From Chloroflexota bacterium (GTDB taxonomy: Bacteria > Chloroflexota > Limnocylindria > Limnocylindrales > CSP1-4): a DNA stretch of 45,274 nt. Below the pieces are notes generated by a model. The model ran no database searches. It was not told where the DNA came from and saw nothing but the letters and a program-made list of their open reading frames with translations. Location: assembly GCA_017881905.1 (NCBI GenBank), contig JADGQI010000099.1, positions 1-45,274 of the forward strand, in the 5' to 3' direction. The stretch's first letter is position 1. The number at the start of each line of letters is the position of its first letter. The translations under genes were made by a program, and so were the position numbers. Shown piece after piece: positions 1 through 45,274 of the stretch.

Positions 1-2
1 CC

Positions 3-101
3 ACGCTCGAGGAGCTCGGCACGGTCCGGGGTCCGGCGCTCCTGTCGCTGGCGGTCCGCCTCGGCTCGACGCGCCTCATCGACAACGAACCCCTCGGCTG
101 A
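3..101 (+). CDS. panC: C-terminal end of pantothenate synthetase (truncated at window start)
   Basis: Frame ending at TGA 99-101 reads TLEELGTVRGPALLSLAVRLGSTRLIDNEPLG; the SLAVRxGxTRLIDN ending is typical of PanC C-termini. Confidence 0.65.
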   Translation, partial: TLEELGTVRGPALLSLAVRLGSTRLIDNEPLG

Positions 102-107
102 GGGCCG

Positions 108-1145
108 CTACCCCTCGTCCCGCAGCCCGGCGTCGCCGCCGGTCCGCAGCCGGTCGTCGGTCAGGACCGAACGGAGCCGGACCTCGGCCGCTCGTCGATC
201 GGCAGGTTCGAGCTGGAGGCGATCGAGACCGAGGAGCGCCGCACCGAGGACCGGCGGGGCGTCGAGTCGCTGGACCATCGCGCCCGGAGCGACCCTGGCG
301 ATACCGGACCGGATCCGCGTGAAGAACGGCTCGAACGTCGTCCGGAAGACACCGCCCGACAGCACGACCGGGACATCGCGGCGGGTCAGGTGCAGGCGAC
401 GGATGATCGCTCGTGCCCAGGCGACGACCTCGTCGGCCAGGGCGTCGATGATCGCGGTCGAGACGGCGTCCCCATCGGCCGCGGCCGCGAAGACGAGCGG
501 GGTCAGCTCGCGAAGGCGGTCCGGGTCGAGCCGTCCCGAGTACAGCTCGAGCGTCAGGTCGTCGGGCCGGCGCAGGCCGAAGTGGGCGGGAACGCGCCCC
601 TCGAGGCTGGTTCGCGGCCCGCGACCGTCACGGCCCCGGATCGCGGCCGCCAGGGCGGCCGTCCCGACATCGCCGCCGCCGCCGCGATCGCCGGAGTACT
701 CACCGACGCCGGCGAAGCGGACCGTCCGGCCCGTCGGACCGACCCCCAGCCCGTTGATCCCGGCACCGCAGACGACGACGACGCCCCACGGGCGATCGCT
801 CCCGGCCCGCAGCGCGGCGTGGGTGTCGTTGAGGACGACGACCCCGTCGACCAGCGTCCGTTCGATGAGCGCTCGCTGGAGCAGCCGCATGTCGGCCGGG
901 AGGTCTGCGCCCGCCAGGGTGAAGATGCCGACGCGCGCCACCGGCCGCAGGTCGGGGTCGGCACCGGCATGACGGAGCACGTGTCCGACGGTCGTCTCGA
1001 GGGCATCGAGTCCAGGCCCGAGGCCGACGGCTTGGTGGGAGACCGTCGGGCCCCGCATCGCCCCGAGGAGCGTCCCGTCCTCGGCCACGAGCGCGATGTC
1101 GGCCTTGGAGTTGCCCCCGTCGACGGCCAGGATCGCCGCCGTCAC
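108..1145 (-). CDS. BadF/BadG/BcrA/BcrD ATPase family kinase (N-acetylglucosamine kinase-like)
   Basis: N-term ILAVDGGNSKADIALV phosphate-binding motif, VVVVCGAGINGLG, VVLSGGVF; located in a sugar-uptake locus. Confidence 0.85.
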   Translation of the reverse strand: MTAAILAVDGGNSKADIALVAEDGTLLGAMRGPTVSHQAVGLGPGLDALETTVGHVLRHAGADPDLRPVARVGIFTLAGADLPADMRLLQRALIERTLVDGVVVLNDTHAALRAGSDRPWGVVVVCGAGINGLGVGPTGRTVRFAGVGEYSGDRGGGGDVGTAALAAAIRGRDGRGPRTSLEGRVPAHFGLRRPDDLTLELYSGRLDPDRLRELTPLVFAAAADGDAVSTAIIDALADEVVAWARAIIRRLHLTRRDVPVVLSGGVFRTTFEPFFTRIRSGIARVAPGAMVQRLDAPPVLGAALLGLDRLQLEPADRRAAEVRLRSVLTDDRLRTGGDAGLRDEG

Positions 1146-3214
1146 GTGCGCCCCAGCCAGCCGACGATGGCGAAGCCCCGGGGCGGCAGCTCGAGCGCGA
1201 CCGTGATGTCCCCCGCGGGCGCACGGTTCGGCTCGAGCAACTCGATCCCGGTCGACCGGAAGCGGCGGACGGCGGCGGCATCATCGGGCAGCCGCAGGGT
1301 CACCCGAAGGCCCGCGTCCCCGTGGTTCGTGAGCACCGCCAGCCCACCGGACGGCCCGCGGAGCGTCCCACAGGTCACCTCCGGATGGTCGACCGAGGCC
1401 GGCTCGCGGATGCCGGCCTCGGCCAGCAGCCCGGCGTACAGTCCCCAGCTCCGGTCGAGCGCGTCGTGCGCATCGGGCCGAGCCGCGAGGAGTAGCTCGA
1501 CGGGCGCGGCGCAGGTCACGACGAGCCCCGACCCGCGGCGGGCGACCACCAGCCCGGGGCCGCCGTCCGCATCGAGCGCCACGATCTCGCCGTCGTCGAT
1601 CGCCAGCCGCGCCCAGCGGGTCGCCAGCGATCCGTCGCCGTCGGGCAGGGTCAGCTCGTCCCCCGCCGCGAACGGACCCCACGGCCGGACGAACCGGAGC
1701 GTGCCGGGGCGGTTCGCCGGGGCGCGGTCGGCGAGATGGCAGCCGGCCAGCGGTCCCATCTCGGGCAGCGCCGCATCGGCGGCCATCGACAGCCAGAGCG
1801 ACCCGCCGCGCCCGAAGTGGGCCTCCGCGCCGTGCCAGAAGCTCGTTCGTACGTGGAGGAGCGACGAGGTGGTGGACGTGAGCGGCGCCGGGACGATGAC
1901 CAGCGGGACGACCGGCCAGACATCGTCCAGCGATTCGCGCGCGAACCCCGCCGACGCACCGGCCCTCGCCGCGAGGACGAACGCATTGAGCCAGCCACGC
2001 ACGAGCGGGAGGTGGTCCCGCTGCGGTGCCCAGGCCATCTCGGCCGGGGCATAGTGTCCAGCGGGGGCGTCGGTCAGGCCGAACCCCGCCGGGTCGTAGG
2101 CGCGCACGTACTCGTGCGGGACCGGGATGGCGGAGCAGGCGACTGGTCCGTCGCCGGCAAGGCCGTCGAGGTCGTCGGACAGGACGGACTGGGTCGCGGC
2201 GAGCTCCTGGAGGACCCGACCGCGCGGTCGCAGGCCGCCGAGGTGGTCGGTCACGCCGAACTGGGTCTCGTGCGGCTGCCGGACGTACGGCGCTCGGCGA
2301 GCCGCCGCGGGCTCGGCATCGGTCCAGCACCAGGCCAGGAACCCGATCGCCCCGCGACCGAAGCTCGACCAGCTCAGCAGCCGGTCGTAGTCGGCGCCGA
2401 GCTCCGGATCGAACTGGGCCGACGAGACGCCGTACTCGTGGAGCATGACCGGGCGTCCCGCGCCGGCCGCCAGCGCCGTCTCGAAGGCCGCGGCCTGGGT
2501 CATCCGTCGACTGAGCAGGCTGTCGGGGACCAGGTCGGGGCTGTAGGTCGGGTACGGATGGACGGTCGCGAAGTCGAGCTGGTCGGCCACGACGTCGGCC
2601 CGGAACGGCCCGACCCCGATCTCCTGGCTGGCGGTGCCGATCGTGATCAGGTGGGTCGGGTCGACCGATCGGAGCGACGCGGCAAGGGCGGTCGTCCAGC
2701 CTCGCGCCTCGTCGTCCGTCGTGTCCGTGAACAGCCACAGGGGCGGCTCGTCCGTCAGGTCCCAGGCCAGGATCGCCGGGTCGTCCCGCCAGCGTCGACC
2801 AAGCTCGGCGACGTGCGCGGCCTGCCGATCGACGAGGCCCGGATCGCGGTGCGGGTGGCGTCCCGCTCGCCACGGGACGTCCCAGTAGGCATCGCCGACC
2901 TCGCCGCCGATGAAGAACGTCGGGTGGAGGAGCAGCCCATGTCGCCGGGCGGACGCGAGGATCTCGTCGAGGGCGGCGAGGTGATCCGCGTCGAACTGCC
3001 CCTCCGCCGGTTCGAGTGCCGCCCACAGGAGGTCGATCCGGACCGTATCGAGCCCGGCCGCGGCCATCGCCGCGAACGCCCGGTCGAACGCCGCCGGTCC
3101 CACTCGCCACGGCCAATCGGGCCCCTCGACCGGGACGAAGTGGGCGCCGACCGGGACGATCGACCGCCCGTCGCGCTGGAGGTAATGCCGGCCGCGGCCG
3201 ACCACCGCACTCAT
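1142..3214 (-). CDS. Glycoside hydrolase, clan GH-A (GH5/cellulase-like TIM barrel)
   Basis: 690 aa; barrel motifs VRIDLLWAALEP, ILAWDLTDEPP (acid/base E), VMLHEYGVS (nucleophile E). Confidence 0.75.
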   Translation of the reverse strand: MSAVVGRGRHYLQRDGRSIVPVGAHFVPVEGPDWPWRVGPAAFDRAFAAMAAAGLDTVRIDLLWAALEPAEGQFDADHLAALDEILASARRHGLLLHPTFFIGGEVGDAYWDVPWRAGRHPHRDPGLVDRQAAHVAELGRRWRDDPAILAWDLTDEPPLWLFTDTTDDEARGWTTALAASLRSVDPTHLITIGTASQEIGVGPFRADVVADQLDFATVHPYPTYSPDLVPDSLLSRRMTQAAAFETALAAGAGRPVMLHEYGVSSAQFDPELGADYDRLLSWSSFGRGAIGFLAWCWTDAEPAAARRAPYVRQPHETQFGVTDHLGGLRPRGRVLQELAATQSVLSDDLDGLAGDGPVACSAIPVPHEYVRAYDPAGFGLTDAPAGHYAPAEMAWAPQRDHLPLVRGWLNAFVLAARAGASAGFARESLDDVWPVVPLVIVPAPLTSTTSSLLHVRTSFWHGAEAHFGRGGSLWLSMAADAALPEMGPLAGCHLADRAPANRPGTLRFVRPWGPFAAGDELTLPDGDGSLATRWARLAIDDGEIVALDADGGPGLVVARRGSGLVVTCAAPVELLLAARPDAHDALDRSWGLYAGLLAEAGIREPASVDHPEVTCGTLRGPSGGLAVLTNHGDAGLRVTLRLPDDAAAVRRFRSTGIELLEPNRAPAGDITVALELPPRGFAIVGWLGRT

Positions 3215-4296
3215 TCGCGTGTCGTGACCTTGGAGGCCTGTTTGAACTCGCCCGGCCGTCGCCCTCGCTCGATCGCCAGCTCGCGGGCGAGCAGCTGGAA
3301 CGGGATCATCGCGACCGCAGGCGCAAGGCGTCGGTCGACGGGACCGATCGCGATCGATGCGGCGGCGCCGACGGAGCCCGGTTCGCGACCGACCACGACG
3401 ACCGAGGCAGGGCCGGTCGACAGCTCCGCCGCGAACGACCGATCGATCGCGTCGGTCGCGACCTCCAGGGTCACGAACGCGACCGCCAGCGACGGGTCGA
3501 TGAGCTCGAGCGGACCATGGCGGAAGTCTGCGGCCACCAGCGCCTCGGCGGAGGCCCCGGCGACCTCCTTGATGGTCAGGGCGGCCATGTCCGCGGTCGT
3601 TCGCGCGGTCCCGCGGCCGAGGATGACCAGGTACGGTCGGGCCGTCGCCCAGCGGACCATCGTCGCGATCACCGTCGCCCGCTCGGCGAGCAGCGCCTCG
3701 GCCGCCGTCGCGGCTCCATCGACGTCGGCACCGACGGCTCGGACGACGTCGTCGACATCCGTCTCAGCGAGGGCGAAGACCCGGGCGACCGCGTCGAGCG
3801 CCACCAGGGACCCCGCGAACGTCATCGTCGATGGACCGAGCTCGTCGCCGACCGCCGTGTCGAAGGCGACGTCGGCTCCGGCCGCGAGGGGGTTGTCGGT
3901 CCCGTTGGTGATGGCCACGACGAACGGCCGATCCGGTCGCCGGGCGAGGTCCTCGAGCAGTCGGACGATCTCGACGCTCCGTCCGGACTGGCTGACCACG
4001 ACGAGCGTCGTCCGGCCGTCGAGGCTCGCCGACTGGAAGTGGAGCAGCTCCGCGGCGTTGACCAGGCTCGTCCGCGATCCGCTCTCCGCGAGCATCGTCA
4101 CGGGCACGTGGCAGGCGTCGTACGAGCTGCCCATCCCGGTCATCACGATCGTCCCGGCTCGAGGCCGCCGGGCCAGGTCGACCAGCCGGTCCGCCTGGCC
4201 GGCCAGCGCTCGGTACGCCCGGCGCATCGCCTCGGGCTGGCCGCCGATCTCGGTCAGGAATCGGTCGCCGCCGGCGAGCGCCGCCCGCTCGCTCAC
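3211..4296 (-). CDS. SIS-domain protein (GlmS C-terminal/AgaS-like sugar isomerase or deaminase)
   Basis: GTG start at 4296 overlaps the stop of the upstream permease; GMGSSYDACH, VVSQSGRSVEIV, TIKEVAGASAEAL, DFRHGPLELID motifs; 361 aa. Confidence 0.88.
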   Translation of the reverse strand: MSERAALAGGDRFLTEIGGQPEAMRRAYRALAGQADRLVDLARRPRAGTIVMTGMGSSYDACHVPVTMLAESGSRTSLVNAAELLHFQSASLDGRTTLVVVSQSGRSVEIVRLLEDLARRPDRPFVVAITNGTDNPLAAGADVAFDTAVGDELGPSTMTFAGSLVALDAVARVFALAETDVDDVVRAVGADVDGAATAAEALLAERATVIATMVRWATARPYLVILGRGTARTTADMAALTIKEVAGASAEALVAADFRHGPLELIDPSLAVAFVTLEVATDAIDRSFAAELSTGPASVVVVGREPGSVGAAASIAIGPVDRRLAPAVAMIPFQLLARELAIERGRRPGEFKQASKVTTRE

Positions 4297-5141
4297 CCGC
4301 CGTCCTTGACCGCTCCGGCGGTCAGACCCTCGATGAACCGGCGCTGCATGAGCAGGAAGATGATGATCATCGGCGCCGCGGTCACGATCGTCCCGGCCAT
4401 CGTGGTCCCCCAGTCGGAGTTGTTCCGGCGGGCCAGCAGGGCGAGCCCCAGCGGCAGCGTCCGCATGTCCTCCGAGCTGGTCACGATCAGCGGCCAGAGG
4501 AAGTCGTTCCAGGCCCCCAGGAAGGTGAAGATCGCCAGGGTAGCCATCCCCGGGACGGCGAGCGGGAAGACGATCGAGCGAAGGACCCGGATCTCGGACG
4601 CACCGTCCATCCGGGCGGACTCGAGGATCTCGTCCGGGATCGAGCGCAGGAAGCCCCGCATCAGGAAGATCCCGAAGACCGATACGGCACTCGGCGCGAT
4701 CAGCCCGAAGTACGTGTCGGCGCCGAGCGGCGGGATCGCCTTGTGGAGCTCGACCATCATCTTGAACAGCGGGATGAGGTTGACCTGGAACGGGACCATC
4801 AGGGTCAGCAGCAGCAGGAAGAAGATCGCGTCGCGACCCGGGAACTTGAGCTTGGCGAAGGCGTACGCCGCTGCGGTCCCGAAGAACACGTTGAGCACGA
4901 CGATCGTGCCGGTCACGATCGTGCTGTTCAGGAAGTACCTGGGGAACGGGATCAGCGTGGTGATGTTCCGGTAGTTGTCGGCGGTGAACGGGTCGGGCAG
5001 GAACCGCGGCGGGTAGGCGAACACGTCGCCGGGCAGCTTGAACGAGGTCGACAGGGCCCACAGGAACGGCACGATCATCAGGAACGACGCGAGGAGCAGG
5101 AACCCGCTCTTGGCGACCCGGTTGCGCCTCCTCGATCGCAT
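4293..5141 (-). CDS. Carbohydrate ABC transporter permease (MalG-type)
   Basis: 282 aa, multiple TM segments, EAA-like loop ESARMDGASEIRVLRSIVFPLAVP. Confidence 0.92.
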   Translation of the reverse strand: MRSRRRNRVAKSGFLLLASFLMIVPFLWALSTSFKLPGDVFAYPPRFLPDPFTADNYRNITTLIPFPRYFLNSTIVTGTIVVLNVFFGTAAAYAFAKLKFPGRDAIFFLLLLTLMVPFQVNLIPLFKMMVELHKAIPPLGADTYFGLIAPSAVSVFGIFLMRGFLRSIPDEILESARMDGASEIRVLRSIVFPLAVPGMATLAIFTFLGAWNDFLWPLIVTSSEDMRTLPLGLALLARRNNSDWGTTMAGTIVTAAPMIIIFLLMQRRFIEGLTAGAVKDGG

Positions 5142-5149
5142 CGCCGGCC

Positions 5150-6022
5150 TCAGTCTCGCGCCTCGCCCAGCCGGAGCTGGGCGTAGCTGAGGACGGCCAG
5201 GAAGACCAGCAGGATGTAGGCGACCGCCGAGGCGCCGCCGATATCGAGCTTGTTGAAGCGGTCGACCAGGTCGAACACGATCGTCCGGGTGGCCTGGATC
5301 GGACCGCCGTTGGTCATGACGAAGACCTGGTCGAAGGTCTGGAAGCTGCCGATGATGCCGATCACGTAGACGAACACGATCGTCGGGCGGATGCCCGGCA
5401 GGGTCACCCAGCGGAACTTCGCCCAGCGACCGGCGCCATCCACCGTCGCCGCTTCGTAATACTCCTTCGGGACGGCCTGGAGGGCCGCCAGGAAGACGAC
5501 GGTCTCGAAACCGAAGCCCTGCCAGATGGCCGTGACGACGACCGCCGGTAGTGCCAGGGTCGGATCGTTGAGCCAGTCATGGCCGGGCAGCCCGAAGGTG
5601 GCCGCGACCGCGTTGATGACCCCGTTGTCGGCGTACATCAGCTTCCAGATCGTCGCCACGACGATGAGCGAGGTCATCGTCGGCAGGAAGAACGACGTCC
5701 GGAAGAGCGCCCGGAGGCGGAGCTTGTCGTTGAGCAGGATGGCCGAGCCGAGTCCGAGGAGCGGCCCGATCGCCATCCCCATCACGACGAAGAAGATGGT
5801 GTTCTGGAACGACCGCTGGAAGCGCGGGTTGGTCAGGACGTCGACGTAGTTCTGGAGCCCGACGAACTGTGGCGGCTTGATGCCGTTGTAGTGGGTCAGG
5901 CTCCAGTATCCGGACACGATCATCGGGATGACCAGGAACACGATCGTCACGATGAGCGCCGGGGCGATCAGCAGGTAGCCTGCCGACGACCCGCGGAATC
6001 GCCGGGCGATCTTCGCGCTCAC
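5150..6022 (-). CDS. Carbohydrate ABC transporter permease (MalF/UgpA-type)
   Basis: 290 aa, multi-TM, EAATVDGAGRWAKFRWVTLPGIRPT loop. Confidence 0.92.
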   Translation of the reverse strand: MSAKIARRFRGSSAGYLLIAPALIVTIVFLVIPMIVSGYWSLTHYNGIKPPQFVGLQNYVDVLTNPRFQRSFQNTIFFVVMGMAIGPLLGLGSAILLNDKLRLRALFRTSFFLPTMTSLIVVATIWKLMYADNGVINAVAATFGLPGHDWLNDPTLALPAVVVTAIWQGFGFETVVFLAALQAVPKEYYEAATVDGAGRWAKFRWVTLPGIRPTIVFVYVIGIIGSFQTFDQVFVMTNGGPIQATRTIVFDLVDRFNKLDIGGASAVAYILLVFLAVLSYAQLRLGEARD

Positions 6023-6058
6023 GGTCGGATCGGGCCTCCGGTCATCGCACCTGCGCGA

Positions 6059-7429
6059 TCACTTCGCGAGCAGGGTGTTCGTCTCGTTGACCGCGTCGTC
6101 GAGGGCTTTCTGGACCTCGGCCTTGCCGAGCAGCGCCTTCTGCATGGCGTCGGCGATGGCGACGTCGATATCGTCCCACGCCCCGACGTAGGGGAAGGGG
6201 CGCGAGGTCTTCATCGACTCGAGGAAGACGCCGAACGGCGCCTGGTTCCCGAAATACGCATCCGGCTTGGTCAGCTCCGGGCTCTGGAGCGCGGCGGTGG
6301 TCGCCGGTGCGGCACCGGCGTAGGTGAAGACGCCGGTCTGCTGGTCTGGCCGGAGCAGGTACTGGGCGAGCAGCCAGGCGGCGTCCTTGTGCTCGGCCTG
6401 GACCGGGATGCCGAGGCCGGTCCCACCCAGATAGCTCCCGGGCTGCTTCGAGAACGGTGCGGTGGCCACCGCCCACTTGCCGGACTGCTCGGGCACGCCG
6501 CTCTTCAGCAGACCCATGTAATACGGCCCGTCCTGGAACATCGCGACCTCCCCGGACTTGATCGCCGGGGTCAGGTCGCCCTGGGAGTCGGCCCAGTACT
6601 TGCCGCTCCCGTCGTCCAGGATCGCCTTCTGGATATCGACCGCGGCGACACCCTCGGGCGAGTTGAAGACGGCCTTGGTGTTGTCCTCGTTGAGCAGCGA
6701 GCCACCGTCCTGGTAGAGGTACTGGGAGAAGTGGAAGCTGTTCGGACGGATCGCGGTGAGGTACTTGTCCGGCTTGCCGCCCGGCTTGGACGACTCGGCC
6801 AGGGCCTTCGCGGCCGCCCGGAACTCGTCCCAGTTCGTCGGCACCGCGATGCCCTTCTGGTCGAACAGGTCCTTCCGGTAGTACAGCGCGTACGTGTCGA
6901 AGTCGTACAGCATCGAGACCATCTGGTCGCCGTAGGTCATCGCGTCGAGGGCGCCAGGGGTGTACTGGTCCTTGATCGGGGTCCCGTTGAGCATCCCGCC
7001 TGAGATCGAGGTCAGGTCATCGAGCGCGCCGTTCGCGGCGAGGGTCGGGATCCAGGTCATGTCGAGGGTCGCGAGGTCGGGGACCTCACCGGCCCCGAGG
7101 CCGGTCTTGAACTTCTCGTTCATCGAGTCCCAGTCGAGCGCCTGGTAGTCGACCGTGATCCACGGGAATTCCTTCTTGAACCCGTCGAGAGCCGGCTTGA
7201 TCGGGGTGGTCTCGCCGTAGTAGTCCCAGACCTTGATGGTGACGGGCGTGGTGTCGTAGCTCGGGGCGGGCGTCGGAGCGATCGAGGCGCCCGCGTCGCT
7301 CGAGGCGGCGGCCGTCGGTGCGGCGGTCGCCGCGCTGCTCGGCGCCGAGGTCGCGGCCGACGACCCGCAGGCGCCGGCGATGATCGCCAGCACCGCAAGT
7401 CCAGCCATCGCCCTGATCCTGGTTGTCAT
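6059..7429 (-). CDS. Extracellular solute-binding protein, sugar ABC transporter (lipoprotein)
   Basis: 456 aa; lipobox AIIAGACGSS; SBP family-1 features (VTIKVWDYYGE, YALYYRKDLFDQKGI). Confidence 0.93.
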   Translation of the reverse strand: MTTRIRAMAGLAVLAIIAGACGSSAATSAPSSAATAAPTAAASSDAGASIAPTPAPSYDTTPVTIKVWDYYGETTPIKPALDGFKKEFPWITVDYQALDWDSMNEKFKTGLGAGEVPDLATLDMTWIPTLAANGALDDLTSISGGMLNGTPIKDQYTPGALDAMTYGDQMVSMLYDFDTYALYYRKDLFDQKGIAVPTNWDEFRAAAKALAESSKPGGKPDKYLTAIRPNSFHFSQYLYQDGGSLLNEDNTKAVFNSPEGVAAVDIQKAILDDGSGKYWADSQGDLTPAIKSGEVAMFQDGPYYMGLLKSGVPEQSGKWAVATAPFSKQPGSYLGGTGLGIPVQAEHKDAAWLLAQYLLRPDQQTGVFTYAGAAPATTAALQSPELTKPDAYFGNQAPFGVFLESMKTSRPFPYVGAWDDIDVAIADAMQKALLGKAEVQKALDDAVNETNTLLAK

Positions 7430-7477
7430 CGTGCCTGTCCTCCTCCTATCGAACGACCTGGGGATGGTTCGGGGCGG

Positions 7478-8248
7478 TCACCTGACCGCCGACAGCAGGG
7501 CCTGTTCGGATCGAACGACCACGCGTTCGACGTAGTAGCGGGTCCGGTCACCGCGGATGTGCGACCGCCCGTACTCGATCGGCACGTCGTGCTCGCCGTA
7601 GGCGATGCTCTCGACCAGCAGAGCCGGCCGGTGCGGGTCCTGTCCGAGCAGGTCCGCGACCCGGCGGGACGGGTGGACCGGCTCGAGCCACTCGCGGGCT
7701 CGGACGATCCGCGTGCCGTAGCGGGTCGTCAGCAGCTCGTACAGCGAGCTGTGCTCGAGATCGGCCGCCAGCAGGCCGGGGAAGCGATCGGCCGGCAGGT
7801 GGACGCCCTCGAGCAACAGCGGCTCGCCGGCGCTGATCCGGAGCCGCTCGACGAACAGCGTCGGGGCACCGACCTTGAGATCGAGCGCCTCGGCCACGCC
7901 TTCTCCGGCGGGCTGTCGGCGAGCCACCAGGAGCCGCGTCTCGGGATCGAGACCGCGAACCTGCATCTCCTCGGTGAAGCTCATCGAGCCGCCGAGGTCC
8001 AGCTCGATCGGTGGCGCGGTGGCGAACGTGCCACGCCCGCGGGTCCGCTCGAGCCGGTGCTCGCGGGACAGCTCGCTCAAGGCGCGGCGGACCGTGATCA
8101 GGCTGCACCCGTAGCGTGCCGCGAGATCGCGCTCGGTCGGGAGTCGGTCCCCCGGCCGCCACTCGCCGGCGTCGAGGGATGCTCGCAGGTCGACGTAGAC
8201 CTGATGATGGAGCGGCACGGGCCCGGACTCGAGCCGGAATCTCGCCAT
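7478..8248 (-). CDS. GntR-family (HutC/UTRA) transcriptional regulator
   Basis: wHTH GDRLPTERDLAARYGCSLITVRRALSEL plus UTRA domain; start chosen at ATG 8248 (MARFRLESG) rather than 8305, because the longer ORF covers the AT-rich dyad. Confidence 0.9.
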   Translation of the reverse strand: MARFRLESGPVPLHHQVYVDLRASLDAGEWRPGDRLPTERDLAARYGCSLITVRRALSELSREHRLERTRGRGTFATAPPIELDLGGSMSFTEEMQVRGLDPETRLLVARRQPAGEGVAEALDLKVGAPTLFVERLRISAGEPLLLEGVHLPADRFPGLLAADLEHSSLYELLTTRYGTRIVRAREWLEPVHPSRRVADLLGQDPHRPALLVESIAYGEHDVPIEYGRSHIRGDRTRYYVERVVVRSEQALLSAVR

Positions 8249-8278
8249 CTGCACCCTATCGTCGACGGGCTGGTTGCT

Positions 8279-8292
8279 GATAACGTTATAAC
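8279..8292. promoter_or_regulatory. Candidate GntR operator: palindrome ATAACGTTAT (8280-8289) overlapping GTTATAAC (8285-8292)
   Basis: AT-rich perfect palindrome in a GC-rich genome, between divergent GntR gene and GH4 gene. Confidence 0.6.
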
Positions 8293-8349
8293 GAACCTTG
8301 GCCATGCTGAGGTCCGGTTGTCAAGGGGTTCGTGGAGGGTGGGCACCCG

Positions 8350-9627
8350 ATGGGCCTGAAGGTCGCCGTGGTCGGTGGGGGCAGCACCTACACACCGGAG
8401 CTCGTCCAGGGCATCGCCGACCGGACCACCAGCCTGCCGGTCGATGAGCTGGTCCTGTACGACATCGACCCAGACCGGCTGGCGATCGTCGGCGGGCTGG
8501 CCGAGCGGATCCTGCGGCGGCAGGGTTGGCCGGGACGACTCGTCGTCTCCACGGACCGGACCGACGCCATCGACGGCGCCGCGTTCGTGCTGGTCCAGCT
8601 CCGGGTCGGCGGCCAGGCCGCTCGACTGACCGATGAGACCCTGCCCCACCGGTTCGGCTGCATCGGCCAGGAGACGACGGGTCCGGGCGGGTTCGCCAAG
8701 GCCCTCCGCACCGTCCCGGTCGTGCTGGACCTTGCCGAGGAGGTCGGCCGGCGGAGCGCACCGGACGCCTGGATCGTGGACTTCACCAATCCGGTCGGGA
8801 TCGTCAGCCAGGCTCTCCTCGACGCAGGGCACCGGGCGATCGGGTTGTGCAACGTCGCGATCGGGTTCCAGCGTCGCCTGGCCGTCCGGTTCGGGGTGAC
8901 CCCCGACCGGGTGGCGCTCGAGCACGTCGGGCTCAACCACCTCACGTGGATCCGGGCGGTGCTGGTCGACGGGGTCGATCGGCTGCCCGGCTTGCTTGCC
9001 GACGACGCCGAGGCGACCGGGCTCGCGGAGGACGTCGACTCGCCGGTCGAGTTGCTGCGGGCGCTCGGGGCGATCCCCTCCTACTACCTCCACTACTACT
9101 ACGCCACGGCCGAGGTCCTCGCCGAGCAGCTCGCCGGCGGGACCCGGGCGGAGGATGTCATGGCCATCGAGCGCGAGCTGCTCGATCTGTACCGGGACCC
9201 GACCCTCGATCGGAAGCCGGCACTCCTCGAGGAGCGCGGCGGGGCGTTCTACAGCGAGGCCGCGGCGCAGCTGATCGCGTCGCTCCACGCCGGGACCGGG
9301 GACGTCCAGGTGGTCGATATCCGGAACGACGGGGCGATCCCCGACCTGCCGGATCGTGCGGTGGTCGAGATCCCCGCCCGGATCGACCGCGAGGGAGCCC
9401 ATCCGCTGCCGCTGGCGCCGCTCGCGCCGGAGATCCGCGGACTGGTCCAGGCCGCCAAGGCCTACGAGGAGCTGGCGGTCACCGCGGCGACGACGGGCGA
9501 TCAGCGGGTGGCCCTCCTGGCGCTCGTCGCCAATCCCCTCGTGCCGGACTTCCACGCAGCCGAAGGGCTGCTCGAGGCGATCCTCGAGCGGAACGTCGGG
9601 TACCTCCCGCGGTTCGCCGGATCATGA
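8350..9627 (+). CDS. Glycoside hydrolase family 4 (6-phospho-beta-glucosidase-like)
   Basis: KVAVVGGGSTYTPELVQGI, IVDFTNPVGI, GLCNVAIG, HVGLNHLTW motifs. Confidence 0.93.
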   Translation: MGLKVAVVGGGSTYTPELVQGIADRTTSLPVDELVLYDIDPDRLAIVGGLAERILRRQGWPGRLVVSTDRTDAIDGAAFVLVQLRVGGQAARLTDETLPHRFGCIGQETTGPGGFAKALRTVPVVLDLAEEVGRRSAPDAWIVDFTNPVGIVSQALLDAGHRAIGLCNVAIGFQRRLAVRFGVTPDRVALEHVGLNHLTWIRAVLVDGVDRLPGLLADDAEATGLAEDVDSPVELLRALGAIPSYYLHYYYATAEVLAEQLAGGTRAEDVMAIERELLDLYRDPTLDRKPALLEERGGAFYSEAAAQLIASLHAGTGDVQVVDIRNDGAIPDLPDRAVVEIPARIDREGAHPLPLAPLAPEIRGLVQAAKAYEELAVTAATTGDQRVALLALVANPLVPDFHAAEGLLEAILERNVGYLPRFAGS

Positions 9628-10616
9628 CCGGGGCCGAATCCCGGTCCCGAGAGGCGCCGGCGGGTCGCCTGTTCGGCGTCGATGTGGGCGGCACGAAGCT
9701 GCGGACGGCACTGTCCGACGATGACGGGACGATCCTCGCCGAGCGGGTCGAATCCACCGTCCGCGACTCCGCGCCGGCGCTCGTCGAGCGGATCGCCGCC
9801 GCGCTCGACGACCTGCTCGCGGAGGTCGGTCCCGCCGCCCGCGACCGGCCGATCCTGGCGGCCGGTGTCGCGCTCCCGGTCGGGGTGGACCCGGTCACCG
9901 GCGAGCTCGATTCCGTCCACAACATCCCCGGTTTGGCCGACGCCGACCGGCTTCGCTCGGATCTCGAACGTGCCCTCGGGATGCGCGTCGCGCTGGACAA
10001 CGATGCGAACGCGGCGGCGCTCGGCGAGCAGGCGCACGGCGTCGCGCGCGGGATCGACGACTTCGCGGTCATCGCGCTCGGGACGGGGATCGGGACGGGG
10101 ATCGTGGCCGGGGGCATGCTGATCCGCGGCGCGCGGGGGATGGCCGGCGAGATCGCGTTCCTGCCGGTCGGCGGGAGCTCGTCCGAGCCCGCAGCGGCCG
10201 GAGGACCTCCCGATGTCCTCGGGGTGCCGTCGTATGAGGCCCAGGTCGCGGGCCCCGGCCTGCGGGACCGGATCGATGCCGCCGTTCGGTCGGGCGCGCC
10301 CACCCGGTTGTGGATCGGGGCGAGCGTCGGGGATGCGACGATGCTGGCCGCCGAGGGTGACGCCGTCGCGACGATGCTCGTCGAGGATCAGGCGCGGGCA
10401 CTCGCCGCCGGGATCTCCGCGCTGGTCGCGCTGCTCGACCCCGAGCTCATCGTGCTCAGTGGGGGTGTCGGCTCGCTCCCGGGGCTGCTCGAGCCGGTCC
10501 GACGCCACGTCGCCCGGATCGTCCGGGTGGCGCCGAGGATCGAGACGGGGCTGCTCGGGGAGCGCGGCCCGCTCGTCGGAGCGTTGGAGCTTGCCCGGCT
10601 CGAGCTCGCGGACTGA
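9624..10616 (+). CDS. ROK-family sugar kinase/protein
   Basis: ATG at 9624 overlaps GH4 stop (ATGA); FGVDVGGTKLRTAL, VALDNDANAAALGE, ALGTGIGTGIVAGG motifs. Confidence 0.92.
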   Translation: MTGAESRSREAPAGRLFGVDVGGTKLRTALSDDDGTILAERVESTVRDSAPALVERIAAALDDLLAEVGPAARDRPILAAGVALPVGVDPVTGELDSVHNIPGLADADRLRSDLERALGMRVALDNDANAAALGEQAHGVARGIDDFAVIALGTGIGTGIVAGGMLIRGARGMAGEIAFLPVGGSSSEPAAAGGPPDVLGVPSYEAQVAGPGLRDRIDAAVRSGAPTRLWIGASVGDATMLAAEGDAVATMLVEDQARALAAGISALVALLDPELIVLSGGVGSLPGLLEPVRRHVARIVRVAPRIETGLLGERGPLVGALELARLELAD

Positions 10617-10676
10617 CCCGTCGACGAGGCGCGTCCGTGCGCCCGGTGCGGGCGGTGCGTGCTGTGCAGGCTCCCG

Positions 10677-11756
10677 TCACCGTGCGACGGCGAGGATCCG
10701 CTCGAGGTCGAGATGCTCGGCGACCAGCGCCTTGATCATGGCGATCTTCTCCGCATCCCCGGCGTGCGTCTTGACGAGCAGGTCGTGCACCTCCGAGGCG
10801 ACCGCGTAGGTGTCCTCCGCGACCAGGGTCGCGAACAAGTTCGCCCAGCGGATCTCGTCGATGACGGTGTCGCTCGGACGGTAGCCGCCGGTCAATACGA
10901 GGCCGGCGGTGACGCCCGCCGAGCTGTGCGCCGCGGTCAGTCGGAGGATCGCGTCGGCCCGGTCCCCCGGCACGATCACCAGCGTTCCGGGCCCGATCCG
11001 CTCGAGCATGTGGACCGGCTCCATGGCGCCGATCGCCACGCTGTCGATGACCCGCTCGAGGTCGGGGCCGGGGTGGAGCGTCTCGCCGTGGACGCCGGCG
11101 AGGACCATCCCGAGGGTCGGATTGGACAGGATCGGCCGATACGGCAGGACACCGAGCAGCGGGATCCCGTGGAGCTCGAGCCCGCGCTCGAGGATCCGGA
11201 CGAGCCCCGGCTGGGCGTCGAGGTCGACCTTGTTGACGATGGCACCAGCAACCTGAACCCCGAGCGACGCGAAGTGGGACGCGTTCAGGACGATCTCGTC
11301 GATCGGACGTCCCACGCCGCCCTCGCTGACGATGATCGCGGGCGCCCCGAGCATCGAGGCGACGACTGCATTCGACAGGCCGATGACCGCGCCGACCCCG
11401 GCGTGGCCGGTCCCCTCGATCAGGACGATCTCATGCCGCTCGGCGAGCTCGGCGTAGGCGGTCCGGACGCGGGCCCCGAGGTCCTCGACGACCTCGCCGT
11501 TGATGTACGCCTTGGTGAACCCGCGCGGGATGTGGACCGGGCTCATCACCGGCATCGGGTCGGTCAGCCCGAAGACCTCTCGCATCAGGACCGCGTCCTC
11601 GTCCGCCGAGACCCCGTCCTCGATGACCGTCCGCTGTCCGACCGGCTTCATGAACCCGGCGTCGAGCCCGTGCCGGACAAGGAGGTCGAACAGGCCGAGG
11701 CTGGCCGTGGTCTTGCCCCGGTTCTGACCCGTCGCCGCCAGGTACAGGTGGCGCAC
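10677..11756 (-). CDS. P-loop (AAA_26/dethiobiotin-synthetase-like) protein with DRTGG domain, phosphotransacetylase N-terminal-like
   Basis: LYLAATGQNRGKTTASLGLFDLL P-loop; C-terminal DRTGG-like region; 359 aa. Confidence 0.8.
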   Translation of the reverse strand: MRHLYLAATGQNRGKTTASLGLFDLLVRHGLDAGFMKPVGQRTVIEDGVSADEDAVLMREVFGLTDPMPVMSPVHIPRGFTKAYINGEVVEDLGARVRTAYAELAERHEIVLIEGTGHAGVGAVIGLSNAVVASMLGAPAIIVSEGGVGRPIDEIVLNASHFASLGVQVAGAIVNKVDLDAQPGLVRILERGLELHGIPLLGVLPYRPILSNPTLGMVLAGVHGETLHPGPDLERVIDSVAIGAMEPVHMLERIGPGTLVIVPGDRADAILRLTAAHSSAGVTAGLVLTGGYRPSDTVIDEIRWANLFATLVAEDTYAVASEVHDLLVKTHAGDAEKIAMIKALVAEHLDLERILAVAR

Positions 11757-11768
11757 CGAGATCGCCCG

Positions 11769-12371
11769 TCAGGGTCGGGTGGTTCGGCGCTCGATCAGCT
11801 GGACGGCGTCCTGCAGGCGGGTGAGCGTCTCCGCGTCGACGGTATCGGGCTCCAGGTACGGGCCGAGCCGCTCCATCACATCGGCGACCAGCGCCAGGTA
11901 GACGCTCCCATCGGCCACGAAGAACTGCGGCTCGTTGTTGTAGCGGACGAGGGTCAATCGACCCTGGAGCACCCGGCGATCCTCGACGTGGGCGACCTGG
12001 GTCGCGAAGTTGTGACCCTGGATCCCGTCCGGGTTGTTGAGGAAGTTCAGGGCGTTGTCGATGGCCAGGCCGAAGCGGGCCCGCCAGGCCACGAGCCGCT
12101 CGTGGACCTCCGACGGGATGTTGACGTCGGCGACCTCCTCGAACACCTCGGGGGCCACCGTCAGCAGGCCGACGAGCGTCGTCCCGGCTCGCGCCCCGAG
12201 CATCACCTGGAGGCTTCGCTCGAGGGTGAACACCTCGGAATCGAAGCGCGGACTGGTGATGACGTCGGTGAGCAGGTCCTCGACGTTGTCGAGGATCCCG
12301 GTCTCCCCCACCGCGTTCGCCAGGTGGAGGATCTCCTCCTTGAACAGGAACTTCTCTTCGTGGTCGAGCAT
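11769..12371 (-). CDS. Conserved hypothetical protein
   Basis: 200 aa from ATG 12371 (MLDHEEKFLFKEEILHLANAVGE); upstream ORF extension reads through repeats and a terminator. Confidence 0.6.
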   Translation of the reverse strand: MLDHEEKFLFKEEILHLANAVGETGILDNVEDLLTDVITSPRFDSEVFTLERSLQVMLGARAGTTLVGLLTVAPEVFEEVADVNIPSEVHERLVAWRARFGLAIDNALNFLNNPDGIQGHNFATQVAHVEDRRVLQGRLTLVRYNNEPQFFVADGSVYLALVADVMERLGPYLEPDTVDAETLTRLQDAVQLIERRTTRP

Positions 12372-12424
12372 GGGCTCGATGGTACACCGCGGCGACGCCG
12401 CCTCGGCCGGGTCGGCCGGAGATC

Positions 12425-12470
12425 GGGTGGCTCCGGCGCACCGCCCCGGGTGGCTCCGGCGCACCGCCCC
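12425..12470. repeat. Direct tandem repeat, 2 x 23 bp (gggtggctccggcgcaccgcccc)
   Basis: 12425-12447 and 12448-12470 are identical. Confidence 0.9.
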
Positions 12471-12479
12471 GGGATCGTA

Positions 12480-12510
12480 GAAGCCCCCGGCCGGATCGGC
12501 CGGGGGCTTC
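12480..12510 (-). terminator. Strong hairpin, likely gdhA terminator
   Basis: Perfect 14-bp stem gaagcccccggccg / cggccgggggcttc with 3-nt loop, just downstream of the dehydrogenase stop. Confidence 0.75.
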
Positions 12511-12536
12511 CTCCCACGCATTGATCGGGACGTGGC

Positions 12537-13802
12537 CTACGGATAGAGGCCGCGCATCGCCGTGGCGTCGGCCACCCGCTGGACCGCCAGCAGGTACGCC
12601 GCCGTCCGCATGTTGACGCCTTCCTTGAGCGACATCATCAGGGTGTCCTTGAACGCCTTGATCATGATCCCCTTGAGCTTCTCGTTGACCTCGGCCTCGT
12701 TCCAGAAGTCGCGATTCAGGTCCTGGACCCATTCGAAGTAGCTGACCGTGACGCCGCCGGCGTTGCACAGGATGTCCGGGATCGAGAACACGCCGTTGGC
12801 GTGGAGGATGTCGTCCGCCTCGGGCGTCGTCGGACCGTTGGCGGCCTCGGCGACGACCTTCGCCTTGATGTTCCCCGCGTTGCGGGCCGTGATCTGGTTC
12901 TCCAGGGCGGCCGGGATCAGGATGTCGCAGTCGATCTCGAGGATCTCGGCGTTGGTGATGTCCGTGGTCCCGGGGAACCCCTGGACCGTCCCGTGCTCCT
13001 TCTTCCAGGCGATGATCCGATCGACATCGAGGCCGGCCGGATTGTGGATCCCGCCCGTCGAGTCGCTCACGGCGACGACCGTCGAACCTTCGTCCCGGAT
13101 GAGTCGCGCCGCGATCGAGCCGGCGTTCCCGAAGCCCTGGACGGCGACGGTGGCGGTCTTGAGGTCGAGGCCGAGGTGGGAGGCGGCCTCCACGATGCAG
13201 TACACCGCACCGCGGGCGGTGGCCTCGTTGCGGCCTTCCGACCCGCCGAGGGCGATCGGCTTGCCGGTGATGACCCCGGGGACGGTGTACCCGACGTGCA
13301 TCGAGTAGGTGTCCATGATCCAGGCCATCGTCTGGGCGTTCGTGTTCACGTCCGGCGCCGGGATGTCCTTCTCGGGGCCGATGATGATGCTGATCTCGGT
13401 GGCGTAGCGCCGGGTCAGACCCTCGAGCTCCTTGACCGACAGCTTCTTCGGATCGACGACCACGCCACCCTTGCCGCCGCCGAACGGGATACCGACGACC
13501 GCGCACTTCCAGGTCATCCACATCGCGAGGGCCTTGACCTCGTCGAGGCTGACGTCCTGGTGGTAGCGGATGCCGCCCTTGGCCGGACCGCGGCCGAGAT
13601 TGTGCTGGACGCGGTAGCCGGTGAAGACCTGGACGCTGCCGTCGTCCATCTTCACCGGGAAGTGGACGATCAGCTCGCGGCGCGGCTCGCGCAGGACCTT
13701 GCGCAGGCCCGGATCGAGATTGAGCCGTTCGGCCGCAAGGTCGAACTGTTGCTGCGCGACCGACCAGGGGTTGATCGGCCCAGCGGCTTGTTCGGTGGTC
13801 AT
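12537..13802 (-). CDS. gdhA: Glu/Leu/Phe/Val dehydrogenase (glutamate dehydrogenase)
   Basis: GRGPAKGGIRYHQDVSLDEVKALAMWMTWKCAVVGIPFGGGKGG catalytic region; VQGFGNAGSIAARL Rossmann motif. Confidence 0.95.
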   Translation of the reverse strand: MTTEQAAGPINPWSVAQQQFDLAAERLNLDPGLRKVLREPRRELIVHFPVKMDDGSVQVFTGYRVQHNLGRGPAKGGIRYHQDVSLDEVKALAMWMTWKCAVVGIPFGGGKGGVVVDPKKLSVKELEGLTRRYATEISIIIGPEKDIPAPDVNTNAQTMAWIMDTYSMHVGYTVPGVITGKPIALGGSEGRNEATARGAVYCIVEAASHLGLDLKTATVAVQGFGNAGSIAARLIRDEGSTVVAVSDSTGGIHNPAGLDVDRIIAWKKEHGTVQGFPGTTDITNAEILEIDCDILIPAALENQITARNAGNIKAKVVAEAANGPTTPEADDILHANGVFSIPDILCNAGGVTVSYFEWVQDLNRDFWNEAEVNEKLKGIMIKAFKDTLMMSLKEGVNMRTAAYLLAVQRVADATAMRGLYP

Positions 13803-14042
13803 CGAGAGTGGTCCTCCGTCCGGCCGTCGCGTCGATCGGCCGAGTTCTGAGTCGTCTCCCGGACGACCCCACGGGAAGCGCCCCGATCCCGCCGGGAGGG
13901 CGGCCGCGGCGCGTGGTTCAGTCACCGGCGAGTATATCTGCCATCCGCGACGCTCGTCGCGGTCCGGTTGCCACCACGTTGCGGACTGGTTGCAGTGCCG
14001 TCCATAGGCCGTTCGGCCCATGGCATCCCGGAGCGGATGGGC

Positions 14043-14900
14043 TCAGGTCGCGCGCTTCCTCAGGACGGCGGCGCCGACGGCACCCGGTCCGAGGTGCGGA
14101 CCGACCGACGATCCGACCAGCTCCGTGGACACCCGGGCCGGGTCGATCCCGCCCGGCGCGCGGGCGATGAGCTCGGCCCGGAACGCGTCGACATCCGGGC
14201 TGATCGTGTGGAGCACGCTGAGGCGCTCGACCGGGTCGGACATGATGAAGTCGATCGCGCGGGCGCGGGCCTTCGTCCGCGTCCGGACCTTGTCTACGGT
14301 GTCGACCACCCCGTCGTCGACCGAGATGATGGGCTTGATGCCGAGGAGCGAGCCGATCGCCGCCTGCGGGCCGCTGATCCGGCCACCCTTCTTGAGGTAC
14401 TCAAGCGTATCGAGGCAGACCACGACCAGGATGTCGTCGGCCCGGACCTCGATCGTCCGGGCGATCCCGTCGGCGGGCACGCCGGTCGCGGCGAGCTCGG
14501 CGGCCAGCAGGACGAGCAGGCCCTCGCCCATCGACGCGCTCTTCGAGTCGACGAGGTGGATCTCCCGCTCGGGCAGCAGCTCCAGCGCGACCTGGGCGCT
14601 CTTGTGCGTACCCGACAGCTTCGAACCGACCGTGATGCAGACGACCGCCTCGGCACCGCCGGTGAACGCCGCTTCGAACGCGTCCTTGAACACGCCTGGG
14701 CTCGACGCTGCGGTCGTCGGGAACGGGGCATCCGGGGCGACCATCCGCTCCCAGAAGGCCTCGGTCGACAGCTCGACGCCCGCGCGGTAGCTGTCCCGGC
14801 CGAAGCTGACGATGAGCGGCACGACGATGACGCCTGCTGCGTCGGCGACCTCCGGATCGATGTCGGCGGCCGAGTCGGTGACGATCGCGACGCGAGTCAC
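14043..14900 (-). CDS. DegV family (fatty-acid-binding) protein
   Basis: GTG start; VAIVTDSAADID, SKLSGTHKSAQVA, LDTLEYLKKGGRIS, LLGIKPIISV. Confidence 0.95.
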   Translation of the reverse strand: MTRVAIVTDSAADIDPEVADAAGVIVVPLIVSFGRDSYRAGVELSTEAFWERMVAPDAPFPTTAASSPGVFKDAFEAAFTGGAEAVVCITVGSKLSGTHKSAQVALELLPEREIHLVDSKSASMGEGLLVLLAAELAATGVPADGIARTIEVRADDILVVVCLDTLEYLKKGGRISGPQAAIGSLLGIKPIISVDDGVVDTVDKVRTRTKARARAIDFIMSDPVERLSVLHTISPDVDAFRAELIARAPGGIDPARVSTELVGSSVGPHLGPGAVGAAVLRKRAT

Positions 14901-14962
14901 GGGACGGGACCCTCCTCCTGGCTGGCGTCGATGATACGGGCGGCGATGGGTGGCACGGGTCG

Positions 14963-16309
14963 TCAATCGGCCGCCGGGGCAGGCGTCCCGGCCGTGCCCG
15001 CCGTGCCGATGAGGTGCTCGACCGCGCGCAGCCGACCGAGCGGGATGAGCGCGATGACGAGGGCCAGGCCGGTCGCCACGATGATGCCGTCGATCCCCCG
15101 CCAGTCGGCCGCGACGCCGCCGATCAGGCTGCCGATGATCTGGCCCAGGGCGAGGAACACCGAGTAGAGGCCCATGATCGCCCCCCGATCGGCCGGGAAC
15201 GCTTCGGAGATGTCGGCCAGCATCCCGAGCGCGGCAGGGGTCGCGCCGGCCAGCACGAACAGTCCCGCGACCGCGACCGCGCCGGCCGCGATGCGGACGA
15301 GCGGGCCGAGGTCTCCGCTGTGATTGATGACCGCGACCGCCGCCACCACGGCCGCCCCGCCAAGGATCCCGTAGAACAGGATGGTGGTCCGACGCATCGT
15401 GCGGAACCGCTCGCCCCAGAACGCCAGGCCGGCGAAGAAGACGACGCCGGCGGCGACCAGGCCCAGGCTGACCTGGAGCGGGTCCACCCGCCCCATCAGG
15501 TACTGGTCGGCGAACTTCGGGGCCGGCTCCTTGACCAGCTGGAAGAGCGACTGGGTCGTCCACAGGCCGATCGCCGCGTTCAGGGCGATCCAGGTCGGGG
15601 CGAGCAGCCAGACGTGCGAGCTGCGCAGGATCTCGAGGTAGCGGTGGAGGCCGGGCAGGCGCTCGGCTCCGGGCGCATGGCCGACGGGCGTCTCGGGGAC
15701 GCCGAACCGATAGATGAGATAGGACACGAAGTAGATCCCGGCGTTGAGCAGGAACCCCTGCCGGTGGAGGAGCTCCCAGACCGGGCCGGCCGCGACGAGC
15801 CCGGCACCGAGGCCGGCCAGCGTGGCCCCTTCGAATCGCGAAGCGGCCCGCCCACGCAGGAGCTCGTCGCTGGCGGTGATGACGGCGATGAAGCCGAGGA
15901 TCGACGGGACGGACGCCGCGGTCGAGGCGCCCTCCAGGATGCGCGTCCCCCCGAGCAGCACGACGTTGCTCGCGAAGTAGGTGAGGATGACCGCCACCAG
16001 GCCGAACAGCGGGCCGAATTGCATGACCCGGTGATGACCCCAACGGTCGGAAAGGAGCCCGAACGGCGGGGCGAGGACGAGCTCGGAGACGTAGAACGCC
16101 GCCATCAGCAGGCCGAGCTGCGCGGCGTCGACGACCGGGGCCCCGTGCTCGGGATGGGCGAGGTAGTAGATGAGCAGGCCGCCGGTCAGGCCGGTGCTGA
16201 AGCGGAGGGTGAACGTGCCGGCCAGGACGGCCACCAGCGAGCGCGGGACGTCGCCGAGGATCAGATGGACGAGGCCTGTCGGGCGGCCGTGATCGGGGGC
16301 GGTCTCCAC
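14963..16309 (-). CDS. MFS transporter
   Basis: 448 aa, about 12 hydrophobic segments; GLLSDRWGHHRVMQFG between TM2-3. Confidence 0.88.
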   Translation of the reverse strand: METAPDHGRPTGLVHLILGDVPRSLVAVLAGTFTLRFSTGLTGGLLIYYLAHPEHGAPVVDAAQLGLLMAAFYVSELVLAPPFGLLSDRWGHHRVMQFGPLFGLVAVILTYFASNVVLLGGTRILEGASTAASVPSILGFIAVITASDELLRGRAASRFEGATLAGLGAGLVAAGPVWELLHRQGFLLNAGIYFVSYLIYRFGVPETPVGHAPGAERLPGLHRYLEILRSSHVWLLAPTWIALNAAIGLWTTQSLFQLVKEPAPKFADQYLMGRVDPLQVSLGLVAAGVVFFAGLAFWGERFRTMRRTTILFYGILGGAAVVAAVAVINHSGDLGPLVRIAAGAVAVAGLFVLAGATPAALGMLADISEAFPADRGAIMGLYSVFLALGQIIGSLIGGVAADWRGIDGIIVATGLALVIALIPLGRLRAVEHLIGTAGTAGTPAPAAD

Positions 16310-16358
16310 GACCGGAAGGGTACCCTGCGCCGATGGCGCCCCGTCTAGACTCAGCGGC

Positions 16359-18014
16359 GTGACCCGACCCCTCGTCCCGATCCCGTTGGCGCGAGGTACG
16401 CACGGAGCGGTCGTTGCACCGCATCACCTCGCGAGTGAGGCAGGCCTGGCGATCCTCCGGGCGGGCGGGTCGGCGGTCGATGCCGCGATCGCCGCGAACG
16501 CGGTCCTGGCGGTCGTCATGGGCAACGCCTGCGGCATCGGTGGCGATGCCTTCTGGCTCGTCTGGGATGCCGCAGAGGCTCGCCAGGTCGCGCTCAACGG
16601 CTCGGGTCGGTCGTCGGCCCGGGTCGACGCCGCGGCACTCCGCCGGGCGGGTCTCGAACGGCTGCCGATGCGCGGCGGGGCCACCATCACGGTGCCGGGC
16701 GCTGTCCGCTCGTGGGGCGACGCTCACGACCGCTTTGGACGACTGCCCAGGGCGACGCTGCTGGCATCGGCGATCGAGCTCGCCCGGGACGGGTTCGCCG
16801 CCTGGGACGGGTTTATCTCGGCGGTCGAGTCGGCTGCCCGGGTCCTCGCGCCGGCGCTCGGGTCCGACGCGGCGTGGTTCCCGATCTATCGACCCCACGG
16901 GCGGCCGTGGCGGCCCGGGGAGCGGGTCCGGCTGCCGGCCCTCGCCGCCACGCTGGAGCGGATCGCCGACCTGGGCTGGGACGAGTTCTATGGCGGCGAG
17001 ACCGCCGAGCACCAGGCGCGTGCACTGGCGCGAGCCGGATGCGCGATCGACCTGGCCGATCTGGCCGCCCACACATCCACGTGGACCGAACCCATCGGGG
17101 TCGACTATCGCGGCGTGCGAGTCACGAGTCATCCGCCCAACAGCTCGGGGTTCGTCGCACTCGAGATCCTGTCGGTCCTCGAACGGCTCGAGCCGCCGAG
17201 GGCCAACGCGTTCGAGTCCGGTGCCGGTGCCGACCTGCGCTGGACGCACCTCGGCATCGAGGCCTCGAAGCTGGCGATGGCCGACCGCGACGCCTACCTG
17301 ACCGATCCGGACGTACAGGCCGCGCCGCTCGAACGGCTGCTCTCCGCGACGTACGCCACCGAGCTCGCGGCACGGATCGACCCGGCGCGAGCCGCACGGC
17401 CGCCGGCGGCCCGGGTCCCGCGCGGCGGCGGGACCATCTGGCTCGGCGTGGTCGACCGCGACGGGAACGCGGTCAGCCTGATCGAGTCGAACTACATGGG
17501 CTTCGGCTCGGGCGTGGTCGACCCGGCGACCGGGATCGCCTACCAGAACCGGGGCTCGTTCTTCAGCCTCGATCCGGATCATCCGAACGTCCTCGCCGCC
17601 TCGAAGCGGACGCTCCACACCCTCATGCCCGGCATGCTGTTCCGCGGAGGTCGGCCCTGGATCGTGGTGGGCTCGATGGGCGGCGACGCCCAGCCGCAGA
17701 TCCACGCGCAGGCGGTCTCGGCGCTCGTCGACGGGAGCGTCGATGTGGCCGACGCCGTCGGAATGCCGCGCTGGTTCGTCGAGCCGGCTGAGCACTTCGC
17801 GCCGCCCGACGCGGTCCGTGTCGAGCCGCGTTTCGCGCCGGGCCTGATCGAGGGCCTCGGCGCCCTCGGCCACGACGTGTCGGTCACAGACCCGTTCGCG
17901 GAGGTGCTCGGCCACTGCCACGCGATCGAGATCGTCGACGGTGGGCCGGGTGACGGCGGGACCTTGGCGGCCGCCACCGACCCGAGGAGCGCCGGTCTCC
18001 CGGCCACGTACTGA
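16359..18014 (+). CDS. ggt: Gamma-glutamyltransferase family Ntn-hydrolase
   Basis: Catalytic Thr region RGGGTIWLGVVDRDGNAVSLIESNYMGFGSG; HTLMPGMLFRGGRPWIVVGSMGGDAQPQ. Confidence 0.92.
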   Translation: MTRPLVPIPLARGTHGAVVAPHHLASEAGLAILRAGGSAVDAAIAANAVLAVVMGNACGIGGDAFWLVWDAAEARQVALNGSGRSSARVDAAALRRAGLERLPMRGGATITVPGAVRSWGDAHDRFGRLPRATLLASAIELARDGFAAWDGFISAVESAARVLAPALGSDAAWFPIYRPHGRPWRPGERVRLPALAATLERIADLGWDEFYGGETAEHQARALARAGCAIDLADLAAHTSTWTEPIGVDYRGVRVTSHPPNSSGFVALEILSVLERLEPPRANAFESGAGADLRWTHLGIEASKLAMADRDAYLTDPDVQAAPLERLLSATYATELAARIDPARAARPPAARVPRGGGTIWLGVVDRDGNAVSLIESNYMGFGSGVVDPATGIAYQNRGSFFSLDPDHPNVLAASKRTLHTLMPGMLFRGGRPWIVVGSMGGDAQPQIHAQAVSALVDGSVDVADAVGMPRWFVEPAEHFAPPDAVRVEPRFAPGLIEGLGALGHDVSVTDPFAEVLGHCHAIEIVDGGPGDGGTLAAATDPRSAGLPATY

Positions 18015-18069
18015 GCCGGGACCCTCCCCTATACTCCGCCGTGCGCCCATCGCCTTCCGGGAGGGATCC

Positions 18070-18342
18070 GTGTCGTCCAACGTCGGCCAGAACTACCCGT
18101 ACACGAGCGAGATCGAGTCCGATCGGGCGGCGGCCGTCGCGGCGGTGATCGAGGCGCACCCCGAGCTCGCCGGGACGATCGCGACCGAGGCGACACCGCT
18201 CGACGCGAGCGAGCGCTGGTGGGTCTGGAAGTGCCCGACCAAGGGGTGTCGGGGGCTCCTCCACGCGGCGGGATACTCGCTCGAGAAGCACGCCGTGTTC
18301 GTGGTCTGCGACGGCACCTGCGCCAAGACGTTCCTCCGCTGA
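18070..18342 (+). CDS. Small Cys-containing (zinc-ribbon-like) hypothetical protein
   Basis: GTG start with upstream gggaggga RBS; CPTKGC...CDGTC Cys pairs; 90 aa. Confidence 0.6.
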   Translation: MSSNVGQNYPYTSEIESDRAAAVAAVIEAHPELAGTIATEATPLDASERWWVWKCPTKGCRGLLHAAGYSLEKHAVFVVCDGTCAKTFLR

Positions 18343-18361
18343 GTCCCAGCCGGAACACGGT

Positions 18362-18385
18362 GTTGGCCTATATCAGTAGGCCAAC
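18362..18385. promoter_or_regulatory. 24-bp dyad gttggccta-tatcag-taggccaac upstream of azlC
   Basis: Perfect 9-bp inverted repeat with AT-rich centre, 19 bp upstream of azlC ATG; operator or terminator. Confidence 0.55.
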
Positions 18386-18403
18386 TGGCGGTACCATCCG
18401 GCG

Positions 18404-19309
18404 ATGACGCCGCCAGTCGCCGGGCCCACCCAGACCGTCGCCTCATCGCGCCGCCAGCTGTGGCAGGAATCCGCGGGGATCGCCGTGTCGGCGGTCGGGT
18501 TCGGGTTCGTGTACGGGCTGGCGGCTCGCGGGGCTGGCTTCTCGCCGATCGAGGCGATGGCGATGAGCCTCATCGTCTTCGCCGGCGCCGCCGAGTTCGC
18601 CGCGGTCGGCTACGTCGTCGCGGGCTTGGCGTGGCCCGGGGTGATCGTCCTGACCGCGCTCCTCAACGCGCGGCATCTGCTCTACTCCGCCGCCCTGGCA
18701 CCGTGGTTGAAGGACCGCCCCATCGCGGAGCGGGCGGCGATGGCTCACGTCCTGACCGACGAGGCCTTCGCGCTGTCGATCGCCCATTTCCGGCGGATCG
18801 GCCGCCCCGACCGGCGCGGCTACTGGATCGCGGCGATCGCGGCCACCTTCATCCCGTGGAACCTGGCGACGCTGGCCGGAGTGACGCTCGGCGGCCAGAT
18901 CGCCGACCCATCCCGGCTCGGCCTCGACGTCGTCTTCCCGGCGGCGATGGCCGGCCTATGCGTCGGCCTCATCACCGGGCGTCGGGAGGTCGTCGCCGCG
19001 GCGGTCGGCGCGACCGTCGCGGTCATGGTCAGCCTCGCGGTCGGGACGGGCGTCGGGATCGTGGCCGGCGGCGTGATCGGCCCGCTGGCAGGCATGCTGG
19101 TGCCCCGCGCGTCGGCCCACGAGGAGGCGCCGATCGGGACGCCCGCATCCGCCGAGCACTACTCCATGCCGGGCGTGCCGCACACCGCCTTCGACCAGGC
19201 GGACCGAGCCGACGGCCTCGGCACCTCCGACACGCTGGCCGACGACGACCCGGGTGCCGCCGACCCGGGTGCCGCCGACCCGACCGACCGACCGGGCCCC
19301 CGGTCGTGA
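18404..19309 (+). CDS. azlC: AzlC family branched-chain amino acid exporter, large subunit
   Basis: GFVYGLAARGAGFSPIEAMAMSLIVFAGAAEFAAVG, NARHLLYSAAL motif. Confidence 0.93.
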   Translation: MTPPVAGPTQTVASSRRQLWQESAGIAVSAVGFGFVYGLAARGAGFSPIEAMAMSLIVFAGAAEFAAVGYVVAGLAWPGVIVLTALLNARHLLYSAALAPWLKDRPIAERAAMAHVLTDEAFALSIAHFRRIGRPDRRGYWIAAIAATFIPWNLATLAGVTLGGQIADPSRLGLDVVFPAAMAGLCVGLITGRREVVAAAVGATVAVMVSLAVGTGVGIVAGGVIGPLAGMLVPRASAHEEAPIGTPASAEHYSMPGVPHTAFDQADRADGLGTSDTLADDDPGAADPGAADPTDRPGPRS

Positions 19310-19635
19310 CGACCGACCTCGTGCTCCTGGCGGTGCTCATGGGGGCCGTCACCTACCCGTCTCGTGCCCTGCCCCTCCTGGCGCCGGGGATCGAACGCCT
19401 GCCGAGATGGGCGCTCGACTACTTGCAGCTGGTCGGGCCGGCCGTCCTCGCCGCGCTCGCCGCCGTCAGCGTGATGGTGGTGACCACCGACGACCAGCCC
19501 GCGTTCCACGTGGGCGTCGAGTGGCTGGCCGTTCTCGTCTCGATCGCGCTCATGTGGTGGCGACACAACCTGTTCTACGGCCTCGCGACCGCGGTAGCCC
19601 TGGTCGCCGCCGCTCGCTACCTGGGCTGGGCATAG
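19306..19635 (+). CDS. azlD: AzlD family branched-chain amino acid exporter, small subunit
   Basis: GTG start overlaps azlC stop (GTGA); MGAVTYPSRALPLL motif. Confidence 0.9.
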   Translation: MTTDLVLLAVLMGAVTYPSRALPLLAPGIERLPRWALDYLQLVGPAVLAALAAVSVMVVTTDDQPAFHVGVEWLAVLVSIALMWWRHNLFYGLATAVALVAAARYLGWA

Positions 19636-19705
19636 CTCGTCCCGCGGCGGCTCGTCCCGAGGCGGCTCGTCCCGAGGCGGCTCGTGGAGGCGGCTCGTCC
19701 CGTGG
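19635..19705. repeat. Imperfect 15-bp tandem repeat (gctcgtcccgaggcg)
   Basis: Units at 19635, 19650, 19665, a shortened unit at 19680 and a partial unit at 19693. Confidence 0.85.
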
Positions 19706-19718
19706 GCAGGTGCCGCCG

Positions 19719-19978
19719 GCGATGCGACTCGCCGCATCGCTTCTCCACACGGGGATGATCGCCTCGGTCAAGGTGGCCGCCGCGCCCGTCTCAGGCTCTG
19801 TCCGATGCACCGGGCCGCATCGGGTCCGATCGAGGCGACCCGACGCGTGGGTCGGCTGATGCACCGAGCCGCATCATGGACGCTCCGGGCGGGCGGCACC
19901 GCCCACGGAGCCGGCCGATGCACCGAGCCGCATCACAGAGGGACCCCTTGCCGGGCCGTCCGATGCACATGCCGCATC
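19719..19978. repeat. Five interspersed about 18-bp dyads, consensus gatgcaccgRgccgcatc
   Basis: Copies at 19721-19738, 19804-19821, 19858-19875, 19917-19934, 19962-19978; each has GATGC/GCATC arms. Confidence 0.85.
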
Positions 19979-19983
19979 GCAGG

Positions 19984-20373
19984 TCAGTGGTGGGCGTCGG
20001 CCTCGATCTCGACCAGGAGGGATCGCTCGATCAGGCCAGCCACGACGACCAACGTCGCCGCCGGTCGGATGGACCCGAAGCGCTCGCCGTGGGCGGCCAG
20101 CACCGGCGTCACGGCCGCCACATCGGTCACGAACACCCGGGTCCGGACGACCTCCGCCAGGCTGAACCCGGCGTCACGGAGCGCTGCCTCGATGACGTCG
20201 AGCGCCGCGCGCGCCTGGGCTCCCGGATCGCCAGGGTGGAGCGACCGTCCGTCCGGCCCGGCGTCGGTCGTGCCGGCCACCCAGCACGCGTCGCCGACCA
20301 CGACGGCGCGGCTGTAGCCACCGGTCCCCTCCCACGGGCCGCCGGATGACACGAGACGGCGACCGCCGGTCAT
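19984..20373 (-). CDS. RidA family protein (YjgF/YER057c/UK114)
   Basis: ALDVIEAALRDAGFSLAEVVRTRVFVTDVAAV, IRPAATLVVVAGLIERSLLVEIEADA; start overlaps upstream peptidase stop (ATGA). Confidence 0.9.
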   Translation of the reverse strand: MTGGRRLVSSGGPWEGTGGYSRAVVVGDACWVAGTTDAGPDGRSLHPGDPGAQARAALDVIEAALRDAGFSLAEVVRTRVFVTDVAAVTPVLAAHGERFGSIRPAATLVVVAGLIERSLLVEIEADAHH

Positions 20374-21617
20374 GCCCGGTGTGGCCGCCATGAGGCGACG
20401 AGCGGGTCCCGGGCGACCGCCAACAGGAGCGCCGCGAGCAACGTCGTACGCGGCACGATCGAGTCCACCTCCAGGTACTCGGCCGGGGAATGGTCGTTGC
20501 CACCGATCGGACCCAGCCCGTCGAGGGTGGGAACGCCGAGCCCCGAGGTCGTGTTCGCGTCGGACGCCCCGCCGGTCGCGCAATCGACCAGCGGGAAATC
20601 GAGCCGGTCGGCGATCGCGACCGCATGATCGACTAGCCGGCCCGACCGCTCGAGCTTCTCCATCGGCCAGTGCCGGCCCATCTCCTCGACCTCGACCGTG
20701 GTGTCGGGCACGGTCGTCGTGGCCGCGATCGACCGGACCGCCGCCTCGGCGGCCTCGAGGTCGGCGCGCGCCGTCGCCCGGAGGTCCACCTCGAGGATCG
20801 CCTCCTCCGCCACCACGTTCGGCCGGATCCCGCCGTGGACGACGCCGACGTTGACCGTCACCCCCGGCCGGCGCCCGTTGAGTGCCTGCAGGGCGATCGT
20901 CTGGTGGGCCGCCTCGAGGATGGCGTTCCGGCCCTTCTCCGGCTCGACGCCCGCATGCGCCGCGCGACCCCGGATCGTCAGTCGGAAGTCGACCGTCCCC
21001 TTCCGGGCGGACACGATGTCGCCGTTCGCGCGGGCGCACTCGAGGACGAAGCAGGCATCGGTCTCGAGCGCCAGCTCTCGGATGTGCGGACTCGAGCTGG
21101 GTGAGCCGATCTCCTCGTCCGGGTTCGCGACGAACACCAATCGCTCGAACGGCAGTTCCGCGATCTCGTCCTCGTCGGTCCCCAGGGTTCGCAGCGCGAG
21201 CAAGGCGTAGAGCCCCGTCAGCAGCCCTGACTTCATGTCGGTCACGCCCGGTCCGTGAGCGACACCCGCGTCGATCCGGAACGGGCGGGCGCGCGCTGTT
21301 CCCTCCGGGAAGACGGTGTCGAGATGACCGATGAGGAGGACCCGCGGGCCGCCGCGGCGACCCTCGAGCGTCCCGATGACGGTGTCGCCGAGCGTATCGT
21401 CCGGCCGGACCTCGACGGTGGCCCCGAGCCGCTCGAGGAACCGGCGCGTCCATTGGCCGACCTGGTCGACGCCGGCCTTGGTGTAGCTCCCGCAGTCGAT
21501 GTTGACCAGCGAGGCGAGGTCCTCGAGGTACGTCGGCAGCTCCTCCTCGACGATGTCCTCGAGCTCCTCGAGCTCATCGACGCTCACCGCCGCACCGGGA
21601 GCGTGGAGGGATTCCAT
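20370..21617 (-). CDS. M20 family metallopeptidase (glutamate carboxypeptidase/ArgE/DapE-like)
   Basis: LLIGHLDTVFP, GPGVTDMKSGL, ANPDEEIGSPSS metal-ligand motifs. Confidence 0.92.
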   Translation of the reverse strand: MESLHAPGAAVSVDELEELEDIVEEELPTYLEDLASLVNIDCGSYTKAGVDQVGQWTRRFLERLGATVEVRPDDTLGDTVIGTLEGRRGGPRVLLIGHLDTVFPEGTARARPFRIDAGVAHGPGVTDMKSGLLTGLYALLALRTLGTDEDEIAELPFERLVFVANPDEEIGSPSSSPHIRELALETDACFVLECARANGDIVSARKGTVDFRLTIRGRAAHAGVEPEKGRNAILEAAHQTIALQALNGRRPGVTVNVGVVHGGIRPNVVAEEAILEVDLRATARADLEAAEAAVRSIAATTTVPDTTVEVEEMGRHWPMEKLERSGRLVDHAVAIADRLDFPLVDCATGGASDANTTSGLGVPTLDGLGPIGGNDHSPAEYLEVDSIVPRTTLLAALLLAVARDPLVASWRPHRA

Positions 21618-21687
21618 CGCCGGAGTGTAGCCGGGCTCGCCGGTCGAGCGGTCCCGCGCCACGGCGGCGCGCTATCCTGCCCGGACC

Positions 21688-23451
21688 GTGCGCGTCATCG
21701 AGATCCGCCTGCTCGAAGGACCATCCGTCTACCGGCTCGAGCCGGTGGCCAAGGTCGAGCTCGCCATCGGCCGGCGACGGACGTGGTACGGCCAGCGAGC
21801 GCCGGGCAAGCATGCCCTCGTCCACCTCGGGCGGCAGGTCCCGGCGCGTGAGTGGCCGGACGAGATCGCCGCACTGACGACCTGGATCCGCCGCCTGCGC
21901 GCCGAGCACCACGAAGGTCGCGCCGGTCTGGCCGTCCACCGGTCGTCCGACCCGGGCCACTGGATCGTGACGTTCCCGTGGACCGGAGCAGAGCGCGCCC
22001 GGACGATCGTCGACGCCGGCCTGGCTCTCACCGAACGGAACGTCTCGCCGGCGCGGACCGCCCGACTGACGGGGTCGCAGGGCCGCCTGGTCGAGCGCTG
22101 GGCGGCCCGGATCGCCGACGCCAGCACCACGCCGCCGGCGTGGATCCGCGACGCAGACCGACGGGTCCCGATCGTGTCGATCAGCGGGACGAACGGCAAG
22201 AGCACGGTCACGCGGCTGATCAGCCACATCCTCATCCTGGCCGGACGCCACGTGGGCACGACGACCTCGGACGGGGTCCTCGTCGACGAGCGGATGGTCG
22301 ATCCGGGCGACTGGACCGGTCCGGGCGGTGCGCACCAGATCCTCGGCCGATCCGACATCGACGTCGCCGTCCTCGAGACGGCCCGCGGCGGGATCGTCCT
22401 GCGCGGGGTGGGCTACGAGTCCAACGACGCGAGCATCCTGACCAATGTCAGCTCCGATCACCTGGACCTGCAGGGCATCCACACGTTGCCCGAGCTGGCC
22501 GAGGTGAAGTCCACCATCTGCCGGATCACGGCGCCCCAGGGTTGGGCGATCCTCAATGCCGACGATCCCCTGGTGGTCGAGGTCGCCCGCCGGACCCACG
22601 CACATGTCGCCCTGTTCTCGATCGACGAGGCGTCGTCGTCCAAGCTCCGTCGGCACGTCGCGCGAGGCGGACGGGCCTATGTCATCCGCCATGGGGCGCT
22701 GGTCGAGGTGGAGGACGGTGTCGCGACACCGATCATCGCCACGGCCGAGGTCCCGATCACGATCGGCGGGATCGCCCGCCACAACGTCGCCAACGCCCTT
22801 GCGGCGGCGGGCGGGGCGCGTGCGCTCGGCGCCACGGTCGACGAGGTCGCCGCGGGCTTGCGCGACTTCCGGCCCACGTCCGACCGCTCGCCGGGGCGGC
22901 TCAACCTGTTCCGCCTGGGCCAGCGGATCGTGATCGTCGACTTCGCCCACAACGAAGCGGGGATCGCAGCGGTCCTGGACGTGGCCGAGGGGATCGCCGG
23001 GGGCGCGGCCGGACGGGCAGCCCCGATCACGATCATCATCGGGACGGCAGGCGACCGCCCGGACGACACCCTGCGCGGGATCGGCCGGATCGCCGGCGAG
23101 CGCGCCCAGCGCATCGCGATCAAGGAGCCGCTCGACTATCTCCGCGGTCGGACCCGCGAGTCCGTCGTCGGCGAGCTTCTGGCCGGTGTCGCGGCGGCTG
23201 GTCGATCGCCGGAGGAGGTGACCGTCTACGAGTCGGAGACGATCGCCCTGCGGGCCGAGCTCAACGGCGCCGGCTCGCACGCCGACGGGCGCGGCGCCAG
23301 GCCCGACGCCGCCCGGGTCATCGTCCTGATGTGCCACGAACAGCGCGATGCCGTGTTCGCCCTCCTGGCCTCGGTGGGTGCCCGCCCGATCGACGTCGCG
23401 ACCGAGCTGACCGAGCTCCTGCCCCGGCTCCAGGAGCGCCCCAGGCGGTAG
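21688..23451 (+). CDS. CphA-like Mur-ligase-family protein: CphA N-type domain joined to Mur ligase domain, no ATP-grasp domain
   Basis: N-term IEIRLLEGPSVYRLEP parallels CphA VESRILRGPNYWAREP; SISGTNGKSTVTRLISHIL, ETARGGIVLRGVGY, LNADDPLVVEVAR, KEPLDYLRGRTRES; 587 aa. Confidence 0.9.
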   Translation: MRVIEIRLLEGPSVYRLEPVAKVELAIGRRRTWYGQRAPGKHALVHLGRQVPAREWPDEIAALTTWIRRLRAEHHEGRAGLAVHRSSDPGHWIVTFPWTGAERARTIVDAGLALTERNVSPARTARLTGSQGRLVERWAARIADASTTPPAWIRDADRRVPIVSISGTNGKSTVTRLISHILILAGRHVGTTTSDGVLVDERMVDPGDWTGPGGAHQILGRSDIDVAVLETARGGIVLRGVGYESNDASILTNVSSDHLDLQGIHTLPELAEVKSTICRITAPQGWAILNADDPLVVEVARRTHAHVALFSIDEASSSKLRRHVARGGRAYVIRHGALVEVEDGVATPIIATAEVPITIGGIARHNVANALAAAGGARALGATVDEVAAGLRDFRPTSDRSPGRLNLFRLGQRIVIVDFAHNEAGIAAVLDVAEGIAGGAAGRAAPITIIIGTAGDRPDDTLRGIGRIAGERAQRIAIKEPLDYLRGRTRESVVGELLAGVAAAGRSPEEVTVYESETIALRAELNGAGSHADGRGARPDAARVIVLMCHEQRDAVFALLASVGARPIDVATELTELLPRLQERPRR

Positions 23452-23556
23452 GGACGAGGGCGACGGCCCCGCCACTCCGGGTGCCGAGCCCGACGCTTCA
23501 GGTGGAGCGCCCGACCCACCGGCCGCGCCGGCCGTGGCGGGCGGCCCGACGCCGCC

Positions 23557-25449
23557 TCAGTCCTCGGCCAGCACGATGATCCGGTCCGCCAGGGCGAGCG
23601 ACAGCAGCTCGGCCTTGGCCGGGTTGACCTTGACCCCGTAGGACGCGGCGGCGTCCTCGGACCGCGCGAAGATGCGATACCCGAAGGCGATCTCACCCCG
23701 CCGGCGAGCGGCCTCGATGACGGCTGCGAACGGCACCTCGACGCCGAGCGCCACGTAGTCGCCCGCGGGCTTGAGGTAGATCTCCGACCCGGCCGGATCG
23801 AGCAGGTCCTCGAACACGGCGTTGAGATGCTTCGACTCTGCGACCTGGGCGATCATCAGGCTGATCAGCCGATCACTGACGATGAAGTCGTCCGCCTTGG
23901 CGACCTCGGCCAGCGCGCGGTCGCGCAGGTCGAGCATCTCGCTGACGATCGACAGGTCGAGGTTCGCCCGGGCCGCGATGTCCCGGAGGTGGAGGAGGGT
24001 GACCAGGGTCCGGGCGTCGGCGCGGCTCGGCTCGAGCGTGTCGGAGCACAGGACGATGATGTGGTCGTAGGTAGCCACGCCCAGGGCGTCGAGCGTTGCG
24101 CGGTTGCTCGGATCCCGCCCGTCGTACGTCACGCGCTGCGTGGTCAGGCGACCCTCGAGTCGGGCGAGCGGGGCTTCGACGCCGGCCCCGGCCGCCACGA
24201 CGAGGACCTCGGACCCGTCGGCGACATAGGCGTCAAGCTCGCGGATGATCGTCGGCGCCCGGCGGTTCCAACCGAGGATCAGGGTTCGCTCCGGCGCCGG
24301 GACCCGGGGTCGCGCCTCGCGTAGGAGGGCCTCGTCCAGCGTCGACGGTTCGCCTCCGGCCAGGTGGATCTGGTCGTCGTCGGCGGCGATGACGATGAGC
24401 CGATCGCCCGCCCCGAGGGCCGTGTCCGACGGCGGGTTGAGCCGTGGGCGTCCGGCGGCGGGCAGCAAGCCGATGACCGAGGCGTCGGAGAACAGCGCCA
24501 GCGTCTCCCCGAAGCCCCGGCCGACCAGGCTCGGCTGCTCGGTCAGGTAGATCTCGTCACCGGCGAAGTCGAGCAGCTCGGCGTACACGACCGACAGCCC
24601 GGACTGCCGGCAGGTCTGGGCGGTGATCCGGGAGATGACGTCCTCGGACAGGATCAGCTCCAGCTCGTCGCCGCCTACCATCCGGGCGACGTCGACGTTC
24701 GCCCGGTCGCGGATCTCGGCGACGATGTGGTAGGGCTCGGGACGACGTTTCGGGTCGTTGGTGATGGCCACGATCGACTTGATGACGTCGACGTCGGGCT
24801 CGTCACCCTCCGGAGCGAGGACGACGATCGAGCGCGCGGTCGCCAGGCTGGCGATCGCCAGGTCGTTCACATCCATCGGGCTGCCCGACCGGCAGACGAT
24901 CTTGGTCCGCCCGGTCGGGCCGACCCGCTCACGGAGCTCGTCCTCCATCTCGACCTTGTCGCGGTCGGCGAGGATGACGATCGAGCGGCGACCCAGGTTC
25001 TCGTTGGCGGCGACGATCTCGGCGACGACGGTATGGATCTGCTGCGACCAGCCGAGGATCGCGGTGTGGCCGTCCTCGATGACACGCGAGCGGCCCTTGC
25101 GCAGGTCGGACAGCTTGCCCTCGAGGCCCGTGTTGAGGATGCCGATCAGCGTGCTGATGATGAAGATGCCACCGAGCGTGACGGCGAACATCGCCAGCAG
25201 GAACCCGGGCTGGCCCTGGTCACCGCCCATCGTGCCCGGGTCGAGGGTCCGAAGGAGTCCGAAGCGGAGGAGGTCGGCGAATCCAAGGTCCTGGTCCCGG
25301 GCGACGCCGATCAGCGAGACGACGATGGCGATGCCGACGATGAGCAGGAAGGAGATGACGAACAGGCCGAGGATCAGGGCGATGGTCCCGCGGCCCATGA
25401 ACTCGTCGAAGCGGTAGCGCAGGCGGTCGCGCCAGGTCACTCGATCCAT
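23557..25449 (-). CDS. CASTOR/POLLUX-related ion channel (TM domain plus tandem RCK/NAD-binding domains)
   Basis: N-term TM segments, FAVTLGGIFIISTLIGILNTGLEGKL, GHTAILGWSQQIHTVVAEI, LILGWNRRAPTIIREL. Confidence 0.88.
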   Translation of the reverse strand: MDRVTWRDRLRYRFDEFMGRGTIALILGLFVISFLLIVGIAIVVSLIGVARDQDLGFADLLRFGLLRTLDPGTMGGDQGQPGFLLAMFAVTLGGIFIISTLIGILNTGLEGKLSDLRKGRSRVIEDGHTAILGWSQQIHTVVAEIVAANENLGRRSIVILADRDKVEMEDELRERVGPTGRTKIVCRSGSPMDVNDLAIASLATARSIVVLAPEGDEPDVDVIKSIVAITNDPKRRPEPYHIVAEIRDRANVDVARMVGGDELELILSEDVISRITAQTCRQSGLSVVYAELLDFAGDEIYLTEQPSLVGRGFGETLALFSDASVIGLLPAAGRPRLNPPSDTALGAGDRLIVIAADDDQIHLAGGEPSTLDEALLREARPRVPAPERTLILGWNRRAPTIIRELDAYVADGSEVLVVAAGAGVEAPLARLEGRLTTQRVTYDGRDPSNRATLDALGVATYDHIIVLCSDTLEPSRADARTLVTLLHLRDIAARANLDLSIVSEMLDLRDRALAEVAKADDFIVSDRLISLMIAQVAESKHLNAVFEDLLDPAGSEIYLKPAGDYVALGVEVPFAAVIEAARRRGEIAFGYRIFARSEDAAASYGVKVNPAKAELLSLALADRIIVLAED

Positions 25450-25556
25450 CCGGTGATGGTAGCGAGCGTTCGACCTTGCGGACCGACGCTTGCGCGGCGC
25501 ATCATCCGGGCGACCCGGCGCGCCGCGCCGACCGAGCCTGAGGGAGCACCACCTGC

Positions 25557-25649
25557 ATGGAAACCGCCATCGGCCTGCTGCTCATCCTGATCTCACTCGC
25601 GGAGATCTTCGGGATCATCCGGCTCGTCGGCAGGAACACCGTCGGGTAG
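25557..25649 (+). CDS. Candidate 30-aa single-TM microprotein
   Basis: ATG..TAG reads METAIGLLLILISLAEIFGIIRLVGRNTVG; purine-rich agggag upstream; intergenic between channel and cphA. Confidence 0.4.
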   Translation: METAIGLLLILISLAEIFGIIRLVGRNTVG

Positions 25650-25663
25650 TCGCGACCGGCGCC

Positions 25664-25688
25664 GCGCCCGGGGCTAGCCCTCGGGCGC
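25664..25688. terminator. Hairpin at the convergent microprotein/cphA 3' ends
   Basis: gcgcccg-ggg-ctag-ccc-t-cgggcgc stem with one bulge, overlapping the cphA stop codon. Confidence 0.5.
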
Positions 25689-28600
25689 CTCGAGCTCTCC
25701 GGGGTCGGCGAAAGCCGTCGGCCCACCCGGTGTCCGCGACGCGGCCATCGCCTCGCGATAGACGCCGACGGCATCGTCCACGCACATCACCACGAGGTCT
25801 CCCGGTGCGGCCCGGCGGAGGGCGGCGCGGACCGCCGTCATCTCGTCGAGGATCTTCTCCGCACGGGTGGTCCTGGCGTTGCCCGCGGTGCGCGCGTCCT
25901 TGACGCCGGCGACGACGTTCGTCGCCGTCTCGCCGGGCGAACGACCGCGCAGGTTCCGATCCTCGCGCACATAGATCTCATCGAAGGCCGTCGCCGCGAT
26001 CGCACCGTAATCGTGCTGATCGTCGTCGCGCCGGTCGCCCGGGATGCCGATCACCCCGATCGCCCGCCCGGTCCTCGGGCGGGCGCCGTTGGTCCTCGAC
26101 GGCCGAACGCCCTTCGGCCCGCGGACCTCCGGTTCGGTGACCATGTTCTCCACGAAGTCGGCCAGCTGGCGCATCCCGTCGACGTTGTGGCAGTAGTCGA
26201 TGACCACCCGGATCCCGCCGATCTCAAGCAGGTTGAGCCGACCCGGTGCCTGGAAGAACGAGGTCGAGAAGGTCCGCAGACCCTGCCGGATGTCGTGCAG
26301 GTGCGCCCCGGAGGCCCAGGCGGCCGCCGCGGCCGCGAGCGCGTTGGCGACGTTCATCCTCGCTCGCCCGCCGAAGGTGGCAGGGATGAGGTGGGTGTAC
26401 AGCACGGGCATCGTCCGCTGCCCGAGACGCAGGACGATGAGGTCGCCCTCGGCCGTCGGGTCGATCCCGAACGCCGCGCCGCCCCGCCCGAGATGGCCGT
26501 CGACCCGATCGAACCCGTCCTTGCCCTTCTCCGTGGCCATGCTGAAGTAGACGACTCGCCCGGCGCAGTGTCGGCCCATCCGGGCGACGTGCGGGTCGTC
26601 CGCGTTGAGCACCGCGGTTCCGGACCGCGGGACGGCCTCGACGACGACCCCCTTGACGTTGGCGAGCTGGCCGATCGAGTCGATCCCGCCGAGGCCGAGG
26701 TGATCCCCGGTGACGTTGGTCACGACGGCGACATCGTTCCGGTCGTAGCCCAGGCCCTCGCGCAGGATGCCGCCGCGCGCGACCTCGAAGACCGCGGTGT
26801 CGACGGTCGGGTTCTGGAGGACCATCTGGGCCGACTTGGGCCCCGACATGTCGCCCTTCTTGATCAGGCGGCCGTCGATGACGATGCCGTCGGTCGACGT
26901 CATCCCGACCCGCCGGCCCATCAGCTTGAGGATGTGGGCGATCATCCGGACGGTCGTTGTCTTGCCGTTCGTGCCCGTCACGGCGACGATCGGGATGCGC
27001 GACCCGGAGCCGGGCGGGAAGAGGTTGTCGATGACCGGCTTGGCCACGTACTGCGGCTCGCCTTCGGTCGGGTGGGTATGCATCCGGAAGCCGGGCGCGG
27101 CGTTGACCTCGACGATCGCGCCACCTGTCTCGCGGACGGGGGTCGCGATGTCCGGACAGATGAAGTCGATTCCCGCGACGTCGAGCCCGACGATGAGCGC
27201 CGCCGTCTCGGCGATCTCGACGTTGTCCGGATGCGCCTCGATGGTCCGGTCGATGGACGTCCCACCGGTCGACATGTTGCCGGTCAGGGCCAGCTTGATC
27301 CATGCGCCCTGGGGCGGGACGTCGTCGAGCTCCCAGCCCTGGACCCGGACGAGCTCCTCGGCGGCGCCGTCGAGCTTGATCCGGGTGAGGACCTTCTCGT
27401 GGCCGATCCCGCGCCGCGGATCCTGGTTGGCCTGGTCGACGAGCTGGCGGACCGACAGGCTGCCGTCACCGTGGACCGATGCCGGGACCCGCTCGGCGAT
27501 CGCGGCGACCTTCCCGCCGATGACCAGGCAGCGGTAGTCCTTCCCGGCGACGTAGGTCTCCACGACGACATCCCCGCCCCGGCTCTGGGCGAGCGCGCCG
27601 TGGAACGCCGCCCGGACGGCGTCGTCCGAGCGCAGGTCGAGGTGGACGCCACGCCCGTGGTTCCCGTCGAGCGGCTTGACCACGCACGGGAAGCCGAGCC
27701 GGTGCGCGACCGCGACCGCATCCTCCTCTCGATCGACCACATCCGCCCGTGGGACCGGCAGGCCGGCCGAGTCGAGCAGACGGTTGGTCAGGCTCTTGTC
27801 GCTGGCGACGTCGACCCCGATCGCGCTCGTCCGGCTGGTCATCGTCGCCCGGATCCGTTGCTGATGGACGCCCTGGCCGAGCTGCACGAGCGAGAACCGA
27901 TCGAGCCGGATGAACGGGATGTCGCGGCTGACGGCCTCGTCGATGAGCGCCTGCGTCGACGGACCGAACGCGGACCGCTCGGCCAGGAGGATGAGCCGCT
28001 CGAGCTCGTCGACGAGATCGAACGGCGCGGCGACCGGGTCGACCAGGTGGTTGACCAGCGCGACGGCCATCCGGCCCGCCTCGATCCCGACGGACTCCTC
28101 GCGGAACTCGTAGATGACGTTGTACTGGCCGTATGGTCCGGCCGACCGGGTCTTGCCGTGGCGGACGTCGGTGCCGGCCAGGTTCTGCAGCTCGAGCGCG
28201 ATGTGCTCGGCGACGTGGCCGGCCCACGTGCCGTCGCGGAGCCGGCTGACGAAGCCGCCCCGGCGACCGAGCGAGCAGGCGTGGTCCTCGAGCGACGGGA
28301 GCATCCCGACCAGGCCGTCGACGAAGCCCGGGATCTTGTTCGACGGGTACTCCTCGAGGCTGCCGAGATCGACCAGGAGACGGATCACCGGCTCGCGTGC
28401 CCAGTAGTTCGGTCCGCGCAGGATCCGCGACTCGACGATCCGCAGGCTGGGTTCCAGGGCGACCGATCGTGCCTTCGCGCCTCTGGCCGAGGTCGTCGGC
28501 GGCGCGCCGGCCGCGACGGCCTTCGCGGCCGGCTTGGCCGACTTCCCGGCGGGCGTGGCACCGGACTCGGCGACGGGCTTCGGGTCGGACTTCGGGGTCC

Positions 28601-28739
28601 GCTTCGCGCCGGACTTCGGGGTCGGCTTGACGCCGGACGTGGCGGCCTTGTTTGTCTGCCGGGTCGACTTCGCGCTCGGCCCGGCACCCGCCTTGTGCGG
28701 CTTCGGCTTCGAGCTCGGCTTGCGCTCGGACGGCGTCAT
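25674..28739 (-). CDS. cphA: Cyanophycin synthetase
   Basis: 1021 aa; SRILRGPNYWAREP N-domain, ATP-grasp (FPCVVKPLDGNHGRGV), Mur-ligase P-loop VTGTNGKTTTVRMIAHIL; Lys/Pro/Ala-rich N-terminal extension. Confidence 0.96.
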   Translation of the reverse strand: MTPSERKPSSKPKPHKAGAGPSAKSTRQTNKAATSGVKPTPKSGAKRTPKSDPKPVAESGATPAGKSAKPAAKAVAAGAPPTTSARGAKARSVALEPSLRIVESRILRGPNYWAREPVIRLLVDLGSLEEYPSNKIPGFVDGLVGMLPSLEDHACSLGRRGGFVSRLRDGTWAGHVAEHIALELQNLAGTDVRHGKTRSAGPYGQYNVIYEFREESVGIEAGRMAVALVNHLVDPVAAPFDLVDELERLILLAERSAFGPSTQALIDEAVSRDIPFIRLDRFSLVQLGQGVHQQRIRATMTSRTSAIGVDVASDKSLTNRLLDSAGLPVPRADVVDREEDAVAVAHRLGFPCVVKPLDGNHGRGVHLDLRSDDAVRAAFHGALAQSRGGDVVVETYVAGKDYRCLVIGGKVAAIAERVPASVHGDGSLSVRQLVDQANQDPRRGIGHEKVLTRIKLDGAAEELVRVQGWELDDVPPQGAWIKLALTGNMSTGGTSIDRTIEAHPDNVEIAETAALIVGLDVAGIDFICPDIATPVRETGGAIVEVNAAPGFRMHTHPTEGEPQYVAKPVIDNLFPPGSGSRIPIVAVTGTNGKTTTVRMIAHILKLMGRRVGMTSTDGIVIDGRLIKKGDMSGPKSAQMVLQNPTVDTAVFEVARGGILREGLGYDRNDVAVVTNVTGDHLGLGGIDSIGQLANVKGVVVEAVPRSGTAVLNADDPHVARMGRHCAGRVVYFSMATEKGKDGFDRVDGHLGRGGAAFGIDPTAEGDLIVLRLGQRTMPVLYTHLIPATFGGRARMNVANALAAAAAAWASGAHLHDIRQGLRTFSTSFFQAPGRLNLLEIGGIRVVIDYCHNVDGMRQLADFVENMVTEPEVRGPKGVRPSRTNGARPRTGRAIGVIGIPGDRRDDDQHDYGAIAATAFDEIYVREDRNLRGRSPGETATNVVAGVKDARTAGNARTTRAEKILDEMTAVRAALRRAAPGDLVVMCVDDAVGVYREAMAASRTPGGPTAFADPGELEAPEG

Positions 28740-29569
28740 GTGGCGGCCTCGCCGCCGCTCACCGCGCGAAGGGCCGGGGCCGCGACGCGATGGCGACGCC
28801 GCAGGTCGAACCGATAGCCGGCGGGGAGGGAGTGCAGGACGACGTTGCTGATCATCAGGGGCCGATGGCCGCCCACTTCCCAGGCGTCCGTCTCCGATGC
28901 GGCTCCGTCGATGATGGTCACACTGCCCCGGCCGATGACCTCGAGCACATGATCCGGCCCGACCACGCCGGCCGTGTCCTCATCGATGCCGAGGCCGAGA
29001 AGGCTCGGGTTCTGGGCGATCAGGCTGAGCAACCGCCCGAGTCGGTTCCGCTGCTGGAAATGCTGATCGATGATGACGCCCGGGAGCACGCCGAGGCCGG
29101 CCGCGATCTGGGCCATCCGTTGCTTCGGCGTCGCTCCGGATGCTCCGAACGCGATCATGTGGCTGCTCATGGCCGACGCACCGGCGCTCGTCCCGGCGAC
29201 GACCGCCCCGAGGCGGAACCGGTCGAGGATCGAGTCGGCCAGACGGGTGCCGCCGAGCGTCGAGGCGAGGCGGAGCTGGTTCCCGCCCGTCATGAAGATC
29301 CCCGTCGCGTCCTGGACGGCGCGGACCGCGGCCTCGTCGTTGGCCTGCGGTCGGGTCACGGCGTGGAGCGTGTGGACCTCGCGCGCTCCGAGCTCCATGA
29401 ACACCTGCCGATAGCGCTGTCCGGCCTCCAGGCCGAGCGACGAAGCGGTGCTGATCACCGCGATCGTCGCGTCCTCGCCACCCGCGAGCGCGATGAACCG
29501 ACTGAGGATGACACGGTCCCGGACCTTGTCCTCCGCGCCGCCGATGACGAGGACGGTACCTTCGGCCAC
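28736..29569 (-). CDS. cphB: Cyanophycinase
   Basis: VLVIGGAEDK, GIFMTGGNQLRL, VAGTSAGASAMS nucleophile motif; stop overlaps cphA start. Confidence 0.95.
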   Translation of the reverse strand: MAEGTVLVIGGAEDKVRDRVILSRFIALAGGEDATIAVISTASSLGLEAGQRYRQVFMELGAREVHTLHAVTRPQANDEAAVRAVQDATGIFMTGGNQLRLASTLGGTRLADSILDRFRLGAVVAGTSAGASAMSSHMIAFGASGATPKQRMAQIAAGLGVLPGVIIDQHFQQRNRLGRLLSLIAQNPSLLGLGIDEDTAGVVGPDHVLEVIGRGSVTIIDGAASETDAWEVGGHRPLMISNVVLHSLPAGYRFDLRRRHRVAAPALRAVSGGEAAT

Positions 29570-29645
29570 TGCTGGTGCGCCTGCCTCCCGAACGTTGCGC
29601 CCGAGGATACAGGAGCCGACACCAGGGAGGAGCTGCGCCCTCGGC

Positions 29646-29942
29646 TCAGCGCATGACCTGCGACAGGGCCCACAGGTTGCCGACGGTGCCGAGGATGCCT
29701 AGGGCGACGACCGCCATCAGCCCGATGAACTGGCCCCACGGCTTGGCGTACGACAGGAGCCCGTAGGCGATCGCCAGGCCGGCGCACTTCCAGGCGAGGC
29801 TCCCGAGGACGCCCCCGACCTGGAGGACGGTGCCGATCGGTCCGACCTCGACCTGGATCAGCCCGGGCACCGCCCAGATGGCCAGGGTGAAGGTCAGCCA
29901 GTCGGTGGCCTGCGCCAGGAGTCCGTACTCGCGGAGGGTCAT
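29646..29942 (-). CDS. Small hypothetical membrane protein (98 aa)
   Basis: MTLREYGLLAQATDWLTFTLAIWAVPGLIQVE...; about 3 hydrophobic segments. Confidence 0.6.
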   Translation of the reverse strand: MTLREYGLLAQATDWLTFTLAIWAVPGLIQVEVGPIGTVLQVGGVLGSLAWKCAGLAIAYGLLSYAKPWGQFIGLMAVVALGILGTVGNLWALSQVMR

Positions 29943-30102
29943 CGCGTGCGCACCCAGGGGTGCCTGGAGGGGCCGGTCTCGCCCTGGCCAGCACGACGAT
30001 CTGGCGACCGTTTCGGGTCGTCGCGCTGCGGGATCGCTTCGGATCCCATGCCTCCCATCCGGTCGGTCTATCATCGCCCCGGCGGCGATGACCCGGAAGG
30101 AC

Positions 30103-30116
30103 TTTTGTCCACAAAA
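30103..30116. promoter_or_regulatory. AT-rich dyad ttttgt-cc-acaaaa; contains TTGTCCACA
   Basis: 6-bp inverted repeat in a GC-rich intergenic region upstream of the GT87 gene. Confidence 0.35.
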
Positions 30117-30235
30117 TGCGCGTCCCAGGGGACGAGATCGCCGACCCGTCCCGACGCCGTCCACATCGCCGTCCACATCGGAGACGCTCCCGACTCGGGC
30201 TGGAGCTCCGCGAGCACGTGCGACAATCGCGGGCG

Positions 30236-31186
30236 ATGTCCGAACCGTCCGACGCCGCGCGACCCGGTCGAGGCGTCCCGGGCGGGCCGCGACGAGCGGT
30301 CGCCGGGTTCCCGGCGGACCGCATCCCGCGTCCGACCCGTCGGCGCGCCGGCGTCTTCCAGCGCGCGCTCCGACGCGAGGCATCGAGGCTCCGCGACCCG
30401 CACCGGATCGCGGCGATGGCGATCCTCATCGTGGTCGCCGGCGTCATCGGCGCCGGCCTCGTGTCGCGCGGTGAGCTCGCCGGCGCCGATGCCCGGGCGT
30501 ATTGGGCGGGCGTGCGGATCTGGCTGAACGGCGGCAATCCGTATGCGCCGACCGGACCCTTCCTCCCGTACGTCTATGCGCCGTGGATGTTGCCGCTGTT
30601 CGCCCCGTGGGCGCTCCTCCCGTGGGACGTGGCGTGGTTCGTCTGGCGGGGCGGCGCGATCCTGGCCCTGTTCTGGACGATCCACTGGGCCTATCGCCAG
30701 CGGCCGCTCGCGACCGCCGTGGTCATCCTCATGCTGGCGTTCCCGATCGGCGCGAACCTGGACACCGGCAACATCACGCTCCTGCTGACCTTCGCGCTGT
30801 GGGCGACCCGCTTCGTCGGGCCCGCTTCGGGTGGCTTCCTGTGGGGCCTGGCGACCTGGATGAAGTGGGTCCCGGCGCCGTTCTGGCTCGTCCTCGCCCC
30901 GCGGGCCCGTGGGTGGGGGCTCGCCTGGCTGTGCGTCTTCGCCGGCCTGAGCCTGCTGATGCTGCCGCTGACGATCGTCCAGCTCCAGGCGATCTTCGGG
31001 TTCGGCGAGCGGCCGATCCGGCTCGATTACCTCGTCCTGCTGTGGGGTGCGGTCCCCTACGTCTGGCTGTCGGACGACCCGATCCGCTGGCTCCGACCGG
31101 CGACCTACCGCGAGCTCATCGCCGACCTGCGCCGGGCACCCGAGCCGCGGCGCCGGTTCCGGAGGTTCGTCGGCCTCGAGCCCTGA
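30236..31186 (+). CDS. Glycosyltransferase family 87 / DUF2029 membrane protein
   Basis: Multi-TM; DARAYWAGVRIWLNGGNPYAP and MKWVPAPFWLVL typical of GT87. Confidence 0.75.
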   Translation: MSEPSDAARPGRGVPGGPRRAVAGFPADRIPRPTRRRAGVFQRALRREASRLRDPHRIAAMAILIVVAGVIGAGLVSRGELAGADARAYWAGVRIWLNGGNPYAPTGPFLPYVYAPWMLPLFAPWALLPWDVAWFVWRGGAILALFWTIHWAYRQRPLATAVVILMLAFPIGANLDTGNITLLLTFALWATRFVGPASGGFLWGLATWMKWVPAPFWLVLAPRARGWGLAWLCVFAGLSLLMLPLTIVQLQAIFGFGERPIRLDYLVLLWGAVPYVWLSDDPIRWLRPATYRELIADLRRAPEPRRRFRRFVGLEP

Positions 31187-31247
31187 GTCGGGTCCATCAG
31201 CCCGCCGAGCGGACCGCCGAGCGGACCGCCGGTCGGACCGCCTGCGC

Positions 31248-32666
31248 TCAGCCGGTCGAGCCGGCAGCGGCGGCGGGCGCGGGCTCGGCGGACACGCCCG
31301 ACGGCACGTCCTCTCGGCGGCGCTCGTCGACCTGCGTCAGCAGGAGCGACCCGATCAGGTAGTACGAACAGGCGACGCCGAACGCGAGCCGCGGTCCGGC
31401 ACCCACCCCGAAGGCCTGGTTCCCGACGTCGACGAGGACGAGCGCGATGGCCGCGGCGATCGCCCCGGACGACCCCGTCACGACGTTGCTGATGCCCATG
31501 TATCGCCCGGATTCGGCCTTCGGGATGATGTCGGTCATCAGCGCCCAGTCGACGGCCAGGAAGATCCCGGATGCCACGCCCACCGGCACCGCGAACCCGA
31601 GCGCGACGATCGACGACGGCGAAAGGACCAGGCAGGCCATCCCGACCGAGCCGATGATCGCCGAGATGTAGATCATCCGCTTCCGGCCGATCCGGCCCGA
31701 CAGCCGACCCGACGGGACCGTCGCGATGGCACCGAACGCGACGATCAGGGCGCCGGCGACGAAGGTGTAGTCGAGCGCGGTCTGCGTCGCCATCCCGAAC
31801 GAGTCGGACATGTAGAAGAACGCGATCGCCGTCAGGGTCGCCCCGGTCATCAGGAAGAACAGGCGCGAGCCCAGGAGCCACACGAAGCTCCGCTCGCGCA
31901 GGATGTCGGTGCCCCACGCACCGAGCCCGACCTGGAGCCACGACTTCCCTTCGCGGGGGATGCCCTGCCTCCCCTCGCGGACCCGGTAGACGGTCAGCAG
32001 CATCGTGCTGAGCTCGACGGCCATGATCGCGAAGATCACGAAGCGCGGGTTGCCGAGCGCGTTCGCAACGGCGACCAGCATCGCCCCGCCGCCGATGCCG
32101 ACCAGGATCATCAGGCCCATCAACCCGCTGGCCAGCCCGACCTGCTTGGCCGGGACCAGATCGGGCATGTAGCCCTGGAACGGGCCCTGGGCGAAGTTCG
32201 AGCTGAACTGGAGGAGACAGTAGAAGAGGAGGACCCCGATCCAGGCACCGGCGAGGTACAGGCCGAGGAGGAAGGCCATGTCGAGCAGGGTCCCGACGAT
32301 GATGAACGGCTTGCGTCGGCCGAGCCGGCTGCTCGTATGGTCGCTGATCGCGGCCACGGTCGGCTGGACGAGGATCGCGATGACCACGCCCAGGTTGATG
32401 ATGATCGCCTCGGCCGCACCCTTGCCGACGGTCACCCCCGGCAGGATCGTCGACGGATCCGGGCATGCCTTGTCGCCGCTGCAGACGAGATCGACCATGA
32501 GCAGCGGGAGGAGGCTGATCCCGATCGCGCCCCACAGGATGTTGATCGCCAGCCAGTAGGCGTTAAGGTCGAACAGTTCGCGGAAGCTGAGCGCTTCGGT
32601 CGGCCGACCGTCGGCTCCGGCGCCCGCCGCGCCCGCTCCGGTCGTCCCGCCGCTGGGTCCGTGCAT
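31248..32666 (-). CDS. MFS transporter
   Basis: 472 aa; PTVAAISDHTSSRLGRRKPFIIVG loop, 12 TM-like segments. Confidence 0.88.
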   Translation of the reverse strand: MHGPSGGTTGAGAAGAGADGRPTEALSFRELFDLNAYWLAINILWGAIGISLLPLLMVDLVCSGDKACPDPSTILPGVTVGKGAAEAIIINLGVVIAILVQPTVAAISDHTSSRLGRRKPFIIVGTLLDMAFLLGLYLAGAWIGVLLFYCLLQFSSNFAQGPFQGYMPDLVPAKQVGLASGLMGLMILVGIGGGAMLVAVANALGNPRFVIFAIMAVELSTMLLTVYRVREGRQGIPREGKSWLQVGLGAWGTDILRERSFVWLLGSRLFFLMTGATLTAIAFFYMSDSFGMATQTALDYTFVAGALIVAFGAIATVPSGRLSGRIGRKRMIYISAIIGSVGMACLVLSPSSIVALGFAVPVGVASGIFLAVDWALMTDIIPKAESGRYMGISNVVTGSSGAIAAAIALVLVDVGNQAFGVGAGPRLAFGVACSYYLIGSLLLTQVDERRREDVPSGVSAEPAPAAAAGSTG

Positions 32667-32816
32667 CCCACTCTCCCGATCGGTGGCGGCACTGGGTCCC
32701 TGGACTCACCGGCAAGCCTACGCCGTCGATGTCACGACGTCGTCGCGATCCGAACGTGACGCGACGCGGTCCTCGGCGGGTGGAGGCGAGGCGGCGCGCG
32801 GCGGGCGTCCGCGCCT

Positions 32817-33190
32817 CCGACCACCGGGTGCGCACTCCCCGCACGTTGGCGCGCGGGCGGCCGGGCGCGGGCGGCCGGGCGCGGCGCGGCGGGCGTGTCT
32901 CCGACCACCGGGTGCGCACTCCCCGCACGTTGGCGCGCGGCGGAGGCCATCGACCACCGGGTGCGCACTCCCCGCACGTTGGCGGCCGTCTTGTCACGGA
33001 TCTGGGCCTGCCGAGGCACAGACGAGGAACCGCCTGTACCACGCATCGCACGGGTTCGACGGACCGGCAGGCGGACCGACCCGAGGTGTCGTCGTACCTG
33101 CGGGGCATGCGCACCTGACGAGGCGAACGGTCGATCTGGCGGACAACGTGGGGGGGCATGCGCACCCGACGAGGCGAACGGTCGAGCCAC
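32817..33190. repeat. Five-copy intergenic repeat family: three copies forward, two inverted
   Basis: Forward ccgaccaccgggtgcgcactccccgcacgttggcgcgcg at 32817-32855, 32901-32939 and 32951-32984; inverted ggggcatgcgcacc[t/c]gacgaggcgaacggtcga at about 33102 and 33153. Confidence 0.85.
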
Positions 33191-33238
33191 GGCGCGCCGT
33201 GACCCGGTCCGGGGCGCGGTCGCGGTACTATCCCGCGG

Positions 33239-33934
33239 ATGTGCGAGCACTTCGTGGCGCGTGCGGCCGAGCCATTCCGGCTCGACGAGCTGTGGCCGTT
33301 CAGCGAGCGGCTCGAGCGGTACGGGGTGGCCGGGTTCGGCTGGGGGGCGGCCTGGCTGACGCCGGGCGGCACGATTGGCGAGTACCGCGACCTGAGCGCG
33401 TTCCGCGACGATCCAGGGCGCGACGCCCTCGGTCGGACGGAGACGACCAGCCTGCTCGTCCACCTCCGTCGTCCGTCCAGGCTGTCGACGCTCGGGATGG
33501 CCGACACGCAGCCGTTCCTCGACCCGGCGGGACGGTATGCCTTCAGCCACAACGGCGACCTGCGCGACTACCGATCCTGGCGGATCCGATACCGCAAGGA
33601 GGGTCGCATCCACGGCCGGGCCGACACGGAGGTCGGGGCACGCTGGCTCGAGGACGCCTGGACGACCGACGAGCCGGTCGCCCATCTCCTCGGCGCGCTC
33701 CACGACACGTTCGCCGGGCAGGCCAACATGGCCGTGCTGGCCGCCGATGGAACCCCGTACCACTACGCCGGCAACGGCGAGAACCCGGTCTTCACGTTCC
33801 GGCTCGGACGGATCCGACTGGCGTCGACGGGGATCTACTCGCTCGACCGATCGGTCTTCCGGTTCGTGGCTCCGGCCGCGGAGGATCGTCGGCTGGTCAG
33901 GCTCCGCTCGACGGTCGCGCTCGGCCCGACCTGA
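33239..33934 (+). CDS. Class II glutamine amidotransferase (Ntn, Cys2 nucleophile)
   Basis: MCEHFVARAAEPF N-terminus; TSLLVHLRRPS, FSHNGDLRDY, HGRADTEVG motifs. Confidence 0.85.
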   Translation: MCEHFVARAAEPFRLDELWPFSERLERYGVAGFGWGAAWLTPGGTIGEYRDLSAFRDDPGRDALGRTETTSLLVHLRRPSRLSTLGMADTQPFLDPAGRYAFSHNGDLRDYRSWRIRYRKEGRIHGRADTEVGARWLEDAWTTDEPVAHLLGALHDTFAGQANMAVLAADGTPYHYAGNGENPVFTFRLGRIRLASTGIYSLDRSVFRFVAPAAEDRRLVRLRSTVALGPT

Positions 33935-33954
33935 GGCGAGCCAATGCGAACGGT

Positions 33955-34080
33955 CTAGCCCCTTCCGCTGGGTCGACTGGGTCCGCCCTGGGGCGTCAGG
34001 GTCAGGAGCAGGATGAACGCGACGACCTGCGCGATGCAGATCGCCCGGGCGAACCACAGCAGGCCGCTCGACGCAGCCAC
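33955..34080 (-). CDS. Candidate 41-aa single-TM microprotein
   Basis: GTG..TAG reads VAASSGLLWFARAICIAQVVAFILLLTLTPQGGPSRPSGRG; start uncertain. Confidence 0.25.
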   Translation of the reverse strand: MAASSGLLWFARAICIAQVVAFILLLTLTPQGGPSRPSGRG

Positions 34081-34251
34081 CGTCGAGATCGGTCGCGCCG
34101 CCGAGCCCGCGCCGAGATGAAGCCGGTCAAGAGCCGGTCGCCCGGCCCGGATTAGGGCCGAGAACCGCTCCGGGGCGCATACTCGCAGTCCTCACACTGG
34201 GTCGGCGTCGCTGCCCTCAGGCATCCAGGCGCGCGCCCCGAAGGAGCCGGC

Positions 34252-34518
34252 ATGCCGAAGGTCGTCATCATGCACAAGGTCGAGGACATCGAGCGCTGGC
34301 TGGCGGGTAAGGCGGAGCGGGCAGCAGTCATCGGGAGATACGGCACCAACGTGACCGACCACGTCGCGGCAGACGGAAGCAACAACATCGCTGTCAGCGC
34401 GGACGTGCACGACCTGGCGGGCGCACAGGCGATGATGGCCTCGCCGTCTCCCGAGGATTTGGCCGCGATGGGCCGACACGGCGTCATCCCCCCGCTGGCG
34501 GTCTATGTCGAGAAGTAG
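34252..34518 (+). CDS. Small conserved hypothetical protein (88 aa)
   Basis: MPKVVIMHKVEDIERWLAGKAERAAVIG...; plausible RBS (aaggag) upstream. Confidence 0.65.
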   Translation: MPKVVIMHKVEDIERWLAGKAERAAVIGRYGTNVTDHVAADGSNNIAVSADVHDLAGAQAMMASPSPEDLAAMGRHGVIPPLAVYVEK

Positions 34519-34632
34519 CCGCCCCCCAGGATCGACCGGCGGCTGCGTCCCGCGACGGTACCCGCCCCGGGACGCTCCGGGTCCGCTGGCCGCCTGACGC
34601 TGGCCGGACGCCGCGCGGGTCCGAGGATACGG

Positions 34633-35481
34633 TCATCGGTCCCGGCCGATGTCGGGAGCGCGAGAGCCCTGACACCGCGGACACCAGTACGTGAGTCGCG
34701 GCAGATCGCCGTGGCGCTCCGAGCGGATGGTGGAGCCGCACCTTCGGCAGGGTCGACCAGCCCGGCCGTAGACCCACAGCGGACCGACGGATCGTCGCGC
34801 ATCTCCGGTGGTGATCCGCTCCGAACGAGCGCGGCTCACGTTCTCGACCATGACCCGGCGAGCGTCGGCGATGAGCCCGAGCAGATCGTCGTCGGCCAGT
34901 TCGCGCACCGCGACGAATGGGTCGACGGATCGACGGAAGAGCACTTCGCTCTTGTAGACGTTGCCCACGCCGGCCATCGCCCGCTGGTCGAGGAGCGCCT
35001 CGGCGATCGACCGTTCGGCGCGGGCCGGCTGACGCAGGCGTCGCACGATCTCGACGTCGTCGCTCGTCGCGTCGACCGACGGGTGGAGCAGATCGGGGCC
35101 GAGGCCCGCGAGTGCTCGATGGAGGCCCTCGGCACGGTGCTCGAGCAGCTCGACGACCGGGGCATCGAAGCAGACCGCGACGGCACCGGGCACCTCGAGT
35201 ACCAGTCGCGCCCGCGTCGGCGGTCGCCGCCATGGCTCCCCAGGTCGGTAGCGGTGCCACGACCCGTTCATGCGCAGATGGGTCCGCAGCTCGAGCCCGT
35301 TGTCAAACCGGATCAGCAGGTTCTTGCCGACCGACTCGACCTCGACGACGGTCGATCCGACGAGCCGGGCGACCTGGGGGATCGGGCCCGGCCCGTTCGC
35401 CCGGACCGCCACGACCGGCCGACCCACGAGATACGGTCGTAGACCGTCCGCGGTCCGATGGAGGGTGTCGCCCTCGGGCAT
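34633..35481 (-). CDS. nei: Fpg/Nei family DNA glycosylase (endonuclease VIII/Nei-like)
   Basis: MPEGDTLHRTADGL N-term, AGVGNVYKSEVLF H2TH region, C-terminal CRRCGSTI...YWCPRCQ zinc finger. Confidence 0.92.
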   Translation of the reverse strand: MPEGDTLHRTADGLRPYLVGRPVVAVRANGPGPIPQVARLVGSTVVEVESVGKNLLIRFDNGLELRTHLRMNGSWHRYRPGEPWRRPPTRARLVLEVPGAVAVCFDAPVVELLEHRAEGLHRALAGLGPDLLHPSVDATSDDVEIVRRLRQPARAERSIAEALLDQRAMAGVGNVYKSEVLFRRSVDPFVAVRELADDDLLGLIADARRVMVENVSRARSERITTGDARRSVGPLWVYGRAGRPCRRCGSTIRSERHGDLPRLTYWCPRCQGSRAPDIGRDR

Positions 35482-35499
35482 CCGATTCGCGTGCCTCGC

Positions 35500-38400
35500 C
35501 TACCGCGCCCGGAGCGCAAGGCCGCGGTAGCCCGGCACGAACCCCGCGTCGAGCAGGAGCGGCCGCCAGGTCGACTCGGCGACCGGCCGGCCGTCCACCT
35601 TCGCGACGAGCAGCTCGCGCATCCGCCCGTCGGCGACGAGGGCACCGAGCGCGCGCAGCGCCAACGCGGCGACCGTCGGCTCGTCGGCGGCCGGCAACAT
35701 CGCGAGCGACCGGCCGCCGCGCTCGAGAAACGCCGCGGCGACGCCGTCGACGAGGACCGTGTATGCCCCGGCGACGCGGGCGAACGCGCGGCGGTCGGCA
35801 TCGTCCCGACGCGGCCACACCAGGGCGGCGCCATACGGGTTGGCCGGGTCAGCCGCCGCCAACAGGTGGACCCGGGCTCGATCTGGCAGCTCGGCGGGAT
35901 CGCGGACCGACCGTAGCCGGTCGATCGCGCCGGGGAGCGAGAACTGGGCCGCGCCGAGCCCGTCGACGAAGTAGCCGCGGCGGACCCGACCGGCTTCCTC
36001 CAGCGCCCGCAGGACCGGGTAGACGGCGCTGAAGCCGCCGAACACGCCCTCGGCGGCGACGGCCTCGCGGGTCAGGACCCCGTGCCGATCGAGCAGCGTC
36101 AGGGCGAGCGCGTGGAGGCGTTCGGTCGTGGTCGGTCCCGAGGTTGGGGACGGTTCGGCCATGCCGGGCCCGATCAGCGTCCCATCGCCGCTCGTGCAAT
36201 CGGTCGGCCCGGACACGTCGGCGGGCCCGATCAGCGACCATCGCCCGGCGGCCTCGGGCGGGCCCAGGCTCGTCAGGCGTCCGGTCCGGCGCTTCGCCTC
36301 GCGGCCGGGTCGGGCCCAGCGGAGCGCCCGAAGCGGGGCGAACGTGTCGTTGGTCAGCTCGCCTGCCCAGACGAGGTCCCACAGCGCGTCGAGCATCTCG
36401 CGGTCCGGTCCGCCCCCTGCCGCGGCATGGATCTCGCGATAGAACGATGCGCCGCGCCGCGCGAGGAACGTCCGGATGGCCGCGTGCCGCGGCGAGTCCG
36501 GTCGCTCGGTCGTGGCCGCCTCCACCGAGCCGGGCCCCCCGGCCAGCCGGAGCGACTCCCGTCCGGGGCGGGACAGGGCGATCCGCCCATCGTCGCGGCC
36601 GAGGCTGCCCCGGCCGACCCAGACCACCTCGCCGAGCGCGCCGAGCTCGTCGAGCAGGCGCGGCTGGTACCCAGGGACACGGACCGGGAGCACATCGCGC
36701 TCGAGGATCGACGCCGGGATCGGCAGGCCCGCCAGCTGGTCGACGACCTCGGCCAGGCGCTCGAGCGCGGCGGGGCCGTGGAACGCGGGCGGCGCGTCGC
36801 TCGGTCCGCCGCCGAGTCGCGGCAGCGCGGCGACCCCCTGCCAATCGGGCAGGAACCGCCCGAGCGCGGCCGGATCGACCGGCTCGACCTCGCGGCGGAG
36901 CCGGGCGAGCGAGCGGCGACGCAGCTGGCGAAGGACCTCCGGGTCACACCACTCGCGTTCGGCCCCGCCGGGCCGGAACTCGCCGCGCAGGATCGTCCCG
37001 GCTGCCATCAGCCGCCCGAGTGCGTCCTCGACCACGCCCGCCGGCAGGCCCCAGCGGATGGCCGGCTCGGGCGTCAGGAACGGCCCATGTGTCCGCGCGA
37101 ACCGGGCGAGGAGCCCCTCGAGCGCCGCGCTGGTCGGCTCGAGGAACGCGAGCGGCAGGCCGGCCGGCGGCTGGACCCCGACCCCGTCGCGGAAGCGCGC
37201 CGCATCCTCGATCGCGATCCAGCGGACCTCGCCGACGATCCTGACCGCGACGGCTCGCCGCCCCGCCGCCAGCGCTCCCAGCCATCCGGCGCTCTCGGCC
37301 GGCGACACGGCGCACCGCGCGGCCACCTCCGCCTCGGTCAGATCTCCGATCCGCCGGAGGAGGTCGTGGAGCTGGTCGGCGGTCGTCGCCCAGCGCTCGT
37401 CGGCCAGGGCCTGGAGGGCCAGCTCGAGGTCGGCCAGCGCGTCCGGGTCGAGCAGCTCGCGCAGCTCCTCCTGGCCAAGCAGCTCTCGCAGGAGGTCACG
37501 GTCGAGCGTGAGCGCCTGGGCGCGCCGCTCGGCCAGCGGGGCGTCGCCCTCGTACATGAATGCGGCGACATAGTCGAACAGGAGCGAGCTGGCGAATGGC
37601 GACGCGCGGACGGTCTCGACCCGGTGGACGGCGACCTCGCGCCGGGCGACCCCGGCCAGGATCTCGCGGAGCGCCGGAAGGTCGAACACGTCGGACAGGC
37701 ATTCGCGGTACGTCTCGACGAGGATCGGGAAGCTGCCGTAGCGGCTGGCGACGGCCAGCAATCCGGCGGCGCGTTGGCGTTGCTGCCAGAGCGGCGTCCG
37801 CGTCCCCGGGCGACGCCGCGGCAGGAGCAGGGCCCGGGCCGCGTTCTCGCGGAAGCGTGAAGCGAACAGGGCCGAGTCGGCGACCTTCCCGACCACGAGG
37901 TCCTCGATCTCGTCCGGGTCGGGGAACAGCAGGTCGTCGATCCCGTCGAGGTCACCGTCGGGCAACCGGATCGCGATGCCGTCGTCCGACCAGATGGTCT
38001 GGACCTCGGCGCCGAGGCGCTCGGCGAGGCGGGTCTCGATCGCCAACGCCCACGGAGCATGGACGCGGCCGCCGAACGGGGTCAGGAGGCACAGCCGCCA
38101 GTCGCCGAGCTCGTCGCGGAAGCGCTCGACGACCACGCGTCGATCGGTCGGCAGGGCGCCGGCGACCGCACGCTCGTCCTCGAGGTAGGAGAGCAGGTTC
38201 TCGGCGGCCATCGGATCGAGGTCGTTGCGGTCGCCGAGGCGCGTCAGGGCCGCGGCCCGTCCCCGCGCGCCGCGCCCGAGCTGGTCCTCGAGCTCCGCCA
38301 CGAACGAGCCCACGGCCCGGCCCAGCTCGATCGGCCGGCCGACCGCATCGCCGTGCCAGAACGGTAGCCGGCCCGGCTCGCCCGGCGCGGGTGACACGAC

Positions 38401-40236
38401 GACGCGGTCGTGCGAGATCTCCTCGATCCGCCAGCCCGACGCCCCGAGCGTGATCACCTCGCCGACGCGGCTCTCGTAGACCATCTCCTCGTCGAGCTCG
38501 CCGACCCGCCGCCCGGGCGTCCCCGGGTCGCCGACGAGGAACACCCCGTACAGGCCCCGGTCCGGGATCGTCCCGCCGCTGGTCACCGCCACGACCCGTG
38601 CGTCGCGCCGTCCCTCGACCACCCCGGTCACCCGGTCCCAGGTCACTCGCGCCTTGAGCTCGGCGAACTCGTCGGAGGGGTACGCCCCGGCGAGCATCGA
38701 CAGGACGCCCTCGAACGCCTCGCGCCCAAGCGACTCGTACGGCATCGCCCGGGTCAGCGTCGCGTGGAGGTCGTCGACCGTCCAGCGCTCCATGACGCTC
38801 ATCGCCACGATCTGCTGAGCGAGGACGTCGAGCGGGTTGCGCGGGATCGTCGTCGTCTCGATCGCCCCGGCGTGCATCCGCTCGGCGACGACCGCCGCCT
38901 CGAGCAGGTCCCCCCGGTACTTCGGGAAGATGACCCCGCGAGACGGTGCGTCGACCTGGTGCCCGGCCCGGCCGATCCGCTGCAACCCGCGCGCCACCGA
39001 GGTCGGCGATTCGACCTGGATGACCAGGTCGACCGCGCCCATGTCGATCCCGAGCTCGAGGCTCGACGTCGCGACGATCGCGGGCAGGCGTCCGTCCTTG
39101 AGCGCCTCTTCGATCGCGACCCGCTGCTCGCGCGCGATCGAGCCGTGGTGGGCGCGGACGAGCTCCTCGCCCGCCAGCTCGTTCAGCCGCTGGGCGAGCC
39201 GCTCGGCCAGCCGTCGGCTGTTGCAGAAGACGATCGTCGAGCGATGTGCCCGGATGAGCTCGAGGATGCGCGGATGGATCGCGGGCCAGATGCTGACCCT
39301 CGCCTCCGGGCCGCCGGCCGGGCCGCCCGGCTGCTCGTCGAGCGGGAGCGCCTCGCCGATCCGGCTCATGTCCTCGATCGGGACCACGACCGACAGCTCG
39401 AGCGGCTTCCGCGCGCCGGCGTCGACGATCGCGACGTCCCGGTCGGGACCGATACCGCCGAGGAATCGCGCGATCGTCTCGAGCGGGCGCTGGGTCGCCG
39501 ACAGGCCGATCCGCTGGATCGGTGCCGCGGCGGGACCGCGCAGGTGCTCGAGTCGCTCCAGGCTCAGCGCGAGGTGGGCGCCGCGCTTCGTCCCGGCGAT
39601 CGCGTGGACCTCATCGACGATGACGTGCTCGACACCGCGCAGGCCGTCGCGGGCCGCGCTCGTGAGGAGGAGGTAGAGCGACTCCGGCGTCGTGATCAGG
39701 ATGTCGGGCGGCCTGCGCGCGTACTGCCGCCGCTCCTCGGCGCTCGTGTCCCCGGTCCGCAGGCCGACCGAGATCGACGGGGCCGGGTCGCCTCGGCGGG
39801 CGGCCGCCAGCGCGATCCCGGCCAGTGGCGCTCGGAGGTTTCGCTCGATGTCGTACGACAGCGCCTTGAGCGGTGAGACGTACAGGACTCGGACGTGACC
39901 CGGTCGCTCCCGAGTCGCCGGCGGAGACGGCGCCCGCACGAGCCGGTCGAGGCACCACAGGAACGCAGCGAGGGTCTTGCCACTCCCGGTCGGGGCGTGG
40001 ATGAGGGTGTGCCGACCAGCCGAGATCGCGGCCCAGCCATCGATCTGCGCCCGGGTCGGGGCCGGGAAGGCGCTCCCGAACCAATCGGCGACGGCCGGAT
40101 CGAACGCGCCGAGCGGGTCGGGCGGGTCGGGCGGGTCGCTCCGCCGGTTCGAGCGCACGGACCCCGGACGCCGCTCCGCGGGCACGCTGTCGTCGAGCGA
40201 TGGAGCCGGGGTGGGGGTCGTTCGTCGGGCGGCCAC
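35500..40236 (-). CDS. lhr: Lhr-family DEAD/DEAH ATP-dependent helicase
   Basis: 1578 aa; HAPTGSGKTLAAFLWCLDRL, VIVDEVHAIAGTKRGAHL, LQRIGRAGHQ motifs and long Lhr C-terminal region. Confidence 0.95.
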   Translation of the reverse strand: MAARRTTPTPAPSLDDSVPAERRPGSVRSNRRSDPPDPPDPLGAFDPAVADWFGSAFPAPTRAQIDGWAAISAGRHTLIHAPTGSGKTLAAFLWCLDRLVRAPSPPATRERPGHVRVLYVSPLKALSYDIERNLRAPLAGIALAAARRGDPAPSISVGLRTGDTSAEERRQYARRPPDILITTPESLYLLLTSAARDGLRGVEHVIVDEVHAIAGTKRGAHLALSLERLEHLRGPAAAPIQRIGLSATQRPLETIARFLGGIGPDRDVAIVDAGARKPLELSVVVPIEDMSRIGEALPLDEQPGGPAGGPEARVSIWPAIHPRILELIRAHRSTIVFCNSRRLAERLAQRLNELAGEELVRAHHGSIAREQRVAIEEALKDGRLPAIVATSSLELGIDMGAVDLVIQVESPTSVARGLQRIGRAGHQVDAPSRGVIFPKYRGDLLEAAVVAERMHAGAIETTTIPRNPLDVLAQQIVAMSVMERWTVDDLHATLTRAMPYESLGREAFEGVLSMLAGAYPSDEFAELKARVTWDRVTGVVEGRRDARVVAVTSGGTIPDRGLYGVFLVGDPGTPGRRVGELDEEMVYESRVGEVITLGASGWRIEEISHDRVVVSPAPGEPGRLPFWHGDAVGRPIELGRAVGSFVAELEDQLGRGARGRAAALTRLGDRNDLDPMAAENLLSYLEDERAVAGALPTDRRVVVERFRDELGDWRLCLLTPFGGRVHAPWALAIETRLAERLGAEVQTIWSDDGIAIRLPDGDLDGIDDLLFPDPDEIEDLVVGKVADSALFASRFRENAARALLLPRRRPGTRTPLWQQRQRAAGLLAVASRYGSFPILVETYRECLSDVFDLPALREILAGVARREVAVHRVETVRASPFASSLLFDYVAAFMYEGDAPLAERRAQALTLDRDLLRELLGQEELRELLDPDALADLELALQALADERWATTADQLHDLLRRIGDLTEAEVAARCAVSPAESAGWLGALAAGRRAVAVRIVGEVRWIAIEDAARFRDGVGVQPPAGLPLAFLEPTSAALEGLLARFARTHGPFLTPEPAIRWGLPAGVVEDALGRLMAAGTILRGEFRPGGAEREWCDPEVLRQLRRRSLARLRREVEPVDPAALGRFLPDWQGVAALPRLGGGPSDAPPAFHGPAALERLAEVVDQLAGLPIPASILERDVLPVRVPGYQPRLLDELGALGEVVWVGRGSLGRDDGRIALSRPGRESLRLAGGPGSVEAATTERPDSPRHAAIRTFLARRGASFYREIHAAAGGGPDREMLDALWDLVWAGELTNDTFAPLRALRWARPGREAKRRTGRLTSLGPPEAAGRWSLIGPADVSGPTDCTSGDGTLIGPGMAEPSPTSGPTTTERLHALALTLLDRHGVLTREAVAAEGVFGGFSAVYPVLRALEEAGRVRRGYFVDGLGAAQFSLPGAIDRLRSVRDPAELPDRARVHLLAAADPANPYGAALVWPRRDDADRRAFARVAGAYTVLVDGVAAAFLERGGRSLAMLPAADEPTVAALALRALGALVADGRMRELLVAKVDGRPVAESTWRPLLLDAGFVPGYRGLALRAR

Positions 40237-40280
40237 GGGACGCCGAGTATAGGCCGGCCGCCTGTTCCGCGCTGCTTACT

Positions 40281-40298
40281 TTCGAACAGATGGTCGAA
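40281..40298. promoter_or_regulatory. SOS-box-like dyad ttcgaacagatggtcgaa upstream of lhr
   Basis: TCGAAC-N4-GGTCGA: one mismatch from the Gram-positive/actinobacterial LexA consensus CGAACNNNNGTTCG; about 45 bp upstream of lhr ATG. Confidence 0.45.
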
Positions 40299-40323
40299 TC
40301 TCGATGAGGTCGTGGCGAATCGA

Positions 40324-40351
40324 AACGGCGGGCCGTCGAGAGCCCGCCGTT
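40324..40351 (-). terminator. Rho-independent-like terminator downstream of the DoxX gene
   Basis: 10-bp stem aacggcgggc / gcccgccgtt; minus strand continues tttcgattcg. Confidence 0.65.
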
Positions 40352-40373
40352 CCGAACGAAGGCTGGAGAGTCG

Positions 40374-40985
40374 TCAGGCAGTCGCGCTGGTCGTGCTGGC
40401 CGCGCTGGCCGCGCTGGCCGGCTCGAGCGGATCACCCGATAGGATCCACTTGCGGATGAAGTTGTGGTTCTGGCCGAACTCCGTGCCCGCGGCCCACTGG
40501 TCGAGGCCGTAGTACTTGCCCGCGCCGAGGCCGGCGATCGCCAGCAGCACGACCATGTAGGTCAGGTGCTCTTCGACGATGCCGTTGGTGAACGCCCAAC
40601 CGGCGACGAAGAACAGGGCCATCATCAGGGCGCCCATGATCGCGCCGAACCGGGTCAGGAGGCCGAGGATCAGTGAGATGCCGATCCCGAGCTCCCCGTA
40701 CACGACCATGGGATTGATGATCGCCAGGGCCGTGCTGTTCTTCGACAGGCTGACCCACAGGTCGTGGGTCGGGTTGTAGATGACGACCGCCGCGTCCGCG
40801 GCCGGCGCTGCCACGAACGGCCAGCCGAGGCTGCCACCGGTCGCATGACCCAGGTACCCAGCGGCCGAAAAGCCGGCGGGCCCGCTGCCCAGGAGCTTAT
40901 CCAGGCCGGCCCATAGGAAGATGATGCCGACGACGATCCGCAGGAGCGCGACGCCCCTTCGGTGCCATGGTGCTGTGATCTGCAT
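40374..40985 (-). CDS. DoxX/DoxD family membrane protein (thiosulfate:quinone oxidoreductase small-subunit-like)
   Basis: LLRIVVGIIFLWAGLDKLLG, VVYGELGIGISLILGLLTRFGAIMGALM. Confidence 0.85.
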   Translation of the reverse strand: MQITAPWHRRGVALLRIVVGIIFLWAGLDKLLGSGPAGFSAAGYLGHATGGSLGWPFVAAPAADAAVVIYNPTHDLWVSLSKNSTALAIINPMVVYGELGIGISLILGLLTRFGAIMGALMMALFFVAGWAFTNGIVEEHLTYMVVLLAIAGLGAGKYYGLDQWAAGTEFGQNHNFIRKWILSGDPLEPASAASAASTTSATA

Positions 40986-41051
40986 TTCCTGACCCTCCCT
41001 GGGCGCCTGTTCGAGCCGCCCTGTTCATCCTGGCGTCTCCGGCGCTCCGAA

Positions 41052-41091
41052 CCGTCATCACCATACCGATGGTTGACGACCGTGATGACGG
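41052..41091. promoter_or_regulatory. Long inverted repeat ccgtcatcac-N20-gtgatgacgg
   Basis: Perfect 10-bp arms in the intergenic region upstream of the DoxX gene; spacer holds accat/atggt. Confidence 0.5.
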
Positions 41092-41322
41092 GCCATGAGG
41101 CCCGCCTTGGGGGTGCCATTGGTCGGCACCTTGACCCTCGCGAAGGTCACCTCGAGCACGGCCGTGTCGCACGGGCGACAGCCGGGGTAGGCCTCGTGCG
41201 ACTCGCATCGGTGGCTGGGGTTGACCGGTCACGGGTCGGCCAGGCGGTCGTCCGGACGGGCCGCCGGGTGGAGCATTCAGTCAACGGATGCGGCAGCACC
41301 CACGAACGATCAAGGGGATGAC

Positions 41323-41535
41323 ATGAACACCTACTTCAGCCAGGAGTTCACTCGTCACCATCAGGCCGATCTGATGCGCGAGGCGGACCGGCAGCGGCTC
41401 GCCAAGCAGGCCCACGAGGCTCGGATCCACTCGACGCCGGATCCGAAGTGGGGTGGCAGCAATCGCCTCCTGGTGGCTCTCGGAAGCGCGGCGGCGGCGA
41501 TCATCGCCACCGCATCCGCGGTCCTCGCCGGCTGA
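41323..41535 (+). CDS. Small hypothetical protein with C-terminal TM (70 aa)
   Basis: MNTYFSQEFTRHHQADLMREADRQRLAKQAHEAR...; followed by a terminator hairpin. Confidence 0.6.
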   Translation: MNTYFSQEFTRHHQADLMREADRQRLAKQAHEARIHSTPDPKWGGSNRLLVALGSAAAAIIATASAVLAG

Positions 41536-41560
41536 CGCCGACGATCGACTCCGACCGAAC

Positions 41561-41588
41561 GAAGCGGCGAGCTGGGGCTCGCCGCTTC
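41561..41588 (+). terminator. Rho-independent-like terminator
   Basis: 12-bp perfect stem gaagcggcgagc / gctcgccgcttc, loop tggg, then ttctac. Confidence 0.7.
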
Positions 41589-41590
41589 TT

Positions 41591-43360
41591 CTACGCCCGG
41601 TAGGCCACGACCAGCGCGGGATCGTCGCCCGACGGCCCAGGGATCCGCTCGAACCCGACCCGTGTCAGCAGGCGATCCGCGATCTCGCGGCGGCTCGCGA
41701 TCGGCAGCGGTTCGATCACATCGCGCTCCCCCAGTCCGATCCTCGCGACGAGGCGGACGCTCCGTTCGCGGGCATCCCCGACCGACGCCGCGAGAAGCGC
41801 CCCGGCGAGACCTCGGCGCCGCCAGCCCGGAGCGACGCCGAGTGCGATCAGCTCGTCCTCCGGCGCGGTCGACCGGGCCGGGGCTGTCCCAGGGCCGGGC
41901 TGGGCGGAAGCCGTGAGGGCGACCCCGACGAGATGCTCCCCGTCGACCGCGCCGACGAGATGCGCGCCGGCGCGGACCGCGCGGACGAGGATGCCCAGCG
42001 CGGCGCGGGGATCGCACGGGGCGATCGTCCGCGCGGCCAGCCGAAGGCCGTCGAGCGACGCCGCATCCAGGCGCCGGATGACCGGCGTGCCGCTCGGTCC
42101 CAGCGGAGGATCCCAGCGATCGGCGGCCGTGACACCGTCTCGTCCGGTCCCGACGGTCATCGCGTCGGACCAGCCGCGATCCTCGGCAACGGTCGACAGC
42201 CTCGGGACGATGAGCTCGCGCACCAGCTCGAGGGTGGCGAGGGACTGGCTTTCCGCGGTCTCCTGACTCGGACCCCGTCCGAAGCCAGCGTTCGTCGGGT
42301 CGTCGAATCGATCCGGCAGCGGTCCCGGGTCCCAACGGGCGGCCTCGCCCGCCCATCGTTCGCGCCAGGCCTCGGGGACGGCATCGGGCACCGCGCGGTG
42401 GGCTCCGGCCAGCCACGTGAGCGCCCACGCCCGCGGCACGACCCGATAGACCTCGTATCCACCGCCGCCCGTGGCCAGCCAGCGCCCGCCCGCGAACCGG
42501 TGGGCTACGGCGTCCACCAGGCGCGCCGCCTCGCCCATCCCCGTCGTGGTGACCCTGAGGTGCGCCAGGGGGTCCCAAGCGTGACTGTCCGCGCCGTGCT
42601 GGCTGACGATGAGGTCGGGCCCGAAGGTCGCGGCCAGGGTCGGGACGAGCGCCCGGATCGCCGCCAGCCAGACACCGTCCCCGCTGAGCGGCTCGAAGGG
42701 CACGTTGACAACGGTCCCCGCCGCGACCCCTTCCCCGGCCTCGTCGGCGGACCCGGTCCCCGGGAAGAGATAGCGCCCCGATTCATGGAACGAGACGGTC
42801 ATGACGCCCGGGTCGTCGCGGTGGATCGCCTCGACCCCGTCGCCGTGATGGACGTCGAGGTCGACATACAGGACGCGGAGGCCGGCCCGACGGGCCGACG
42901 AGATCGCCAGGGCCGGGTCGTCGTAGACGCAGAACCCGGACGCGCGCTCCGGCATGGCGTGATGGAGACCGCCGCCCGGGTGGTAGGCGTGCTCGACGTC
43001 GCCCCGGAGGATCGCCGCCATGGCCGCGAGCGAACCGCCGGCGACCGCAGCGGCCGCCGCGTGCATGCCACGGAACGGCGGGACATCGCCCAGCGGCGCG
43101 ATCCCGAACGCCGGCGGAATGCCCGGGTCCGCGCTGAACCGGCGGACCGCTGCCAGGTACGCCTCGGTGTGCACGGCGAGCAGCTCGTCGTCGGTCGCCG
43201 GCTGGGGGGCGAGTCCCGGTACGGCTCCGACGGCCCGGAGCAGGTCGATGCCGGGACCGAAGCGACGCGGGGTCAGCGGGTGATGAGCCCCGAAGTCGTA
43301 GGTCGCCGACCGCGGCCCGAAGACGAGCAGCGGGCCGTCGGAGGCGGCAGGACCGACCAT
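41591..43360 (-). CDS. Fusion protein: histone deacetylase/AcuC-like deacetylase (N-term) plus GNAT acetyltransferase (C-term)
   Basis: HDAC motifs YHPGGGLHHAMPERASGFCVYDDPALAI, LYVDLDVHHGDGVEAIHRDDP, SQHGADSHAWDPLA; GNAT motif A ELIALGVAPGWRRRGLAGALLAA; ORF may start at 43381. Confidence 0.88.
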   Translation of the reverse strand: MVGPAASDGPLLVFGPRSATYDFGAHHPLTPRRFGPGIDLLRAVGAVPGLAPQPATDDELLAVHTEAYLAAVRRFSADPGIPPAFGIAPLGDVPPFRGMHAAAAAVAGGSLAAMAAILRGDVEHAYHPGGGLHHAMPERASGFCVYDDPALAISSARRAGLRVLYVDLDVHHGDGVEAIHRDDPGVMTVSFHESGRYLFPGTGSADEAGEGVAAGTVVNVPFEPLSGDGVWLAAIRALVPTLAATFGPDLIVSQHGADSHAWDPLAHLRVTTTGMGEAARLVDAVAHRFAGGRWLATGGGGYEVYRVVPRAWALTWLAGAHRAVPDAVPEAWRERWAGEAARWDPGPLPDRFDDPTNAGFGRGPSQETAESQSLATLELVRELIVPRLSTVAEDRGWSDAMTVGTGRDGVTAADRWDPPLGPSGTPVIRRLDAASLDGLRLAARTIAPCDPRAALGILVRAVRAGAHLVGAVDGEHLVGVALTASAQPGPGTAPARSTAPEDELIALGVAPGWRRRGLAGALLAASVGDARERSVRLVARIGLGERDVIEPLPIASRREIADRLLTRVGFERIPGPSGDDPALVVAYRA

Positions 43361-43379
43361 GCGTGGCACGATACCCGGC

Positions 43380-43793
43380 ATGGAACGCGTCTACACCACT
43401 CCGCGGATCGACAAGCTCGGGGTGCGGCCGGGGGCTCGGGTGGCGATCGTCGGGGTCCCCGACGCCGACCTTCGCGACGAGCTCCGGGCGCGGACCCACG
43501 ACCTGACCGAGGGCGCCCCGCTCGCGGACACCGACATCGTGATCTTCGGGGCCGATTCGCAGCCTGCGCTCGGCCGGCTCGGCGAGCTCAGGACCAGGAT
43601 CGTCCCGAACGGCGCGATCTGGGTCGTCTCGCCGAAGGGCAAGGCGGCCACGCTCCGCGACGTCGAGGTGATGGCGGCGGCGCGGGCGGTCGGCCTGGTG
43701 GACAACAAGGTCGCCAGCTTCTCGCCGACCCACACGGCCATGCGCCTGGTCATCCCGGTCGCCCTGCGACCCTCCGTCCATCCCGCCGGCTGA
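43380..43793 (+). CDS. DUF3052-like protein
   Basis: KLGVRPGARVAIVGVPD, GAIWVVSPKGK, GLVDNKVASFSPTHTAMRLVIP. Confidence 0.75.
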   Translation: MERVYTTPRIDKLGVRPGARVAIVGVPDADLRDELRARTHDLTEGAPLADTDIVIFGADSQPALGRLGELRTRIVPNGAIWVVSPKGKAATLRDVEVMAAARAVGLVDNKVASFSPTHTAMRLVIPVALRPSVHPAG

Positions 43794-43810
43794 GGCTGTA
43801 CCATCGGGCC

Positions 43811-44002
43811 ATGCCCGACCTGCTCGTGCTCCTCGTCATCCTCCTGATCGTCGTCGTGATCTGGCGCGGCCCGAAGACCATCCCGCTCATCGGGAACATG
43901 CTCGGCCGAGGCGTCAAGGAGGCCCGGAAGGAAGTGTCCGAGATCCAGAAGGATCACGACACGACGAGCGGCGGCCAGACCCCACCGGCTCCCCCGGCCT
44001 GA
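43811..44002 (+). CDS. TatA/E-like twin-arginine translocase subunit
   Basis: 63 aa; short TM then GPKTIPLIGNMLGRGVKEARKEV amphipathic helix; lacks the canonical Phe of FGPKKLP. Confidence 0.75.
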   Translation: MPDLLVLLVILLIVVVIWRGPKTIPLIGNMLGRGVKEARKEVSEIQKDHDTTSGGQTPPAPPA

Positions 44003-44008
44003 CCCTTT

Positions 44009-44034
44009 CGTTCGGTGCCTGTCGGCACCGAACG
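44009..44034. terminator. Hairpin between tatA-like gene and Tat-signal gene
   Basis: 11-bp perfect stem cgttcggtgcc / ggcaccgaacg, loop tgtc. Confidence 0.6.
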
Positions 44035-44137
44035 GTCCTCCTCGGACGAAGGCGCCCCGGGTGCGCCGTCTATCCTTCGCGCGTCCCAGGCGAGGATCGT
44101 CGACGCGGTCCCCCGGCGGACCAGGAGGATCGACCCC

Positions 44138-44890
44138 ATGGCCATCGACTCGACCGACCGCGTCACCTCCCGCCGGGCGATCCTGACGGCGGCGCTCGGG
44201 GGCGCGGCCGCGATCGGCGTCCAGGCGCTGGCGACCGCCCCGGGTGTCCGCGCCGTCGACGTCCCGGCGCTGCTCAACGTGTCGAACGCCGCAACGGCCC
44301 GGACGACGATCAGCGCCGGGCTCGCCACCGACGCGACCCTGGCCGTCGCCAACACCGACGCCGGGTACGGCGCCAGGATCACCGCCGATCCGACCAACGG
44401 GGCCGGGACCGGCGCGTGGGTCGCGGTCGGAGATGCGACCAACGCCTGGGACCTGACCACATCCCAGCTGACGACCGCGGAGACCGGCGTGTACGGCTAT
44501 TCGGACACGTCGGCGCTCAACGCCGCGGGCGTGTGGGGTGATTCGATCCAGGGCACCGGCGTGGTCGGGACCGGCGACTACGGCGTCCTGGGCGCCTCGG
44601 CCGGTGCCGCCGGCGTCTACGCTCAGGGCATCGCGCCGGCCAGGGCCCTGGTGGTCGACGGGTCCGTTCACTTCACGATGAGCGGCAGGATCTCGGTCTA
44701 CAAGACCAAGACGTCGGCCTCGAAGGCGGTCACCGGCGTGACCTCCGCCAGCCTGGTCTTCGCGGTCCTCGCGACGGCGCGAACGGGCGTCTACGTCCGG
44801 GCGGCCGTCGCGTCCGCCGGGAAGGTGACCGTCTACCTCAACAAGGCCCCCGGGCTGTCGACCAACGTCAACTTCGTCGTGCTCGACTGA
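44138..44890 (+). CDS. Tat-signal secreted protein with trimeric beta-helix/fibre-like repeats
   Basis: TSRRAILTAALGGAAAIG signal; GVYGYSDTS..GVWGDSIQGTGVVGTGDYGVLGASAGAAGVYAQG repeats; RBS aggagg upstream. Confidence 0.7.
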   Translation: MAIDSTDRVTSRRAILTAALGGAAAIGVQALATAPGVRAVDVPALLNVSNAATARTTISAGLATDATLAVANTDAGYGARITADPTNGAGTGAWVAVGDATNAWDLTTSQLTTAETGVYGYSDTSALNAAGVWGDSIQGTGVVGTGDYGVLGASAGAAGVYAQGIAPARALVVDGSVHFTMSGRISVYKTKTSASKAVTGVTSASLVFAVLATARTGVYVRAAVASAGKVTVYLNKAPGLSTNVNFVVLD

Positions 44891-44901
44891 GGCGGGCGAC
44901 G

Positions 44902-45102
44902 ATGAACCCGAAGACCCGTATCCGGGTCCATCCGCCGGCCGCCACGGCCATCCCAGGTCATGTCCGCACGCTCCGCCTGGCGCGCGTCCAGTCGATCCTG
45001 GTGGCCCGGTCGCTCGTCCGGCCGAGCCACCTCGAGCGCACCCATCGCCTCCAACGCGTCGAACGGGTGCTGGACGACCGCCCCGGTCCGAGCGACCGCT
45101 GA
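44902..45102 (+). CDS. Small basic hypothetical ORF
   Basis: MNPKTRIRVHPPAATAIPGHVRTLRLARVQ..., 66 aa; ORF only, no motif. Confidence 0.3.
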   Translation: MNPKTRIRVHPPAATAIPGHVRTLRLARVQSILVARSLVRPSHLERTHRLQRVERVLDDRPGPSDR

Positions 45103-45142
45103 CGGTCGCCGTCGCGGTGGCGTGCGCTATGCTCGCCGCCCG

Positions 45143-45274
45143 ATGACGACCCTCGATGAGCTCCTCTTCCGACCGGGCCCCGGTCCGCATCGGACCACCC
45201 TGACGATCGACGGGCAGGCGGTCGAGACCCTGGCGGACCTGCCACCCGAGCGCGGTGGCCTGCTGTTCGTCGGA
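45143..45274 (+). CDS. N-terminal fragment of a CDS, truncated at window end; possibly uracil-DNA-glycosylase-like
   Basis: MTTLDELLFRPGPGPHRTTLTIDGQAVETLADLPPERGGLLFVG, open to the edge; only the LLFVG segment hints at family. Confidence 0.4.
   Translation, partial: MTTLDELLFRPGPGPHRTTLTIDGQAVETLADLPPERGGLLFVG

Follow-up and report, generated by a model that had tools for sequence, protein, structure and literature searches.

Introduction

Cyanophycin is a bacterial nitrogen-storage polymer. The full-length synthetase CphA1 combines an N domain, an ATP-grasp (G) domain and a Mur-ligase (M) domain. The HxxEH metallopeptidase motif of its N domain makes primers, and mutation of D585/H586 inactivates its M domain (PMC9262961). 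Domain-reduced relatives stand beside CphA1, namely CphA2 in Cyanobacteriota and the lid-less CphA' in Pseudomonadota, and in both of them G is retained and M is partly lost. MurE has the Mur-ligase fold and mechanism in common with the M domain but differs in its N domain and in its UDP-MurNAc peptide acceptor, and its DNPR/DNPA motif touches the incoming amino acid (PMC3829189). Searches of the open literature, as distinct from subscription papers and preprints, turned up studies of CphA1 and CphA2, of the N-domain site, of gene clusters for the pathway and of pseudomurein ligases, but none of a G-less partner of CphA.

Here we analyzed a window of 45,274 nucleotides from a Chloroflexota bacterium, in which a preliminary description had noted a CphA-like ligase without the ATP-grasp domain. 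The public annotation label for this protein is merely "Mur ligase family protein". Its arrangement is the reverse of that in CphA2, which has an active G and an inactive M domain, and of that in CphA', and the family to which it belongs is apparently, on present and provisional judgement, undescribed.

Results

A CphA-family ligase composed of a reduced N domain and an M domain

The 587-aa open reading frame was confirmed and is conserved in relatives of the same family with the same N-terminus and 53-75% identity. The ligase gene and its domains are arranged as follows:

21688-23451, plus strand: G-less CphA-family ligase (N'+M), 587 aa, GTG start
21688-22047, plus strand: reduced N domain, residues 1-120, aligned to the CphA N domain by hhalign
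22066-22137, plus strand: short helical linker, residues 127-150, which replaces the ~320-aa ATP-grasp domain of CphA
22150-23271, plus strand: M domain (Mur-ligase), residues 155-528, with P-loop K171, E230, D257/H258 and K274
23122-23160, plus strand: KEPLDYLRGRTRE loop, residues 479-491, aligned with the MurE DNPR loop and the CphA KEDxxxRGR loop

The NCBIfam model for cyanophycin synthetase, TIGR02068, matched only ligase residues 155-528 (model positions 474-838 of 862), which correspond to the M domain alone, and the resulting 373.6 bits lie below the cut-off of 850 for CphA1. Pfam recognized Mur_ligase_M at 78.8 bits (cut-off 24) and scored Mur_ligase_C at 27.3 bits, slightly under its cut-off of 28.4, and from this pair we counted the protein as a member of the Mur ligase superfamily. 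The claimed absence of the G domain was borne out, as relaxing the Pfam threshold to E 10 still brought up no ATP-grasp family and TIGR02068 aligned only from position 474. The AlphaFold model (pLDDT 87, pTM 0.88) places a helix at residues 129-144 of the linker. When this model was searched with Foldseek, CphA1 structures ranked at the top (TM 0.74-0.75) over ~900 alignment columns, a length that is consistent with N and M being aligned and G forming a gap, and MurE ranked second (TM ~0.5, ~20% identity). The score against the MurE model TIGR01085 was 101.1 bits, below the cut-off of 257.3. Taken together, the Pfam, TIGR02068, hhalign and AlphaFold/Foldseek comparisons support an N and an M domain with G absent.

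The preliminary description had matched the N-terminal region to the CphA N domain. The Pfam N-domain model did not recognize the first ~120 residues, the sequence of which is too diverged. Profile-profile comparison aligned this region with the CphA N domain over 122 columns (E 1.7e-8; reversed control, E 0.31), and the AlphaFold/Foldseek comparison showed the same likeness. In addition, a start motif, [ED]xRxLxGPN, is common to nearly all short ligases and Chloroflexota CphAs. The HxxEH helix and site, however, are missing from the clade's short ligases, whereas those partner CphAs with a readable N domain have kept the site. Homology was thus upheld, but the ligase domain is not simply a CphA N domain, because it is reduced and has lost the primer-making site. 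In this reduced form, it may be unable to hold the polymer.

The active site is intact and the amino-acid loop is altered

All of the motifs quoted in the preliminary description (SGTNGKST, ARGGI, NADDP and KE.DYLRGRTRES) were found. Ligase residues K171 (P-loop), E230, D257/H258 and K274 correspond to K499, E558, D585/H586 and K602 of Synechocystis CphA, and these positions are at least 95% conserved in both the short ligases and the CphAs. The P-loop lysine, DH pair and Mur-type lysine that define a CphA1-type M domain are therefore unchanged in the window ligase, and the loss of catalytic residues that would have spoken against an active enzyme was not found.

The loop that aligns with the MurE DNPR motif is different. 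In CphA, this loop reads [KR]ED-xxx-RGR, with its aspartate 98% conserved, whereas in most short ligases it reads KExxxYLRGR, with one residue inserted and the aspartate nearly always gone. Furthermore, the CphA motif GDRRD is mostly GDR[PST]D in the short ligases, nearly all of which have lost the second arginine. Throughout the family, the loop that selects the amino acid is thus unlike that of CphA, which makes arginine an improbable substrate, a suggestion that draws on homology with MurE. Identity between CphAs and short ligases is only mildly lower in the amino-acid loop (ratio 0.74) than in the acceptor region (0.83), and we therefore base the argument on the discrete motif changes. The acceptor-side loops (TGPxxA, ARGG) are largely those of CphA, which argues for the backbone aspartate carboxylate as acceptor. 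The partner CphAs retain GDRR and RGR, and we therefore rejected the idea that the ligase stands in for a broken CphA M domain.

G-less ligases form one clade derived from CphA

In a maximum-likelihood tree of 97 M domains, rebuilt minus three rows after a first tree with very long branches, 47 G-less ligases formed one clade (95/96) separate from all CphAs, with members from Chloroflexota, Actinomycetota, Planctomycetota, Myxococcota and Pseudomonadota. The deep branch that unites them has moderate support, with 81 in a quick tree and 95/96 in the more careful tree. The MurE-like outgroup was set apart with support of 100/100, and the window ligase grouped with the G-less clade, far from MurE. 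It shares with this clade the lack of G, the monophyletic M domain, the KExxxYLRGR loop and a CphA in the same genome. Because the ligase is conserved in 24 related genomes and belongs to one clade across five phyla, we rejected the idea that it is a pseudogene or was truncated only locally.

In the Planctomycetota, Myxococcota and Pseudomonadota members (class II), the stretch that joins N to M can still be recognized as the start of a G domain (E 6.7e-7; control 0.14). The same holds for one Chloroflexota family, f25 (E 4e-5; control 0.08). These remnants in deep members indicate that the family arose from a three-domain ancestor by loss of the G domain and support its derivation from CphA.

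Two further G-less CphAs look like losses of G separate from the main clade, one on a Legionella adelaidensis plasmid (L113, 7611-9500), which was placed with Bacteroidota CphAs in the first tree, and one in a Bacillota genome (L156, 3163-5379). Both keep the HxxEH site in the N domain, and their loops are nearer the CphA form. In a 744-aa Clostridium protein (L155, 4030-6264, minus strand), the M domain is of the CphA type and the N-terminal half is much altered; the same genome also encodes a full CphA. A Deinococcus "Mur ligase family protein" (L114, 4699-7215) is similar to CphA and contains a G domain that has diverged strongly (68 bits). Viral contigs yielded no matches.

The ligase co-occurs with CphA across five phyla

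We surveyed ~1,335 genomes from five phyla with TIGR02068 and tallied them by hand:

Chloroflexota: 251 genomes, CphA in 28, ligase in 24, both in 24
Pseudomonadota: 397 genomes, CphA in 37, ligase in 7, both in 7
Planctomycetota: 248 genomes, CphA in 28, ligase in 20, both in 20
Myxococcota: 191 genomes, CphA in 23, ligase in 12, both in 12
Actinomycetota: 248 genomes, CphA in 18, ligase in 17, both in 16

CphA was present in 79 of the 80 genomes that encode the ligase, and the sole exception, which has the ligase but no CphA, is a small and perhaps incomplete genome. Some entries are fragments at contig edges (e.g., G153, G918, G1099), and we had picked the centre genomes for carrying the ligase gene; neither point changes the picture. 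For phyla other than Chloroflexota, the names were read from the titles of the centre records. Fisher tests per phylum, which ignore relatedness, gave P values from 4e-8 to 1e-29. About 60% of the sampled CphA genomes in these phyla also have the ligase. In family f25, the two genes are unlinked yet both occur in 6/6 sampled CphA genomes, and in Shinella and Ruegeria they lie in tandem cphB-cphA-ligase arrays with gaps of 12-14 bp. Tree distances of CphA and ligase were correlated over 26 pairs (Mantel r 0.87; 0/5000 permutations). In one Chloroflexota genome, the ligase groups with the Pseudomonadota type, as does its CphA on another contig, so that both genes seem to have entered this genome from another source.

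No ligases of this family were found in Cyanobacteriota (195 genomes, 79 with CphA) or in Bacillota (299 genomes, 93 over the cut-off), where two odd M-containing proteins lack the family loop. The G-less ligase and the lid-less CphA' were never seen in one genome in the Pseudomonadota and Myxococcota surveys. The near-absolute co-occurrence with CphA over five phyla makes the link of the ligase to cyanophycin strong, as the preliminary description had anticipated, and a ligase almost never found without a full CphA probably modifies the same polymer.

Neighboring genes do not identify the substrate

The genes around the ligase in the window are as follows:

20370-21662, minus strand: M20 peptidase (glutamate carboxypeptidase-like), in divergent orientation to the ligase gene
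23557-25449, minus strand: Castor/Pollux-type RCK channel-like gene, between ligase and cphA
25674-28739, minus strand: CphA1 of full length (N+G+M), its Cx19HxxEH primer site intact, TIGR02068 1121 bits (cut-off 850)
28736-29569, minus strand: cyanophycinase CphB, 4-bp overlap with cphA, TIGR02069 266 bits

The description of the ligase as lying beside a complete cphBA pair was correct as to completeness, but cphA and cphB are encoded on the minus strand, and between cphA and the ligase gene lies the channel-like gene, for which the related loci compared yielded no homologue. Elsewhere in the window, a histone-deacetylase-type domain is fused to a GNAT acetyltransferase domain (41591-43381, minus strand).

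The M20 peptidase gene adjoins the ligase gene divergently in two Chloroflexota families. Because IadA and IaaA are mostly absent from CphA-bearing Chloroflexota genomes (missing in 24/24 and 21/24 of those tested, respectively), the M20 enzyme may take the place of the missing dipeptidase, a role in the cyanophycin pathway for which it is a candidate. An IaaA gene adjoins the ligase in one Pseudomonadota genome (L146) and lies within the same array as the G-less protein in L. adelaidensis.

Directly upstream of cphB-cphA-ligase in Ruegeria and one close relative (L111, 966-3587; L143, 2872-5493) lie a saccharopine-dehydrogenase-type gene, of the lysine type in Ruegeria, and an aldehyde dehydrogenase gene, which possibly represent lysine catabolism. 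Family f25 has a P5C reductase gene among the ligase neighbors, the window has glutamate-related genes, and in most relatives the neighbors name no amino acid. Because these hints point in different ways, we claim no substrate from them.

Discussion

The ligase shares with CphA1 an N-terminal motif, a homologous N domain, a complete M domain and its catalytic residues, and differs from it in lacking G and the HxxEH primer site, in its altered loop and in its separate clade. Its architecture, its descent, its intact active site and its dependence on CphA are results of the computational comparison. We propose that it is an active ATP-dependent ligase that derived from CphA by loss of G and, as a partner of CphA, adds an amino acid other than arginine to cyanophycin, a reading that we hold tentatively and rate a little short of even. 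The addition of arginine or another amino acid to a pre-existing backbone, as put forward in the preliminary description, is consistent with these results. Judged from sequence, the most likely function of the ligase is to modify cyanophycin or the units from which it is built with an amino acid that is probably not arginine, and we infer that it acts on cyanophycin and not on free dipeptides. In this proposal, a three-domain cyanophycin synthetase lost its ATP-grasp domain and became a partner of CphA that, for want of G, is not expected to lengthen the aspartate backbone. The ligase would phosphorylate a carboxylate, as the CphA M domain does, most likely the beta-carboxyl of a cyanophycin aspartate, and would couple the amino acid to it. 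Because that amino acid is probably not arginine, the host would store cyanophycin with mixed or altered side chains.

The shared fold and intact catalytic residues would also suit a second arginine ligase, which would apply the chemistry of the CphA M domain in trans to fill bare aspartates or raise the arginine load, and the L113 and L156 proteins with their near-CphA loops suggest that an arginine-type N+M enzyme is evolutionarily within reach. However, the amino-acid loop is changed throughout the main clade and the M domains of partner CphAs look intact, and we regard this explanation as unlikely. A subunit that binds CphA to regulate or scaffold it, with little activity of its own, would account for the strict dependence on CphA, but the catalytic residues are conserved over five phyla, as they would not be in a pseudoenzyme, which leaves such a role quite improbable. 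A different acceptor is conceivable on chemical grounds, as Mur ligases take peptide carboxylates and each arginine of cyanophycin bears a free one, such that the alpha-carboxyl of a side-chain arginine would be activated and extended by a further amino acid. Against such branching, the largely CphA-like acceptor-side loops favor the backbone aspartate carboxylate, and we consider it improbable.

The reduction of the N domain, the polymer anchor in CphA, fits an enzyme for small molecules, which would join free aspartate or beta-Asp-Arg to an amino acid to yield primers or stored dipeptides and leave the polymer unmodified; CphA1 itself was proposed to form beta-Asp-Arg slowly (PMC9262961). 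Yet the start motif of the N domain is conserved family-wide, and the partner CphAs retain HxxEH, so primers should not be limiting, which makes primer supply by the ligase less likely and this explanation as a whole distinctly doubtful. Apart from its Mur-ligase fold, little suggests that the protein is a common Mur ligase, of peptidoglycan synthesis or otherwise, with cphA as a mere chance neighbor, given the distance from MurE in the tree, the MurE score of 101 bits against a cut-off of 257 and the co-occurrence with CphA in 79/80 genomes; the tree and the co-occurrence led us to discard it, and its probability is close to nil.

Designed cyanophycins could be made with the help of a second side-chain ligase from nature. 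Either the polymer differs from the textbook in these bacteria, or its synthesis needs a helper that is unknown from cyanobacteria. Our broader suggestion, for which we claim rather less than even likelihood, is that an undescribed and widespread third cyanophycin enzyme adds an amino acid other than arginine and thereby gives rise to chemically different cyanophycins in five phyla. If this is true, then "cyanophycin" in these bacteria would not be the Asp-Arg polymer known from cyanobacteria.
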